64,000 nucleotides of DNA from Pseudomonadota bacterium (GTDB lineage: Bacteria; Myxococcota_A; Bradymonadia; Bradymonadales; GCA-2716585). The DNA lies in NCBI GenBank assembly GCA_005804885.1, contig SYOX01000130.1, positions 1 through 64,000 of the forward strand. Reading direction: 5' to 3'. The position numbers were made by a program, and so were the translations under genes. The notes below the pieces were generated by a model that saw only the letters and a program-made list of their open reading frames with translations, was not told the DNA's origin and searched no databases. Below are positions 1 to 64,000 of this stretch, piece after piece (the stretch's first letter is position 1; every line of letters begins with the position of its first letter).

Positions 1-171
1 CTGATCGCGGCGTCGGAGGATTACGAGGACAGCGCCAACGGGGGTGAGGGCGACGAGGACATCGTGCTGGACATCGAACTGATGGAGCAGCTCATCGAGG
101 TCATCATCGCCAACGGCGGCCAGTCCCCCGAGGACTCCGGCGTCGACGAGGACCCCTGGCCCGCCGACTGA
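1..171 (+). CDS. C-terminal fragment of a truncated CDS with acidic tail
   Basis: Frame 1 is open from base 1 (LIAASEDYEDSANGGEGDEDIVLDIELMEQLIEVIIANGGQSPEDSGVDEDPWPAD) to TGA at 169-171; start lies outside the window. Confidence 0.55.
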   Translation: MIAASEDYEDSANGGEGDEDIVLDIELMEQLIEVIIANGGQSPEDSGVDEDPWPAD

Positions 172-211
172 GCCTCGATGGCGGCGCGCCGACAGGCTTC
201 ACGGTGCGCCC

Positions 212-316
212 GGCTTCGGGCCTTGCAGCCCCCGCACTGTGCCTTCGGGCCTTGCAGCCCTCGCGCTGTGCCTTCGGGTCTTGCAGCCCCCGCGCTGTGC
301 CTTCGGGTCTTGCAGC
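212..316. repeat. 29-bp tandem repeat, about 3.6 copies (gccttcgggYcttgcagccccCGCgctgt)
   Basis: Consecutive near-identical 29-bp units at 212, 241, 270 and a partial unit at 299; no spacers. Confidence 0.85.
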
Positions 317-624
317 GCCGTGACCTGATGCCTTTGGCCGGGATCTTGCGCCCGTGAACCTGACTCTGACATCCATGTCGCAGCGCGAGAGGCCCGCGTT
401 GAGCGCAGGGTGTCAGCCCCTGGGGGCCCTTCGGCCTTGGGCGCGGCCTCCTCAAGGGCCGGGGCTGGCGCGAGCGGCCTCCAAGGTGTATCCAAGGTGT
501 ATTCAAGTCATCGATTTTGGATATGACATCGAGGTCATGGTGAGCGGGTTGAGGTCGTTGTTATCGGGCGAGGCTTGAGTTTGTGGGGGCTGTATCGTAT
601 TCTGGATTGTAGATGGAGGGGTGA

Positions 625-1473
625 ATGGTTGATTGGGCGCCGGACATCGCGGGGTTCCTCGACTATCGGGAGTATCTGCGGGCCTATTACGAGGCGGCCA
701 AGGCGAACATGCCGGCCTTCTCGTACCGTTACTTCTCGCGCAAGGCGGGCTTCACGTCGCCCAACTTCTTGAAGCTGGTCATCGAGGGCAAGCGGAACAT
801 CAGCGCGGACAGCGTCGAGCGCTTCGCGGTGGCGTTGAAGTTGAGCGAGTCGGAGCGGCGCTTCTTTGGCGATCTGGTGGCCTTCAACCAGGCCACCTCG
901 GCCCAGGAGAAGAACAAGGCCTTCGAGCGGGTGTCGGCCAGTCGGCGCTTTCGGAAGGCGCGGCGCCTGGAGCACGGCTACTTCATGTACCTGTCGCGCT
1001 GGTACTATCCGGCGATCCGGGAGATGGTCGCCCGCGCCGACTTCATCGAGGATCCGGCCTGGATCGCCGGGCAGCTCCTGCCTCCGATCGCGCCCAGGCA
1101 GGCCCAGGAGGGCCTGGAGATGTTGCTGGAGCTGGGGCTGCTGTCGCGAGACGAGTGCGGGAAGCTCCATCGCGGCGAGGCGAGCGTGACGACGGGGCAC
1201 GAGGTGCGCTCGCTGGCGATCGTCAATTACCATCGGCAGATGCTGGAGCGGGCCTCGGAGTCCATCGAGCTGGTCAGCCGGGAGCATCGGGACATCAGCG
1301 CGCTGACGGTGTGCATCGCGCCGGAGCGGGTGGCGGACTTCAAGGCGCGCATCCACGCCTTCTGGGAGGTCCTCATGGAGCTTGGTGACAGCGACGAGCG
1401 GCCGACGAGGGTCTACCAGCTCAACATGCAGTTCTTCCCGCTCAATCAGGTTGAAGGAGAGCAAGATCCATGA
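625..1473 (+). CDS. TIGR02147 family protein (DUF4423-like)
   Basis: FLDYREYLRAYYEAAKAN...FSYRYFSRKAGFTSPNFLKLVIEGKRNIS is characteristic of the TIGR02147 family; stop overlaps next start (ATGA). Confidence 0.85.
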   Translation: MVDWAPDIAGFLDYREYLRAYYEAAKANMPAFSYRYFSRKAGFTSPNFLKLVIEGKRNISADSVERFAVALKLSESERRFFGDLVAFNQATSAQEKNKAFERVSASRRFRKARRLEHGYFMYLSRWYYPAIREMVARADFIEDPAWIAGQLLPPIAPRQAQEGLEMLLELGLLSRDECGKLHRGEASVTTGHEVRSLAIVNYHRQMLERASESIELVSREHRDISALTVCIAPERVADFKARIHAFWEVLMELGDSDERPTRVYQLNMQFFPLNQVEGEQDP

Positions 1474-1865
1474 ATTTACATCGGAATCTCCTTTGGGCGC
1501 TGCTCGCGGCGGCGATGATCCTCTCGTGCTCCGATCAGGTCGGCACGCACGTCGGCAACCCTGGCGATGGGGACAACAACCTCGTCGAGCCCGAGCCTGC
1601 GCCGGAGGCCTCACCCGAGGGGCAGCCCGAAGGCCAGCCGGAGGGCGAACCCGAAGGCCAGCCTGAGGCCGAGCCGGAGGGGGAACCGGAGGGCGAGCCT
1701 GAGCCCAGCGACGCGGGGGGCGACGGCGGCGACGTCGAGGAGGCCGACGGCGACATGGACGGCGACGCCTCCGACGGCGGTGATCCTGGCGATGATGTTG
1801 GAGACGCCGTCGAGGACGGGGAGAACGGAGACGCGGCCCCTGACACGCCCGAGGACGCTGGCTGA
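1470..1865 (+). CDS. Lipoprotein with Pro-Glu-Gly low-complexity repeats
   Basis: Signal/lipobox-like N-terminus (LLAAAMILSC), PEGQPEGEPEG repeats, Asp/Gly-rich tail; ATGA overlap with upstream gene. Confidence 0.7.
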   Translation: MNLHRNLLWALLAAAMILSCSDQVGTHVGNPGDGDNNLVEPEPAPEASPEGQPEGQPEGEPEGQPEAEPEGEPEGEPEPSDAGGDGGDVEEADGDMDGDASDGGDPGDDVGDAVEDGENGDAAPDTPEDAG

Positions 1866-2121
1866 GGCGGCAGGGGGGTCAGGAGCGGCGGCGGCGGTCG
1901 CAAGCAGTCGAGCCTGCGTGCCTGAGGGCGCTGGCTGAGGCGGCGGGGGGGCGGCGGGCCAGGAGTCCGGGCCGGGCCGAGGGATCGACGAAGAGGGCGC
2001 TGGCTGAGGCGGCGGGGGTGGCCTGTGGCCCTTGGGGTCATCGGGCGTCGCTTGCGTCGGGGAGAGGCTGTGGGCAGAATCGATCCGGGCGGCAGGGCGT
2101 CGCTGCAGCGGAGCGTCGGGC

Positions 2122-3417
2122 ATGGAGTTCGCGGAGGCCAGACATCTTCTTCACCGCGTGGGCTTCGGGGCGACCCCGGCGGCGTTGAGCAGGGCGCTGC
2201 GGCGGGGCTCCGAGACCACGATCAAGTTCTTGATCGACGATCTGCGCGACACCTCCCGGACGCAGCCGCTGGCGTGGGCCGAGCAGAGCGTGGCGCTGGA
2301 CAAGCGGCGCTCCGGGGGGGGCGAGCGCGAGCAGGCCGTCGAGCTCTCGGGCTGGTGGTTGCGCGAGATGGTCGAGACGACCTCGCCCTTGACCGAGCGG
2401 CTGGTCTTGATCTTCTTCGAGCACTTCGGGTCGAGCTTCGCGCGGGCGCCCTATCCGCCCTTGCTGGCCCGCCATCTGGCGCTCTTGAGGAAGCACGTCG
2501 GCGGGGACTTCAAGGCGCTGCTGCTCGGGATCGTCTCCGATCCGGCCTTCATCCTCTCGCGCGGGGGTCCGGGCGCGCTCAAGGCCGATCCTGGCGAGGG
2601 CCTGGCGCGGGCGCTGCTGGAGGCGACGATCGGGCCGGGCCAGGGTGAAGAGGAGGACGTGAGGGGCGCGGCGGGGGCCTTGACGGGGTGGGGGGTTGAC
2701 CCGCGCAACGGGGCGTTTCGCTATGATGGGGCCGCGCATCGCTCCGAGGACAGGCGCTTTCTGGGCGGGAGCGGAAAGTACAACGGGACGGACGTCGTCA
2801 ACCTGCTGCTGGCGGACCCGCGGACCTCGGAGCGGGTGGTCGAGCTGCTCTGGCTGGGCTTGATCGGCGCGCCCGGCCCCGACGCCGCCGAGCGCGCCCG
2901 GCTGGCGACGGCGTGGCGGGCCGAGGATCTCATGATGAAGCCGCTGCTGGCGAGCTTGCTGGGCCACGAGGCCATCCGGGACGCATCGCGCTTCGGGGAG
3001 GCGGTCAAGTCGCCGGTCGAGCTGCTGGTCGGGGCCATCTCCATGCTCTACCTGGAGGTGGAGCACTGGCCGACCGTGGCGAGGGCCTGCGCGGCGCTCG
3101 GTCAGGACCTGGTGGACCCTCCTGCGGCGGGGTGGCCGGCGGGCGTGGGGTGGTTGACGGCGGCCTCGATGGACGCGCGCCATCGTTGGTCGCGGGCGCT
3201 GCTGCGTGAGTCGGGCCAGCTGCAGCGGGCGCCGACCTGGGACGAGGTGGCGCTCAAGACATGGCTGGGCAAGCCGACGCTCTCGGCCGAGCGCGCCCGG
3301 GATGAGGCCGTCCGGGTGTTGCTGGCGGGGAAGCCGCTGGTGGAGCCGCCGGTGGAGTTCAGCCCGCACGAGCTCATCTTGCACTTGATGCTTGAGCCGG
3401 GCTTCCAGCTGACCTGA
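2122..3417 (+). CDS. DUF1800 family protein
   Basis: MEFAEARHLLHRVGFGATP...LIFFEHFGSSF...; followed directly by a DUF1501 gene, the usual pairing. Confidence 0.85.
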   Translation: MEFAEARHLLHRVGFGATPAALSRALRRGSETTIKFLIDDLRDTSRTQPLAWAEQSVALDKRRSGGGEREQAVELSGWWLREMVETTSPLTERLVLIFFEHFGSSFARAPYPPLLARHLALLRKHVGGDFKALLLGIVSDPAFILSRGGPGALKADPGEGLARALLEATIGPGQGEEEDVRGAAGALTGWGVDPRNGAFRYDGAAHRSEDRRFLGGSGKYNGTDVVNLLLADPRTSERVVELLWLGLIGAPGPDAAERARLATAWRAEDLMMKPLLASLLGHEAIRDASRFGEAVKSPVELLVGAISMLYLEVEHWPTVARACAALGQDLVDPPAAGWPAGVGWLTAASMDARHRWSRALLRESGQLQRAPTWDEVALKTWLGKPTLSAERARDEAVRVLLAGKPLVEPPVEFSPHELILHLMLEPGFQLT

Positions 3418-3431
3418 GGGGGGGGCGAGAG

Positions 3432-4592
3432 ATGGATCGGAGATCCTTCGTCAAGCTCGCGGCGTCGGCGCCGCTGGCGCTGGCGGCTGGGCCAGCGATC
3501 TCGATGGCGGGCGCGTCGGGCGGTCGGCGTCTGGTCATCGTCGAGCTCGTCGGGGGCAATGACGGGCTCGGCATGGTGCCGCCGGTGGAGGCTGGGGCGC
3601 ACGCGGCGCTGGCGGCGATGAGGCCGACGCTGGGGCTGGCGTCGGGGGCGGCGCTCAAGCTCGACGAGCAGGTGGGGTTCAACCCGGCGCTGGCGACCTT
3701 GATGTACGCCTGGGACGGCGGCGAGCTGGCCGTGGTTCAGGGGGTCGGCGACACCGCCGCGCCGCAGGATCACTTGAGGGCGGCGGCCTTCTGGGACGAG
3801 GGCGGGGTCGGCGGGGGCGCAGGCCAGGGGTGGCTGGCGCGGCTGCTGGCCGGGTCGCCGCCGGCGGGGGCGCTGGCGCAGGCGGCGATCCTGGGGATGG
3901 GCGCGGCGGGGCCGATGGAGGGGGCCGGCGATCAGGCCGCGCGGCTGATGCCTCACGCCTTGCTGGTCCAGGAGGCGCAGGAGTCTGACCGGCTCAGGAG
4001 CCGCTCGGGCACCTCTGCGCCGCTCAAGCACCTGATCGGGCTGCGCGACGAGCGCCAGGCGAGGGCAAACCGGGTGCAGGAGGCCGTGGCGCGCTCGGCG
4101 GAGGTCAAGACGCGCTTCCCGCAGACCTCCGTGGGGCAACAGCTGGGGCTGGTGGCCCGGGCGATCGTCGCACAGGTCCAAGTCCCTGTTTACAAGGTGG
4201 TCCATCGGGGCTTTGACACGCACGCGGGCCAGCGGGGGGTGCACGATCGCTTGCTGGTCGAGCTGGCCGAGGGGCTGGCGGCGCTGCGCTCGGAGCTGCT
4301 GCGCGCCGACCTCTGGGGGCAGGTGATGGTGATGACGATCTCGGAGTTCGGCCGCCGCCCGCGCGAGAACAAGGCCGGCGGGACCGATCACGGCACCAGC
4401 GCGCCGCACCTCGTCCTGGGCGGCGCGATCAAGGGTGGCCTCCACGGCAAGCAGCCTGGGCTGGACGATCTGCTCGGCGAGGATCTCAGGCACGGCGTGG
4501 AGCTGGGGGCCTACCTGGGCAGCGCGGCGTCCTGGCTGGGGCTTGACCCCGCCGTGATCTGGCCGCGCCAGCGGCCGCTGGCGCTCTTTTGA
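3432..4592 (+). CDS. DUF1501 family protein
   Basis: MDRRSFVKLAASAPLALAAG signal, LVIVELVGGNDGLGMVPP, FDTHAGQ, SEFGRRPRENKAGGTDHGTSAPHLVLGG motifs. Confidence 0.9.
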   Translation: MDRRSFVKLAASAPLALAAGPAISMAGASGGRRLVIVELVGGNDGLGMVPPVEAGAHAALAAMRPTLGLASGAALKLDEQVGFNPALATLMYAWDGGELAVVQGVGDTAAPQDHLRAAAFWDEGGVGGGAGQGWLARLLAGSPPAGALAQAAILGMGAAGPMEGAGDQAARLMPHALLVQEAQESDRLRSRSGTSAPLKHLIGLRDERQARANRVQEAVARSAEVKTRFPQTSVGQQLGLVARAIVAQVQVPVYKVVHRGFDTHAGQRGVHDRLLVELAEGLAALRSELLRADLWGQVMVMTISEFGRRPRENKAGGTDHGTSAPHLVLGGAIKGGLHGKQPGLDDLLGEDLRHGVELGAYLGSAASWLGLDPAVIWPRQRPLALF

Positions 4593-4761
4593 GAGGCTGT
4601 CCGGGAGGGGCGAGCCGTGGGAGGGCGAGAGTGGACCGATGTGGACGGGACGATGGAGGGACGGGGCAGCGCCCGACCGAGTCCGAGCCGCAGATGGCCG
4701 CTTTGGACCCTCACAGCGACGGCTGGGGTTTCCAGACGGCTTCTGGCCGAGGCCGGGGCGC

Positions 4762-6294
<1,533 letters not shown>

Positions 6295-6519
6295 CCTGCG
6301 GCCTCCGTTGGACAAGGGTCCAGGTCTAGGTAGCGAAGTGTCACCTGTCCCTTCAAGTCGGTAGCCTCCTTGGAAAACTTGAGTCGACACAGGGGTTGGG
6401 ATCGGGCCATTCCTGAATTGATGCTTTGTTTTGAAATTATGTGCGACAAATGACACTGGCGTTGAGGGCCGATGGCCTCTATGTTGGAGCGGAGGGAGAG
6501 CAGCAGGGGAGGGGGCGCG

Positions 6520-7503
6520 ATGGTGGATTTGAAGATGCTCGATGAGGTGTCGCTTCGCAAGGAGCCCATCTGCCAGAGCGTCGTAGCCTGGGCGCTCCTG
6601 ACGCCAAACTATCACCTCCTGGGCCGGGTCGAGGTCGTCGTCGAAGGGATCGAGCAGCTCCCGGACGGGCCGGTCATCTTCGCGATGAACCACACCGATC
6701 GCTACAACTACTGGCCGTTTCAGTACCACCTCTGGCATGTGGGGCGAGGGTTTACGGCGACCTGGGTCAAGGCCAAGTACTTCGAACACCCGCTGATGCG
6801 CTGGTTCATGCTGGCGGCCAACAACATCCCGACGGTCTCGCGCGGGTACCTGATCACCAAGGACTTCCTGGAGGTCGTCGGGCGCCCCCCGGAGGACGCC
6901 GAGTACGAGGCGCTCAGGGCCTCGCTGGAGGATCCGGAGTCGAGGGCGTCGGCGGTGATTCCGACGGCGGTGCTCGACAGGCCCCGCGACGTGCTGGGCC
7001 TGCGCTTTGAGCCGTCCCGCGAGCCCTGGGCGGTCTTCATGAGGCGCCTCTTTCGAGAGATGATGCTCCGCTTCGTGGGGCTCAACGCGCAGGCCATGGA
7101 CAGGGGCCTGGATCTGATCATCTTCCCGCAAGGCACCCGGTCGGTGCGGCTCTCCCGGGGTCATATGGGGCTGGGGGCGATCGCGCTGGCCTCGCGGGCG
7201 ACGGTGGTGCCGGTGGGCTGCAGCGGCTCGAACCTCTGCTACCCCGGCAGCTCGCCCTGGGCGCGCGACGGGCGGATCGTCTACCGGATCGGGGCGCCGA
7301 TCACCTACGCCCAGATGGCCCGCCACCACATTGACGTCCCCTTCGTCCCGTTGAGCTTCGAGGCCGAGGAGGCGCACCGCGATCAATTTCAGGGCTACGT
7401 CGATGAGGTCATGGAGCGCATCAACGGGCTGCTCGACCCGCCCTACCGCTTCAGCGACGACCAGCGCAGCGACGGCGTCAAGGGCGCTCGCCGCTTCGTC
7501 TGA
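6520..7503 (+). CDS. 1-acyl-sn-glycerol-3-phosphate acyltransferase-like (PlsC family) protein
   Basis: FAMNHTDRYNYWPFQ (NHxxxxD variant), IIFPQGTRS; GGGGAGGGGG RBS before ATG at 6520. Confidence 0.75.
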   Translation: MVDLKMLDEVSLRKEPICQSVVAWALLTPNYHLLGRVEVVVEGIEQLPDGPVIFAMNHTDRYNYWPFQYHLWHVGRGFTATWVKAKYFEHPLMRWFMLAANNIPTVSRGYLITKDFLEVVGRPPEDAEYEALRASLEDPESRASAVIPTAVLDRPRDVLGLRFEPSREPWAVFMRRLFREMMLRFVGLNAQAMDRGLDLIIFPQGTRSVRLSRGHMGLGAIALASRATVVPVGCSGSNLCYPGSSPWARDGRIVYRIGAPITYAQMARHHIDVPFVPLSFEAEEAHRDQFQGYVDEVMERINGLLDPPYRFSDDQRSDGVKGARRFV

Positions 7504-7587
7504 GCCGCCCAGGCCGCCCGCCCAGCCCCGTATCGCCGCTTCGTCTGAGCCGCCGAGGCCGTCCAGCCCGGGCGGTCTCCCGCGCCC

Positions 7588-7631
7588 CAGGAAAAAGCAG
7601 CGGCGCCAGCCCTCTTGAGCTGGCGCCGCCT
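7588..7631 (-). terminator. Intrinsic terminator for the minus-strand VWA gene
   Basis: Read on minus strand: GCGGCGCCAGC TCAAGAGG GCTGGCGCCGC then CTGCTTTTTCC. Confidence 0.75.
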
Positions 7632-7653
7632 CGCCGATCGGCAGGATCGCGGG

Positions 7654-8796
7654 TCACTCGAAGGAGATGCCCTTGCGGCCAGCCTGGGAGCGCAGCGCCT
7701 TGCTGACGGCGGCGTCGAAGGCCTGATCCTTCTTGCCGCCCTTCTTCTTGAGCTCCTTCTGGATGTGCTCGTTGCGCTTGACGTTCAGCGCGGCGATCTC
7801 CTTCTGGATGGCCTCGCGCTCGGCGGCCTTCTCCTTGATGAAGGCCTCGCGCTCGGCCCCCTTCATCCCCTTCATCTCGTCCGGCAGGTCCTCGACGGCG
7901 ACCTCGTCCAGGTCAACCTCGCCCTGATCGAGGGCGTCGACGAGGTCCCACTTGCTGTTGCGGTACAGGGCGCTGCCCTTGGCCGCGGCGCGGGCGGCGC
8001 CGGCCGAGCGGCTCATGTCGGCGGCCTTGTCGTCCATGGCCATCTGGCTCTCCTTGGCGGCCTCGCCGCGGGCGCCGTAGGCCACGTAGGTCGTGTTGAG
8101 CTTCGAACTGAGCTCCCCGAGGCGATCGTCGAAGGGGGTCTCGATGACGACGGCGCCGCCGTCCGGGGCGATGTTGGCGAACTGGCCGTCGGCCCGCTGG
8201 GCCACGTCGCGCCAGCCCTTCGCGTCGCTGTCGGTCTCGGTGCCGCAGTAGATGGTGTTGACGACGATGTCCTGGGCGATGATCAGGCCGGCCTCCTTGA
8301 CGGAGGGGTGCTCGAAGTCTTGATCGGCGCCCTCGTTGCCAGCCACGAAGATCAGCTTGAGCGCCTTGGCGTCCTTGCGCCAGTCCATCTTCGTGCGGGC
8401 CGTGAAGATCGCCCGCCCCACGTACTCGGTGCCCCCGTTGGTCTTGAGCGCCATGAGCTTTTCGTAGATCGCGTCCAGGTCGTCGGTCAGCGGCTGATCG
8501 ACGCGCGTCCAGCCGGCCTCCTGGTAGCCGTCATTGCCGAAGGAGATGAGCCCGACCCGCAGGATCGGGGTGGGCCGGGCCGTGGCCATCTCGTTGACCA
8601 GATCCCAGATCTTCTGGCGGGCCGCGTCGATCAGGCCGTCCATGCTGTTGGATGTGTCCAGCGCGATCACCAGATCGATGTGGCTGCGCTCGACCTGGGG
8701 CTTGATCTCGTCGGCCGCGGCGCTCGACGCCAGGGCCATCAGGCTCATCGCGGCGGCCAGCATCACCAGCGCGCTCTTCTTCAACAAGGTATCCAT
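7654..8796 (-). CDS. Secreted VWA-domain protein
   Basis: Signal peptide MDTLLKKSALVMLAAAMSLMALASSAAA; DLVIALDTSNSMDG (MIDAS DxSxS). Confidence 0.85.
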   Translation of the reverse strand: MDTLLKKSALVMLAAAMSLMALASSAAADEIKPQVERSHIDLVIALDTSNSMDGLIDAARQKIWDLVNEMATARPTPILRVGLISFGNDGYQEAGWTRVDQPLTDDLDAIYEKLMALKTNGGTEYVGRAIFTARTKMDWRKDAKALKLIFVAGNEGADQDFEHPSVKEAGLIIAQDIVVNTIYCGTETDSDAKGWRDVAQRADGQFANIAPDGGAVVIETPFDDRLGELSSKLNTTYVAYGARGEAAKESQMAMDDKAADMSRSAGAARAAAKGSALYRNSKWDLVDALDQGEVDLDEVAVEDLPDEMKGMKGAEREAFIKEKAAEREAIQKEIAALNVKRNEHIQKELKKKGGKKDQAFDAAVSKALRSQAGRKGISFE

Positions 8797-9069
8797 CTCC
8801 TCCTCCCTTGAATCTTCATGGGCCCGCGGGCGGCTCTGGGGTCTCGTCAGGGCGCCTCAGGGCGCGTGGCCCTTTGCACGCCCGGACGCCGCCGAAGGAT
8901 CTAAAAAATACCCGCCTCGCGCCGGCCTGTCGCAAAAGATGTTGTATCTGCTGGCTTTTTTTCAAGCGCCGGGCCATGATGACGCCAACTCGCACCCTCG
9001 AAGAACCACCCTGAGGGCGCCCAGGCGCACCCCAGGCGCGCCGCCCACGGCGCTACGAGAGGCCAGCCC

Positions 9070-10035
9070 ATGACTCCGGCCCGGCTCCTGCCCTCGATCG
9101 CGTCCATCGCCGAGTACAGGCTCGTGGTTCGCGAGGCCGGGGTCTGGCTCTCCGCGATGAGGGCCATCCAGCAGCGCCACGGGCTCTCGGGCAGGCTCAA
9201 GATGTGCCCGCCGGCCTCGAACGTGGTCTTTGGCGTCGGCGCCGACCTCATCATCAAGCTCTACCCGTCGCTCTGGCGCGAGGACGAGATCCCCGACCGC
9301 CTCCTGATGGAGCACCTCGACGGGAAGCTCGCCGTGCCGACGCCTCGCCTGGTCGCCTCGGGCGAGATCGACGGCTGGCCCTACCTCGTGATGACTCGCC
9401 TGGAGGGTCAGATGCTCGGTCAGGTGTGGCGCCGGGTCCCGCCGGTCGATCAGCGGGCGATCGTCGAGCAGCTCGGGGCGCTGATGGCCCAGCTCCACGC
9501 CGCGCCGCTGGCCGGCCTCGGCGCGCTGGCCGTGGACTGGGATGCCTTCATGGCGGATCGGCGCGCCGAGTGCATCGAGAAGCAGCGCGGCTTCGGCATG
9601 ACGGAGCCCTGGCTCGATGACCTGGCCGCCTTCATCGCCGCGCTCCCGCCGCTCCACCCCCCCGCGCCGCGCTGCGTGCTGATGAGCGCCGACATCACCG
9701 CGGATCACGTCATGCTGGCCGAGCGCGGCGGGCGGTGGCGGGCGGTGGGCTTCTTCGACTTCGGGGACGCCATGATCGGCCACCACCTCTATGAGTTCGC
9801 GGCGCCGGCGGCCTTCATCACCCGAGGCAACCCCGCGCTGCTCAAGGCCCTCTTCGAGTCCTACGGCACCCCCAGCGCCGAGATCGACGAGGGCCTGTCG
9901 CGCAGGCTGGCCGGCTACGTCGTCCTGCACCGCTTCTCCAACATCCCCGCCCTGGCCCAGCGCACCGAGCGGTCGGCGCCGCTGCCCGATCTGGCCGCCT
10001 TCCTGGGCGAGACCTGCGCCCTGCCGCCCCGTTGA
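9070..10035 (+). CDS. Aminoglycoside phosphotransferase-like kinase-fold protein
   Basis: YLVMTRLEGQMLGQVW, VLMSADITADHVML, VGFFDFGDAMIGHHLYEF; APH-like organisation. Confidence 0.7.
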   Translation: MTPARLLPSIASIAEYRLVVREAGVWLSAMRAIQQRHGLSGRLKMCPPASNVVFGVGADLIIKLYPSLWREDEIPDRLLMEHLDGKLAVPTPRLVASGEIDGWPYLVMTRLEGQMLGQVWRRVPPVDQRAIVEQLGALMAQLHAAPLAGLGALAVDWDAFMADRRAECIEKQRGFGMTEPWLDDLAAFIAALPPLHPPAPRCVLMSADITADHVMLAERGGRWRAVGFFDFGDAMIGHHLYEFAAPAAFITRGNPALLKALFESYGTPSAEIDEGLSRRLAGYVVLHRFSNIPALAQRTERSAPLPDLAAFLGETCALPPR

Positions 10036-10060
10036 CGACCCCTCTGAGGGCAGATATGCT
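10032..10060 (+). promoter_or_regulatory. Candidate sigma70 promoter (TTGACG-N17-TATGCT)
   Basis: -35 TTGACG at 10032-10037 overlapping the upstream stop codon, 17-bp spacer, -10 TATGCT at 10055-10060. Confidence 0.5.
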
Positions 10061-10066
10061 CTCCAT

Positions 10067-10270
10067 CAGGGCGATGGTCTGAAGGTAGCTTTCACTGCGG
10101 CGTTACGCCGTGGATGAGGTCAGCGCGGCTTGTCGCTGCGCGACATTCCTGCAGGAACAGCAGCCGCGCTCGCGACATGTCACGGACGCGGCTGCCGTCC
10201 TCACTGGAGGTTGGTTCCTCAAAAAATCGCCCTGGGAGCGCCGAGGTCAACGCCTCGGCGCTCTCTTTTT
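10067..10270 (+). ncRNA. Candidate structured small RNA, about 200 nt
   Basis: Promoter above, terminator below, closing helix CAGGGCGAT/ATCGCCCTG, internal hairpins CGGCG-TTA-CGCCG, TGTCGC-TGC-GCGACA and GCAGCCGCG...CGCGGCTGC; no convincing ORF. Confidence 0.45.
10236..10270 (+). terminator. Strong intrinsic terminator
   Basis: GAGCGCCGAGG TCAACG CCTCGGCGCTC TCTTTTT, perfect 11-bp stem. Confidence 0.9.
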
Positions 10271-10315
10271 CGAAGCGGCCGCTCTCAACGCGGCTCTTCG
10301 GCCCGGCCTGGGCGC

Positions 10316-10879
10316 TCAACGCGGCGCAGGGTGGCTCGCTGCGATGCGGCGCGCGGTGTTGACGTTCCGCACCGTCGCGGGGCCGCCCAGCGCGCGCTCA
10401 AGCTCCGCCCCCGACAGCCCCTTGACCTCCGACCCTCGGCGCTGCGCCCAGAAGACCTCCCGGCCCTCGACGCGGATCACCTCGACCTGCCCCTCCAGCG
10501 CCTTGACGCGCTCGGCGGCCTCCTGCCCGATGGCGCTCCGCGTGAAGGCCACGTAGACGTGGAAGGCCTCGGGGTCGGCGTCGAAGGTCGGGAAGTGGCG
10601 CGCCGCGGCGATCTCGGCGACCTCCTCGGCGGCGCGCACGAAGGTCTCCACCTCGTAGCCCAGGGCCTCGCGCAGCGCCCGCTCGATCCTGGCCTCCAGC
10701 GCCGCCGCGTCGCCCTCCGGCGTGTCGAAGATGACATTGCCGCTGGCGATGAAGGTCGACACCCGCTCCAGCCCCATCGCCTCGAAGGGGACCTTGAGCG
10801 CGGCCATCGTCACCCGCCGCCCGCCGACGTTGATGGCCCTCAAGAAGGCGACGTGGCGGTGGTTCTTCGTCTCTGTCAT
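10316..10879 (-). CDS. DUF1697 domain-containing protein
   Basis: HVAFLRAINVGGRRVTMAALKVPFEAMGLERVSTFIASGNVIFDTP is the DUF1697 N-terminal signature. Confidence 0.9.
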   Translation of the reverse strand: MTETKNHRHVAFLRAINVGGRRVTMAALKVPFEAMGLERVSTFIASGNVIFDTPEGDAAALEARIERALREALGYEVETFVRAAEEVAEIAAARHFPTFDADPEAFHVYVAFTRSAIGQEAAERVKALEGQVEVIRVEGREVFWAQRRGSEVKGLSGAELERALGGPATVRNVNTARRIAASHPAPR

Positions 10880-11050
10880 GAGCCCTCTCGGCGACAGCGC
10901 ACAGTTGGTTTGTGCCGGGTTCAGGCTGGCCAGTGCGCCAGGATGGCGGGATGGCATGTCCTGACGGCTCGTCGAGACATCGTCGCGACATCGTGGATAC
11001 AATACGATCCGATCGACATGATCAACCCGCGACTCGCGAAGGAGGTTGCG

Positions 11051-11593
11051 ATGGAGGTTGTGATCAGAGAGGCCGCCGAGGGCGACCTCGACGCGCTGTC
11101 GGCCCTGGCGTCGTTGACGTGGTCGGTGGCCTTCGGGCAGACGATCTCGCCCGAAGATCGGGCCGCGCACCTGTCTCGGCACCTGGCGCGTCCCCGCTTC
11201 GAGGAGGCGATGAGGCAGGACGTGATCCTGGTGGCGCTGGCGGCCGGGGAGATGGTCGGCTTCGTGCAATTCGGGGCCGCGCGGATCCTCCAGGCGCCGC
11301 TCTCGGGCGACGATCAGGAGATTCGTCGGCTCTATGTGCTCGCCGATCATCAGGATAATGGGATCGGGCGGCGGCTGATGGGGGAGGCGATGGCCCACCC
11401 TCGGCTTGCGCGCGCCGGGAGCGTCTGTCTGGACGTCTGGGAGCACAACGAGGGCGCGCGGCGCTTCTACGCGCGCCTGGGCTTCGAGGTGATCGGGGCG
11501 CAGCCCTTCGAGGTGGCCTCCGGGGAGGCCGCGGGGCTGGATCTGATCATGGCCCGGCTCTCTGACGCGGCCAGCGCCTCGCGGCGCGGTTGA
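11051..11593 (+). CDS. GNAT family N-acetyltransferase
   Basis: IREAAEGDLDALSALAS..., IRRLYVLADHQDNGIGRRLMGEAM, CLDVWEHNEGARRFYARLGFEVIG. Confidence 0.85.
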   Translation: MEVVIREAAEGDLDALSALASLTWSVAFGQTISPEDRAAHLSRHLARPRFEEAMRQDVILVALAAGEMVGFVQFGAARILQAPLSGDDQEIRRLYVLADHQDNGIGRRLMGEAMAHPRLARAGSVCLDVWEHNEGARRFYARLGFEVIGAQPFEVASGEAAGLDLIMARLSDAASASRRG

Positions 11594-11616
11594 CGGCGGG
11601 GTCAGGGCAGGGGAGG

Positions 11617-12348
11617 ATGATGGGGGCGATGAGGAGGAGGGGGAGGATGGGCGTGGAGGGCCGCGAGCGGGTGTGGACGGCGGTGGCCGTAGGGTCTGGT
11701 GGGCTCGTGATCCTGGCCGCCGTGGCCTTGCTCTTCGAGGGGGGCGAGCCGGCCCGAGCGATCGCCCCTGAGCCTGTCGCCCTTGCGCCTGTGGCCCGGG
11801 CCTCGGAGGTGCTCGCCGCGGTCGAGCGCGAGCCGGTTGATCGCGACGAGGATCGCCCCTTTGTCTCGCGGGATCGGTGCCCGGAGGCGCAGGAGGACCT
11901 GGACGGCTTTGAGGATGAGGACGGCTGCCCGGACCTCGACAACGACCAGGACGGCGTCGATGACGCCGAGGACGGCTGCCCTGGCGCCTCGGAGGATCGC
12001 AATGGCATCAACGATCGCGACGGCTGCCCTGAGCTCCTGGGGCAGAGCGGGCCGCTGGCCCGGGTCGGCGCCGCGTCGGGGGTGGGGGAGGCGAGGCGCG
12101 GGTTTCGCTTCCCGCGCCGCCGGGTGGATCTGGAGCTCCACAGAGCCGACGTGAGGGACGTGTTGAGGCTGATCGCCCGCGAGGCCGGCGTCAACATCGT
12201 CTACGGCGGCGAGGTCCAGGGCGCCGTGACGGCGTCCCTGCGAGGGGCCTTGCTGGAGGACATCTTCGTCGCGGTGCTGCGGGCGACGGGCCACGGCTTC
12301 GAGGTGACGGGCGGGATCGTCCTGGTCGAGCGCCCGGAGCGGCGTTGA
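11617..12348 (+). CDS. Membrane-anchored protein with TSP3-like Ca-binding repeats and a secretin/TonB short N-terminal (STN)-like domain
   Basis: N-terminal TM segment; DRCPEAQEDLDGFEDEDGCPDLDNDQDGVDDAEDGCP repeats; VDLELHRADVRDVLRLIAREAGVNIVYGGEVQGAVTASLRGALLEDIFVAVLRATGHGFEVTGGIVLV. Confidence 0.7.
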   Translation: MMGAMRRRGRMGVEGRERVWTAVAVGSGGLVILAAVALLFEGGEPARAIAPEPVALAPVARASEVLAAVEREPVDRDEDRPFVSRDRCPEAQEDLDGFEDEDGCPDLDNDQDGVDDAEDGCPGASEDRNGINDRDGCPELLGQSGPLARVGAASGVGEARRGFRFPRRRVDLELHRADVRDVLRLIAREAGVNIVYGGEVQGAVTASLRGALLEDIFVAVLRATGHGFEVTGGIVLVERPERR

Positions 12349-12483
12349 GGGCTGGCCGAGGCGCGACCGGCACCCGGCGGCGGCGATGTTGAGAAGCTCG
12401 ACCTGCGTCCGCTATAAGAAGCTCCATGCGAAGCGCATCAGGCGCCGTGATCGGGCGCCTGGAGACAAGCTCTGAGGGATCCC

Positions 12484-14709
12484 ATGACGCGAGAGCCTGT
12501 CGAAGTCGGAGAGCCTGCGTCGAAGAACGCCTTCGGGACCTTCGGGGGGGTCTTCACCCCTTCGATCCTGACAATCCTGGGCGTGATCATGTACATGCGC
12601 TCGGGCTTCGTCACGGGTCAGGCGGGGATCTGGGCGGCGGTGCTCATCCTGCTCCTGAGCACGTCGATCACCTTCCTGACGAGCCTGTCGATCTCGGCCA
12701 TCTCGACCAATACGCGGGTCAAGGGCGGCGGCGCCTACTTCCTGATCTCGCGCTCGCTCGGGCCGGAGTTCGGCGGCGCCATCGGGCTGACGCTCTTTCT
12801 GGCCCAGGCCCTCTCGGTGCCCTTCTTCATCCTGGGCTTCGTCGAGGCCCTGATGGTCAGCTTCCCGGGCCTGGCCGAGTGGTTCGTCCCGATCGGGATG
12901 GCGACGGCCGCCGTGCTCTTCGTCGTCACTCACGTCGGCGCCTCCTGGGCCATCAAGGCCCAGTACGTGATCCTGGGCACCCTGGTGCTCTCGGTCGTGG
13001 CGCTGCTCGGAGGCGCGATAGCGCACTTTGAGGTTGCCACCTTCCAGGCGAACTGGTCGCCGGCCTACCGCGAGTCCGGGATCAACTTCTGGGTCGTCTT
13101 CGCCATCTTCTTCCCCGCCGTCACCGGCATCATGGCCGGCGTCAACATGTCCGGCGACCTGCGCGAGCCCTCGCGCTCGATCCCCTCCGGCACGCTGGCC
13201 GCCGTCGCCGTCGGCGGCCTGATCTACCTCGCCCAGATCGTCCTGACCGGCGGCGCCCAGAGCCGCGATCGGCTCGTCGATGCCCCTTACGGCAGCCTCC
13301 TTGAGCAGGCCCTGTTCGGCTTCGACTTTCTCATCGTCGCCGGCGTCTTCGCCGCCACGATCTCCTCGGCGCTCGGCTCCCTGATGGGCGCGCCGCGCGT
13401 CCTCCAGGCGCTGGCGCGCGACAACATCTTCCCCGCCCTCAAGCCCTTCGCCTTCGGCACCCTCAAGGGCGACGAGCCCCGTCGGGGCCTCTGGCTGACC
13501 TTCGGCCTCACCCTTGGGGTCCTGTGGCTGGCCGGCGGCGGCGGCGACGCCCTCAACGCCGTGGCCGCCGTCCTGTCGATGTTCTTCCTGGTCACCTACG
13601 GGATGACCAACATGGCCGCCTTCCTGGAGTCCTTCTCCGGCAACCCCTCCTTCAGGCCCCGCTTCCGCTTCTTCCACTGGAGCACGGGGCTGGCCGGGGC
13701 CGCCGGCTGCTTCACCGTGGCCTTCTTGATCGACGCCGTCGCGGCCGTCGGCGCCGTCCTGGTCACCCTCGTCACCTTCTTCTACGTCCGGCGACAGGCG
13801 CTCACCACCAGCTTCGGCGATGCCCGCCGAGGCTTCACCTACAACCGCGTTCGCACCAACCTCATCAAGCTCGCCGGCCAGACCCCTCACCCGAAGAACT
13901 GGCGCCCCACCACCCTGGTGCTGTCCGGCAACCCGATGTCGCGCCAGACCCTGAGCGCCTACGCGAGCTGGTTGGCCGGCCGCCGCGGCATCGTCACGCT
14001 GGCCGAGATCATCGTCGGGCGCTTCGAACACCTCGCCCAGACCCGCCGCGAGGCCCTCGACCGCCTGCAGCGATACATCGACGACAACGGCGTCAACGCC
14101 TTCCCCGAGGTCATCGTCTCCGAGTCCCTCGACGACGGCATGTCCCATCTCATCCAGTGCCACTCCATCGGCCCCATCAAGCCCAACCTGCTGATCCTCG
14201 GCTGGAGCCGTCAGGGCCGCGCGGCCTCCTTCAACACCTTGCTGCGCATGGCCGGCGATCTGGGCGTCAGCCAGGTCATCGTCAACGACCGCGGGCTGCC
14301 CAAGGGTCAGAACCGGCGGATCGACATCTGGTGGCGCGGCGAGCGCAATGGCTCCTTGATGCTGATCCTGGCCTACCTGCTGACCGCCAACTGGGCCTGG
14401 AACCAGGCCAGGATCCGCATCCTGCGCATCTCCAGCCCCGACGAGAACCCCGACAAGAGCCGCCGCGACCTGCTGGAGCTCGCCAGCGCCGCCCGGATCA
14501 GCGTCACCACCCTCATCGTCGAGCCCCTGGCGACGGTCCAGCTCACCATCAAGACCCACTCCTCGGACGCCTCCGTCGTCCTGCTCGGCTTCCAGACCCC
14601 CTCGGCCGAGGACGACGAGGCCTTCCAGGCCCGCTACGACGCCCTGCTCGAAGCCCTGCCCACCACCTTGCTGATCTGGTCCAACGGCGAGGCCGACCTG
14701 CTGGCCTGA
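12484..14709 (+). CDS. SLC12-like (cation-chloride cotransporter / APC superfamily) permease
   Basis: GTFGGVFTPSILTILGVIMYMRSGFVTGQAG, TNTRVKGGGAYFLISRSLGPEFGGAIGL, multiple TM segments and soluble C-terminus. Confidence 0.85.
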   Translation: MTREPVEVGEPASKNAFGTFGGVFTPSILTILGVIMYMRSGFVTGQAGIWAAVLILLLSTSITFLTSLSISAISTNTRVKGGGAYFLISRSLGPEFGGAIGLTLFLAQALSVPFFILGFVEALMVSFPGLAEWFVPIGMATAAVLFVVTHVGASWAIKAQYVILGTLVLSVVALLGGAIAHFEVATFQANWSPAYRESGINFWVVFAIFFPAVTGIMAGVNMSGDLREPSRSIPSGTLAAVAVGGLIYLAQIVLTGGAQSRDRLVDAPYGSLLEQALFGFDFLIVAGVFAATISSALGSLMGAPRVLQALARDNIFPALKPFAFGTLKGDEPRRGLWLTFGLTLGVLWLAGGGGDALNAVAAVLSMFFLVTYGMTNMAAFLESFSGNPSFRPRFRFFHWSTGLAGAAGCFTVAFLIDAVAAVGAVLVTLVTFFYVRRQALTTSFGDARRGFTYNRVRTNLIKLAGQTPHPKNWRPTTLVLSGNPMSRQTLSAYASWLAGRRGIVTLAEIIVGRFEHLAQTRREALDRLQRYIDDNGVNAFPEVIVSESLDDGMSHLIQCHSIGPIKPNLLILGWSRQGRAASFNTLLRMAGDLGVSQVIVNDRGLPKGQNRRIDIWWRGERNGSLMLILAYLLTANWAWNQARIRILRISSPDENPDKSRRDLLELASAARISVTTLIVEPLATVQLTIKTHSSDASVVLLGFQTPSAEDDEAFQARYDALLEALPTTLLIWSNGEADLLA

Positions 14710-14804
14710 TGCCGACCCCCTTGCGTCGAGGCGCGCGGCGGGTGATCGGCGAAGAGCCCGCCGTCGGGCCGAGCGGTCCCCTCGCTGGAGCCCTGGCGGC
14801 GGCG

Positions 14805-17630
14805 CTACCAGCGCCGGACGAGGCGGCGGTAGGCGTCGCCGTGGGCGTGGACCTCGTCGCCAAAGGCGCGCAGTGATTCGACTTCTTGCGGGGTCAGCGG
14901 CGGCGCGTCGAGGGCAAAGAGGTTCTCTTCGAGCTGCTCAAGGGTCGTCGGCGCGGAGAGGCAGGCCGAGACGCCCGGCTGGGCCAGCGTGTAGCGGTAG
15001 CAGTCCGCCGCGCTCGGCGGCGCGAGGCCGCCGGGCAGGGGGCGGCGCAGCATCCGGCCGTAGCAGAGGTTGTTGAAGGTGATGACGCCGGCGTTGAGCT
15101 CGGCGGCCAGGGGCAGCAGCTCGCGCTCGGCGCCTCTGTGGGCGGCGCTGTGGCGGACCATCATCGGGTCCCAGCCCTGGCGAAGCGCCTCGACGCCCAG
15201 CGGCCGCTGGTGGGTCGACAGCCCCCCGCGCAGGATCAGGCCCTCCTCTTCGAAGCGCCGCAGGAGCTCCAGATGATCAAGATCGGCGCGGGTTTGCGAG
15301 CGAACCCAGAAGATCAGGAAGACGCCGATGGCCTCGACCCGCTGCGCCTTGAGCGCCCGCTCCAGGTCGCGCCGGATGGCCTTCGGGTCGGCCTCGAAGG
15401 TGCCGCAGACCGTCACCAGCGGGGCGCGCGCCGCCGGGGTGAGGCGCTCGAAGAAGCGCGTCTGCGCCACGTACTCCGCCTCCCAGAAGAAGAGGTTGAC
15501 GCCGGCCTCGACGGCCCGCGCGTAGCCCTCCTCCGGCAGCCCGTAATGACCCGAGATCCCCAGCCGCGACACCCGCAGCCCCGTTCTACCCAGCGGGACG
15601 CGCCGATCCTGGGCGGCGACCGGGGCCAGCGGCTCGCGCGCGCCCGGCTCGGCCCGCGCCAGGCTGCCCAGCGGCGTCGGCGCGACGTCGATCAGGCGGC
15701 GCCGCAGCAGCAGACCCGCGCGCCGAAGCACGCGCCACGATCCCTCCTCCTCGACATGCTCGCCCGCGCCAGCCCCCCCTCCCGTGTCGGCGCCCCCCGG
15801 CGATGGCGTCGTGGCCGTCGGCTGGAGCCGCGCGGCCGGCCAGATCGCGGCGGCCCGCTCGATCGTCAAGGCCGCCTCGCGCACCCGGCGATCGGGGTCG
15901 CGCTGAAGCGCCTCGGGCGGCTCGCCGAGCTTCGACAGCGCGCCGGCCGCCAGCGCGCGCACGATCGGATCGGGATCGTCGACCGCAGGCGCCCAACTCG
16001 ACGGCGGCTGCGGCCCAGGCCAGGACGCCGCGAGGCGCCACCACGCCCGCCGCACCGAGCGCGCCCCCTCCGCCGCTTCGACCGCCTCGACCCAGCGCGC
16101 CGCCTCCGCCCCCCATACGGGCTCCCCGGCCGCGCCAGCCCCCGCGCCGCGCTCGCTCGCCCCGTCGAGCCCTCCGCGCCCCTCGCCGGTGTCCCCGTCG
16201 TCGTCTCCAGGCGCTCCCAGGCTGGCCCGTCGGGGAGCTTCGAAGCGCGGCGCGACGCGCTCGCCGAAGAGAGGCTGGAGGGCGCCCGGCATCGCCCCCT
16301 GCGCCTGGATCCACGCCGGATCGACCCACCCCGAGGCGGCCTCCAGCGCCGCGCACGCCACCTGCGGCGACCCTTCGGCCATGGCCGCGACGAGCGCCGC
16401 CCGCGATCCCTCCCCCGCGATCCGCGCCCACGCCCGCAGCGCCTCGGCCCGCAGCGCCTCGGCCCCGATCGCCTCGACCCGGCTTGCCTCGGCCCGGTGC
16501 GCCTCGACCCCGATCGCCCCGGCCCCGATCGCCTCGACCCAGCGGGCCTCGGCCCCGGTCGTCTTGGCCCTGAGCGCCTGCTCGCCCAAAGACGAGGCGA
16601 ACGATTCGTAAGTGCTTGTATTGATGAGAAGATCCTGAACGCGCCGCCCGGCCCATGAGTCGGGCGCCACGGGGAAGGCGCGCTGGAGTTGTCCCAGCGC
16701 CCAGAGCTGCGCGGAGGCGGGCGCCTCCTCCTTGAGCGCCAGCAAGGCCAGCGCCTCCCGGCGGTCGAGGTTGAGGTGCCCGAGCAGCGCGTGGACCTCC
16801 TCGACGACGAAGGGCACGCGCGGATCGGCCAGCAGCCCCAGGCAGGCCATCAGCGCCGCCGGATCGGCCCGCCGCCGCAAGATCTGGCTCGCCTCGCGCC
16901 GCACCCCCTCGTCCGCCTCGCCGAGCAGCGCGGGCATCGCCGCGACGTCGTCGTCGCCGGGGTCGCGGGCCAGCGCTTTGAGGCGCTCGCGCAGCGCCGG
17001 GGGGTCCTCGTCCCACCAGCGGGCGTCGATCGGCGCCGAGGTCGACCACGTCGGCTCGGCCCCCCCCTCCTCTCGCCAGCACCACGCCGCGAAGGCCGCC
17101 GCCCCGGCCGCCCTCCCGCCCTCGTACGCGCCGCGGAGCGCCACCTGCCGCCGCAGCTCGGGCTCGCGGTGGCCGGCCGGGACGAGCGCCCGCAGCAGAT
17201 CCTGGCGCACTCTCCAGTGCGGGTCCGTCAGCGCATCGACGAGCCACGGGCTCGCCTCGGGGAAGGGGCGCAGGGCCGCCACCGCCTCCTGCCGCGCGGT
17301 CCAGGCCGCGTCGCCCGCCAGCACGCGCCGCCATGCGACCAGATCCTCGACCTCGACGGGGAGGGCGGCCATGGCGCGCACGGCCTCGATCCGCGCGGCG
17401 GTGAAGGGCGAGCCCAGCGCGCCCCGCAGCGCCTCGCGGGCCGAGGGGTGATGCCACCCGTTCAGGGCCCGGATGGCGGCGACGGCCGCTCTGGACGCGG
17501 GCGGCGCCTCGAGCAGATCGCAGAGCCCGTCGAGCGCGGCGGGCGAGCGGTCGCCGGCCAGGGCCAGCGCGGCGCGCTCGGCGCTGTCGGGCTGGAGCAG
17601 CGCATAGGTCCATTGTCGGGTGGGGCTCAT
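14805..17630 (-). CDS. HEAT-repeat domain fused to C-terminal aldo/keto reductase-like domain
   Basis: N-terminal HEAT-like helical repeats; C-terminal RRVPLGRTGLRVSRLGISGHYGLPEEGYARAVEAGVNLFFWEAEY... resembles aldo/keto reductase. Confidence 0.75.
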   Translation of the reverse strand: MSPTRQWTYALLQPDSAERAALALAGDRSPAALDGLCDLLEAPPASRAAVAAIRALNGWHHPSAREALRGALGSPFTAARIEAVRAMAALPVEVEDLVAWRRVLAGDAAWTARQEAVAALRPFPEASPWLVDALTDPHWRVRQDLLRALVPAGHREPELRRQVALRGAYEGGRAAGAAAFAAWCWREEGGAEPTWSTSAPIDARWWDEDPPALRERLKALARDPGDDDVAAMPALLGEADEGVRREASQILRRRADPAALMACLGLLADPRVPFVVEEVHALLGHLNLDRREALALLALKEEAPASAQLWALGQLQRAFPVAPDSWAGRRVQDLLINTSTYESFASSLGEQALRAKTTGAEARWVEAIGAGAIGVEAHRAEASRVEAIGAEALRAEALRAWARIAGEGSRAALVAAMAEGSPQVACAALEAASGWVDPAWIQAQGAMPGALQPLFGERVAPRFEAPRRASLGAPGDDDGDTGEGRGGLDGASERGAGAGAAGEPVWGAEAARWVEAVEAAEGARSVRRAWWRLAASWPGPQPPSSWAPAVDDPDPIVRALAAGALSKLGEPPEALQRDPDRRVREAALTIERAAAIWPAARLQPTATTPSPGGADTGGGAGAGEHVEEEGSWRVLRRAGLLLRRRLIDVAPTPLGSLARAEPGAREPLAPVAAQDRRVPLGRTGLRVSRLGISGHYGLPEEGYARAVEAGVNLFFWEAEYVAQTRFFERLTPAARAPLVTVCGTFEADPKAIRRDLERALKAQRVEAIGVFLIFWVRSQTRADLDHLELLRRFEEEGLILRGGLSTHQRPLGVEALRQGWDPMMVRHSAAHRGAERELLPLAAELNAGVITFNNLCYGRMLRRPLPGGLAPPSAADCYRYTLAQPGVSACLSAPTTLEQLEENLFALDAPPLTPQEVESLRAFGDEVHAHGDAYRRLVRRW
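16440..16575 (-). repeat. In-frame low-complexity tandem repeats encoding (A/V)EA(I/L)(G/R)A
   Basis: Reiterated 'gcctcggccccgatcgcctcgacc' units encode RWVEAIGAGAIGVEAHRAEASRVEAIGAEALRAEALRA. Confidence 0.8.
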
Positions 17631-17813
17631 CGGCGGCTCTCCTGGCCTGGGGCATCTCTCGGTCGCTATGATCGGTCGGTCGATGGTGGTACATCAAGGG
17701 CCGAGGGGGCCAGCGCGCGGCAATGGGCTTGAGAGGCCGTGGCCAGTGAGGTCGATGGGCGAGGCGGCGCTGGTCTTGATGGGTGGGGAGGGCGTTTTTG
17801 AGGGTGAGGGGGG

Positions 17814-19010
17814 ATGGTGCAGCGGCAGGATGAGGGGGTGCGCGAGGCGGTCGAGCGGCAGCGCGACGAGGATCCGGCGCTCTACGATTACATCACGGGG
17901 CTGGAGGAGTCGCTGGAGCGCCACCGCAGGGCCGCCGCCAGCCAGCGCAAGGCGACCGGGTGGCTGACGCGGGCGCTGATCGGAGTCTTCCTCGGCGGCG
18001 ACCTGGCGGGGCGGACCCGCGATTTCACGCTGGCGCTGGAGTCCTGGCTGGCCGGCGACCCCGAGGGGCCGCGCGGCTTCCCCCACACCGAGGCGGGGCA
18101 GATGGGCGCGGCGGCCTTCTCGCGCTTCATGCGGGTCAGCGTCATCGGGCTGGTCGTCGCGGCGCTGCCGACCTCGGTCCTCGTGGTCCAGACGGCGTTG
18201 ATGTCCGAGCAGAACCGCACCATCCAGAAGCAGCTCGACCTTCAGGCCAACGAGACGCGGCTGGCTCGCCGCGCCCAGCTCGTCTCCATCCTCTACGATC
18301 CCGTCCAGGGCTGCGACGCCACCGCCGAGCCTCAGCGCTGCCCGCCGGCGGCCAGCCGCAAGGCGCGCGGAGAGGCGGTGCGCGTGCTGACGGAGATCGC
18401 GCGGGAGGCGCGGCAGGCCGCCAAGGCCTCCGGCGTGCTCTCCGTCGAGCGCGACGCCGACCTGTCCGGCGTCGATCTTCGGCAGGTCGACCTCGTCCGC
18501 GTCAACTTCCGCGGCGTCAACCTCGCCGAGGCCCAGCTCAAGGGCGCCTATCTGACCGAGGCGTCGCTCTCGGGGGTCCGCCTTGAGGGCGCCGACTTGA
18601 CCAACGCGCGCCTGAGCGGCGCCGACCTGAGCGGCGCGCAGCTCTCCGGCGCGCGGCTCTATGAGGCGCTGGCGTCCTCGGCCAACCTGAGCGGCGCGCA
18701 GCTCTCCAAGGCCAACCTCGGCGAGAGCGACCTGACCAAGGCCAACCTGTCCGGCGCCGATCTGACCGCGGCCGTCCTGACCGGCGCTGATCTCTTCGAG
18801 GCGCGGCTCTCCAAGGCGCTCCTGTCCGAGACGAACCTCCAGAACAGCCGGCTGGAGGACGCGGACCTGTCCGGCGCCCGCTTCCGGGGCGCCAACCTCA
18901 CGGGCGCGGAGCTGCCCGGCGCGCGCCTGACCGGCGCCACCTTCGACCGCCTGACCACCTGGCCGGCGGGCTTTGACCCCGTCAAGGCCGGCGCGCGCCT
19001 CATCAAATAG
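17814..19010 (+). CDS. Membrane-associated pentapeptide-repeat protein
   Basis: TM segment VIGLVVAALPTSVLVVQTALM followed by long A(D/N)LxxAxLSGADL repeats. Confidence 0.9.
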   Translation: MVQRQDEGVREAVERQRDEDPALYDYITGLEESLERHRRAAASQRKATGWLTRALIGVFLGGDLAGRTRDFTLALESWLAGDPEGPRGFPHTEAGQMGAAAFSRFMRVSVIGLVVAALPTSVLVVQTALMSEQNRTIQKQLDLQANETRLARRAQLVSILYDPVQGCDATAEPQRCPPAASRKARGEAVRVLTEIAREARQAAKASGVLSVERDADLSGVDLRQVDLVRVNFRGVNLAEAQLKGAYLTEASLSGVRLEGADLTNARLSGADLSGAQLSGARLYEALASSANLSGAQLSKANLGESDLTKANLSGADLTAAVLTGADLFEARLSKALLSETNLQNSRLEDADLSGARFRGANLTGAELPGARLTGATFDRLTTWPAGFDPVKAGARLIK

Positions 19011-19048
19011 CTGAAAACGTTCAAGAAATCTGGGTTGGGCGGGCCGGG

Positions 19049-20320
19049 TCAGCGCTCGTAGGTGGCGCCGACGCCAAAGACCGGGCCGCCCTCGACGGCC
19101 TCGTTGCGGGCGGCGTAGCCGATCCGGGCCGTCAGGGTCAGGCCCTCGACGACCTCGAAGCCCAGATCGAGGAGCATCCGGGTGCCCAGCGGGTTGGCGT
19201 CGGCGTCGGGGCGCTCGGTGATCTCGATGGTCAGGGCCATCGGGGCGCGCGGCACCGTATCCCAGGCGAAGGTCATGAAGCCGACATTGCCGGCGTCCTG
19301 CAAGAGCTGCCCGCCGACGGCCAGGTGGGTGCCGGCGATGTCCCCGATGCGGAGCACCCCGCCGACGCCCGCGGCGAAGCCCTCCTCGCTGGCCCCGAGG
19401 ATCAGGCGCCCGCCGAGCGAGAAGTTGCGGTTCAGCGCCAGGTTGGCCTCGCTCCAGCCGTAGTTGAGGCCGGGCTCAGGGGCGGCTTCATCGCCGCCGC
19501 CGCCGATCACCACGTCGCCGTTCTGGAGGGTGGAGCGCTGCCCGCGCATCAGGCCCAGGCCGAAGCGGATGTCGTAGAGCGCGCCGAGGGTCCGGTAGGT
19601 GTACTCCAGATCCGAGGTCCAGAAGGTGTCGCTGAAGGCGTCCGTGCGCTCCCGAGCCCCGCCCTCGACGAGCTCCAGGCGCCGCCCGTAGAGCGTCGCC
19701 TCGCCGAAGGCCTTGAACGACGAGCGCCGCCCGCCGTGCATCGAGAGCCGCTCGGCCAGCCGGGTCTCCTCCGTGTCGCCGTTGATCTGCACCGCGTGGG
19801 GGGCCTGCTGGGAGGCGAAGTGCGCCCGCGTCGTGCCCTCCAGATCCACCGAGGCGATGCAGTACTCCACGCCGGGGGGCTGGAGCATGGCTTGCGGGAC
19901 GCGGACCGCGAAGACGGCCCCCTCGGTGCGCAGCAAGGGCAGGCGCGTCCACTCGGCGCCGCCTCGCCCGCGCAGGTCGACCCAGAGCTTGTCCAGCTTC
20001 CAGTCCCTGTCCACGACCACCTTGAGGATCATCGCCTCGCCGGCCTCCAGCGCCGCCGGCGGGGTGTGCAGCGCGTTGGGGGCCTCGGGGCCGCCCTTGG
20101 CGGCGCCGGCCTCCTGCTTGTCGGGGTCGTCCTTCGCAGGGCTGTCCTGCGGGGCCTCCTGCTTGTCGGGGCTGTCCTTCGCAGGGCTGTCCTGCGGGGC
20201 GTCGGGGCCGGCCTCCCTGGGCGCGACCTGGTCATCGGCCATCGCGATCGTCGGGGTCAGGAGCGCGGCGAGGGCCGCGAGAGCGAGCGCGGCGCGGCGC
20301 GCGTTGATCGAGGTCTTCAT
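19049..20320 (-). CDS. Secreted / outer-membrane protein with repetitive Asp/Pro/Lys N-terminal linker
   Basis: Signal peptide; EAPQDSPAKDDPDKQ duplicated; C-terminal beta-strand-rich OMP-like sequence. Confidence 0.65.
   Translation of the reverse strand: MKTSINARRAALALAALAALLTPTIAMADDQVAPREAGPDAPQDSPAKDSPDKQEAPQDSPAKDDPDKQEAGAAKGGPEAPNALHTPPAALEAGEAMILKVVVDRDWKLDKLWVDLRGRGGAEWTRLPLLRTEGAVFAVRVPQAMLQPPGVEYCIASVDLEGTTRAHFASQQAPHAVQINGDTEETRLAERLSMHGGRRSSFKAFGEATLYGRRLELVEGGARERTDAFSDTFWTSDLEYTYRTLGALYDIRFGLGLMRGQRSTLQNGDVVIGGGGDEAAPEPGLNYGWSEANLALNRNFSLGGRLILGASEEGFAAGVGGVLRIGDIAGTHLAVGGQLLQDAGNVGFMTFAWDTVPRAPMALTIEITERPDADANPLGTRMLLDLGFEVVEGLTLTARIGYAARNEAVEGGPVFGVGATYER
20109..20198 (-). 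repeat. Two copies of a 45-bp in-frame repeat (15-aa unit)
   Basis: gcctcctgcttgtcggggYYgtccttcgcagggctgtcctgcggg at 20109 and 20154. Confidence 0.85.
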
Positions 20321-20329
20321 GGGTTCCTC

Positions 20330-21940
20330 CTACCAGGTCAGCAGGGCGCCGGCGCCCGCGGTGAAGCCATAGTGGTTGATGGTCCGGGCGTTCCAGCCCG
20401 TCAGCAGCGACAGCGCCAGCCAGTCGGTCAGGGCGTATCCCACGCCCAGCTCCGCGCTCACGCCCAGCTCGCCGCCCACGGGCAGGTTCGTCACCGTGAC
20501 GCCCGCCGTGATCGGCCAGCCCTCGATCACGTCCAGCGTCAGCGCCGTCCAGGCCTCGTTGCCCAGATCCTCCGTCAGCGCCGCCCCCAGCGTCAGCCGC
20601 GTGCCCTCGGCCTCCCCGATCCGCGCCTCGGCCCGGAACCCGAAGATCCCCTCGGCCGTCCCGTCCTGCGTCTGGAAGTGGTTGCCCACGCTCACTCGCC
20701 CCGACACCCCGAAGTACTCGTGCAGCCCAAGCTCCAGCTCCGCGAAGCCGAAGTTGACATTGCGCCGCCGCGTCTCCCCCCGCTCGACCTCACCCAGCGA
20801 CCCACCCTCCCCCTGAAAGATCCCCACCCCGGCCGAGAAGCCCTTGATCACCGGGCGGTCGATCGAATACCGGAAGCTCGACTCGATGCGCACGAAGTCA
20901 TCGACCCCCTCCCCGGCCTTGAAGTCCACGAACTCAACGATCGTGCGCGCCCTGGACCGCCCGCCCTCGCCTGGCCCCGGACCCGGCGGCGCCTCGACCT
21001 CGATGGCCATCGGCTCCGTCGCCTTGGCCCCCGAGGTCGCCTGCAGCGTCCCGTTCGTCCGCACCACCTCGGCGAAGATCTCCAGCACCCCCGGCGCCGC
21101 GGCCTCCAGATCGGCCCGCCAGTTGAAGTCCCCCGACCGCTCCATCACCACCGTCTCGTAACCAAGATCCCCGCGCTGGCGCCAGAGCACCCGGACCGAC
21201 TCGGCCAGCTCGCGCTCGATCACCGAGACGTTGACCTCCACCCGCTCGCCGGCCTTCACCACCCGCGGCGCCGACATCCTCGTCCCAAGCCGATCCGGCT
21301 CCAGCATCAACAGCGGCTCCGGATTGCTCTGGACCTGCGACTCCCGGCTCCGCGCCAGCTCCGTCCTCAACCAGACCAGCTCGCCGCCGACCTGGTCCAG
21401 GTGCGGGCTCTCCGGAAATCGCTTGAGGTAATTCTCCCAGAGCACGATCCGCTCCGTCAGCGGACGCCCAAGCGTCTGCGCGAAGACCTCCTCGACCGCA
21501 TCCTGAGCGGGCGCCCTCGACACCACGACGCCCTCCTCCTCAGCCGCGTCGGGCTTCGCCGCCGCTCGCCCCGGCTTCGGCTCGAAGACCACGAAGTCCC
21601 CCACCGCCGGCGCCCTCGTGAGCGACTCGGCCTCCCGCGCGATCGACAGCAGGCGCCCCACGTCCGACAGCGCCATCGCCCCGATCGGGAACCTGTCCAC
21701 GATCACCTTGCCCGTGACAGGGTGCTTGACCTCCACCTTCCGGTAGACCTGCACCACCGCCCCCGACGGCAAGCCCGACTCCTGACCCAGATCCACGATC
21801 ACCTCGCCATTACCCACCCTCACGATCACGCCCTCGGCCACCCGGCCACCCTCGGGCGGCGCGGCCCACACCCTCACCGCGGTCATCAACACCGCCCCGC
21901 ACGCCATCGCACCCCACCATCGGGATCTGGTCTTCTTCAT
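20330..21940 (-). CDS. Secreted protein with OMP-like C-terminal region
   Basis: MKKTRSRWWGAMACGAVLMTAVRVWAAPPEGG signal; beta-rich C-terminus; immediately upstream of the 19049-20320 gene on the same strand. Confidence 0.65.
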   Translation of the reverse strand: MKKTRSRWWGAMACGAVLMTAVRVWAAPPEGGRVAEGVIVRVGNGEVIVDLGQESGLPSGAVVQVYRKVEVKHPVTGKVIVDRFPIGAMALSDVGRLLSIAREAESLTRAPAVGDFVVFEPKPGRAAAKPDAAEEEGVVVSRAPAQDAVEEVFAQTLGRPLTERIVLWENYLKRFPESPHLDQVGGELVWLRTELARSRESQVQSNPEPLLMLEPDRLGTRMSAPRVVKAGERVEVNVSVIERELAESVRVLWRQRGDLGYETVVMERSGDFNWRADLEAAAPGVLEIFAEVVRTNGTLQATSGAKATEPMAIEVEAPPGPGPGEGGRSRARTIVEFVDFKAGEGVDDFVRIESSFRYSIDRPVIKGFSAGVGIFQGEGGSLGEVERGETRRRNVNFGFAELELGLHEYFGVSGRVSVGNHFQTQDGTAEGIFGFRAEARIGEAEGTRLTLGAALTEDLGNEAWTALTLDVIEGWPITAGVTVTNLPVGGELGVSAELGVGYALTDWLALSLLTGWNARTINHYGFTAGAGALLTW

Positions 21941-22271
21941 TGCGTTTCCTCCTTCGCGAGTCCCACCCTCATACCACAAAGCAACCGCCGTGCCAGCGCC
22001 GCCGAGCCCGGATTCTCGGCCTCCCCCCGTCAACACGGGTCATTGTTGTGTCACTGACTGACACCTCCTTTGTCCAACTGGGAAGTCCAGGTGCCACAGC
22101 GCACTGGGGTGCTCGCCTGCCACCCCGCGCGCACAGGTTCGCTCAGTGAAGGTCCCGACGCACCAGGCCCCACCTCACGATACCCCACGGACCACGATCG
22201 GCCCGCCCCAGGCTCGCGCCTGGGGCGATGATCATGTCGACGGCGTCTCATGCCGACGGCGTCTCGCCCGC

Positions 22272-22488
22272 CGCCCCAGGCTCGCGCCTGGGGCTACAGC
22301 GAAGGGACGCCCCTGCGGGGCTCTCGACAGGATGGATGCCTTCGCAGCGGCCTGTCACAGACCCCTCGGGACGCGATGGGTTGAGGGTTCTGGTGTCGAG
22401 GGGCACGCCGCCGCACAGATTGACGCCCCGCCGAGAGCCCCGAAGGGGCATCCCTGACCTGTAGCCCCAGGCGCGAGCCTGGGGCGGC
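22272..22488. repeat. Intergenic inverted-repeat element, copy A
   Basis: Outer arms cgccccaggctcgcgcctggggctacag...ggacgcccctgcggggctctcgacagg versus ttgacgccccgccgagagccccgaaggggcatccctgacctgtagccccaggcgcgagcctggggcgg; arms also present in copy B. Confidence 0.85.
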
Positions 22489-22606
22489 CCGGTCGTGACT
22501 TCACCGAGCGAACCTGCCCACACGCAGGGTGGAGAAGGGCGGGTGTTGAAAGCGCGGCCGTGAGGCCCCATCATGGTGGGCGCGGGCAGAGCGTGGTTGG
22601 AGAGCG

Positions 22607-24259
22607 ATGACGAACAGGATATGGGGGCCTTTGCTCCTGAGCGCGCTGCTGGGGGCAGCGTGGGGCTGCGACAATCAGGTCGCCTACAGCAGCAACCAGG
22701 TCGTTGAGCCCGAGCCCGCCGCATGCCAGATCGGCGACGAGATCCCTTGTGATTGTGAGGGTATAGACGTCGAGGGCGTCCGCACCTGCCTCGACGGCGA
22801 CGTCTTCGGCCCCTGCGCCTGCCCTGACCCCCCAGGCCGCCCCGCGCTCGTCGCCCGCCCTTCGCGGGTGGAGGTGGGCGAGCTGGAGGTCGGCCAGCAG
22901 GTCGAGGTGGAGGTTTCGATCGTCAACGTGGGCGACGCGGGCTCCTCCTTCTCGATGCGCGTGGAAGGTGGGCGGGCTTTTGGGCTGGCGTCGAGCGCTC
23001 AGGGCGCGCTGGCGCCAGGGGAGTCGATGCAGGTGGTCGTCCTCTTCAGCCCGCTGGAGCCCATCGGCTACGAATCGACCCTGGTGGTCGAGGACGTGTC
23101 GGGGCGATCCGGGGTGTCCGTGCCGCTGTCGGGTCGGGGGGTGTCGCTGGAGGCTTGCGCGTTCATCGAGCCGGGGAGCGTGGACTTCGGCAGGGTCGAG
23201 ATCGGGCAGCGCGCGTCGACGATGATCTCGATCTTCAACTGCGGCCAGCGCCCCCTGGAGGTCGAGATGGCCTTGCCGGCGCCCGCCTTTCCCTTCCAGG
23301 TGTCGAGCGCGGAGCGCTTCGAAGTGGGTGCTGGCGAGGTCGCCTTGCTGGAGGTGTCCTTTGCGCCGGTGGAGGACGGGCGATTCGCCGCGCTGCTGGT
23401 GTTGCGGACGAGCGACCCGGCGCAGCCCGTGGTTCAGATTCCGATTGTGGGGCAAGCCTTTACGCTGGGTCGCTGCCCGGTCGCGGTGGCCGGGGCGCGG
23501 GTCCAGGGGCAGGGCGGGCCTTTTGAGCCTTCGGTGGAGATCCAGGGGACAGGGACGATCGAGCTGGACGGCAGCGCGTCCTTCGATCCGAACTCGATGA
23601 GGATGGGGGTGGCGGCCTACGAGTGGGCGATCCTGGAGCGGCCGCTGTCGTCCAGCGCGCGGCTCTCGCCCTCTTCGAGCGCGGTGGCGCCCTCGCTCTT
23701 CGTCGACGTCCCGGGGCGCTACACGATCGAGCTTCAGGTCATCGACGAGGAGGGCCGGCCGAGCTGCGAGGGCGCGCTGGTGGAGGTATTCGCGAGGCCG
23801 GACGGGGGCTTGAGCGTCGAGCTGACGTGGGTGACCCCTGAAGATCCGATCCAGGACGACGATCGCAGCGGCGACCTTGACCTGCACCTGCTCTACCCCG
23901 ACGGGCGGTGGGGCACGAGGCCGGGGGACTGCTTCTGGCGCAATGCGAGCCCGGACTGGGGCCAGCGCGGGGAGACCTCGGACGACCCCAGGCTCGAAGA
24001 GGACGCGCTGGCGCGGGGGCCAGAGCGGATCTCGATCGAGGCGCCGGAGCCGGTGCTCTATCGGGTGGGGGTGCATTACGGGAGAGACAACGGCTTCGGG
24101 CCGAGCATCGCCGCCGTGCGGATCTTCATGGGGGAGGTGCTGGTCTACGAGGCGCTCGACAAGGTCTTGACCGACCCGATGTTCTGGGAGGTGGCGGTCG
24201 TGGACTGGGGGCGAGTGCGGATCGAGCCCGTCGATGAGGTCTTCCCTGACCTTCCTTGA
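22607..24259 (+). CDS. Lipoprotein with choice-of-anchor/ASPM-SPD-2-Hydin-like Ig domains and a DLHL C-terminal domain
   Basis: LLSALLGAAWGCDNQ lipobox; repeated GRVEIGQRASTMISIFNCGQRPLEV-type Ig domains; SGDLDLHLLYPDGRWG...FWRNASPDWG C-terminus. Confidence 0.8.
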   Translation: MTNRIWGPLLLSALLGAAWGCDNQVAYSSNQVVEPEPAACQIGDEIPCDCEGIDVEGVRTCLDGDVFGPCACPDPPGRPALVARPSRVEVGELEVGQQVEVEVSIVNVGDAGSSFSMRVEGGRAFGLASSAQGALAPGESMQVVVLFSPLEPIGYESTLVVEDVSGRSGVSVPLSGRGVSLEACAFIEPGSVDFGRVEIGQRASTMISIFNCGQRPLEVEMALPAPAFPFQVSSAERFEVGAGEVALLEVSFAPVEDGRFAALLVLRTSDPAQPVVQIPIVGQAFTLGRCPVAVAGARVQGQGGPFEPSVEIQGTGTIELDGSASFDPNSMRMGVAAYEWAILERPLSSSARLSPSSSAVAPSLFVDVPGRYTIELQVIDEEGRPSCEGALVEVFARPDGGLSVELTWVTPEDPIQDDDRSGDLDLHLLYPDGRWGTRPGDCFWRNASPDWGQRGETSDDPRLEEDALARGPERISIEAPEPVLYRVGVHYGRDNGFGPSIAAVRIFMGEVLVYEALDKVLTDPMFWEVAVVDWGRVRIEPVDEVFPDLP

Positions 24260-24318
24260 CCAGACGGGCGGGGTGTCGCGACCGACGGGGCGTGTTTCCT
24301 TGAGCGTGGGGTGAGGCG

Positions 24319-26385
24319 ATGCATTGGCGCTGGGTGTTGGGCGCGTGCGTAGTTTTGAGCGCGTGCGGGCCGGATTACGGGGTGGGGTTGGAGTGCGCGC
24401 CGGGCGCGGCGCTGGCTTGCACCTGCGAGGGGGGCGAGGCCGGGTGGATGATCTGCGACGCGCGCGGCTTCCCTGGGGCGTGCGAGTGCGTGACGGGGCC
24501 GGGGATCGTCGTACCGGACGCCGGCTTCTCCGACGCCGAGGGGCTGCCCTTTGAGTTGATCGTGACCCCGGAGCGGATCGACTTCGGGCTTCTGGGGCCA
24601 GGCGAGGAGCGCGCGGAGGGGATCGAGATCGCCAACGCGGGGCCGGGGCCGGCGCGGATCAGCGTCAGCCTTGAGGAGGGCGATCCCGCCGCGCCCGATC
24701 CCCTGCGCGAGTTCTCGTGGGGCGACCGCCAGGATCGGACGGGGGTGGTGCTGGAGGCCGGCGCGGTGCTGGCGCTGTCGGTGGTGTACGCGCCGCAGGA
24801 CACGATCCCGGATCGAGGGGTGGTGTGGGTTCACGATCACGCGGGCGGCGCGCGGGCGGTGGAGCTGGACGCGACGGCGGCGGCGCCGGACATCGAGGGG
24901 CCGCAGTCGGTGGATCTCGGGGAGGTGCCCACGGGGGGATCGGGGTCGCGCTCGATCTTCTTGAGGAACGCGGGCGGCGCGCCGCTGCGGATCGACGACG
25001 TCGCGCTGGAGGGAACGGGGGAGTTCTCCTTCTGCCTCGGCGCGCCGGGCGAGCGGGAGCCGACGTGGTGCCCGCCGCGCGATCAGGTGCCCTGGCCGCT
25101 GGTGCTGGCGCCCGGGCAGGTGATCCAGGTGCGCGTCGGCTATCGACCCGCCGAGGACGGCCCCGACGCGGCGACGCTGGTGGTGCGCTCTGACGATCCC
25201 GACGAGCCCCGCTTCGAGGTGGGCCTGAGCGCCAACGGCGCCTCCCCCTGCGTGGCGGTGGACGTCGAGGCCGTCGACTTCGGCGAGGTGCCGATCGGCC
25301 GCTCGGCGACGCGGCCGGTGATCGTGACGAACTGCTCGGCGCTGCGGCCGCTCCTGGTGGCCGCGGTGCGCGTCTCGGGGGACGTGGCCTTCTCGGCGCG
25401 CGACCTGCCGCCGCCGCTGCCGGCGGCCGGCCTGCGCCTGGAGGCCGGCCAGAGCATGACGGTTCAGGTGCGCTTCGCCCCCCTGCTTGAGCGAGGGCAC
25501 CGCGGGGCGCTCTCGATCCTGTCCAACGACCCGGGCCGCTCGCCCTCGATCGTCGAGCTGAGCGGGCGCGGCGTGCCCTTCGACAACTGCCCCGTGGCGG
25601 CAGGCGGCGCGCGCGCCATCGGCGGCGGGGATCTGCGGACCCTGCTCGACGCTCGCCCGCTGGACACCATCGCCTTTGACGCGGCGGGCTCCTTTGACCC
25701 CGACGATCCCGACAACCCCGAGGGCATCAGCCGCCATGAGTGGACGATCGTCGAGCGCCCCGCCGACTCCAACGCGGCCCTGACGCCCAGCGGGGAGGTG
25801 CCGGACCCTCAGCTCTTCCTGGACCTGGCCGGGCGATATGTCGTGGAGTTGCGGGTCTTTGACGCCGGCGGGCAGGCCAGCTGCGAGGCGCTGCGGGTGA
25901 CGATCCTGACGGTCAGCGACGAGGACATCCACGTCCAGCTCGTCTGGGAGACGCCCGGCGACCCGGACGAGCTGGACGTCTTCGGCACGGACATGGACCT
26001 GCACCTGCTGCACCCCAACGGGGGCTGGGGCCAGAGCCCGTGGGACTGCCACTGGACCAACATCAACCCGGACTGGGGCACCCGATCCAGCGCCGACGAC
26101 CCCTCGCTGGACATCGACGACACCAACGGCGCCGGCCCCGAGAACATCAACCTCGACAACCCCGAGCCCGTCGCTTACACCGTCGGCGCCCATTACTACG
26201 GGGACAACGGCTTCGGGCAGAGCTTCGCCACGGTGCGGATCTTCCTCGGCGGCACGCTGATCTTCGAGGCGCTCGACAAGGCGCTGGACAACGGGCAGTT
26301 CTGGGAGGTCGCCCGGATCGACTGGGCCATCGTCGATGTCCTGAACGTCGACGCCGTCTACGACGACATCCCCCTGGCGCCCTGA
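24319..26385 (+). CDS. Tandem paralogue of the preceding lipoprotein
   Basis: LGACVVLSACGPD lipobox; same architecture and C-terminus (DMDLHLLHPNGGWGQSPWDCHWTNINPDWG...YTVGAHYYGDNGFGQSFATVRIF). Confidence 0.85.
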   Translation: MHWRWVLGACVVLSACGPDYGVGLECAPGAALACTCEGGEAGWMICDARGFPGACECVTGPGIVVPDAGFSDAEGLPFELIVTPERIDFGLLGPGEERAEGIEIANAGPGPARISVSLEEGDPAAPDPLREFSWGDRQDRTGVVLEAGAVLALSVVYAPQDTIPDRGVVWVHDHAGGARAVELDATAAAPDIEGPQSVDLGEVPTGGSGSRSIFLRNAGGAPLRIDDVALEGTGEFSFCLGAPGEREPTWCPPRDQVPWPLVLAPGQVIQVRVGYRPAEDGPDAATLVVRSDDPDEPRFEVGLSANGASPCVAVDVEAVDFGEVPIGRSATRPVIVTNCSALRPLLVAAVRVSGDVAFSARDLPPPLPAAGLRLEAGQSMTVQVRFAPLLERGHRGALSILSNDPGRSPSIVELSGRGVPFDNCPVAAGGARAIGGGDLRTLLDARPLDTIAFDAAGSFDPDDPDNPEGISRHEWTIVERPADSNAALTPSGEVPDPQLFLDLAGRYVVELRVFDAGGQASCEALRVTILTVSDEDIHVQLVWETPGDPDELDVFGTDMDLHLLHPNGGWGQSPWDCHWTNINPDWGTRSSADDPSLDIDDTNGAGPENINLDNPEPVAYTVGAHYYGDNGFGQSFATVRIFLGGTLIFEALDKALDNGQFWEVARIDWAIVDVLNVDAVYDDIPLAP

Positions 26386-26424
26386 GCGCGCGTTGACCGA
26401 TCCCAGGTCGCTGCCCCGGCCCTT

Positions 26425-27765
26425 TCAAGTCGACGACGACATCCCCTCGGCGCTCTGCGCGCGCGGCGCGCTGGCCGGCGCGTCCACCAGGACCCCCTGG
26501 TAGCGCTCGCCGTCGTGGCCGCCGAGGCGCGTGGGCAGCCGCTGGTTTCTCAGGGCGACGCCCTCGGGCGCGATCACCTCCACCCGCAGGTAGTTGTCCG
26601 TGTAGCCCTGCCAGCGCCACCCGCCATCCTCTGGCTCGCCCGAGCCCTCCCACAAGACCGGCCTGACCTGCCCGACGAAGCGGGCCATGTGCGCCGCCTT
26701 CATCACCTCGCCGAGCGCGTGGATCTCCTGGCTGCGGGCCCGCTGGAGGTCCGCGGGGACGCGATCGGGCAGCGTCGAGGCGCGGGTGCCGGCGCGCGGC
26801 GACCAGGTGAAGATGTGCAGGTGGGCAAAGCCCACCTCCTCGACGAAGGCGAGCGTCGCCTCCCACTCGGCCTGCGTCTCGCCTGGGAAGCCGACGATCA
26901 CGTCGGTGGTCAAGGTCAGCTCCGGGATCACGGCGCGGGCCGAGGCCACGAGGCGCCGGAAATCGCCCGTCATGCACCGGCGCGCCATGCGCCGCAGGAC
27001 GCTGTCGCAGCCGCTCTGCAAGGGCAGATGCAGGTGCGCCCCGAGGCGCGGGTTGGCCCACAGAGCGAAGAAGTCGTCCGGCAGATCCCAGGGCTCCAGC
27101 GACGTGACCCGGATCTGGGGGATGTCGGTGTCGCTCAGGACGCGCAGGAGCAGGCCGCGGAGGTCAGCGCCGATGTCCGAGCCGTAGCCGCCGAGGTGGA
27201 CCCCCGTGATGACGACCTCGTTGAAGCCCTCGTCGCGCAGCGCGTTGATCTCGTCGACGACCTGCTCGACGGGCTTGCTGCGCTCCTGACCCCGCAGGCG
27301 CGTCACGACGCAGAAGCTGCACTGGTTGCGGCAGCCGTCCTGCACCTTGACGAAGGCGCGCGTGCGAGAGGCCGCGAAGAGGTGCTGCTCGTCGGGCTCG
27401 GTGGCGATCTCGGGCATCGAGGTGGGGTCGATGGCGGCCTCGATCAGCGCCACCAGGCGCGCCTTGTCCTGGTTGCCGATGACCAGATCGACGCCAGCCA
27501 GCTCGGCCACCCTCTTCGGGTCCATCTCGGCGTAGCAGCCCGTAATCACCAGCCGCGCCGAGGGGTTATGGCGGTGCAGGCGGCTGACGGCCTGCCGCGA
27601 CTTGCGCGCGGCCGCCGCCGTGACCGCGCAGGTGTTCAAGACCACGACCTGCGCCTGCTCCGGCCCGCGCACGACGCGGTGCCCCGAGGCGCTCAGGTCG
27701 CGCGCCCAGCCCTCCATCTCGGCCTCGTTGAGCCGACAACCCAGCGTGTGAAGGTAGATGTCCAA
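26425..27765 (-). CDS. mtaB: tRNA (N6-L-threonylcarbamoyladenosine(37)-C(2))-methylthiotransferase MtaB
   Basis: DIYLHTLGCRLNEAEMEGW, VVLNTCAVTAAAARKSRQAVSRLHR, VKVQDGCRNQCSFCVV, GFPGETQAEW. Start taken at TTG 27765 after GGAGG. Confidence 0.9.
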   Translation of the reverse strand: MDIYLHTLGCRLNEAEMEGWARDLSASGHRVVRGPEQAQVVVLNTCAVTAAAARKSRQAVSRLHRHNPSARLVITGCYAEMDPKRVAELAGVDLVIGNQDKARLVALIEAAIDPTSMPEIATEPDEQHLFAASRTRAFVKVQDGCRNQCSFCVVTRLRGQERSKPVEQVVDEINALRDEGFNEVVITGVHLGGYGSDIGADLRGLLLRVLSDTDIPQIRVTSLEPWDLPDDFFALWANPRLGAHLHLPLQSGCDSVLRRMARRCMTGDFRRLVASARAVIPELTLTTDVIVGFPGETQAEWEATLAFVEEVGFAHLHIFTWSPRAGTRASTLPDRVPADLQRARSQEIHALGEVMKAAHMARFVGQVRPVLWEGSGEPEDGGWRWQGYTDNYLRVEVIAPEGVALRNQRLPTRLGGHDGERYQGVLVDAPASAPRAQSAEGMSSST

Positions 27766-27890
27766 GGGCGGCCTCCTTCGCCTCGGCGGCGCGTCGCGAC
27801 GACGCCGGGCTGCGGGGGACACTATCTAGCGCCGAGGCCGCCCGCTGGCAAGGCGCACCGCAACCCGGGCCGCGCGCCGCCGCGCGCCGA

Positions 27891-28460
27891 TCAGCGCACT
27901 CGGTATCCGCCGTGCTCGGCGGCCACGGCGTTGAACCAGGCCCAGGTGTCCAGCCACTCCAGGCCGTCCTCGACGCTGAAGCCGGCGTCCGTGAACATGT
28001 CCCGCGCGATCATCTCGGCGTGCTCGCGGATCTTCTCGGCGATCACGGCGCACTCCTCGGGCGTGACCAGCCAGCCGTCGTTGGAGTCCCACTTGTAGGA
28101 CGCCACGCGGCCGTCCTCCAGCGACGAGGTCGTCAGGATCGCCTCGACCGCCTCATGGTAAGCCCGACAGGCGGCGATCTCGGCCTCCGTGGCCGGCGGA
28201 TCGATCTCGATCTCGTCGGGCTCGTCGATCCAGGCGAGGATGTCTCCGGCGCGCTCCTCGTCTTCGAATCCGGGCGGAGGGAAGTCCGGCATCTCCGGCA
28301 TCGTGGCGTACCGGAGGCAGTCGGCCCACTCCATCGCGCAGAGCGTCACGGGCATCGCGCCGACTCTGTTCCGATGGTAGTCCGGCATGTCGCTGTACTG
28401 GGCCTTGTAACCCTCAGGCAACGACGTGGGCTTGCGGACCATATACATGTCAAAACCCAT
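27891..28460 (-). CDS. Hypothetical protein
   Basis: 189-aa ORF with coherent acidic sequence and non-GC-shadow composition. Confidence 0.6.
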   Translation of the reverse strand: MGFDMYMVRKPTSLPEGYKAQYSDMPDYHRNRVGAMPVTLCAMEWADCLRYATMPEMPDFPPPGFEDEERAGDILAWIDEPDEIEIDPPATEAEIAACRAYHEAVEAILTTSSLEDGRVASYKWDSNDGWLVTPEECAVIAEKIREHAEMIARDMFTDAGFSVEDGLEWLDTWAWFNAVAAEHGGYRVR

Positions 28461-28598
28461 AGGGTGTCCTCACTTCGAGTTGGCGGCGTGCTCCCAGGCG
28501 GGGCGGCAGCGCGGAGGTTGTCAATGCACTTGGGGGTGGTCGGCGCGAGCTGCTGCGCGGTCGACCCTCCCCGATGCGCGTCGGTCATGAGGGCCCGA

Positions 28599-31500
28599 TC
28601 AGCTCCACCCTTCCGAATCGTCATCGGGCAAGACGGGTCTGGGCGACGCGCCCGTGGGCGGCTCGCCCACGGGCGGCGCGCTCTGGACGGCCTGGAGCTT
28701 CTGGGTGGCGGGCTGCGGGGGCTCGTCCTCCGTGTGGGGGAGGCCAGGGCGAGTGACGGGGCTGCCGTCCCTGGGCGGGCGGGGCTTCTTTTCGACCTTC
28801 GCCGGTCGGATCACGCCGGAAGAGGGGCCGCGGGCCTGCTGCGGGTGATCGGCCTCCGGGTCGTCGGGCGCGTCGGGCTTGGCGGCGACGGGGGGAGGGA
28901 CCTCGGCGCGCGGGATGGGGCGCCGCCTGGGGGGTTCGCCGGGGGTGGCTGGCTGGGGGCGAGCGGGGCTGAAGGTCGGCTGCTGCTCGCTGAAGACCGT
29001 GGGCTGGCCGAGCTGGCTGGGGTCGACGCTCTTCATCCGGGCCAGGACCTCGTTGAGGCGCTCCCAGATCTCGCGGCCCCCCTGGAGGTCCTGAGCCATG
29101 GTGCGCACCAGGGGCACGAGGGTCCACTCGACCACGTCGACCTGCTGGGCCAGCATCTCTTCGAGGCCCTTGGAGGGCTGGTTGACGATCTCGATGTTCA
29201 TGTTCGCGCCGGCCAGGGTGTCCACCGAGGCGCTCAGGCGCTGGAGGTGCTCGGCGATGGCGGCCATCTGGGCCTGGGCGCCGGTCTGGGCCGCGGCGGT
29301 GTGCGCCGCCAGCTTGATGCTCTCCTGGATGCCGACGAGCTGGGGCTTGACGCTCTGCTCGGTCAGCTCCGCCCGCAGCCGCCCGATCTCCTGACCGAGG
29401 GTCGCGTCCTGGAGGGATTGTTGAATCTTATCAAGGTGTTGCGCGATGGCCTTGGCGGCGTCGGCGCTCTGGAGGGACTTCCGGATGCCGTCGAGGTGCG
29501 CGCCGACCTCGCCGAGCTTGAGGGCCTCGCGGATGCCCTTGAGGTCGTCGCCGAGGCTGGAGCGATCCAGCGCGCCGCGCAGCCCCTCGATCTCCTGGAC
29601 GATGCTGCTGAGCTGGCCGGTGACGCGCATGACGGGGTCGTCGTTGGCGCCGCCCATCATGCGCCGGCGGACGAACTCCTTCTTGATGTCGGCCCATCGG
29701 GCGCGCTGCTCGTCGCTCATGCGGCCGCGCAGCTCGGCCAGCTTGAGCAGGTTCTGCTCGGCGCCGACGGTCAGCGTCTGGGACTCGCCGGTGTAGTGGT
29801 CGTCGATGAGGGACTGGAGCTCCTGGGCGTTCATGGCCGAGGCGACCTTCTCGGTGATCTTGTTCATGTTCCGGTAGCTGCCCTGGAGCTTGAAGGGCGG
29901 CTCGGTCCTGTAGGCGTCATCCTGGGAGGCCGATGAGATGTAGGTCTGGTTGACCTTGAGCAGGACCTCCTGGGCGACGAAGAGCTTCTTGAAGACGTCG
30001 ACGATCTCGTTGACCTCGACGGCGGCGTAGTTGTGCTTGAGCTCCTGGATCGGGATGTCCTCGCCGCGAGCCAGGCGGATGAGCTTGTAGGTGTCTTCGG
30101 GGTCGCGGGTGGCCAGGGGTTGCAGGGCGGCGTTGGAGGTCAGGGAGTTCTCGATGTAGCTCAGGGAGAAGACCTCCTCGCGGCCGTCGAGGATGTCACC
30201 GAGGTTGTAGGTGTCGGCGCGGTTGGCGAGCATGTCGGGGATCTGGAACTTATCGCCGGACTCGGTGTAGGGGTTGCCGGCCATGACGACGCAGAACTTC
30301 TTGCCGCGCAGGTCGTAGGTGCGGGTGCGGCCCTTCCAGACGCCCTCGATCTTGCGTTGGGCGTCGCACAGGGAGATGAACTTCTGAAGGAACTCCGGGT
30401 GGGTGTGCTGGATGTCGTCGACATAGAGCATCACGTTGTTGCCCATCTCCAGGGCGAGGTTGACCTTGAGGAGCTCTTGCCGGGCGGTGGCGTTGGGGGC
30501 CTCGGAGGGGTCCAGGGAGGTGACGCCGTGTCCCAGCGCGGGGCCGTTGATCTTCATGAAGATCAGGCCGAGGCGGTTGGCGATGTACTCCATCAGGGTG
30601 GTCTTGCCGTAGCCGGGCGGGGAGATGAGCAGGAGCATGCCCATCAGGTCGGTGCGCTTCTGGTCGCCGAGGGCGCCCATCTGCTTGGCGAGGTTGTCGC
30701 CGATGATGGGGAGGTAGACGTCGGTGATGAGCTTGTTGCGCACGAAGCTGGTCAGGACGCGGGGGAGGTACTCGCTCAGGCGCAGGCGCTCGCGCTCGCG
30801 CTCCAGGGTGGCCTGTCGGAGCTGTCGCCAGGCCTGATAGCCGGGGACGTGGACGCGGCGGTAGCGGTCGAGGCGGTCGAGGAACTCGTCGAGGCGCAGG
30901 GAGAGGGCGCGGGCGTTGATCCGGGGGTGCTGGCCGAGCAGCCCGGTGACCTCGGCGGTGATCATGGCGGCGGTGACGTTGCGGTCGATCCGCCGCTCGG
31001 TCATGGGGATGGCGACGGCCTCGTCGATGGCGTGGGCCAGGGGGGCCAGGGCCCCGACGCCGCCGATGAGGCCCTGCAGCCAGGCGCGGACGAGGTCCCG
31101 CTGGGCGCGCAGGGAGCCGGAGAGCGCCTTGATGTCGGCGTCGAAGGATGAGCGGACGCCGGCGCCGTCGAGGTGGGTCATCAGCGCGTCGATGAGCTGG
31201 CTGGCCTCGCGGCTGGTGACGAAGCGGGGGTGCTCCTGGGTGAGCTCCTCGGCGAGGTAGGCGCCGGCCTGCTTGCTGGTCAGCGTGACGCCGTCGGCAC
31301 GATGGACGCCGTTGGCACGATCAACGCCGTCGGCACGATCAACGCCGAGACGCCGTCGGGCAGGATCGACGACGCCGTCTGCACCGACGCCGTCTGCACC
31401 GACGCCGTCTGCACGATCACCGCCGTTGGAGACGCCGTCGGCGCGATTGACGCCGTCGGCGCGATTGACGCCGTCGGCCAGATGGACGCCGTCGGCCAGA

Positions 31501-34500
31501 TGGACGCCGTCGGCCAGATCATTGTCGGCGATGAAGCGCTCGATGAGGGCGGCGAGCTCCTGCCCGAAGGCGATCATGGCGTCGACGTGGCCGAAGGAGG
31601 CGCGCAGGCGGCCGAGGCTGCGGGCGCGGCGCTGGAGCAGGTCGGCGTCCTTCTTGTCGACGCCGTGGGCCCAGAAGAGGCAGGCCAGGGCGCGGGGGGT
31701 GGCGGCGAAGCGCAGCAGGCCGCCGGTGTCGCGCAGGTGGAGGAGTTTTTCAAGGATGTCGGCGGCGTCGGCGTCGTGGATGCCGCGATCGTAGCCCTCG
31801 TCGTAGCGCGCGGCGGAGAAGTCGCGCACGATCTTGAGGAGGCCGCCGGCGGCGCGGGTGGCGTCGCGCAGGAGGTCGAGGCTCAGGCCGGACTGCTTGC
31901 GCTCGGCGTCGTCGAGGATGCAGTAGGCCAGGTACTCGGCGCGGTAGACGGCGTTGATCTCGGAGACGAGGTGCTGGGGCCAGAAGCGCCTGGAGGCGTT
32001 GAGCGCGGGGTCGTCGATGCGCTCGTAGAACTCGGTGCCGGTCAGGTGGAGGGCCATGTGGTCCTCGCGCGGCAGCATGGTCAGCTCAAGCTCCTGGGTG
32101 TTGACGCTGAAGCGGTGGCGCCCGAGGCGGATGACGTTGGCGCCGTCCTCGTAGATGTCCTTCTTGTCGCGCAAAGAGCGCAGGGCTTGATCGCGGGCGG
32201 CCTTGATCCGGGCCTCGACGTCGTCGGCCTTGACGCTGTCGCCCAGGGCGCGCAGCTGGTCGGCCAGATCGCGGACCTTGAGGACCATGGCGTCGGAGGC
32301 GAAGTAGGCGTTGAGGCCCTCGTCGTCCTTGAAGGCCAGGGCGCGGCGCAGGACGCCCTGGATGATGCGGTCGGCGGCCGAGGTCATGTTCGAGGCGCGC
32401 CGCTGCCGCTCCTCGGTCAGGGACTGCTTGCGGGACTCGAAGGCCTCGTAGACCTCGTCGCGCTTGGTGGCCAGATCCAGCAGGAAGGCGTCGAACTCGC
32501 TGAAGCGGCTCTCGAGGTCTTCGAGCTGGACGAGCAGGCGCGAGAGCTGGTCGTCGCACTTCTCGGGCGCGTCGGACAGGCCCAGGGCGGAGGTGACGCT
32601 CTGGCCGAAGAGCTTGAACTGGGCGGCGAACTCGGCGACGGACTCGGAGCCGAGCAGCTCCTTGCGGCGGGCTTCGAGCAGGGCGCGGGTGCGGTTGAGC
32701 AGCGCGAAGACCTCGGAGATGCCCTCCAGGATGCGGGTGCGCGCCGTGGCGTCGTCGATCTTGAGGCCGCCGACGACCTCGGTCAGCAGGTCCAGGCCCA
32801 GGCTCATCTCTTCGAGCCGCTTGCGCAGCGGCTCGGCCTCGACGACCGTGTTGACGGCGTCGATCTTGCGGGTCAGCGCGTCGATCTCGTCGTGGTAGGG
32901 CTTGAGGGAGCCCTCCTTGAGCAGGAAGCGCACCGCGTCGCGGCTGAGGCCGTTGTTGGCCTCGACGATCTCGGCTTCGAGGGCGTTGATGCGCTCCAGA
33001 TCGATGTAGCGCAGCTCGCGCAGGGTGATGAGGTGGCCGCGCTGGGTGCGCAGCTCGCCGATGGCCTTGACGAAGCTCTCGATGGCCTTCCAGTGCTCCG
33101 GGCGCAGGCCCGAGAAGAGCTTGCGCTGGGTCTCGACGGCCAGCTCAAGGGCCTCCTGGGCCTGCTTGCGCATCAGGAGGACTTTTTCGAACTCGTCGAC
33201 GATCAGGTCCGCCGTGGCGCGGATCTCCTTGACGGTCGAGAGCAGGTCGCCGACCTCGGCGTGGCCGAGCCAGTGGTAGGCGTCGATGACGCGGCCAGCC
33301 GAGGCGATCAGGTCCTCATAGATCTGGACGGTGGGCTTCTGGGCGCTGATGGCCCGCTGGAGGCTCAGGCCGTCGGAGATGCCGCGCACGAGGTCGGCAT
33401 TGCCGATCTTGGACAGGAAGGAGCCGTCGTTGGGCTGCCGGGCGGCGTACTCGTCGCTGGTGAAGGGCGTCTGCCAGATCTGCATCTGGTGCACCCGCGT
33501 CTCCTCCTCCTGCGCCTTGAAGATGACCATCTTGCCGTCTTCAAAGAGGCTGTTGCCGTGGCACAGGATCGGGTTCTGGACCTCCTTGCGGATAAGATTG
33601 TAGGTCAAAAGAACATAAAGCCCCTCATCCCTCCTGTGAAACACATAAAGCACATCCTCGCCGTTGGGCGAGCGGATCATCCGCTTGTACTCCAGGCCCT
33701 CGACCTTGTGCTCGAAGACCTTCGTCTCGCCGTCGCGCAGGAAGTAGCCGCTCGGGAAGATGATCCCGTGGTCCTCGGGCAGCTGCACGCAGGCGACCCC
33801 GATGGAGTCAATCCGGACGACCTTGTGCGTCAGGGCGCTGTAGACGAGGTAGCGGGCGGCGCTCTCGCGGTAGGGCTTGACCTTGAGCAGGATCAAGGAG
33901 CCGAGGATGGCGTACTGGATCTCGGCGTCGTTGAGCGCCTGATTGCGGTCCTCGACCGGCTCGCGGTAGATGCCCAGGCCGTCGGCGGTGTTGTTCTCGA
34001 CCTTGACCGTCAGGTCGCCGCCAACACACTCGACAAAGATCCGATCGTTGATCGAGACGTGAGGATGCTCGCCGTAGCGGAAGTCGTCCCGCGTGGTGTC
34101 CTTCCAGACGAAGTCGTGGCTCGGCGGGAAGACGTGGTGCCTGTCGCCGCGGTCGTCGACGTAGCGCACACGGTTCTTGTCCACCCCCCACTGGAAGACG
34201 CGCACGTCCCTCACCGAGCGCCCGATCTGGAAGACGGCCAGCAGGCGACCGTCGCGCACCCGCAGCTGCTGCAGGTGGGTCTCCTTGTTGTACTGATACA
34301 AGTCGTTGAAGTTCTTGAGGAAGATCGGGTCTGCCAGGAACTCGGCCCCGGCGCTCGGGGCGACCTCCTGGAACTCGAAGCCCCCCTCGCGCTGGATGAA
34401 GTCGTGCAGGGTGAAGACGTCCTGCACGCGGGTGGTCTGGCGCAGGCCGATGAAGACGTTGTAGCCGAAGAGCAGGCGGCCGCCGACGTTGACGATGTCG

Positions 34501-34724
34501 CGCGGGATGCAGTTGTTCTCCGTCCGGATGCGCTCGCTGCCGAGGATCTCCATCCGGCTCGAGCCGAAGACCTCCTGTCGGCGGGCGTTGAGCCGCTCGG
34601 CCTTCTGCGCCAGCGCTCGGCCGTGCTCCACGAGCCGCTTTCGGATGATCTCGTAATTGCCGCCCTCGACGAGGCTGATCTCCTCGGCGCCTGCGGTCTT
34701 GGGCTGCTGATCGGCGTCGCTCAT
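28599..34724 (-). CDS. Giant AAA+ ATPase (DNA-repair-ATPase / DUF3686-like) with coiled-coil and disordered C-terminus
   Basis: Walker A LLLISPPGYGKTTLMEYIAN, Walker B-like NVMLYVDDIQHTHPEFLQKFISL, N-terminal NYEIIRKRLVEHGRALAQKAERLNARRQEVFGSSRMEILGSERIRTENNCIPRDIVNVGG. Confidence 0.85.
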   Translation of the reverse strand: MSDADQQPKTAGAEEISLVEGGNYEIIRKRLVEHGRALAQKAERLNARRQEVFGSSRMEILGSERIRTENNCIPRDIVNVGGRLLFGYNVFIGLRQTTRVQDVFTLHDFIQREGGFEFQEVAPSAGAEFLADPIFLKNFNDLYQYNKETHLQQLRVRDGRLLAVFQIGRSVRDVRVFQWGVDKNRVRYVDDRGDRHHVFPPSHDFVWKDTTRDDFRYGEHPHVSINDRIFVECVGGDLTVKVENNTADGLGIYREPVEDRNQALNDAEIQYAILGSLILLKVKPYRESAARYLVYSALTHKVVRIDSIGVACVQLPEDHGIIFPSGYFLRDGETKVFEHKVEGLEYKRMIRSPNGEDVLYVFHRRDEGLYVLLTYNLIRKEVQNPILCHGNSLFEDGKMVIFKAQEEETRVHQMQIWQTPFTSDEYAARQPNDGSFLSKIGNADLVRGISDGLSLQRAISAQKPTVQIYEDLIASAGRVIDAYHWLGHAEVGDLLSTVKEIRATADLIVDEFEKVLLMRKQAQEALELAVETQRKLFSGLRPEHWKAIESFVKAIGELRTQRGHLITLRELRYIDLERINALEAEIVEANNGLSRDAVRFLLKEGSLKPYHDEIDALTRKIDAVNTVVEAEPLRKRLEEMSLGLDLLTEVVGGLKIDDATARTRILEGISEVFALLNRTRALLEARRKELLGSESVAEFAAQFKLFGQSVTSALGLSDAPEKCDDQLSRLLVQLEDLESRFSEFDAFLLDLATKRDEVYEAFESRKQSLTEERQRRASNMTSAADRIIQGVLRRALAFKDDEGLNAYFASDAMVLKVRDLADQLRALGDSVKADDVEARIKAARDQALRSLRDKKDIYEDGANVIRLGRHRFSVNTQELELTMLPREDHMALHLTGTEFYERIDDPALNASRRFWPQHLVSEINAVYRAEYLAYCILDDAERKQSGLSLDLLRDATRAAGGLLKIVRDFSAARYDEGYDRGIHDADAADILEKLLHLRDTGGLLRFAATPRALACLFWAHGVDKKDADLLQRRARSLGRLRASFGHVDAMIAFGQELAALIERFIADNDLADGVHLADGVHLADGVNRADGVNRADGVSNGGDRADGVGADGVGADGVVDPARRRLGVDRADGVDRANGVHRADGVTLTSKQAGAYLAEELTQEHPRFVTSREASQLIDALMTHLDGAGVRSSFDADIKALSGSLRAQRDLVRAWLQGLIGGVGALAPLAHAIDEAVAIPMTERRIDRNVTAAMITAEVTGLLGQHPRINARALSLRLDEFLDRLDRYRRVHVPGYQAWRQLRQATLERERERLRLSEYLPRVLTSFVRNKLITDVYLPIIGDNLAKQMGALGDQKRTDLMGMLLLISPPGYGKTTLMEYIANRLGLIFMKINGPALGHGVTSLDPSEAPNATARQELLKVNLALEMGNNVMLYVDDIQHTHPEFLQKFISLCDAQRKIEGVWKGRTRTYDLRGKKFCVVMAGNPYTESGDKFQIPDMLANRADTYNLGDILDGREEVFSLSYIENSLTSNAALQPLATRDPEDTYKLIRLARGEDIPIQELKHNYAAVEVNEIVDVFKKLFVAQEVLLKVNQTYISSASQDDAYRTEPPFKLQGSYRNMNKITEKVASAMNAQELQSLIDDHYTGESQTLTVGAEQNLLKLAELRGRMSDEQRARWADIKKEFVRRRMMGGANDDPVMRVTGQLSSIVQEIEGLRGALDRSSLGDDLKGIREALKLGEVGAHLDGIRKSLQSADAAKAIAQHLDKIQQSLQDATLGQEIGRLRAELTEQSVKPQLVGIQESIKLAAHTAAAQTGAQAQMAAIAEHLQRLSASVDTLAGANMNIEIVNQPSKGLEEMLAQQVDVVEWTLVPLVRTMAQDLQGGREIWERLNEVLARMKSVDPSQLGQPTVFSEQQPTFSPARPQPATPGEPPRRRPIPRAEVPPPVAAKPDAPDDPEADHPQQARGPSSGVIRPAKVEKKPRPPRDGSPVTRPGLPHTEDEPPQPATQKLQAVQSAPPVGEPPTGASPRPVLPDDDSEGWS
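31285..31520 (-). repeat. In-frame 18/15-bp tandem repeats encoding [LR]ADGV[HNDG]
   Basis: LADGVHLADGVHLADGVNRADGVNRADGVSNGGDRADGVGADGVGADGV...DRADGVDRANGVHRADGV. Confidence 0.9.
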
Positions 34725-34882
34725 CGGGGCGTCTCCTGGCAACGAGGGTGCGGCCTTGCGCCGCGCGACCTCGGCTCGCGTCGACCGGGCGACGTGGCCG
34801 AGGGCGCGCCATCATCGGTCGGGTCGGCCCGCGGGCAGACAGGGGCCAGGCCCCGATCCTCCGCCCGCAGGCCGGCCGCCCC

Positions 34883-37159
34883 CTAACCCTTGAGCTTGTC
34901 CAGGCCCAGCGCCCTGGCCTGCTCGATCAGGGTCTTGATCTTCTCCTTCTTGTCCTCGTCGGCCCCGAGGGCCATCTTGCCCAGCAGCGCCGCCAGCGAC
35001 AGGTTCGTCGCGTCCCCGGCCGTCAGCGCCGGCCGCGTCAGGATCTCCTTGAGGTCCGCCGGCAGGCTCTCCTGGCCGCTGAGGTAGTCCTTGAAGATCG
35101 CCTGGACCGATTCGGAGCTGTCGACGAAGCCGTCGACGCTGCGGCCCATCGTCACCGCCTGGACGAAGCGCTCGAAGAAGGCGCCGTCGCCGCCGACGAT
35201 CTTGATGTCGGCCGACTTGAAGGCCTCGGCCATGACGGTGGCCTGCGCCTTGGCGATGTCCCGCTGGGCGTGAATGGCCTCGAGCTTGATCGACTGGGCC
35301 GTCTGCAGCTTGAGCCGGAACTCCTCGTGCTCGCGGCCGACGCCGTCGAGCGCCTTCATCGCCGTCGCCTTCTCGGCCAGCCCCGCCGCCTCGGCCTGGA
35401 GCTTCTCGCGGATCGTGACCGCCTCGGCCAGCCCGTGCTTCTCCAGCGCCGAGGCCTCGGCCACACCGGCCTTCTCGGTCGCCGCCGCGTCGGCCTCCTT
35501 GACCCGCGCCATCGCCATGCCCTGCTCTTCGGAGGACCGCGCGTCGGCCAGCTTCTGCTCGTAGCTCACCTTGGCCTGGGCCATCCCGTACTTCTCCAGC
35601 GCCGTCGCGTCGGCCTCCTTGACCCGCGCCATCGCCATGCCCTTCTCCTCCTGACCGGCGGCCTCGGCCTGGAGCTTCTCCTTCATCACCCTCGCCTCGG
35701 CCAGCCCCTCCTTCTCCAGCGCCATGGCGTGGACCTCCTTGACCCGCGCCTCGGCCAGCCCCGGCGCCGCGCGCTCGGCCTGCTCGCCCTCGGCCAGCCG
35801 CTGCTTGGCCTTGGCCGTCTTGTCGGCCGCCTCCAGATCAGCCTCCGCCAGCGTCAAGCGCTCCTTGGCCTTGAAGCGCGAGACCTGCTCCTGGGCGTCG
35901 GCCGCCTTGATCGTCTTGACCAGCTGCTCCTCGGCGTCCGCCTCGGCCCCGATCACCTTGACGCTCTTGCTCCGATCGGCCTCCTTGAGCGCCCGCAGAT
36001 CCTTGATCTGCTCCTCCTCCTCCGCCACCGTCTTCTCGACCGAGATCCGATCCCGGATGATCTCCGCGATCTCCTTGCGCTGCTTCTCGAGCTGCTTCTC
36101 CTTGTCGATCCGCTCCAGCTCCACCTTGCGCTCGCGCGAGATCGCCTCAAGCGCCCGCTCCATCTCCACCCGCTCGGCCTCGACCGCCAAGGCACCCTGC
36201 CGCCGCGTCTTGGCGATCTCCACCTCCCTCTGCTTGTTCTCCTCCCGGATCGCCAGCGCCTCGTCGGTCTTGATCCTGGACTCCTCGGCCTCCTGGCGCT
36301 TCTGGGCCTGGAGTATCATCACCGTGGCGCGCTCCTCGGTCTGCACCGCCGCGATCTCCCTCTTCTGGATCTCCACCGCCCGCGCGTCGTCCTGCTCCAG
36401 GGCCAGGATCTCCTTGTGCGCCGAGACGTCCTGATCCTTGATCCGCTTCTTCTCCTCGTTGGTGAACTGGTTGGTCTCGATCCGCTCCTTGGTCGTCAGC
36501 TGCGTGATCTTCTTGATGCCCTGGGCGTCGAGGATGTTGTGCTCGTCCAGCGAGTCGATCGGCGTCTGCTCCAGGTAGTCGATCGCCGCGTCCTCAAGCC
36601 GGTAGCCGTTGAGATCCTCGCCGATGACCTGCAAGATCTTGTCGCGAAAGGACTCCCGCTCCGTGAACAGCTCGATGAAGTCCATCTGCTTGCCCACCGT
36701 CTTGAGCGCCTCGGAGAACTTCGCGTTGAAGAGCGCCTCGAGCGTATCCGGGTCCGAGGCCCGGAGGCAGCCGATCGCCTGGGCCACCTTGAGCACGTCC
36801 TCCTGCGTCTTGTTGACCCGCACGAAGAAGATGACCTTGATGTCCGCCCGGATGTTGTCCGAGCAGATCAACCCGTCCTTGCCCCGACGGTCGATCTCGA
36901 TCGTCTTGATCGAGATGTCCATCACCTCGGCCCTGTGCAGGATCGGCAGCACCACCGACCCCGTGAAGGTCACCTCCGCCTCCTCCTTGAGCTTGTTGAC
37001 GATCAAGGCCTTGCCCTGATCGACCTTCCGGTAGAACTTCATCAACATCACCGGCAACCCGACGAAGATCACCAGGATGATGACCCCGACGGCCACCAGG
37101 ATGGCGATCAGGCTCGGATCCACGGCCGCAGCGAGCATCGGAACGAGGCTTGAGTCCAT
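34883..37159 (-). CDS. Flotillin family protein (YqiK-like, SPFH domain)
   Basis: N-terminal TM, SPFH region (LPILHRAEVMDISIKTIEIDRRGKDGLICSDNIRADIKVIFFVRV), long AEA-rich coiled coil. Confidence 0.9.
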   Translation of the reverse strand: MDSSLVPMLAAAVDPSLIAILVAVGVIILVIFVGLPVMLMKFYRKVDQGKALIVNKLKEEAEVTFTGSVVLPILHRAEVMDISIKTIEIDRRGKDGLICSDNIRADIKVIFFVRVNKTQEDVLKVAQAIGCLRASDPDTLEALFNAKFSEALKTVGKQMDFIELFTERESFRDKILQVIGEDLNGYRLEDAAIDYLEQTPIDSLDEHNILDAQGIKKITQLTTKERIETNQFTNEEKKRIKDQDVSAHKEILALEQDDARAVEIQKREIAAVQTEERATVMILQAQKRQEAEESRIKTDEALAIREENKQREVEIAKTRRQGALAVEAERVEMERALEAISRERKVELERIDKEKQLEKQRKEIAEIIRDRISVEKTVAEEEEQIKDLRALKEADRSKSVKVIGAEADAEEQLVKTIKAADAQEQVSRFKAKERLTLAEADLEAADKTAKAKQRLAEGEQAERAAPGLAEARVKEVHAMALEKEGLAEARVMKEKLQAEAAGQEEKGMAMARVKEADATALEKYGMAQAKVSYEQKLADARSSEEQGMAMARVKEADAAATEKAGVAEASALEKHGLAEAVTIREKLQAEAAGLAEKATAMKALDGVGREHEEFRLKLQTAQSIKLEAIHAQRDIAKAQATVMAEAFKSADIKIVGGDGAFFERFVQAVTMGRSVDGFVDSSESVQAIFKDYLSGQESLPADLKEILTRPALTAGDATNLSLAALLGKMALGADEDKKEKIKTLIEQARALGLDKLKG

Positions 37160-37242
37160 GAGGGCTTCCTCCTGAGTTGCTGATATCCAAATCTTGAAAA
37201 CAGAGCGCGAGGCACAGGCCCCGACGCCGATCTCCTTCAACA

Positions 37243-38082
37243 CTAACGCGAGCGCCGGACGGCCTGGCTGACCTCCTGGCCCACCTCCTTATCCTGACCC
37301 CGGACGTCCACGAACGCGTCCATCGGCTCGACGTGGTAGACGTTCTGATCCTTGTCGTAATCGATGATCAAGGCCTTGTCGCCCTTCGTCAGCCGGTTCT
37401 CACGCTCGCAGCGCGTCGCCAGGATCAGCTCCCCGCCGCCCCCCATCAACCGACCCTGGCCGTGCCGCGCCGTCACCGTCTGCGTCATGATCACGATCTC
37501 CCTGCCCACCAGCGTCTCCTGACCGCGATGCACGTGCGTCACGAAGAGCCTCCCCAGAGGCCTGACCGTCAACGAGGTCAACAACACCGACGACACCATC
37601 GACGCGGCCACCACCAGCGACCCGAGCGCCGCCGGCGGCAAGAAATCCAGCGGCGACAGCCACCGCATCCCCATGAAGGTCAACAGCCATACATAGACCA
37701 GCAGGACGCTGAGCACCACCGTCATCGGCGCGCTCCGCAGCCTCAGCGCCGTCATCAACCCCACCAGCGCCGACAGCACCCCGCCGCCGGCCTCCACTGC
37801 CGCCTCGTGCGCCGCCTCGTGCGCCGCCTCGTGCGCCGCCTCGTGCGCCGCCTCGCTCAAGCCCTCGTGCAGCGCCTCGTGCGCCGCCTCGCTCAGGCCC
37901 TCGTGCAGCGCCTCACCGGCGCCCTCGGCCACGCCCTCCGACGCCCCGTCCAGGTCGAACTCCAACATGTGGATGTCGAGCGCGCCCAGCACGACGAAGA
38001 GCCAGTAGAGCATCACCAACCCGAGCAGCCCCGTAAAGACCACCGTCGGGAAGGTGAGCGCGAGGTTGAGGAACTCCATCAT
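37243..38082 (-). CDS. YqiJ-like membrane protein with OB-fold-like C-terminus
   Basis: MMEFLNLALTFPTVVFTGLLGLVMLYWLFVVLGALDIHMLEFD; TM segments; VGREIVIMTQTVTARHGQGRLMGGGGELILATRCE; next to YqiK-like gene. Confidence 0.75.
   Translation of the reverse strand: MMEFLNLALTFPTVVFTGLLGLVMLYWLFVVLGALDIHMLEFDLDGASEGVAEGAGEALHEGLSEAAHEALHEGLSEAAHEAAHEAAHEAAHEAAVEAGGGVLSALVGLMTALRLRSAPMTVVLSVLLVYVWLLTFMGMRWLSPLDFLPPAALGSLVVAASMVSSVLLTSLTVRPLGRLFVTHVHRGQETLVGREIVIMTQTVTARHGQGRLMGGGGELILATRCERENRLTKGDKALIIDYDKDQNVYHVEPMDAFVDVRGQDKEVGQEVSQAVRRSR
37795..37925 (-). repeat. 12-bp-periodic in-frame repeats encoding HEA(A/L)
   Basis: Repeated 'gcctcgtgcgcc' and related units encode EALHEGLSEAAHEALHEGLSEAAHEAAHEAAHEAAHEAA. 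Confidence 0.85.
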
Positions 38083-38473
38083 GGAAACAACACCTGAAGC
38101 CAGGGACTCGGACGATTCAAAGCGCGCATGAGGCAGGCCGCACCTTACAGAACCCCCCCCTTTTTGGAAAGACCCCCTTTGGCTCCACGGCCTCCCCCCT
38201 CCCTCGTCGACCCTCCCCCACGCTCGATCTCCGCCCGACACACAGGACGGCGCTCAACCGCGCCCCACGACAGGCCGCCCAAACAACCTCATCACCCCCG
38301 ACGACGCCCCCGTGGCCGCCCCCATCCCCCCACCCGGAGGTCGACCGCCCGGCCGACCGCGAGGTCCACCGCGAGCACCTCAACGACCCCCGCAGCGGCC
38401 CGCGCGCCCTGTACTCTCGACGCGCCCCAGGCTATGTTGGCCCCGCCCGCTCCGCACCGGGCCAGGGAGAGCA

Positions 38474-38995
38474 ATGCTCAGGGACGTCTACATCGGCCTC
38501 GGCTCCAACACCGGCGACCGGCGCTCAGCCCTCCAGCGCGCCCTCGCCGCGCTCGCCCTCCGCCTCGCCGCCCCCATCCGGCCCTCGCGCCCCTTCGAAA
38601 CCGAACCTCGCCTCGACCTCGACCAGCCGACATTCCTCAACATGGCCGCGCACTTGCGCACCGACCTCGGCCCGCGCGCCCTGCTCGACATCCTCCTCGA
38701 CGTCGAGGCCCACCTGGGCCGCCTTCGCGACGCCGACCGACCCAAGGGCCCACGCCACATCGACCTGGACCTGCTCCTCGTCGGCGACCTCGTCCTCGAC
38801 GAGCCCGGGCTGCACCTGCCCCACCCAGGGCTCCCGCTGCGCCGCTTCGTCCTGGCCCCCATGGCCGACATCGCCCCCGACGCCCTCGTCCCCGGACTCG
38901 ACCTCACCATCACCGCGCTGCTCGAGCGCTGCCCCGATCTGGGCTGGGTCCGACCGCTGCCTCACTTGCCCTCTCTCGACCCGAGGTCCTCATGA
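38474..38995 (+). CDS. folK: 2-amino-4-hydroxy-6-hydroxymethyldihydropteridine diphosphokinase
   Basis: VYIGLGSNTGDRRSALQRAL, FLNMAAHLRTDL, GPRHIDLDLLLVGDLVLDEPGLHLPHP. Confidence 0.95.
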   Translation: MLRDVYIGLGSNTGDRRSALQRALAALALRLAAPIRPSRPFETEPRLDLDQPTFLNMAAHLRTDLGPRALLDILLDVEAHLGRLRDADRPKGPRHIDLDLLLVGDLVLDEPGLHLPHPGLPLRRFVLAPMADIAPDALVPGLDLTITALLERCPDLGWVRPLPHLPSLDPRSS

Positions 38996-40236
38996 TGACC
39001 CCCCCGATCACCCGCCGACCCCTGGCCTCCGGCTCGCACCCCCTCAGCGCGCGAACCCGCCCCTCTGCCCCCCTCCGCCCCCGAAGCCTCGGATCGCGGA
39101 CCCTCAAAGCGGCGGCCCTCTCGCTCGCGCTCGCGCTGACCTCCGCGTGCAACCCCCCGCCCCCGGTCCAGCGCTCCGCCGGCACCGACCTGACCCGCCC
39201 GCTGGCCACCCGCTACGAAGACCCCGGCCTCGGCGACCGCGCCATCCCCGAGTCGCAAAAGCAGGAGATCGAGCGCCTGAGCGCCCTGATGGACAAGTTC
39301 TTCGGCGAGCGCGAGGCGCTGATGAAGAACCCCGAGACCGAGCGCTACCTCGACCAGCTCGAACAATGGGCCCGCTGGACCAGCCGCTACCTGGAGCTCG
39401 TCAACGTCTACCGCGAGGCCTTCGACGCCTCAGGCCCCGGCCACTTCTCCGCCCCGCGCCTCGTCCTGGGCTACATCAACCTCGGACAGCCGCGCCAGGC
39501 CCGACTGATCCTCGATCAAGTCCGCGAGGCACGCCCCGACGACGCCCGCGCGCACTTCCTCCACGGCTACCTGCTCAGCTTCGAAGGCCCCATCAACGAC
39601 GCCCGCGGTCGCGAGGTCGGCCGCAACTGGGCCCGCGCCATCGAGATCGACCCCGACCTCAAGTACCTCTACCCCATCAGCGCCAAGGTCATCAAAGAGC
39701 GCCTGGCCGAGATCGAGCGCACCTTCGGCAAGCTCTCCACCGCCGACCCCGCCCGCGCCGCTGATCCCGCCAAAGCCCCCGATCCCTCCAACGAACCCGT
39801 CGCCGCAGACACGCCCCCCGCCGACGCGCCCCCCCCCGACGCCCCCCCCGCCGAGATCACCGAGATCGAGAAGGAGATCCTCCAGGCCGAGTCGCTGCTG
39901 GCCTCCGGCGTCACCAACGCCGCCTACCCCGCCTTCCAGCGGATCCTGGCCGTCGAACCCAACAACTCCCGCGCCCTCTACGGCCGCGCCATGGCCGGCT
40001 GGCAGGCCATCGGCGCCTACGAGCGCGACAAGGCCATCGGCCTGCTCAACGCCGTCGCCCTGCGCGATGACCTCACCTCCAACCAGATGTACGAGCTCGG
40101 CACCCTCTACTTCAAGGAGGTCAAGGACACCCCCAAGGCCCTCGCCCTCTGGCAAAAGCTCCTGACCCGAGATCCCGCCTTCGCCGAAAAAGTCCGCCTC
40201 GCCGATGTCATCGAGCGCGTCTCCAAGTCGCCCTGA
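38992..40236 (+). CDS. TPR-like repeat lipoprotein
   Basis: LALALTSACNPPPP lipobox; helical repeats; ATGA overlap with folK. Confidence 0.75.
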   Translation: MMTPPITRRPLASGSHPLSARTRPSAPLRPRSLGSRTLKAAALSLALALTSACNPPPPVQRSAGTDLTRPLATRYEDPGLGDRAIPESQKQEIERLSALMDKFFGEREALMKNPETERYLDQLEQWARWTSRYLELVNVYREAFDASGPGHFSAPRLVLGYINLGQPRQARLILDQVREARPDDARAHFLHGYLLSFEGPINDARGREVGRNWARAIEIDPDLKYLYPISAKVIKERLAEIERTFGKLSTADPARAADPAKAPDPSNEPVAADTPPADAPPPDAPPAEITEIEKEILQAESLLASGVTNAAYPAFQRILAVEPNNSRALYGRAMAGWQAIGAYERDKAIGLLNAVALRDDLTSNQMYELGTLYFKEVKDTPKALALWQKLLTRDPAFAEKVRLADVIERVSKSP

Positions 40237-40320
40237 CCCTCCTTTGGGCAACGCGCACGCCGTCGATCGACGCAAGCTGTTGTAATCACTCGTGTAATGG
40301 CTCGCGCGGCCGCCGGGAGG

Positions 40321-42558
40321 TCAACTCTGCAGTCGCCGGGCCAGCCGCGTGAAGCGCGCCCGGGCCTTGACGTTGCGCACCGCCCGGTTGAGCGCCGTGT
40401 CCATCACGATCAGGACGGCCAGCTCCCTGGCGCGCGTCAGCGCCGTATAGAGCAGGTTGCGCTCCAGCAGGACGTAATGCGCCGTCGCCAGCACGATCAC
40501 CACCGCCGGGTACTCCGAGCCCTGCGACTTGTGGGCCGTGATCGCATAGGCCAGCGACAGCTCGTCGAGCTCGTCGGCCTGGTAGGTCACAATCTGGCCG
40601 TCCATGTCGGCCTCGATCCCGAAGACCTCGCCCTCGCCGTTGACCAGCACCCGGCTGACGCGCCCCACGTCGCCGTTGAAGACCTCCTTCTCATAGTTGT
40701 TGCGCAGCTGCATGACCCGATCGCCGGCCCGGAAGATCCGCCCCGCCTGCCGGGCCTCGGCCCCGATCGCCGGGTTGAGCAGCTCCTGAAGCTCCTCGTT
40801 GAGCCGCTTGCAGCCCACCGGCCCCTTGTGCATCGGCGCGATGACCTGCACGTCGCGCCCTGGGTCGTAGCCAAAGGCCTTCGGGATCCTCTCGGTGACA
40901 ACCTTGAGGGTCATGCGCCGCAGCGCCTCGGCGTCCTCGCACGACAACACATAGAAGTCGATCAGCTCCCCCTTGGGCGCCTTGAGCCGCTCAGGGAGCT
41001 GCCCCTCGTTGATCCGGTGGGCATTGCGGATGATCGCCGACTCCTGGGACTGGCGAAAGACCGTCGTCAGCCGGCAGACCGGGATGACCTCCGAGTTGAT
41101 CAGGTCCGAGAGCACGTCGCCCGGACCCACCGAGGGCAGCTGATCCACGTCGCCGACCAGCACCAGGCGGCAACCCGCCGGCACCGCGTCGACCAGCGCC
41201 CGCATCAGGTGCACGTCGATCATCGACGACTCGTCCACGACCATGATCCTGGCCTCGATCGGGTTCTCCCGGTTGCGCTGGAAGCCGCCGGCCTTGAACG
41301 AGAACTCCAGCGTCCGATGCAAGGTCGCGGCCGGCTCCCCCGTCGCCTCGCTCAGCCGACGGGCGGCCCGCCCCGTCGGCGCGGCCAGCTTGATCGCCCA
41401 CCCCAGGCTCTGGGACGCCCGGCAGATCGCCCGCACCAGAGTCGTCTTGCCCGTCCCCGGACCCCCCGTGATCACCACCACCTGATTGGACAGCGCCATG
41501 TCGATGGCCCGCCGCTGCAGCGGCGCAAGCTCCACCCCCAGCTCCCCCTCGACCGCCCGCACGACCGCCTCGGACCCCGGCCCCCCCCGGACCCCCTCTC
41601 GCGCGGCCAGCAGCCGGTGGAGGCCGTCCGCGCAAGCCCGCTCGGCCTCCCAGGCCCGGCGACCGTACACCGCCAAGTGCCCCCCGAGCCCCGTCGAATC
41701 CTCGGCCTCGGGCACCGGCTCGTTGAGCACCTGCTCCTCGCGCTCCAGCACCTCGATCCCCCCCCGGATCTGCCCCTCGGCGACCTGGAGGTAGTCGACC
41801 GTCTTCTCCACCAGCACCTCCATGGGCAGGTAGAGGTGGCCGTCGCTCTGCGCCTCGCGCAGCACCTGCAGGATGCCCGCGCGCACCCGCCGCGGATCGT
41901 CCCCCTTGATCCCCAGCTTGAAGGCCACCTGATCGGCCATTCGAAAGCCGATCCCGAAGATGTGCTGCGCCAGCGCGTAGGGGTTGCGCTTGACCTGCTC
42001 GACGGCCTGATCCCCATAGGCCTTGCGGATGCGCGCCGTGTAGGCGCCCGTGACCCCGTGGCTGAGCAAGAAGAGCGTGATCCTCCGCTCGTCCTGCTTC
42101 TCCTTCCAAGCCTTGGCGATGCGCTCGACCCGCACCTTGCCGATCCCCTCCACCTCGGCCAGCCGACCTGGAGATTGCTCAATGATCTCAAGGGTCTCCG
42201 GCCCGAAGTGGGCCACGAGGCGCTTCGCCAGCACCGGCCCGACACCCTCCACCTTGCCGTGGGCCAGGTAGCGCTCCATGCCCTCGGCGGTCACCGGCGC
42301 GTCGCTGAGCGTCTGCTCCACGATGAACTGCTGGCCGAACTCCGGGTGCATCTTCCAGCGCCCCTTCATCTCCAGCGACTCCCCCGGCCACGCCCCCATC
42401 AGGTTGCCCACGATCGTCACCGTCTGGCCGAAGTGCCGACCGGGCAAGGGCGGCGTGAGCAGATCGGCGATCGTCCAGCTCTGGTCGTCGTTGGCGTACC
42501 GGATGCGATCCAGCGTGCCCGTGAGGCTGTCGAGCGGGCCCTCGTCGCGATCGGTCAT
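40321..42558 (-). CDS. recD2: ATP-dependent RecD-like DNA helicase (RecD2)
   Basis: GTLDRIRYANDDQSWTIADL, VVITGGPGTGKTTLVRAIC, SLAYAITAHKSQGSEYPAVVIVL, LLYTALTRARELAVLI. Confidence 0.95.
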   Translation of the reverse strand: MTDRDEGPLDSLTGTLDRIRYANDDQSWTIADLLTPPLPGRHFGQTVTIVGNLMGAWPGESLEMKGRWKMHPEFGQQFIVEQTLSDAPVTAEGMERYLAHGKVEGVGPVLAKRLVAHFGPETLEIIEQSPGRLAEVEGIGKVRVERIAKAWKEKQDERRITLFLLSHGVTGAYTARIRKAYGDQAVEQVKRNPYALAQHIFGIGFRMADQVAFKLGIKGDDPRRVRAGILQVLREAQSDGHLYLPMEVLVEKTVDYLQVAEGQIRGGIEVLEREEQVLNEPVPEAEDSTGLGGHLAVYGRRAWEAERACADGLHRLLAAREGVRGGPGSEAVVRAVEGELGVELAPLQRRAIDMALSNQVVVITGGPGTGKTTLVRAICRASQSLGWAIKLAAPTGRAARRLSEATGEPAATLHRTLEFSFKAGGFQRNRENPIEARIMVVDESSMIDVHLMRALVDAVPAGCRLVLVGDVDQLPSVGPGDVLSDLINSEVIPVCRLTTVFRQSQESAIIRNAHRINEGQLPERLKAPKGELIDFYVLSCEDAEALRRMTLKVVTERIPKAFGYDPGRDVQVIAPMHKGPVGCKRLNEELQELLNPAIGAEARQAGRIFRAGDRVMQLRNNYEKEVFNGDVGRVSRVLVNGEGEVFGIEADMDGQIVTYQADELDELSLAYAITAHKSQGSEYPAVVIVLATAHYVLLERNLLYTALTRARELAVLIVMDTALNRAVRNVKARARFTRLARRLQS

Positions 42559-43070
42559 GGCTCGTCCTCAAGCAGGCGACGAGCGGCCTTGTGCGCGAAG
42601 AGCTCCTCCAACTCGGCCTCCTCCCGAGCCAGCGCCGCCACCTGCGCCTGCTGCCGCCAGCGCTCGTGGTGGCGCGAGGTCACCTCGTGCTGGCGCTGGG
42701 CCTCCTCGACAACCCCCCGCGCCCGCTCGACCTCCACCTCGGCGGCGCGCTCAAGCAGGCGCGCCGCCTCCAACGCCGCCCGCGCGTCGCTCACCCTGTC
42801 CCGCAGCGCCTGCTCGTCGATCGCCTGCGCGCAGGCCTCGGCCACGCTGAAGCCCGAAGCCCGACGTGCGTCGATCTCGCGCCGCCACCCCTCCAACGCC
42901 TCCTCCGCCCGACGCGCCGCCTCCCTCGACGCCTCAACCTCGCCCCGCGCCTCATCGAGCCCACGTTGGACGGCGCCCAATGACAAGCGCGCGTCATCAA
43001 GCTCCCTCGCTCGCAACTCCAACAAGGACTTGAGCGGGTAGTTCGGCTCGATCTCCGCGGTCGATGACAT
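42555..43070 (-). CDS. Coiled-coil hypothetical protein
   Basis: 171-aa heptad-rich ORF; ATGA overlap with recD2 start. Confidence 0.6.
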   Translation of the reverse strand: MSSTAEIEPNYPLKSLLELRARELDDARLSLGAVQRGLDEARGEVEASREAARRAEEALEGWRREIDARRASGFSVAEACAQAIDEQALRDRVSDARAALEAARLLERAAEVEVERARGVVEEAQRQHEVTSRHHERWRQQAQVAALAREEAELEELFAHKAARRLLEDEP

Positions 43071-43328
43071 AGGGGCCCCTCCTTGAGCGCACCGTCGACC
43101 TCGTGGCCAGCGGTCACCATATCCATGAGATACTGTATATTTGAGCAGATTTCAAGGGTGCAGGAGCGGCGCGTCCACTTCGAAGCTGTCCGGAAGCTCC
43201 AGGCCGTCGCGGGGTTCGTCTTCGTGGAAGGGCGGCTCAGGGAGGGGGGGCACAAGCGTCGGGATTGTCGCGTCGGCGACCTTCCTTGGGGTGTGGAGCA
43301 GGCTCTGATCGTGCGGCCAGCGCACTGG

Positions 43329-43563
43329 GCCGCCCCAGGCGTAGGGCCGCCGCCCTCGCGCCCGGCGCTACAGGGAAGGGACGCCCCTGCGGGGCTCTCG
43401 ACAGGTTCTCGGCCAGCCATCAGCATCGTGTCGCCAGGCTCCGACCCTCAACATCAAGCGCCGCTGATGTGGGGTGACACGATGCTTGGAGGTTGACGCC
43501 CCGCCGAGAGCCTCGAAGAGGCGTCCCTGAGCTGTAGCCCCGGGCGCGAGCCTGGGGCGAGCC
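43329..43563. repeat. Intergenic inverted-repeat element, copy B
   Basis: Shares arms with copy A: ctacagSgaagggacgcccctgcggggctctcgacagg and gttgacgccccgccgagagccYcgaaRRggcRtccctga..tgtagccc.gggcgcgagcctggggc; different core. Confidence 0.85.
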
Positions 43564-43597
43564 GGCGCGGGGGCGGCGGGCTGGGCGGGGTCAGGGG
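43562..43597. repeat. 36-bp repeat R36, copy 1 (spans stop codon of the 43591 gene)
   Basis: ccggcgcgggggcggcgggctgggcggggtcagggg, identical to 56922-56957. Confidence 0.9.
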
Positions 43598-44670
43598 GCG
43601 GCGACGACGCGCACGGGGAAGGTCTCGCTCTGGCCCAGCCAGGAGATCGTCACGGTGGACTCGCCGGTGTTCTGGGCGCTCAGGACGAAGGCGCGGCCGT
43701 TGGCCAGGATGCGGGCGAGGTCGTCGGCCTGCTCGTCGTCCTCGATCTCCTCGGCGGCGCTCTGGGGGGTGGCGCCGAGCTCAAGGATGCCGACGGCGTC
43801 GTCGCCGATGGTGATCTCGATGGGGGTCGAGCCGGACCCGACGAGGTAGCGGCCGTCTTCGAGGAAGGCGGCGACGTGCATGAAGTGGGCGCGGCCAGCC
43901 TCGATCTCGAGGGTGGCGTCGGGGCCGGAGGGGCCGACGTCCTGCGACTGGCTGTAGAGCTGAAGCGCCTTGGGGGTGTCCTCGGTGACGGTCTCGAAGG
44001 GCAGGGCGAGCTCTCCGCGCAGCAGGGAGAAGGCCTCGGGGGTCGGGCCGGCCTTGAGGGTGGCGAAGTCGCTGGCGTCGCGCTCGGTGATGGAGGCCGA
44101 GGCGCCTTCGGAGAGGGACCAGGGCTGGGCGTCGAAGCCGCCGAGGGCCTGGCCGCTGGCGTCGCGGTGCTCGGCGAAGATCTCGACGGGGGCGTCGGGC
44201 AGGATGGCGAAGCCGCCCTCGAAGAGCCGCTCGGGCAGGGCCAGCAGCGGCGTCCAGGGCAGGACGTGGACCTTGGTGCTGGCGATCGCGGCCACGTCCA
44301 GCTCGATCCGATCGGAGGTCCCGAAGTCGTCGGTGACGGTCAGCTCGGCGGCGCCGGGGGCGACGCCCTCGACGACCACCACGCCCTCTCCGGTGGAGAC
44401 GACCTTCAGGACGGCCTCGTCGTCGCTCGCGGCCTGGGCGATGGAGACGGCCTTGCCGGCGCTGTCCTTGACCTGGAGCTTGAGCCGCCCCCCGGCGGCG
44501 ATGGACTTGTCGACCTCGTTGCGCAGATCGACCTCGAGATCGGGGGTTTGATCGCTGAAGGTGAAGTTGCCCTCCGAGCCGCCCGTGCCCAGCTGGCACG
44601 CGAGCAGGCTCAAGGAGGCGATCACCAGGGACATCATCAGCGCGCGTCGGAGCTCTCTCACCGTAATCAT
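43591..44670 (-). CDS. Lipoprotein with BIG2-like domain
   Basis: VIASLSLLACQLG lipobox; VVSTGEGVVVVEGVAPGAAELTVTDD resembles bacterial Ig-like repeats. Confidence 0.7.
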   Translation of the reverse strand: MITVRELRRALMMSLVIASLSLLACQLGTGGSEGNFTFSDQTPDLEVDLRNEVDKSIAAGGRLKLQVKDSAGKAVSIAQAASDDEAVLKVVSTGEGVVVVEGVAPGAAELTVTDDFGTSDRIELDVAAIASTKVHVLPWTPLLALPERLFEGGFAILPDAPVEIFAEHRDASGQALGGFDAQPWSLSEGASASITERDASDFATLKAGPTPEAFSLLRGELALPFETVTEDTPKALQLYSQSQDVGPSGPDATLEIEAGRAHFMHVAAFLEDGRYLVGSGSTPIEITIGDDAVGILELGATPQSAAEEIEDDEQADDLARILANGRAFVLSAQNTGESTVTISWLGQSETFPVRVVAAP

Positions 44671-44850
44671 CAAGGCACCTCGTTCGTTCTGTCTGAAGCC
44701 GTCGTCCATCTCGATCGCCCTGGGTTTATCCGCTCTCCTGGGCCGCAGCAAGGCGGCGCTGGCCTTTGAGACGCCTTGACCTCATATTGATTCATCCCCG
44801 CGGCCCTCGCCGACCCGCGCTCGGGCGCCGCGCAAGGTCAGGAGGTGATC

Positions 44851-45276
44851 GTGGATCGATGTGTGTCGTGCTTGTTCTTCGTCCTCCTCGTCGGGGCCGC
44901 TGGCTGCGCGCAGGAGGATGGCCCGAGGGTCGTCAACGGCTGCACCATCGTCCCCGGCACGAGCTGTCGTGGGGCGCGGCTCAACGGCGAGGATCTCGTG
45001 GCCTCGGAGCTGGCCGGGGCGGACTTGAACGGCGCGGTGCTCCAGGGCACCAACCTCTCCTTCGCCAACCTCGACGGCGCGGACCTCTCCAACACCAACC
45101 TCGCCCAGGCCAACCTGACCGGGGCAAGCCTCGTCGGCGCCAACCTCTTCAAGGCCAACCTCATCGACGCCAACTTCACCGGCGCGGACATCACCGACGT
45201 GGACTGGAGCAGCGCGACCTGCCCGGACGGCGCCAGCGGCAATGAGCCCACCGGCTGCGTCGATCACCTGCGCTGA
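44851..45276 (+). CDS. Pentapeptide-repeat lipoprotein
   Basis: VLLVGAAGCAQ lipobox; ADLNGAVLQGTNLSFANLDGADLSNTNLAQANLTG; GTG start after AGGAGGT. Confidence 0.75.
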   Translation: MDRCVSCLFFVLLVGAAGCAQEDGPRVVNGCTIVPGTSCRGARLNGEDLVASELAGADLNGAVLQGTNLSFANLDGADLSNTNLAQANLTGASLVGANLFKANLIDANFTGADITDVDWSSATCPDGASGNEPTGCVDHLR

Positions 45277-45413
45277 TCCAGCCCGAGGGATCTTTGACGA
45301 CGCGCTGCGCGTCCGGGCGGTTGTCGGAGGTCGTCCCTCTGTGATAGGAGTAGGTCTAAAGGACCGTTATTGCTGGAGGCTTGGGGTCTCCCTGAGCGTG
45401 GAGCGAGCGGAGC

Positions 45414-47657
45414 ATGGATCCTTTTCGTGTGTTGATCATCGACAAGGACGCTTCGATGAGCATCAGGCTCGGAGCGTTCCTGGCGCGGCAAGGCTACGAC
45501 GCCCAGGTGCGGGAGACGGTGGAGGCGGCGCACCGCTCGCTGGGTGAAGATCGCTGGGACGCCGTGTTGATCGACGTCGATCTGCCCGGAGATGGCGCCG
45601 CGAGCCTTTGCCTCGCGGCGCGGCGCAGGTCGGCGTGGGTTCACGTCGTCCTGATGGCCTCGCCTGCGGCCGACGCGGACTCGCTGATGATGATGGACTT
45701 CGACAGCCGCCTCGACAAGCCCTTCAAGGGGCGCGAGGTGCGCGGCTTGCTGCGCCAGGTGCTCGGCAAGAACATCGCGGTGCTGGACACGGACCCCTCG
45801 GTCGAGATGGTGGCCAGCGCGTCGGTCAGGCCGGACGGCGAGGTCAAGAAGCCCGGCAAGCCCACCCGGACGGAGATCCATACCGCGGGGACGCTGGTCG
45901 CGACGCCCTTCCCGGCGCTGCTCTACAAGCTCTTCGCCAACCAGTCCACGGGCATCCTCTCGCTCCACCGGCAGAACAGCGAGCGGACGATCTTCTTTCG
46001 GGACGGCGAGCCGGTCTTCGCGGCCAGCAATGCCGCCAGCGACAACCTCGGGTCGGTGCTGGTCAAGTTCGGCTATGTCGAGATGGAGGCCCTCAACGAC
46101 ACTCTGGAGAGCCGCCCCGATGGGGTGCAGTTCGGCCAGCTCCTCGTCCAGCGCGGCCTGATCGAGCCCGAGGCGCTGCTGGAGGCCATGGACCGCCAGA
46201 TCCACGAGCGGATCCTGGGCTGCTTCTCCTTCTACCAGGGCACCTATCTCTTTGAAGACACTGAGGATTGGATAGACGACGTGCGGCACTTCCGGCAGAA
46301 CCCCATCGAGCTCATCGTCGACGGGGTCCACAGCTACGTCGGGGCCAACGTGCTGGCCAGCCGCTTCCAGCCCCACATGGGCAGCTACCTCGTGCGCACG
46401 GAGAAGTTCGAGGTCTTCGAGCCCCACCTGCCCATGACCCCCTGGCGTCAGGAGGTGCTCGGCAGGATCGACGGCAGCCGGACCCTCCAGGCGCTCGTCG
46501 GCGAGGCCGGCAAGCGGATCATGGACCTGCTCAAGTTCGCCTGGGCGCTCAAGGAAGCCGACATGATCGACTTCTCCGCGCTGCCCAGGACCTGGGCCGA
46601 GCGCTCCCCCGACAAGCCCCCCCTGCCCAACCGCCCGCCCACCCTGCGCAACCTCCCCCGCGCCGTGCGCGACGAGGCGCTCAAGCAGGCCCGCGAGTCC
46701 CAGGCCGAGATCGCCGTGATGTCGCGCCCAGGCGCCGACGACGCCGAGCGCGACACCCTGACCGCCGTCGTCGTCGAGTACACCATCCGCCGCGGCGCCC
46801 AGGACCACTGGCAGCTGCTCGAGCTGACCAAGGGCGCCACGGTCGCCGAGGCCAGCGAGGCCCTCCAGTTCGCCCTGGCGCGCATCCCGCTGGACAAGCT
46901 CGGGCTGCTCCCCGCCGAGCGCCGACGGCAGGCCATGGAGGTCCGCGCGGCTCTGGAGCGCGCCTTCAAGGTCATCAGCGAGCCCCGCTCGCGCCAACGC
47001 TACACCCAGGAGATCGAGCTGCGCCGGGCCGCCATCGACGACCTGCGCCAGCGCGAGGCCGACAGCGTCGTCGCCAACCGCCGCGACGTCGATCAGGCCA
47101 GCGCCGCCGAGGCCCTCGACGGCTGGGCGCCGACCCCCGACCGGCCGACCGGCCAGGCCTGGAAGGCCCAGGGCCTCTCCGCGGCGGAAGATCCCGACAT
47201 CGAGGCCCAGCGCAGCCGCGTCGCCATCGAGCTTCGCAAGGCCCGCGCCGCCATCGCCGAGGGGCGCTTCAAGGACGCCTGGCGAGGCCTCAAGGTCTTG
47301 ACCAACCTCGACTCCCAGAACCACGAGGCCAACGTCCTGATGGCCTGGGCCATCTACAACATCCCCCACGACGACCGCGCCCGTCAGCTCAAGGTCTGCC
47401 GCAGCCGCATCGAGTTCGAACTCGCCCTCGACGACAGCATCCCCGAGGCCTGGCTCTTCCTCGGGCACATGGCCGAGGAGCAGGGCGAGCTGGCCGAGGC
47501 GCTGCGCCACTACAGGGCCGCGCTTGTCCTCGATCGCAAGTTCGAGGAGGCCCGCCAGGGCATCGCGCGGCTCAAGGTCCACCCCGAGCTCTTCGAGGCC
47601 GAGAAGAAGAACGGCGGCGGCGTCCTCGATCGCCTCATCGACCTCTTCAAGCGCTGA
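45414..47657 (+). CDS. Receiver-domain + DUF4388 + J-like/TPR-like protein
   Basis: FRVLIIDKDASMS...AVLIDVDLPG...LDKPFKG receiver; FPALLYKLFANQSTGILSLHRQNSERTIFFRDGEPVFAASN (DUF4388); C-terminal helical repeats. Confidence 0.85.
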   Translation: MDPFRVLIIDKDASMSIRLGAFLARQGYDAQVRETVEAAHRSLGEDRWDAVLIDVDLPGDGAASLCLAARRRSAWVHVVLMASPAADADSLMMMDFDSRLDKPFKGREVRGLLRQVLGKNIAVLDTDPSVEMVASASVRPDGEVKKPGKPTRTEIHTAGTLVATPFPALLYKLFANQSTGILSLHRQNSERTIFFRDGEPVFAASNAASDNLGSVLVKFGYVEMEALNDTLESRPDGVQFGQLLVQRGLIEPEALLEAMDRQIHERILGCFSFYQGTYLFEDTEDWIDDVRHFRQNPIELIVDGVHSYVGANVLASRFQPHMGSYLVRTEKFEVFEPHLPMTPWRQEVLGRIDGSRTLQALVGEAGKRIMDLLKFAWALKEADMIDFSALPRTWAERSPDKPPLPNRPPTLRNLPRAVRDEALKQARESQAEIAVMSRPGADDAERDTLTAVVVEYTIRRGAQDHWQLLELTKGATVAEASEALQFALARIPLDKLGLLPAERRRQAMEVRAALERAFKVISEPRSRQRYTQEIELRRAAIDDLRQREADSVVANRRDVDQASAAEALDGWAPTPDRPTGQAWKAQGLSAAEDPDIEAQRSRVAIELRKARAAIAEGRFKDAWRGLKVLTNLDSQNHEANVLMAWAIYNIPHDDRARQLKVCRSRIEFELALDDSIPEAWLFLGHMAEEQGELAEALRHYRAALVLDRKFEEARQGIARLKVHPELFEAEKKNGGGVLDRLIDLFKR

Positions 47658-47669
47658 GCTGTCCGACGA

Positions 47670-49004
47670 TTACTGGAGGCGCCACAGCAGGTTGGTGTTC
47701 AAGACCCCGACCTGCTGCGTGTGGATCCCTGTCGGCGGCGGGGTGACCTCCGTCTCGTTGACGATGGCCGGCAGGTAGAAGAGGTGGTTGTAGCCGACGC
47801 TGAACAAGGTCGTCTCGCTCAACTTCCAGCTCGCCCCGAAGGCGGCGCCGATCTTCGTGGCGTCAAAAATCGACGGGTCCAGCCGCTTGATCGGGATCGC
47901 CCCGCTCTCGCCGCCGAACCCGCCAAAGAGCATCGTGTCGGGGCTGAGGCTGTAGCGGGCGCCCATCCGCAGCCCGAGCGTGTCCTGCCACGCGTTGATC
48001 TGCTCCTGGTCGAAGTTGCCCAGCCCCGCGACGTTGTCGTTCTTCACGTCCACGACGATCTTGTCGTAGAGGCTCCACTGCACCCACTCGGCGTTGACGC
48101 TCAGGGTCCATTTGTCGTCGAGCCACCAGGTGGCTCCGGTCCGCAGGGCGCGCGGCCAGGTGGTCTTGAGGGTCGCCGGCTCGTCGAGGTCCCCCCCGAG
48201 CAGGTTCTGGAAGAAGTCATTGCGCGGCGCGAACACGCCCAGCTTGCCCTTCATCGTGATGTCCACCTCCGAGGCGTAGGACAGCCCCAGCGTCACCGTG
48301 TCGATGTTCCAGGCCGCGCCCACCGACCACGCGAAGGCATTGCCGCCAAAATCCAGCAGCGCCCGGCCCTCGTTGCCGGCCTGCTCCGGCGGGACATCGG
48401 CCCCCGTAAAGCCCGCGATCAGCGGCCCCATGTCCAGCGCCCGGTAGGAGGTCAGCGAGGTGCGCACGTAGCTCACCGAGGCGCCCAGGTGGAAGTCCTT
48501 CGAGGGCGAGTAGGCCGCCGTCGGGCTGACGTAGATCGACGTGATCCCGCCGAAGATCGACTGGAAGCGCTGCGCCCCGGCCGGATCTTCCCAGGTCGAG
48601 CTGGCCCCGAAGGGCGCGTAGAGCCCCAGGCCGAAGGTGAACTTCTGCTGATCCAGGTCGCTGGTGATCGCCAGGGTCGGCTGGGCGTTGAGCGCCAGCA
48701 GGTCCGCCGTCTCAAAGAGCTGGCCGTCGGGACCGGCGCCGGTGGTGTCGCGCGTGAAGGTGGCCGAGCGCAAGAAAAAGTTGTTGTCGATCAACAAGAT
48801 GGTCCCGTCGATCAGCCCGATGGCCCCCGGGTTCCAGAAGATCGCCGCCGGGCCGCCCACGGACGGGCCGGCCGTGTCGCCGCCGATCTTCGGGATCAAG
48901 AAGCCGCCCGCGCGGGCCTCGGCGGCCCCCGCCAGGGCCGCCCCCGCGCAGAGCGCCATCGCGGCCAGACGCCATCGCGTCGAGATCGGGGCCAGCTGGG
49001 ACAT
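47670..49004 (-). CDS. OmpP1/FadL family outer-membrane protein
   Basis: GGPAAIFWNPGAIGLIDGT, AYSPSKDFHLGASVSYV, GLSYASEVDITMKGK, alternating beta pattern. Confidence 0.85.
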   Translation of the reverse strand: MSQLAPISTRWRLAAMALCAGAALAGAAEARAGGFLIPKIGGDTAGPSVGGPAAIFWNPGAIGLIDGTILLIDNNFFLRSATFTRDTTGAGPDGQLFETADLLALNAQPTLAITSDLDQQKFTFGLGLYAPFGASSTWEDPAGAQRFQSIFGGITSIYVSPTAAYSPSKDFHLGASVSYVRTSLTSYRALDMGPLIAGFTGADVPPEQAGNEGRALLDFGGNAFAWSVGAAWNIDTVTLGLSYASEVDITMKGKLGVFAPRNDFFQNLLGGDLDEPATLKTTWPRALRTGATWWLDDKWTLSVNAEWVQWSLYDKIVVDVKNDNVAGLGNFDQEQINAWQDTLGLRMGARYSLSPDTMLFGGFGGESGAIPIKRLDPSIFDATKIGAAFGASWKLSETTLFSVGYNHLFYLPAIVNETEVTPPPTGIHTQQVGVLNTNLLWRLQ

Positions 49005-49016
49005 GGACGCTCCTCG

Positions 49017-49658
49017 TCAGAAGTCGCAGGGGGCAGCGCCCTGGCGGGTGGCCTGGAAGGTGCCGTTGAGCGGGATGCTGATCGGGTTATCCAGGCCCAT
49101 GATCAGCGCGTCCTTCAGGGCGAAGTTCAGCGTCCCGGCGATGCAGTTGCTGTTGAGGATCTGACCCGCGATGCCCACGTCGGCGCTGGCGTCGGCGGCC
49201 AGCAGCTCCGAAAAACTCTGTGGGATCACGAGGTTGTTGGCCGCGCCGTCAAAGGCCCCGGCCGCCGAGATCGGCGCTGGCGCGTCGAAGGTCGGCCCCG
49301 GCGCGTCGGGCGACTCGGGGTTTCGCAGCTCGATGTTGATCGTCGCGGCGCCCGAGGGGATCTCGCCGGTCTGCGTGGCCACGGCCAGGAAGACCAGCGA
49401 GATCGGGTCGCCCAGCGGGTTGTCCAGCACCCCCGCAATATCGAAGGTCCCGGTCGCGTCGACCCCCTCATCCACCTGCGCGTCCGGCAGCCCCACGTCG
49501 GGCGAATCGCCTCCCGGCGGCTCCTTGCCCCCCGGCACCGGGCCGAGCACCGCAGGCGGGGCCTCCGCGGGCAGATCGCTGCCCGGCTCGACCGGAAAGC
49601 CGCACCCCACCAGCCCCACCATCACCAACGCCCAAGATCGTCTCAACGTCGCCCTCAC
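49017..49658 (-). CDS. Lipoprotein of unknown function
   Basis: LVMVGLVGCGFP lipobox; probable GTG start at 49658; same strand and upstream of FadL-like gene. Confidence 0.65.
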   Translation of the reverse strand: MRATLRRSWALVMVGLVGCGFPVEPGSDLPAEAPPAVLGPVPGGKEPPGGDSPDVGLPDAQVDEGVDATGTFDIAGVLDNPLGDPISLVFLAVATQTGEIPSGAATINIELRNPESPDAPGPTFDAPAPISAAGAFDGAANNLVIPQSFSELLAADASADVGIAGQILNSNCIAGTLNFALKDALIMGLDNPISIPLNGTFQATRQGAAPCDF

Positions 49659-49919
49659 CTCGCCGGCCCCTTCCGGAGCCCTCAACCCATCACCATGAGC
49701 CGCGAATCGCCTTCCATTGTAGAGCCTCGCCCGATTGCGCTCAACACCGTCCACCCACAACCCATCACGTCGCGGTCAGCGGGCGGTCGGAGAGGTGATC
49801 GCGACGGCTCGCCGCTGACGGAGGGCCCACAATCCCATCCATCAGCGCCCCATCGCCGGAGGGGCAGAGTGTCCAGCCCTTGGAGGCCATCTGCCGCGAT
49901 CGGTGGTCTGATCGTCGGG

Positions 49920-52862
49920 TCAGGAGGCGGGCGATGAGGTCGGCGGCGCGTTGGGGATGTCGAGGCGGACGAAGCCCTCGGCGTGGAGGTCGAGAAGGAG
50001 TCGCGCGCGGACCTTGTTGCCGTGGGGATCGAGGAGGCCGTTGATCAAACGGGTGCGGCCTGCCTTGAAGAGTCGATCGGCCTCGTCGTCGGGGAGGGCT
50101 CGGCCGTGTTGCTCGTACCAGACGACGAAGCGGCAGCCCTCGCGCCAGCGAGAGCAGCCCCAGCCTTTGCGGCCTCGGATGACGTGCCCCTGGGCGCAGG
50201 AGGGGCAGGGGTGGGCGGGGATCTCCTGGGTGTCCTGGGCGGCCTGGGTCGGGGGCTCCTGGGCGGGGGAGGGGTGGGCCGCGGGGGCCTTGGCGGCGGG
50301 CGGCTCTCTCCTGGCCTGGGCGGGGGGAGAGGTCGCGGGCGCGGTGTGTGCGTCGTGGGGGAGGGGGTCGCGGAAGGCGTCGGGGGGAGGCGGGGCGTTG
50401 CGATCGTCGAGATCGGGCGGGGGGGCGTCGCGGTCGAGGGGGACCTCGCGGCGGGCGGCGGCGGGCGTGCGGGTAGAGTGGTTAGAGTGATTAGATGTGT
50501 TATGTTGTGGAGAGATATGAGAGAGCGTAGAGGAGGCGCGGGAGGGGGTGGGCACAGGGGAAGAGGAGGTGCGAGCGGCGGCGGACGCGGGAGGAGAGGA
50601 GGTGTGGGCGGCGGGCGCAGGGGGAGAGGAGGAGCGGGCGGCAGCGGGATCGTCGTTGGAGAAGTCGAAGGCGATCTTGCCGAGGTCGTCCAGGACGAGG
50701 GAGGCTTCGAAGGGCTTGCCGGCCTTGCTCTTGAAGCCCTTGAGGCGCTTGCTGCGGCGCACGGCGAGGAGGACCTTGACGAGCTTGGGGTTGATCTTGC
50801 GTCCGGCGACGGTCTTGAAGATGACGAAGTCGCATTGGCGGCCGGACTGGCAGCCGTAGACCTTGAAGCTCTCGGTGACGGGCTTGCCGCACAGGGGGCA
50901 TGGGCCGAGGATCTCGGCGTCGGAGTCGCCGAAGTCGACGGCGTCGCTGTCGGCGGTGGCGGCGCCGGGCTGGACGGCGAGGATCTGGGGGACGATGAGG
51001 GCGGTGAACTTGCGGGCCTCGCTCATGAAGTCGGCGCGCGAGAGGCGGCCGTCGGCGACCTGGGACATGCGGGCCTCCCAGGTGCCGGTCAGGGCGGCGC
51101 TCTTGAGGTCCTCGACGGGCATGGCGCCGATGAGGGTGCGGCCGCGGGGCTTGGGGACGAGGTTCTTGCCGCTGCGCTCGATGTAGTCGCGCTTGAGGAG
51201 GGTCTCGATGATGGAGGCGCGGGTGGCGGGGGTGCCGAGGCCGGACTCCTTCATGGCGCGGCGCAGCTCGTCCTCTTCGAGGTCGTTGCCGGCTCGCTCC
51301 ATGGCGCCGAGCAGGGTGGACTCGTTGAAGCGGCGAGGGGGCTTGGTCAGGCCCTCGTGGACGCGGCTGGCGAGGACCTCGGCGGCCTCGCCGCGGCGGG
51401 CGTTGGGGAGTTCCTGCTCGGGCTCCTTCGGGGGGCGGCGGGAGGGCTTGCCGGAGGGGGAGTCCTCGTCCTCGTCGTCGTCATCCTGGGGTCTGGGGGC
51501 GGCCTGGGCGGGCCTGCGCGGCTGCGAGGCGGGGGGCTCGACCTCCTGCCAGCCGGCCTCCAGGCGGACGCGGCCGCGGGTGACGAAGCGGTGATCCAGG
51601 ACGACGGTCTCGATCAGGGTGGTGGCGAAGACGGCGTCGGGGAAGAAGACGGCGATGAAGCGGCGCGCGGCGAGGTCGAAGATCTGGCGCTCGGCGGCGT
51701 TGAGGCGCTCAAGCTCGGGCTTGCGGCCGGTGGGGATGATGGCGTGGTGGTCGCCGACCTCCTTGTCGTTGACGATGCGGCTGTGGGAGGGCAGGGGCTG
51801 CGCAGCCAGGAGGCGGTCACAAAACGGCTTGTAGGGGGGCACGGCGATGCCCTGGAGGCGGCCGGGCAGGGTGGGGATCATGTCGGTGGTCAGGTAGTTC
51901 GAGTCGGTCCGGGGGTAGGTCAGCAGCTTGTGCGTCTCGTAGAGGGCCTGGGCGGCGGCCAGAGTGGCGGCGGCGGACAGGCCGTAGCGCTGGTTGGCGG
52001 CCCGCTGGAGCTGGGTCAGGTCAAAGAGCAGCGGGGGCCGCTCTTTGACCTTCTTCTGCTGGACCTTGGTGACCTTGCCGATCTGGCCGTCGACGGCCTG
52101 GGCGATGGCCTCGGCCTCCTGGCGGGTCTTGAGGCGGTTGTCGCCGTCCTTGGCCCACTGGCCCTCGTAATCGCCCTCGGCGACCTTGAAGCGGGCGTAG
52201 ATCTGGAAGAAGGGCTCGGGCACGAAGGACTCGATCTCGCGCTCGCGCTCGACGATCATGGCCAGCGTCGGGGTCTGGACGCGGCCGACGCTCAGCAGCT
52301 CGCTGTGGCCGTGGCGACGCCCGAGCAGGGTCAGCGCGCGGGTGGCGTTGAGGCCGACGAGCCAGTCGGCCTCCGATCGGCAGCGCGCCGCGTCGGCCAG
52401 GGCGTCAAAGTCCTTCCCGGGGCGCAGGCTCATGAAGGCCTGCTGGATGGCCTGATCGGTCATCGACGAGAGCCACAGCCGCCGCACCGGCTTCTGGCAC
52501 CCAGCCAGCTCGTAGGCGTAGCGGAAGATCAGCTCCCCCTCGCGGCCCGCGTCGCAGGCGTTGATGACCTCCTCGACCTCGGGCGAGCGCAGCAGGGTCT
52601 TGAGGTCGCCCCAGTGGTTCAGGCTGCTCTTGGCGGGCTTGACCTTGAACTGCTCGGGCAGCATCGGCAGCGTGGAGGCCGACCAGGACTTCCAGGCCGG
52701 GTTGTACTCGGCCGGCTCGCACAGCTCGGCCACGTGCCCGATGCACCACGAGATCCAGACCTTGCTGCCCCTGAAGTGCCCCGCGCCCCGCGTCTTGACC
52801 TTCAGCACCCGCGCGATGTCCCGCGCCACGGAGGGCTTCTCCGCGATGATCAGCCTCGCCAT
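49920..52862 (-). CDS. topB: DNA topoisomerase III (type IA) with extended disordered linker and C-terminal zinc motif
   Basis: MARLIIAEKPSVARDIARVL, CDAGREGELIFRYAYE, LTYPRTDSNYLTTDM, CPLCGKPV and CPSCAQGHVIRGRKGWGCSRWREGC. Confidence 0.95.
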   Translation of the reverse strand: MARLIIAEKPSVARDIARVLKVKTRGAGHFRGSKVWISWCIGHVAELCEPAEYNPAWKSWSASTLPMLPEQFKVKPAKSSLNHWGDLKTLLRSPEVEEVINACDAGREGELIFRYAYELAGCQKPVRRLWLSSMTDQAIQQAFMSLRPGKDFDALADAARCRSEADWLVGLNATRALTLLGRRHGHSELLSVGRVQTPTLAMIVEREREIESFVPEPFFQIYARFKVAEGDYEGQWAKDGDNRLKTRQEAEAIAQAVDGQIGKVTKVQQKKVKERPPLLFDLTQLQRAANQRYGLSAAATLAAAQALYETHKLLTYPRTDSNYLTTDMIPTLPGRLQGIAVPPYKPFCDRLLAAQPLPSHSRIVNDKEVGDHHAIIPTGRKPELERLNAAERQIFDLAARRFIAVFFPDAVFATTLIETVVLDHRFVTRGRVRLEAGWQEVEPPASQPRRPAQAAPRPQDDDDEDEDSPSGKPSRRPPKEPEQELPNARRGEAAEVLASRVHEGLTKPPRRFNESTLLGAMERAGNDLEEDELRRAMKESGLGTPATRASIIETLLKRDYIERSGKNLVPKPRGRTLIGAMPVEDLKSAALTGTWEARMSQVADGRLSRADFMSEARKFTALIVPQILAVQPGAATADSDAVDFGDSDAEILGPCPLCGKPVTESFKVYGCQSGRQCDFVIFKTVAGRKINPKLVKVLLAVRRSKRLKGFKSKAGKPFEASLVLDDLGKIAFDFSNDDPAAARSSSPPAPAAHTSSPPASAAARTSSSPVPTPSRASSTLSHISPQHNTSNHSNHSTRTPAAARREVPLDRDAPPPDLDDRNAPPPPDAFRDPLPHDAHTAPATSPPAQARREPPAAKAPAAHPSPAQEPPTQAAQDTQEIPAHPCPSCAQGHVIRGRKGWGCSRWREGCRFVVWYEQHGRALPDDEADRLFKAGRTRLINGLLDPHGNKVRARLLLDLHAEGFVRLDIPNAPPTSSPAS

Positions 52863-53035
52863 TGCCCCTCTCCCTGCCGCGCCCCTCACAAGATCCCTTC
52901 GGAGCGTGCGCGGTCCAGAGGGATACTAGAATATTGTTCATGTGTGAGCAAGCTTTCAGCGACAAGGCCCGCGAAAACGCCCTCGGCGCAGCGACCTCGA
53001 CGGGCGCGGGTTCGGCCAGAGGGCTGCCCTGGGCC

Positions 53036-53695
53036 TCACCAGGGCAGCCGCTCGCCGTTGGCGTGCCAGAAGACCCCAGAGGTCTCCAGCGTCAGCGCGT
53101 CGACGCGCTCGATGAGCATCCGGGCCGAGTCGGCCGCCGGGATGCCGTTGTGGCCGGTCATGCCGGTGGCGACCATGCCCGGGTGCAAGATCCCCACGGC
53201 GATCCTCCGGGGCCGCAGATCGTGGCTCAGCGACATCCCGGCCATGTTCACGGCCGCCTTGGACATCCTGTAACCATAATAGCGCCCCGAGGTGTTGTCC
53301 TCGATCGAGCCCATCCGGCTCGTCACGATGATCACCTTCGACCCCGCATCGAGGTTGCCCAGCAGCGCGTGCGTCACCCGCAGCGGCCCGTAGGCGTTGA
53401 TCGCCATCTGCCGCTCGATCCGGCCGAAGTCCAGGCTGTTCAGGTCCTCGTGCGTCAACACGCCCGCGTTGTTGATCAACACGTCGACCCTCTCCCCCTC
53501 AAGCCGACCCGCCAGCGCCTTGACCGACGCTTCGTCCGCGACGTCCACGCCCGCCTCGACCCTCACCCCCAACCCCTCCAGCCCCCCCGCCCCACCCCGG
53601 CATGTCGCGATCACCTCATCCCCTCGCCTCACCAGCTCCCTGCACAGCTCCAACCCGATCCCACGATTGCCGCCCGTCACCACCACCTTCGCCAT
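53036..53695 (-). CDS. Short-chain dehydrogenase/reductase (SDR) family protein
   Basis: VVVTGGNRGIGLELCREL, LINNAGVL, YGYRMSKAAVNMAG (YxxxK). Confidence 0.9.
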   Translation of the reverse strand: MAKVVVTGGNRGIGLELCRELVRRGDEVIATCRGGAGGLEGLGVRVEAGVDVADEASVKALAGRLEGERVDVLINNAGVLTHEDLNSLDFGRIERQMAINAYGPLRVTHALLGNLDAGSKVIIVTSRMGSIEDNTSGRYYGYRMSKAAVNMAGMSLSHDLRPRRIAVGILHPGMVATGMTGHNGIPAADSARMLIERVDALTLETSGVFWHANGERLPW

Positions 53696-53871
53696 CCGAG
53701 CCTCCTTGACCTCTCCCACGCCTCCACGCGCGACCCTCGCCCCGCGCCCCGACTCTAGACACACCCCCCGCCTCCCTTCAAGCCCGCCCCCGCCAGCCCG
53801 CCCCCACAACCAGCCTTCGAAACCCGCGCCACGAAAAATAACATCGAGCCCAAGAAGTTGATTTTTTCTTG

Positions 53872-53901
53872 TTGACTTCGGGGGAGGGCTGACCATATAA
53901 A
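53872..53901 (+). promoter_or_regulatory. Strong sigma70-like promoter (TTGACT-N18-TATAAA)
   Basis: TTGACT at 53872-53877, TATAAA at 53896-53901, in an AT-rich patch. Confidence 0.7.
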
Positions 53902-53969
53902 AGGGGCGCTGGAGACAGGAGGCTTTCCTGGGGCTGGCGCAGACATCAAGAGATAAGGGTAATCAGGAA

Positions 53970-54140
53970 ATGAAGCGCTCAAACCACAACTCCTTCACTC
54001 AGACCGCCACGGGATCCGTGGTCGTGTCGGGGTGCGCCACGAACGCCAATCCGGCGACCGTCGGCGCGGCAGGTTGTGGAAATACGGCGATCGGCTTTAC
54101 CGATCGTCGACACGGCCTCCGGAGGGGCCTCGAACCTTAG
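53970..54140 (+). CDS. Candidate 56-aa small protein
   Basis: MKRSNHNSFTQTATGSVVVSGCATNANPATVGAAGCGNTAIGFTDRRHGLRRGLEP, placed between a strong promoter and a perfect terminator; AAGGG upstream. Confidence 0.4.
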   Translation: MKRSNHNSFTQTATGSVVVSGCATNANPATVGAAGCGNTAIGFTDRRHGLRRGLEP

Positions 54141-54166
54141 CAGGGTTCGGGGAGAGTCACCCAACG

Positions 54167-54206
54167 GAGGCCGGGTTCCAACAAGGAATCCGGCCTCTCT
54201 TTTTTC
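54167..54206 (+). terminator. Strong intrinsic terminator
   Basis: GAGGCCGGGTTCC AACAA GGAATCCGGCCTC TCTTTTTT, near-perfect 13-bp stem. Confidence 0.92.
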
Positions 54207-54477
54207 GCGGCGAGCCCCGCAGCTACGGGGCTCCATCACGCAGGAGCGCGCTCGTGGACAGATCAAGGAGCAAGGATCAAGGCCAAGGCCATCAAGCCGG
54301 CCTGAGCACTCACCCCAAGGGTGGGCGTCGAGGTACATCCTCGACCGCCGCACACCTCAAGGGCGCGGCGAGCTCCTTTATCTTCAATACCGCGGCGGCC
54401 TGTCTCGGTCGCACGACCAAGGACGCCGGAGCCTGGCGTGGGGGAGGATGAACTCGACTTCATCAACCAACCCCCAG

Positions 54478-54508
54478 ACCAGGCGATAAAATCGACCTGG
54501 TTTTTTGT
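54478..54508 (+). terminator. Second intrinsic terminator
   Basis: CCAGGCGAT AAA ATCGACCTGG TTTTTT (one bulged base), directly upstream of the tRNA array. Confidence 0.8.
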
Positions 54509-54611
54509 AATCAGACGCCCGATTTGAAAACATTTTATGTTTTCGACATCGTAATTTAGATCGTGTTTCGATGGTTTGGATTGCCTCGTTCTGGACGAGG
54601 CGATGATCTCT

Positions 54612-54684
54612 TCCGGGGTAGCACAACTGGCAGTGCACGCGGCTGTTAACCGCGGCGTTGTGGGTTCGAACCCCACCCCCGGAG
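54612..54684 (+). tRNA. tRNA-Asn(GTT)
   Basis: TCCGGGG-TA-GCAC..GTGC-A-CGCGG-CTGTTAA-CCGCG-..-GTGGG-TTCGAAC-CCCAC-CCCCGGA-G; clean cloverleaf. Confidence 0.93.
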
Positions 54685-54741
54685 CTTCGCCCGCGACGAT
54701 CGGCTGGTCGTCGCGGGCGACGCGGCCCTGACCGGCCGCAC

Positions 54742-54813
54742 GCGGTAGAAGTGTTGATGGTGGCATGTGAGCGTCCCATGCTCTCGGGGCCGGTTCGATC
54801 CCGGTCTACCGCT
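54742..54813 (+). tRNA. Divergent tRNA-Gly(CCC)
   Basis: GCGGTAG/CTACCGC acceptor, loop GTCCCAT, CCGG-TTCGATC-CCGG T-arm, U73; imperfect anticodon stem, A at position 8. Confidence 0.6.
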
Positions 54814-54927
54814 TGGCGGCTCCCCTTGATCCGGGGGGAGTCGCCGAAGAGCGCCTCATCAGGGCCGTAAACCCCGATGCGGGCTCAGGATTCGTCAGGC
54901 AGGCGCGCCCTCGGCGCGCGGGCCCGA

Positions 54928-55014
54928 CGACCTCAAGCCGTCCTGGTGAAACTGGCGATCACGGTCGGTTGAAGCCCGGCAGGTCCCTGTTCAAGTCAGG
55001 GGGACGGCGCTGCG
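54928..55014 (+). repeat. 87-bp exact direct repeat, copy 1
   Basis: cgacctcaagccgtcctgg...gggacggcgctgcg identical to 55508-55594. Confidence 0.95.
54937..55009 (+). tRNA. tRNA-Phe(GAA)-like, copy 1
   Basis: GCCGTCC/GGACGGC acceptor, GTG..CAC D-arm, GTCGG-TTGAAGC-CCGGC anticodon arm, CCCTG-TTCAAGT-CAGGG T-arm; G73. Confidence 0.75.
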
Positions 55015-55093
55015 TCAGCGCGGCCAGGAGTGAGCGAGACGTCCGGCGGATGGGACGTCAAGATCGCCTCTCCTGGCCACGCTGACCCTCTCT

Positions 55094-55162
55094 GGCTGTA
55101 TGTCCTGGGGACGGCGCGGTCTGCAAAACCGCGTGTGCGGAGTTCGACTCTCCGTGCAGCCT
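55094..55162 (+). tRNA. tRNA-Cys(GCA)
   Basis: GGCTGTA/TGCAGCC acceptor, GCGGT-CTGCAAA-ACCGC, CGGAG-TTCGACT-CTCCG, U73; short D-arm. Confidence 0.85.
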
Positions 55163-55220
55163 CTTCGACCTGGGCGCGCTCTGCGCCCCAGGCCGACGCT
55201 CTGGCCAGCTCAAGGTCAGC

Positions 55221-55292
55221 GCGAGCGTAGTTCAGCGGTAGAACACCTGGTTGCCATCCAGGAGGTCACGGGTTCGATCCCCGTCGTTCGCT
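55221..55292 (+). tRNA. tRNA-Gly(GCC)
   Basis: GCGAGCG-TA-GTTC..GAAC-A-CCTGG-TTGCCAT-CCAGG-..-ACGGG-TTCGATC-CCCGT-CGTTCGC-T. Confidence 0.93.
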
Positions 55293-55320
55293 TCCGGGCG
55301 CCCCGCGCGCCCGATCCTGT

Positions 55321-55392
55321 GCGGTAGAAGTGTTGTGGGTTGCACTGGAGTCTTCCAAACTCCTGGAGCCGGTTCGAATCCGGTCTACCGCT
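55321..55392 (+). tRNA. Divergent tRNA-Gly(TCC)
   Basis: GCGGTAG/CTACCGC, GGAGT-CTTCCAA-ACTCC, CCGG-TTCGAAT-CCGG, U73; A at position 8. Confidence 0.8.
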
Positions 55393-55507
55393 TGGCCGCG
55401 ATCCCACCTCGTGGGGCCGTCGCCAGAAGGTCGCGCGATCGCAAGGTCGCGCGGCGCAAGAAGATTCGTCCTCCCCCTGGGCGCCCCGTGGTGCCCTCGG
55501 CGTCGGG

Positions 55508-55594
55508 CGACCTCAAGCCGTCCTGGTGAAACTGGCGATCACGGTCGGTTGAAGCCCGGCAGGTCCCTGTTCAAGTCAGGGGGACGGCGCTGCG
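55508..55594 (+). repeat. 87-bp exact direct repeat, copy 2
   Basis: Identical to 54928-55014. Confidence 0.95.
55517..55589 (+). tRNA. tRNA-Phe(GAA)-like, copy 2
   Basis: Identical in sequence to copy 1. Confidence 0.75.
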
Positions 55595-55621
55595 CGTCGG
55601 CGGTCACGTCGGCGCGTTCAT

Positions 55622-55693
55622 GGGCCTGTGGTGACAACGGGATCACGCCGCTCTTGCAAAGCGGAGGTCGGGGTTCGACTCCCCGCAGGTCCA
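55622..55693 (+). tRNA. tRNA-Ala(TGC)
   Basis: GGGCCTG/CAGGTCC acceptor containing G3:U70, CCGCT-CTTGCAA-AGCGG, CGGGG-TTCGACT-CCCCG, A73. Confidence 0.9.
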
Positions 55694-55732
55694 CTGCCAG
55701 GGCGAGGTCTCTCAAGATCGCGCACTGGCTTC

Positions 55733-55804
55733 GCCGGTATAGCTCAAGCGGCAGAGCGCCCGCCTCGTAACCGGGTAATGGGGGTTCGATTCCCTCTATC
55801 GGCT
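55733..55804 (+). tRNA. tRNA-Thr(CGT)
   Basis: GCCGGTA/TATCGGC acceptor, GCTC..GAGC, CCCGC-CTCGTAA-CCGGG (one mismatch), GGGGG-TTCGATT-CCCTC. Confidence 0.82.
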
Positions 55805-56008
55805 TCACAACCATCGACGCACCCCAACCCCTCCCAGGCGGTCCCGCCTGCAACCTCCTGCTTGGGACTTCCTTGTTGGATGAACTATTTTGATGTGGGT
55901 GTAAAAGGTTTTGAATTGACACCGAGGCAAGGCGTCTGCACCTTTGCGCTGAGACCTTGGAGAGCCTTGGTGGCGCGTGAAGTTGTTATTCGACGAAGGA
56001 GACAAGCG

Positions 56009-56683
56009 ATGAGCAGGCGACATGGCATGAAGACGATCGGTGGTGTGGCGCTCCTGGTGGGAATGATGCTGAGCGCGTGCGGGGGAGAGAGCACGATCAC
56101 GGTGGAGATGGCGGCGGACTCGGCCTCGCAGGGGTCGCCCGGCGCCTTGACGATCGGCGACGATCTGGAGATCGACCGGTTGGAGGTTCAGCTGCGGGAG
56201 ATCAAGATCCTGCCGGACAACGCCAACGAGGGCGCGGAGAAGTTCAAGGCGAAGGGGGAGTTCTTGCTCGACGTGCTGGACGCCGAGCGCAGCGCCTTGC
56301 CTGAGACGACCCTGGAGCCGGGTCTGTACAAGAAGGTGGAGTTCAAGATCGAGAAGCCGTCGAGCGGCGAGGGGCTGGATGGGACGGACGCGCCGCTGGT
56401 GTGCGAGGGCCGCAAGGGCGGGATCGCCTTCGCGTTGCACATCGAGGACTTGAGCAAGATCACGCTTCGGGACGTGAACGGGATCAACCTCCAGGAGGGC
56501 GACGCGGAGGGCTTCGTCGTGGATCTGGTCTCGTCGTCCTGGTTTGAGGGCGTGGACCTTGCGGAGCTGGAGGCCGAGGAGGACGGCGTCGTCCTGATCG
56601 ACAAGGACGGCCCGAACAAGGACGCGCACAAGACCATCCGGGACAACATCCAGGCGGCGATCAAGCTGCTGCGCAAGCCCTGA
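56009..56683 (+). CDS. Lipoprotein with DUF4382-like domain
   Basis: LVGMMLSACGGE lipobox; LEIDRLEVQLREIKILPDN...; RBS AAGGAGAC. Confidence 0.7.
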   Translation: MSRRHGMKTIGGVALLVGMMLSACGGESTITVEMAADSASQGSPGALTIGDDLEIDRLEVQLREIKILPDNANEGAEKFKAKGEFLLDVLDAERSALPETTLEPGLYKKVEFKIEKPSSGEGLDGTDAPLVCEGRKGGIAFALHIEDLSKITLRDVNGINLQEGDAEGFVVDLVSSSWFEGVDLAELEAEEDGVVLIDKDGPNKDAHKTIRDNIQAAIKLLRKP

Positions 56684-56921
56684 AGATAGGGCCTGGTTTG
56701 AGCGGATCGCAGAGGCCGGCTTGAGGGTGTTCCCTTGAGCCGGCCTCTGGCGCTCTGGGGGGGGGTTGGATCCCACACCTGCGGCGAGCTTGGGTGCGGG
56801 CGCGATGGGGATCGCGATGGGCTTCGTCGGGTCAGCGGCCCTCCTTGTTGGCAAGGGAGCCGATGCCTTGAGAGCCCAGCCGGGAAGTGTGGATCGAGCG
56901 CTCGCTGGATCGGCGCTGGAC

Positions 56922-56957
56922 CCGGCGCGGGGGCGGCGGGCTGGGCGGGGTCAGGGG
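56922..56957. repeat. 36-bp repeat R36, copy 2 (spans stop codon of the 56951 gene)
   Basis: Identical to 43562-43597. Confidence 0.9.
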
Positions 56958-58954
56958 TCGGCGGGGGTGGCGATCAGGTCGGCGTCGATGGAGATGTAAT
57001 CGCCGCTGGGGCCGTCGGCGTGGGCGGCGACCTCGTCGAGGCCGATGCCGAGGATGCTGACCGAGCCGAGGTCGAAGAGGCCGCTGAGGCCGTCGCGGCC
57101 GAGGATGGCGGGGAGGCTTTCGAAGAGGCTCTGGACGACCGTCTCGACCTTCTCGTCGTCGAGGTCAAAGAGGGGCTCGTCCTCCACATCGGCGCTGACG
57201 TCGATGTCGAAGTCGAGCGAGAGCTCGCCGTTCTCGTCGAGGCGGACGCCGACGTCGAGGGTCAGGACGATGGCGACGGTGGCCCAGCGGGAGGGCTGGC
57301 CGCCCTCCGGGGCGAAGGCCAGGTCGAGCAGCAGGTCGGCGAACTGGACCCTCATCTGGCGGTCGGCCTCGGCCAGCGGGGTGACGACGGGGGGCAGCAG
57401 GGGGCGCAGGTTGACGTCAACGGGCGTGTCGCTCGGAGCGTGCTCCTTGAGCTCATTGCCGACCAGCAGCGACAGCGCGCCGACGTTGAGGTCGATGGGC
57501 AGCACCCCGTCCTCGCCGAGCAGCTCGCGGACCTCCAGGTTGAGGATCCCGCCCCTCCAGGCCTGGGCGAACATCTTGTTGAGCATGTCGTCGGCGACGG
57601 ACAGGCGCACCATCCGAGAGGGGCGCCCGGCCGGCGGCGCGCTGGGGGTGCGCAGGACGCCAGGGGAGGGCAGGGCGCCGGGCGCCGCGGGGACGTCGAT
57701 GTCGACGTCGCCCTTGAGGTCGATGCCGTTGGTCGAGATCGTGATCGTGTTGAGCTGGATGTCGAAGGGCAGGGTGATGCCGAGCAGGGTGATCTCCTGG
57801 TCGAAGAGGGAAGGGTCAAAGAGATCGCCGACGACGAACTGCTCCAGCAGGGCGGTCATGCCGTTCTCGGCCACGCTGCGCAGGATCACCTCCAGCGCGT
57901 CGACGACGCCTTGATCCAGCTCCTCGCCGAAGTCCACGTCAAAGGCCCGCAGGTTGACCTCGACGCCCTGCGTGCGAGCCTGGATGCTGCCGCTCTCGGT
58001 CAGGGTGACGTAGACGTCGGCCTGGACCTCGGCGGGGTTGGCGCTGATGGTGCCCTGGGCGCCGTTGCCGATCTGGACGCGCAGCGCCAGGCCGAAGAGG
58101 TCGGCGCGGACCTGGAGGCGGCCGTCGAGGGGGATGAGGTCGATGGCGGCGCGCTCAACCTCGACGCCGAGGATGCGGAAGCTGTCGCTGGGGGGCAGGT
58201 TGGCGGTCAGGAGCTCGTTGAGGGTGTCGCCCTGGAGCAGGTCGATCATGGCCTCCTCGATGACGGCGAAGGCGCTCGTGTCGACGCGGGCCTCGATGGC
58301 GTCGCTGGAGGGGCGATCAAAGGGGGTGAACTCGCCGTAGATCGCCCCTCGGGTGGTCTGGCTCTTGCGCTCGGCGCGGTCGGTGGCGACGAGCTCCATG
58401 ACGTTGAGGCCGATCTGGGGCGCCGTGACGACTTCGAAGGAGCCGTCGCCGCGCAGGTCGACGGGCTGCCCGTTGAGGGTCAGCGCCTTGACGCCGAGGC
58501 CAGCGTCGCTGACCTGCCCCCGGATCAGGAGGCGGTCGTCCTGACCCAGGACGATGAACTGGCCGCGGTCGGGGGTGTCGATCTGGATCTTGGGGGGGGT
58601 CAGATCGACCTGGACGTCGACGCTGCGCGTCTCGGCGTTGTCGGCCTCGACGACGATGGTCTGGTCACCCTCGGGCAGCGCGATCCCCAGGGAGAAGGCG
58701 CCGCCCTGGACGGGCGCGGTCTGGCCGTTGATCCGCACCTGGGAGAGGTTCGAGGCGCGGCCCTCGACCGTGGCGGTCCTCGTCAGGACGATCTCGCCCT
58801 GGAGCGGGGCCGTGATCTCGATCGAGCCGGGGCCGCCGTCGTTGTTGGGGGTGTTGACGCCGTCCGTCCCGTTTCCGGTCTTGTCGGAGCAGCCGGACAG
58901 GGCGAGGATGGCGGCGAGGCCGATCGGGAGCAGGGGGGCGGCGGGTATGTGCAT
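56951..58954 (-). CDS. Large lipoprotein with Ig-like N-terminal repeats
   Basis: GLAAILALSGCSDK lipobox; ITAPLQGEIVLTRTATVEGRASNLSQVRINGQTAPVQGGAFSL-type repeats. Confidence 0.7.
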   Translation of the reverse strand: MHIPAAPLLPIGLAAILALSGCSDKTGNGTDGVNTPNNDGGPGSIEITAPLQGEIVLTRTATVEGRASNLSQVRINGQTAPVQGGAFSLGIALPEGDQTIVVEADNAETRSVDVQVDLTPPKIQIDTPDRGQFIVLGQDDRLLIRGQVSDAGLGVKALTLNGQPVDLRGDGSFEVVTAPQIGLNVMELVATDRAERKSQTTRGAIYGEFTPFDRPSSDAIEARVDTSAFAVIEEAMIDLLQGDTLNELLTANLPPSDSFRILGVEVERAAIDLIPLDGRLQVRADLFGLALRVQIGNGAQGTISANPAEVQADVYVTLTESGSIQARTQGVEVNLRAFDVDFGEELDQGVVDALEVILRSVAENGMTALLEQFVVGDLFDPSLFDQEITLLGITLPFDIQLNTITISTNGIDLKGDVDIDVPAAPGALPSPGVLRTPSAPPAGRPSRMVRLSVADDMLNKMFAQAWRGGILNLEVRELLGEDGVLPIDLNVGALSLLVGNELKEHAPSDTPVDVNLRPLLPPVVTPLAEADRQMRVQFADLLLDLAFAPEGGQPSRWATVAIVLTLDVGVRLDENGELSLDFDIDVSADVEDEPLFDLDDEKVETVVQSLFESLPAILGRDGLSGLFDLGSVSILGIGLDEVAAHADGPSGDYISIDADLIATPADP

Positions 58955-59045
58955 GATCTCTCCGGGGGTTTTGACCGTGGCGCGCAGGCGCGGCGGTCTC
59001 GCGTGGGATCAATCCTGCCCTAAAGCCGGCCGCGCCGCCAGCGCG

Positions 59046-60236
59046 CTAGAAGCTCAAGCAGAGCGCGGCGCCTTGGGCGTCGTCGATGAAGGCGCGCGCG
59101 GCGACCAGCTCCACCTGCTCGCCGGCGACGAGATCTTCGGCGCGCCAGCCGAGCGCGCTGAGGCTGCGCCGACAGATCTTGAAGGCGACGCCGGACTGCT
59201 GGCACCGAGCGATGGCGCCCTGGAGGGCCTCGGCTGAGGGCTCCCCGGAGGGCGTGGGGGGCTTGCGCTGGAGGCGCTTCAGGAGGCTTGAGCGGGTCGT
59301 CTGGCGCTCGGAGATCAGGAGGCCGATGGCGCGGCCGGTGAAGAAGACCGTGGTGGTCATCCCCCTGTGGGTGGCCTCGACGGCCATGTCCAGGGCCGAC
59401 AGGGCCGTGGCCGGGTCATCGCGCGAGAGCATGATCGCGGCGCGCAGGCGCTCGCTCGGGGTGGGGCGAGGGGGCGGCGCCGAGCTCCGAGGCTCGCGCG
59501 GGTGGGGCTCGGGGCTCGGGGTCTGGGCTGACAGGTCGAACATCGAGGGTTCGTCGGATGGGGAGGGCAGGTCGATGGATTGGGTGTTCCTGGGAGAAGG
59601 CAGGGGGGTCCGGTGGCGCTCGGGGGCGCTCGCGGTGATGGCCCGAGCGTTGCGGTGGGTCTGATCGGAGCGTTCGAAGATGGGGTTGTGGTCGGCGCTG
59701 GTCGACGCCCCAAGCTCCAGGTGGGCCGTCGTGGCGCCGTCGTGGGTGGCGTTGAGGTGGTGCAGGCGCGCGTCGTGGTCCTGGCACCAGCGCGTCAGGA
59801 GCGCTTCGAAGGACGGCCCCTGACCGATCAAGGCCACCTCGGCGTGCTTATCGCCGATCTCCTCGGCGATCCCGTCGAGGACGTCGAGGAGGGAGGCGTC
59901 GTCGAGGCTGCGGCAGTCGGCCACGCGCGAGATCAGCGCCGACTCGACGTCGCTCAGGCCCAGCCCGTCTGCGCTCTCGTGGCTTGCCCCCTTCGAGGCC
60001 AGGGACTCGACGGTGATGAGGGCCTCGAAGACCCCCTCGCGGCTCTCCAGGGAGACGAGCGTGGCCCCTGAGGCGCGACACCAGGCGCGCATGGTGTTGG
60101 GGAACAGGGGATCGTCGGCCAGGACGCGGTAGAGGGCGTCGCGATCAGGGCTCTCCCGCACGAGGCGAGCGAGCTTCATGGTGGGATAGGGGCTTATGCG
60201 GCCGGTGTAGTTGAGGATGACCTCGCGCTTCTTCAT
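59046..60236 (-). CDS. TusA-like (Cys to Ser) N-terminal domain(s) + DsrE-like C-terminal domain
   Basis: RISPYPTMKLARLV...VLADDPLFPNTMRAWCRASGATLVSLESREGVFEALIT (TusA-like); AAIMLSRDDPATALSALDMAVEATHRGMTTTVFFTGRAIGLL...GVAFKICRRSLSALGWRAEDL (DsrE-like). Confidence 0.65.
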   Translation of the reverse strand: MKKREVILNYTGRISPYPTMKLARLVRESPDRDALYRVLADDPLFPNTMRAWCRASGATLVSLESREGVFEALITVESLASKGASHESADGLGLSDVESALISRVADCRSLDDASLLDVLDGIAEEIGDKHAEVALIGQGPSFEALLTRWCQDHDARLHHLNATHDGATTAHLELGASTSADHNPIFERSDQTHRNARAITASAPERHRTPLPSPRNTQSIDLPSPSDEPSMFDLSAQTPSPEPHPREPRSSAPPPRPTPSERLRAAIMLSRDDPATALSALDMAVEATHRGMTTTVFFTGRAIGLLISERQTTRSSLLKRLQRKPPTPSGEPSAEALQGAIARCQQSGVAFKICRRSLSALGWRAEDLVAGEQVELVAARAFIDDAQGAALCLSF

Positions 60237-61696
60237 GGTCGCGCCGCGTCGGGGATGAGGATGGGCGAAGACAGCGCGTCGCTGGCGCTGCTGGCGAAGC
60301 TGTCCAGGAGGGCCTTGCGGCCGGGTCGCTGCCGCTGTCGGTCGATCAACGCCCGCAGCGCACCCTTGAAGGCGTCGGGGCTGATGGGGGCGATCAGGAT
60401 GTGGTCGACGCCGCAGAACTCGAGGGTGTTGTGGAGCAGCTCGGCGTCGAGGTGGGTGGAGAGCAGGGCGCGGGCGGTCAGCCCGAGGACGTCGAGCGCG
60501 CGCAGCAGCGGGTCCTCGATGATGGCGTGCAGGTCGCTGAAGACGACCACGGCCGGCGGGTTCACGCGGCCCTTCTTGAGCAGCGAGAGCATGGCGCTGC
60601 GGGCCTGGGTGGGCAGGATGCGGACCTCGACGGCGCTCAAGTCCAGCGCGGCCTGGATGAGCTCCTGGTGGATGCCCGGCGCGTCGGTCAGCACCCAGAT
60701 CTCCATCGGGTGATCCGGGGAGGCCAGGGCGATGGCCGAGCGCTCCCCGATGAAGTCGGGAGCGACGGCGTCGCGCGCGTCAGGGAAGCGCTCCAGCGTG
60801 GCCGAGGCGGCCTGCGAGAAGTTCAAGCCGGAGAGCGCGCGGTAGAAGGCGTCCGTGTCCTGGAAGCGATCCTCGGGGCGCTTCTCAAGGCCCTTGTGGA
60901 CCAGGGAGGAGAGGCCGCGCGGGACGTTGGCGCGCAGGTGCAGCAGCGGCGGCGGGGTCTTGAGGTGGTCGTTGAGCAAGGCGTCGCTGTCGACGCCCTC
61001 GAAGGGCGGCGCCCCGGCGAGCAGCTCGTAGAGGACGACCGAGAGGCTGTAGAGATCCGAGGCGACGGTGGCCGGCTTGCCCTGGATGATCTCGGGCGCC
61101 ATGTAGCGCGCCGTCCCAAAGATCATCTCGGCCTTCGGCCCCGCAGGCTCCCTGGCGGCGATCGCGCTCGACAAACCGTAGTCGATGAGCTTGATGTGGT
61201 TCGGGTTGTAAGGGACCTTGGCCAGGACGAGGTTCTCAGGCTTGAGGTCGCCGTGGAGCAGGCCGTGGCCGTGGGCCTCGGAGAGGCCCGCGAGCGCCTG
61301 GAGCGCGATCTGGACGGCGCGCTCGACGCCGATCTCCCGCTCGGTCAGGAGCAGATCCCGGACATCCTGCCCGCCGATGTACTCCGTGACGACGAAGAGC
61401 ACCCGCTCCCCGTCGGCGTCCTGCTCCACGCCCGCGTCCAGCAAGGTCACGTTGTTGGGGTGCTGGAGCAGAGAGAGCGCCCGGACCTCCTGCTGAAAGC
61501 TCTGCACGTGCAAGTCGTTGCGCGCGCTCAAGAACTTGATGACCGCCGACCTGTTCAGCGCCCGTTGCCTCGCCAGCACCACGCGCGTCATCGGCCGCGT
61601 CTTGAGGTCGCGGAGCGCGCTATACTCCCGGCCGTTGAGGCAGAAGTTCGAGCTCCCGGTGAAGAAACCAGGACCCTCTTGCTTCGCATCTCCCAT
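60233..61696 (-). CDS. Ser/Thr protein kinase with C-terminal receiver-like region
   Basis: HGHGLLHGDLKPENLVLAK, IKLIDYGLSSAI, GTARYMAPEIIQGKPATVASDLYSLSVVLYELLAG; C-terminal alpha/beta segment EIWVLTDAPGIHQELIQAA...; ATGA overlap with downstream gene. Confidence 0.85.
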   Translation of the reverse strand: MGDAKQEGPGFFTGSSNFCLNGREYSALRDLKTRPMTRVVLARQRALNRSAVIKFLSARNDLHVQSFQQEVRALSLLQHPNNVTLLDAGVEQDADGERVLFVVTEYIGGQDVRDLLLTEREIGVERAVQIALQALAGLSEAHGHGLLHGDLKPENLVLAKVPYNPNHIKLIDYGLSSAIAAREPAGPKAEMIFGTARYMAPEIIQGKPATVASDLYSLSVVLYELLAGAPPFEGVDSDALLNDHLKTPPPLLHLRANVPRGLSSLVHKGLEKRPEDRFQDTDAFYRALSGLNFSQAASATLERFPDARDAVAPDFIGERSAIALASPDHPMEIWVLTDAPGIHQELIQAALDLSAVEVRILPTQARSAMLSLLKKGRVNPPAVVVFSDLHAIIEDPLLRALDVLGLTARALLSTHLDAELLHNTLEFCGVDHILIAPISPDAFKGALRALIDRQRQRPGRKALLDSFASSASDALSSPILIPDAARP

Positions 61697-61916
61697 GAAT
61701 CCGGTGCCTCAGAGCGTGATAGCTCGGAAATGGTGCATAATTGATCAGTGTTGAAGCGCCTGCGATAACACCGTGGTTAAAATAGTTCACAATCGTGCGC
61801 CGAGCAAGGTGGAATAAACCACTGCGCCATCGCCGAGCGCCTCGCGGCCGCTGCGCTCGCGCCGCCGCCGGCAGATCGGTTAAGGTGGCGCGGGTCTTCA
61901 AGGCAAGGGGGGATGG

Positions 61917-63815
61917 ATGTCCGTCGTGTTGATCGCGCCTCCGATGGTCAGAGCTTGCGAGCCGCTGCTGGGGATAGCCACCCTCAAGGCCTTCCTCGAG
62001 GTCAACGGGGTGCGCTGCGACTGCATCGACGCCAACGCCCACGCCCAGGAGTGGCTTCTGGACGCCGACCGGCTCGACGGGCAGGTCGAGCGGCTCACGC
62101 GCACCCGCGGGGCCTCGGCGATGGCCCTGTCGCGCGCGCGCTCCTGGCCGACGCTGCGCCGTCAGGTCGGCGTCCTCAAGGCGCAGCTCCGCACCCCCGA
62201 GGGCTACGCCACCGCCAACCGCTACCGGACCACCGCGACCTGCCTCAACCGGGTCATGAACATCGCCGGCCTGTGCCACGGCGTCGAGGCGGGCTCGCCG
62301 ATCCGCGCCAGCCTGAGCAATTACGAGGACCTGCGCTTCTCCGACATGGACTCGGCGCAGCTCGCCGAGGGCGCCGCCCAGCCCGAACTCAACCTCTTCT
62401 ACGACTACTTCCGCGAGCTCCTGCTGCCGGAGCTCGTCGCCCGCCGGCCAGCCATCATCGGCCTCTCCTTCATCTTCCGCAGCCAGCTCCTGTGCGGCCT
62501 GGTGCTGGCGCGCATGATCCGCGAGGCCCTGCCCGAGGCGCTGGTCGTCATCGGCGGCGAGCTGATCTCGGCCTGGGTCGACGTGCTGGAGCAGACCCAC
62601 CTGCCCACCCTCGCCGACGCCATCCTCCCCTACGAAGGCGAGCTCGGGCTGCTGGCCCTGGCCAGAGCGATCGCCCAGGAAGACCACGCAGAGGCGCGCC
62701 CCGCAGATCGCGACGCGCGGCTGGCGTCGGTCCCCAACCTGATCTGGACCGACGCCGGCGGGCGGCTCCGGCGAAACCCCACCCGCAAGGTCCAGGCGCT
62801 CTCGGAGCTGCCGCCGCCCGATTACAGCTGGGCGCCCTGGGATCTCTACCTCGCCCCGGTTCGCACCGCCGCGATGGTGACCGCCCGCGGCTGCTACTGG
62901 AACCGCTGCACCTTCTGCCCCGAGGTCATCAACCCCGAGACCTTGCTGCGCGTGGCGGACGTCGATCGCCTGACCGCGGACATGGACGACCTCCACGATC
63001 GATGGGGCGTCGCGCACTTCCACTTCATCGACTCGGCGCTGCCGCCACGAACCCTCAAGGGGATCGCGCGCCACATCATCGACCGACAGCGGCCCTACAC
63101 CTGGTACGGCTTCTCTCGCCTGGAGCGGACGCTGGCCATCCCCGGCACGGCCGAGCTCCTGGGTCGCGGAGGCTGCCGGATGCTCAAGCTGGGCCTGGAG
63201 ACCGGCAGCCAGCGCCTGCTCGACGGGATGGACAAGCGACAGGAGCTGGACGTCGTCTCCAGGATCCTCCGCGCCCTGCGCGACGCGCGCGTGATGGTGC
63301 ACGCCTTCTTGATGTTCGGCACGCCCCGCGAGGAGTTCGAAGACGCCGAGATGACCCGCCAGTTCATCGCCGCCCACCACGACTGCGTCCAGTTCGTCAA
63401 CTGCTCCATCATGAACCTCGCCCATGGCTCGCCCATGGCCCTCGATCCCCCGAGCCACGGGATCTTGAGCGTCCAGCCCTTCGCCATCGAGGGGCGCGCG
63501 CTGGATCTGGCCCTCTACAGCAACTTCGAAGGCGTGGGCTGGGGGCGGGTCGAGGCGCGGCGCTACCTGCACAAGGTCTTCCTCAAGGACCCGGCGGTGC
63601 GGCCGATCCACTTAAGGACCCCCGCGCTCTTTGACTCCAACCACTCGGCCTTCTTCCACCCCCTCGTCTTTGGCTCCCCCGAGGAGGGACTGCAAGATAA
63701 AACGTGTAAGATAAGCCAGGGTATATCATCAGAGCACGGAGCCCCAGTTGGCGGGGATCCGTCCCTCAAATCGGATGTGGAGCGCGGCCAGGATCTGCTT
63801 CCAGTAGGGCCTTGA
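61917..63815 (+). CDS. B12-binding-domain radical SAM protein, 3' end apparently disrupted by IS
   Basis: VVLIAPPMVRACEPLLGIATLKAFLEVNGV; VTARGCYWNRCTFCPEV (CX4CX2C); FRSQLLCGLVLARMIREALPEALVVIGGEL. Confidence 0.85.
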   Translation: MSVVLIAPPMVRACEPLLGIATLKAFLEVNGVRCDCIDANAHAQEWLLDADRLDGQVERLTRTRGASAMALSRARSWPTLRRQVGVLKAQLRTPEGYATANRYRTTATCLNRVMNIAGLCHGVEAGSPIRASLSNYEDLRFSDMDSAQLAEGAAQPELNLFYDYFRELLLPELVARRPAIIGLSFIFRSQLLCGLVLARMIREALPEALVVIGGELISAWVDVLEQTHLPTLADAILPYEGELGLLALARAIAQEDHAEARPADRDARLASVPNLIWTDAGGRLRRNPTRKVQALSELPPPDYSWAPWDLYLAPVRTAAMVTARGCYWNRCTFCPEVINPETLLRVADVDRLTADMDDLHDRWGVAHFHFIDSALPPRTLKGIARHIIDRQRPYTWYGFSRLERTLAIPGTAELLGRGGCRMLKLGLETGSQRLLDGMDKRQELDVVSRILRALRDARVMVHAFLMFGTPREEFEDAEMTRQFIAAHHDCVQFVNCSIMNLAHGSPMALDPPSHGILSVQPFAIEGRALDLALYSNFEGVGWGRVEARRYLHKVFLKDPAVRPIHLRTPALFDSNHSAFFHPLVFGSPEEGLQDKTCKISQGISSEHGAPVGGDPSLKSDVERGQDLLPVGP

Positions 63816-64000
63816 GCGTCTGCCGAAGGCCTTGTCGTTGATCTTGCGCGCCAAGAGCGTCATCAGCCTCAGGCCGCTGTCTCGGTTCGGGAAAGACCTC
63901 TTGGTTTTCAACACCTTGCGCTGCTGGTTGTGCACGTTCTCGATCGCGTTGGTCGTGTAGATCAACTTTCGCAGCATCGGCCCCATCGACCAGAGCCCTT
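63686..64000 (-). mobile_element. IS256-family insertion sequence, one end (continues beyond window)
   Basis: Transposase 3' end plus AT-rich terminal sequence gggactgcaagataaaacgtgtaagata at the junction. Confidence 0.75.
63729..64000 (-). CDS. IS256 (mutator) family transposase, C-terminal part
   Basis: LWSMGPMLRKLIYTTNAIENVHNQQRKVLKTKRSFPNRDSGLRLMTLLARKINDK; open through window end. Confidence 0.92.
   Translation of the reverse strand, partial: GLWSMGPMLRKLIYTTNAIENVHNQQRKVLKTKRSFPNRDSGLRLMTLLARKINDKAFGRRSRPYWKQILAALHIRFEGRIPANWGSVL

Follow-up and report, generated by a model that had tools for sequence, protein, structure and literature searches.

Amino-acid operon attenuators of the trp, his and pheST type consist of a codon-rich leader open reading frame (ORF), an intrinsic terminator and an alternative antiterminator, with ribosome stalling as the sensor. 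The trn operon of Anabaena sp. PCC 7120 comprises 26 tRNAs on the delta plasmid under the repressor TrcR, and is reported to be silent and to be induced under translational stress (PMC10272220). Bacterial tRNA array units, in the Tran/Morgado definition, hold at least 20 tRNA genes at a density of at least 2 per kb (PMC5966550). Broken tRNAs are sensed by RtcR, a sigma-54 activator that controls the RNA repair operon of Salmonella (PMC7790460), and one paper speculates about a riboswitch ahead of a tRNA operon in Bacillus subtilis (PMC4448311). Here, we describe an array of nine tRNA genes in a 64,000-nucleotide window (the whole stretch of DNA analysed; positions 1 to 64,000 of contig SYOX01000130.1, assembly GCA_005804885.1), whose anatomy leads us to read it, with a probability of about 0.8, as an accessory tRNA operon under ribosome-mediated transcription attenuation.

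Leader ORF, terminator and predicted antiterminator are arranged in the window as in attenuators of the trp, his and pheST type, but what would be regulated here is a group of tRNAs, a single leader represents as many as six amino acids, and two attenuators stand in series. The array resembles the Anabaena trn operon as a redundant tRNA operon held on top of housekeeping genes; there, however, a protein repressor acts at the promoter and 26 tRNAs lie on the delta plasmid, whereas the window anatomy suggests cis-acting leader peptides that match the array's own amino acids, and the nine genes have no mobile genes in their scanned flanks (PMC10272220). In Mycobacterium, phages and Acidithiobacillus, array units likewise pack redundant and divergent tRNA genes closely together (PMC5966550, PMC12803027); a text search of both papers found no leader-peptide wording. 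Against the Tran/Morgado definition, the window array has at least 2 genes per kb (9 in 1.2 kb) but nine genes rather than at least 20. The Salmonella RtcR operon responds to tRNA breakage, as the window array may do, and RtcR also occurs in the family of the window, but that operon repairs tRNAs under sigma-54, whereas a sigma-70-type promoter and putative leader attenuators precede the window array (PMC7790460).

The nine genes (54612-55804, all plus strand) were called by ARAGORN exactly as the first-pass annotation had given them in number, order, strand and anticodon. They are tRNA-Asn(GTT) (54612..54685), tRNA-Gly(CCC) (54742..54813), a tRNA-Phe(GAA)-like gene (54937..55010), tRNA-Cys(GCA) with a reduced D-arm (55094..55163), tRNA-Gly(GCC) (55221..55292), tRNA-Gly(TCC) (55321..55392), a second tRNA-Phe(GAA)-like gene (55517..55590), tRNA-Ala(TGC) (55622..55694) and tRNA-Thr(CGT) (55733..55804). 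Rfam tRNA scores ran from 34.2 bits (Gly CCC) to a maximum of 69.4 bits (Gly GCC), and the sole Rfam match of the Cys gene was to tRNA-Sec, below the cut-off. The two Phe-like copies show 100% identity across 87 nt. The Gly(CCC) and Gly(TCC) genes have a common body (78% identical), and each carries A8 and U14, a reversal of the usual U8-A14 pair; these unusual bodies with A8 had been pointed out beforehand, as had the G3:U70 pair visible in tRNA-Ala. Also present, as claimed, are two hairpin spacers without a T run on the plus strand, one at 54684..54723 (arms 54684-54699/54708-54723) and one with 17-nt arms at 55014..55086 (arms 55014-55030/55070-55086), each 94% complementary. No genes intervene within the array, as annotated, but the functional unit does not begin with the first tRNA gene; it begins approximately 740 nt upstream, at 53872.

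The host genome (G000; 9.86 Mb, 428 contigs, 83.6% complete, 6.6% contamination) has a total of approximately 81 tRNA genes. Canonical Asn(GTT), Gly(CCC), Gly(GCC), Phe(GAA), Cys(GCA) and Thr(CGT) genes are present elsewhere in G000, and the array tRNAs are only 42-69% identical to their housekeeping counterparts (for isoacceptors with such a copy found); the array is thus accessory, and the earlier suggestion of a non-housekeeping or specialised set is borne out by separate canonical genes for six isoacceptors and by the divergence of the array copies. Housekeeping Gly(TCC) and Ala(TGC) genes were not found elsewhere in the ~84%-complete assembly, which may be a result of its incompleteness. 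An ordinary housekeeping tRNA operon was ruled out by this redundancy and divergence, the array copies of six isoacceptors not being the sole ones in the genome.

Upstream of the array lies a leader region (53872-54507, plus strand) that was absent from the first-pass annotation and consists of a promoter and two tandem units of ORF plus terminator. The putative sigma-70-type promoter (53872..53901; TTGACT-18 nt-TATAAA) was read from the sequence and did not appear in the output of a stricter consensus scan. In leader ORF 1 (53970..54140; 56 codons; MKRSNHNSFTQTATGSVVVSGCATNANPATVGAAGCGNTAIGFTDRRHGLRRGLEP), N, G, F, C, A and T (NGFCAT) make up 31 of 55 residues against 17.3 expected, which places the set at rank 43 of 38,760; the ORF was recovered in a blind scan and is followed by intrinsic terminator 1 (54166..54205; 14-bp stem with T run; -27.2 kcal/mol). 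Leader ORF 2 (54254..54451; GTG start, 65 codons, start uncertain) is a weaker match, since 32 of its 64 residues belong to the set and the rank is 888 of 38,760; it precedes intrinsic terminator 2 (54477..54507; -13.4 kcal/mol). Each ORF stops 25 nt before its own terminator, and the terminators separate the ORFs from the tRNA genes. The amino acids enriched in the leader peptides are exactly the six of the array.

An orthologous array occurs in a second genome of the same family (G002), with the order Asn-Cys-Gly(GCC)-Gly(CCC)-Phe-Phe-Ala-Ala-Thr and an upstream promoter of identical layout (TTGACA-18 nt-TATAAA); a class-wide search of 57 genomes found window-type arrays in these two genomes only. 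Orthologous array tRNAs are 72-89% identical. Among 165 stem pairs compared, 128 were unchanged, 20 differed at both positions, 13 differed at one, and 4 were broken, which indicates selection on the tRNA folds. Upstream of the leaders, G000 and G002 both have a DNA topoisomerase gene in divergent orientation (proteins 64% identical), with one dehydrogenase gene in between in the window. A Pfam scan of 10 flanking proteins found no integrase, phage or conjugation genes; the flanks are ordinary and housekeeping-like. The suggested link to mobile DNA therefore found no support, and a mobile or prophage origin was rejected on the flanking genes and the topoisomerase neighbour common to both genomes.

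Two leader-plus-terminator units also precede the G002 array, and 40 of 53 and 52 of 70 of their residues fall in the NGFCAT set (ranks 4 and 3 of 38,760 six-residue sets), far stronger matches than those of the window leaders; the NGFCAT peptides of G000 and G002 have composition in common, but not sequence. The correspondence extends to arrays with other amino acids. The leader of a Leu, Tyr and Ser array on contig C215 of G000, the end of which overlaps the start of contig C84, is MNVNTSLSLSSLRSSSSLLSSLYSGVCAPEVAT (18 of 32 residues L, S or Y; rank 17 of 1,140), that of a Ser, Leu and Tyr array in G002 (C278) is MFTLSSSSLLSLSSSSLLSSLYLGTCMPEEVRARSV (21 of 35 in set; rank 5 of 1,140), and that of a Ser, Leu and Asn array in G003 (C32) is MLSSSHNNMANLSSSLRNRMALSLNSLSMLLLSAESRMR (25 of 38 in set; rank 2 of 1,140). 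In the G003 array an Asn gene replaces the Tyr gene of the other L/S arrays, and its leader is accordingly N-rich. Composition thus matched array content in seven units from five arrays and three genomes (z 3.2-7.7), and in cross-scoring the NGFCAT leaders were negative for LSY and the L/S leaders negative for NGFCAT. All seven leaders stop 25-37 nt before a strong terminator, and none of the leader ORF peptides had a Pfam match. Because the L/S leaders in G000 and in G002 are related to each other, the seven units do not count as that many independent events. Much of the NGFCAT signal comes from N and C, since Ala and Gly are common in the GC-rich G000 genome. Rare codons were dropped as specific proof; non-array codons are likewise rare in the window leaders.

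The leaders were initially spotted by eye, and the blind scan was a retest with thresholds set afterwards: it took any ORF of 25-72 codons stopping 15-45 nt before a strong terminator at 95 tRNA clusters (31 with at least 3 genes), and six of the seven leader units were its top hits. The low score of the C215 unit had two causes: ARAGORN missed its Ser genes or they lie on C84, and the scan took a longer start. Searched phylum-wide, the leaders gave E values below 0.01 only in G000 and G002; weaker look-alikes of the LSY leader elsewhere in the phylum had no adjoining tRNAs. Other accessory arrays inspected in the family had no convincing leader. Separately, a leader-like ORF (MRHNSLQTAVTISSSAASKAAALCGDTPNADGAMPT) and a terminator precede a single tRNA-Asn gene in G004 (C568, L129:1770-2089), a locus that may be the window array in reduced form.

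In all seven units, the stretch with the best complementarity to the 5' arm of the terminator fell between -36 and +11 of the ORF stop (tail-shuffle P values of 0.035, 0.008, 0.098, 0.001, 0.011, 0.109 and 0.028). In the window, the predicted antiterminator segments are on the plus strand at 54104..54121 in the tail of leader 1 (pairing with the 5' arm of terminator 1 at -20.9 kcal/mol; P 0.035) and at 54431..54448 in the tail of leader 2 (duplex of -15.1 kcal/mol; P 0.008), and the modelled antiterminators enclose a small hairpin. Under equilibrium folding, even a stalled ribosome left the terminator dominant in most units; equilibrium folding was therefore ruled out as the switch, and a co-transcriptional comparison was used instead. 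Since the terminator is favoured at thermodynamic equilibrium, any switching must be kinetic. With the ribosome stalled upstream and the 3' arm not yet made, predicted sequestration of the 5' arm was 0.64-0.87; with the ribosome at the stop, it was predicted at 25-42%, and at 59% in window unit 1. That unit is the least clear switch of the seven: its antiterminator segment is 19-36 nt short of the stop and would not clearly be masked by a ribosome at the stop. Window leader 2 is the weakest of the seven in composition.

We infer that the leader ORFs are translated and that switching takes place in the cell. Polymerase starting at the upstream promoter would transcribe the two leader ORFs, each followed by its intrinsic terminator. 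As long as translation of Asn, Gly, Phe, Cys, Ala and Thr codons runs normally, ribosomes would reach the end of the ORF and block the antiterminator, the terminators would form and the array would be silent. Were any of the six charged tRNAs to run short, the ribosome would stall in the leader, the ORF tail would pair with the 5' arm of the terminator, and readthrough would allow expression of nine redundant tRNA genes for those same amino acids; two attenuators in series would make silencing tight. Because extra tRNAs would not cure amino-acid starvation, depletion or cleavage of housekeeping tRNAs is the likelier trigger, and we put roughly even odds on tRNA damage or depletion, not starvation, being what the leaders sense.

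Three other explanations were weighed. The short ORFs might make real (e.g., secreted or modified) peptides, with the array supplying tRNAs for their odd composition. The agreement of peptide composition with array content in both kinds of array would fit this, but terminators stand between the ORFs and the tRNAs, the G000 and G002 peptides are alike in composition and not in sequence and have no Pfam match, and the ORF tails are complementary to a terminator arm; we consider real peptides quite unlikely. Chance or drift in GC-rich DNA, with the array a constitutive or decaying accessory cluster, would account for the weak window leader 2 (rank 888) and gains from the frequency of Ala and Gly in G000. 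Against it stand array-specific composition in seven units, five arrays and three genomes, the recovery of the leaders in the blind scan, and the conserved tRNA stems, which together make a chance match very unlikely.

It is likewise highly improbable that the array is a mobile or prophage-borne counter-defence against tRNA-cleaving systems, with its regulation incidental: such a role has been proposed for phage and mycobacterial tRNA arrays (PMC10264068, PMC12803027), but here the flanks are housekeeping-like and the topoisomerase neighbour is common with G002. A counter-cleavage role is in itself compatible with attenuation, which we retain as the preferred explanation of the array.

A sigma-54-like motif (TGGCACG-N5-TGC), often preceded by TTATC-type repeats, stands a short way ahead of several of the family's accessory arrays that have no leader: in G000 on contigs C20 (L036), C175 (L035), C300 (L038), C307 (L033) and C336 (L032), and among relatives in G001 (C9, C340, C256), G002 (C392) and G003 (C19, C85). 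The motif occurs 37 times in G000 (10 times for the reversed control), with 5 occurrences before tRNA arrays. RtcR was present in five of five family members examined and possibly controls the arrays with this motif. At G003 C85, a terminator follows the motif without a convincing leader. Further oddities were seen among accessory loci. On G000 C65 (566-717 and 21191-21357; L039, L040), four tRNA genes have nearly the same body but differ in anticodon (Trp, Met, Ser and Cys); the Ser-anticodon gene is without a long variable arm. Genes at L035:1794-1931, L036, L196 and L198 have variable-region inserts of approximately 45-70 nt, some with a common CCTACAAGCAT motif, and these inserts had no Rfam intron match at E 0.01. 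An HNH-endonuclease-like ORF (no Pfam match) lies between Tyr and Ser genes on C215 (L034), beside an isolated tRNA 3' half.

Text searches confined to an open-access library found no tRNA operon with leader-peptide control, so that priority is unproven. If the reading is true, we know of no tRNA operon controlled by leader-peptide attenuation before this one. Tentatively, and at somewhat less than even odds, we suggest that the family keeps a second, divergent tRNA set in amino-acid modules that would be silent until needed, some switched by a module-matched leader peptide and others through sigma-54, possibly with RtcR, when tRNAs are broken, which together would form a tRNA-replacement stress or immune system. 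The purpose of redundant bacterial tRNA arrays is an open question, and the regulatory region of the window appears to name the signal: failed translation of the array's own amino acids. If this is true, the purpose of the array becomes a simple reporter question, and the finding suggests a means for the cell to survive the loss of housekeeping tRNAs, e.g., to tRNA-cleaving enzymes.
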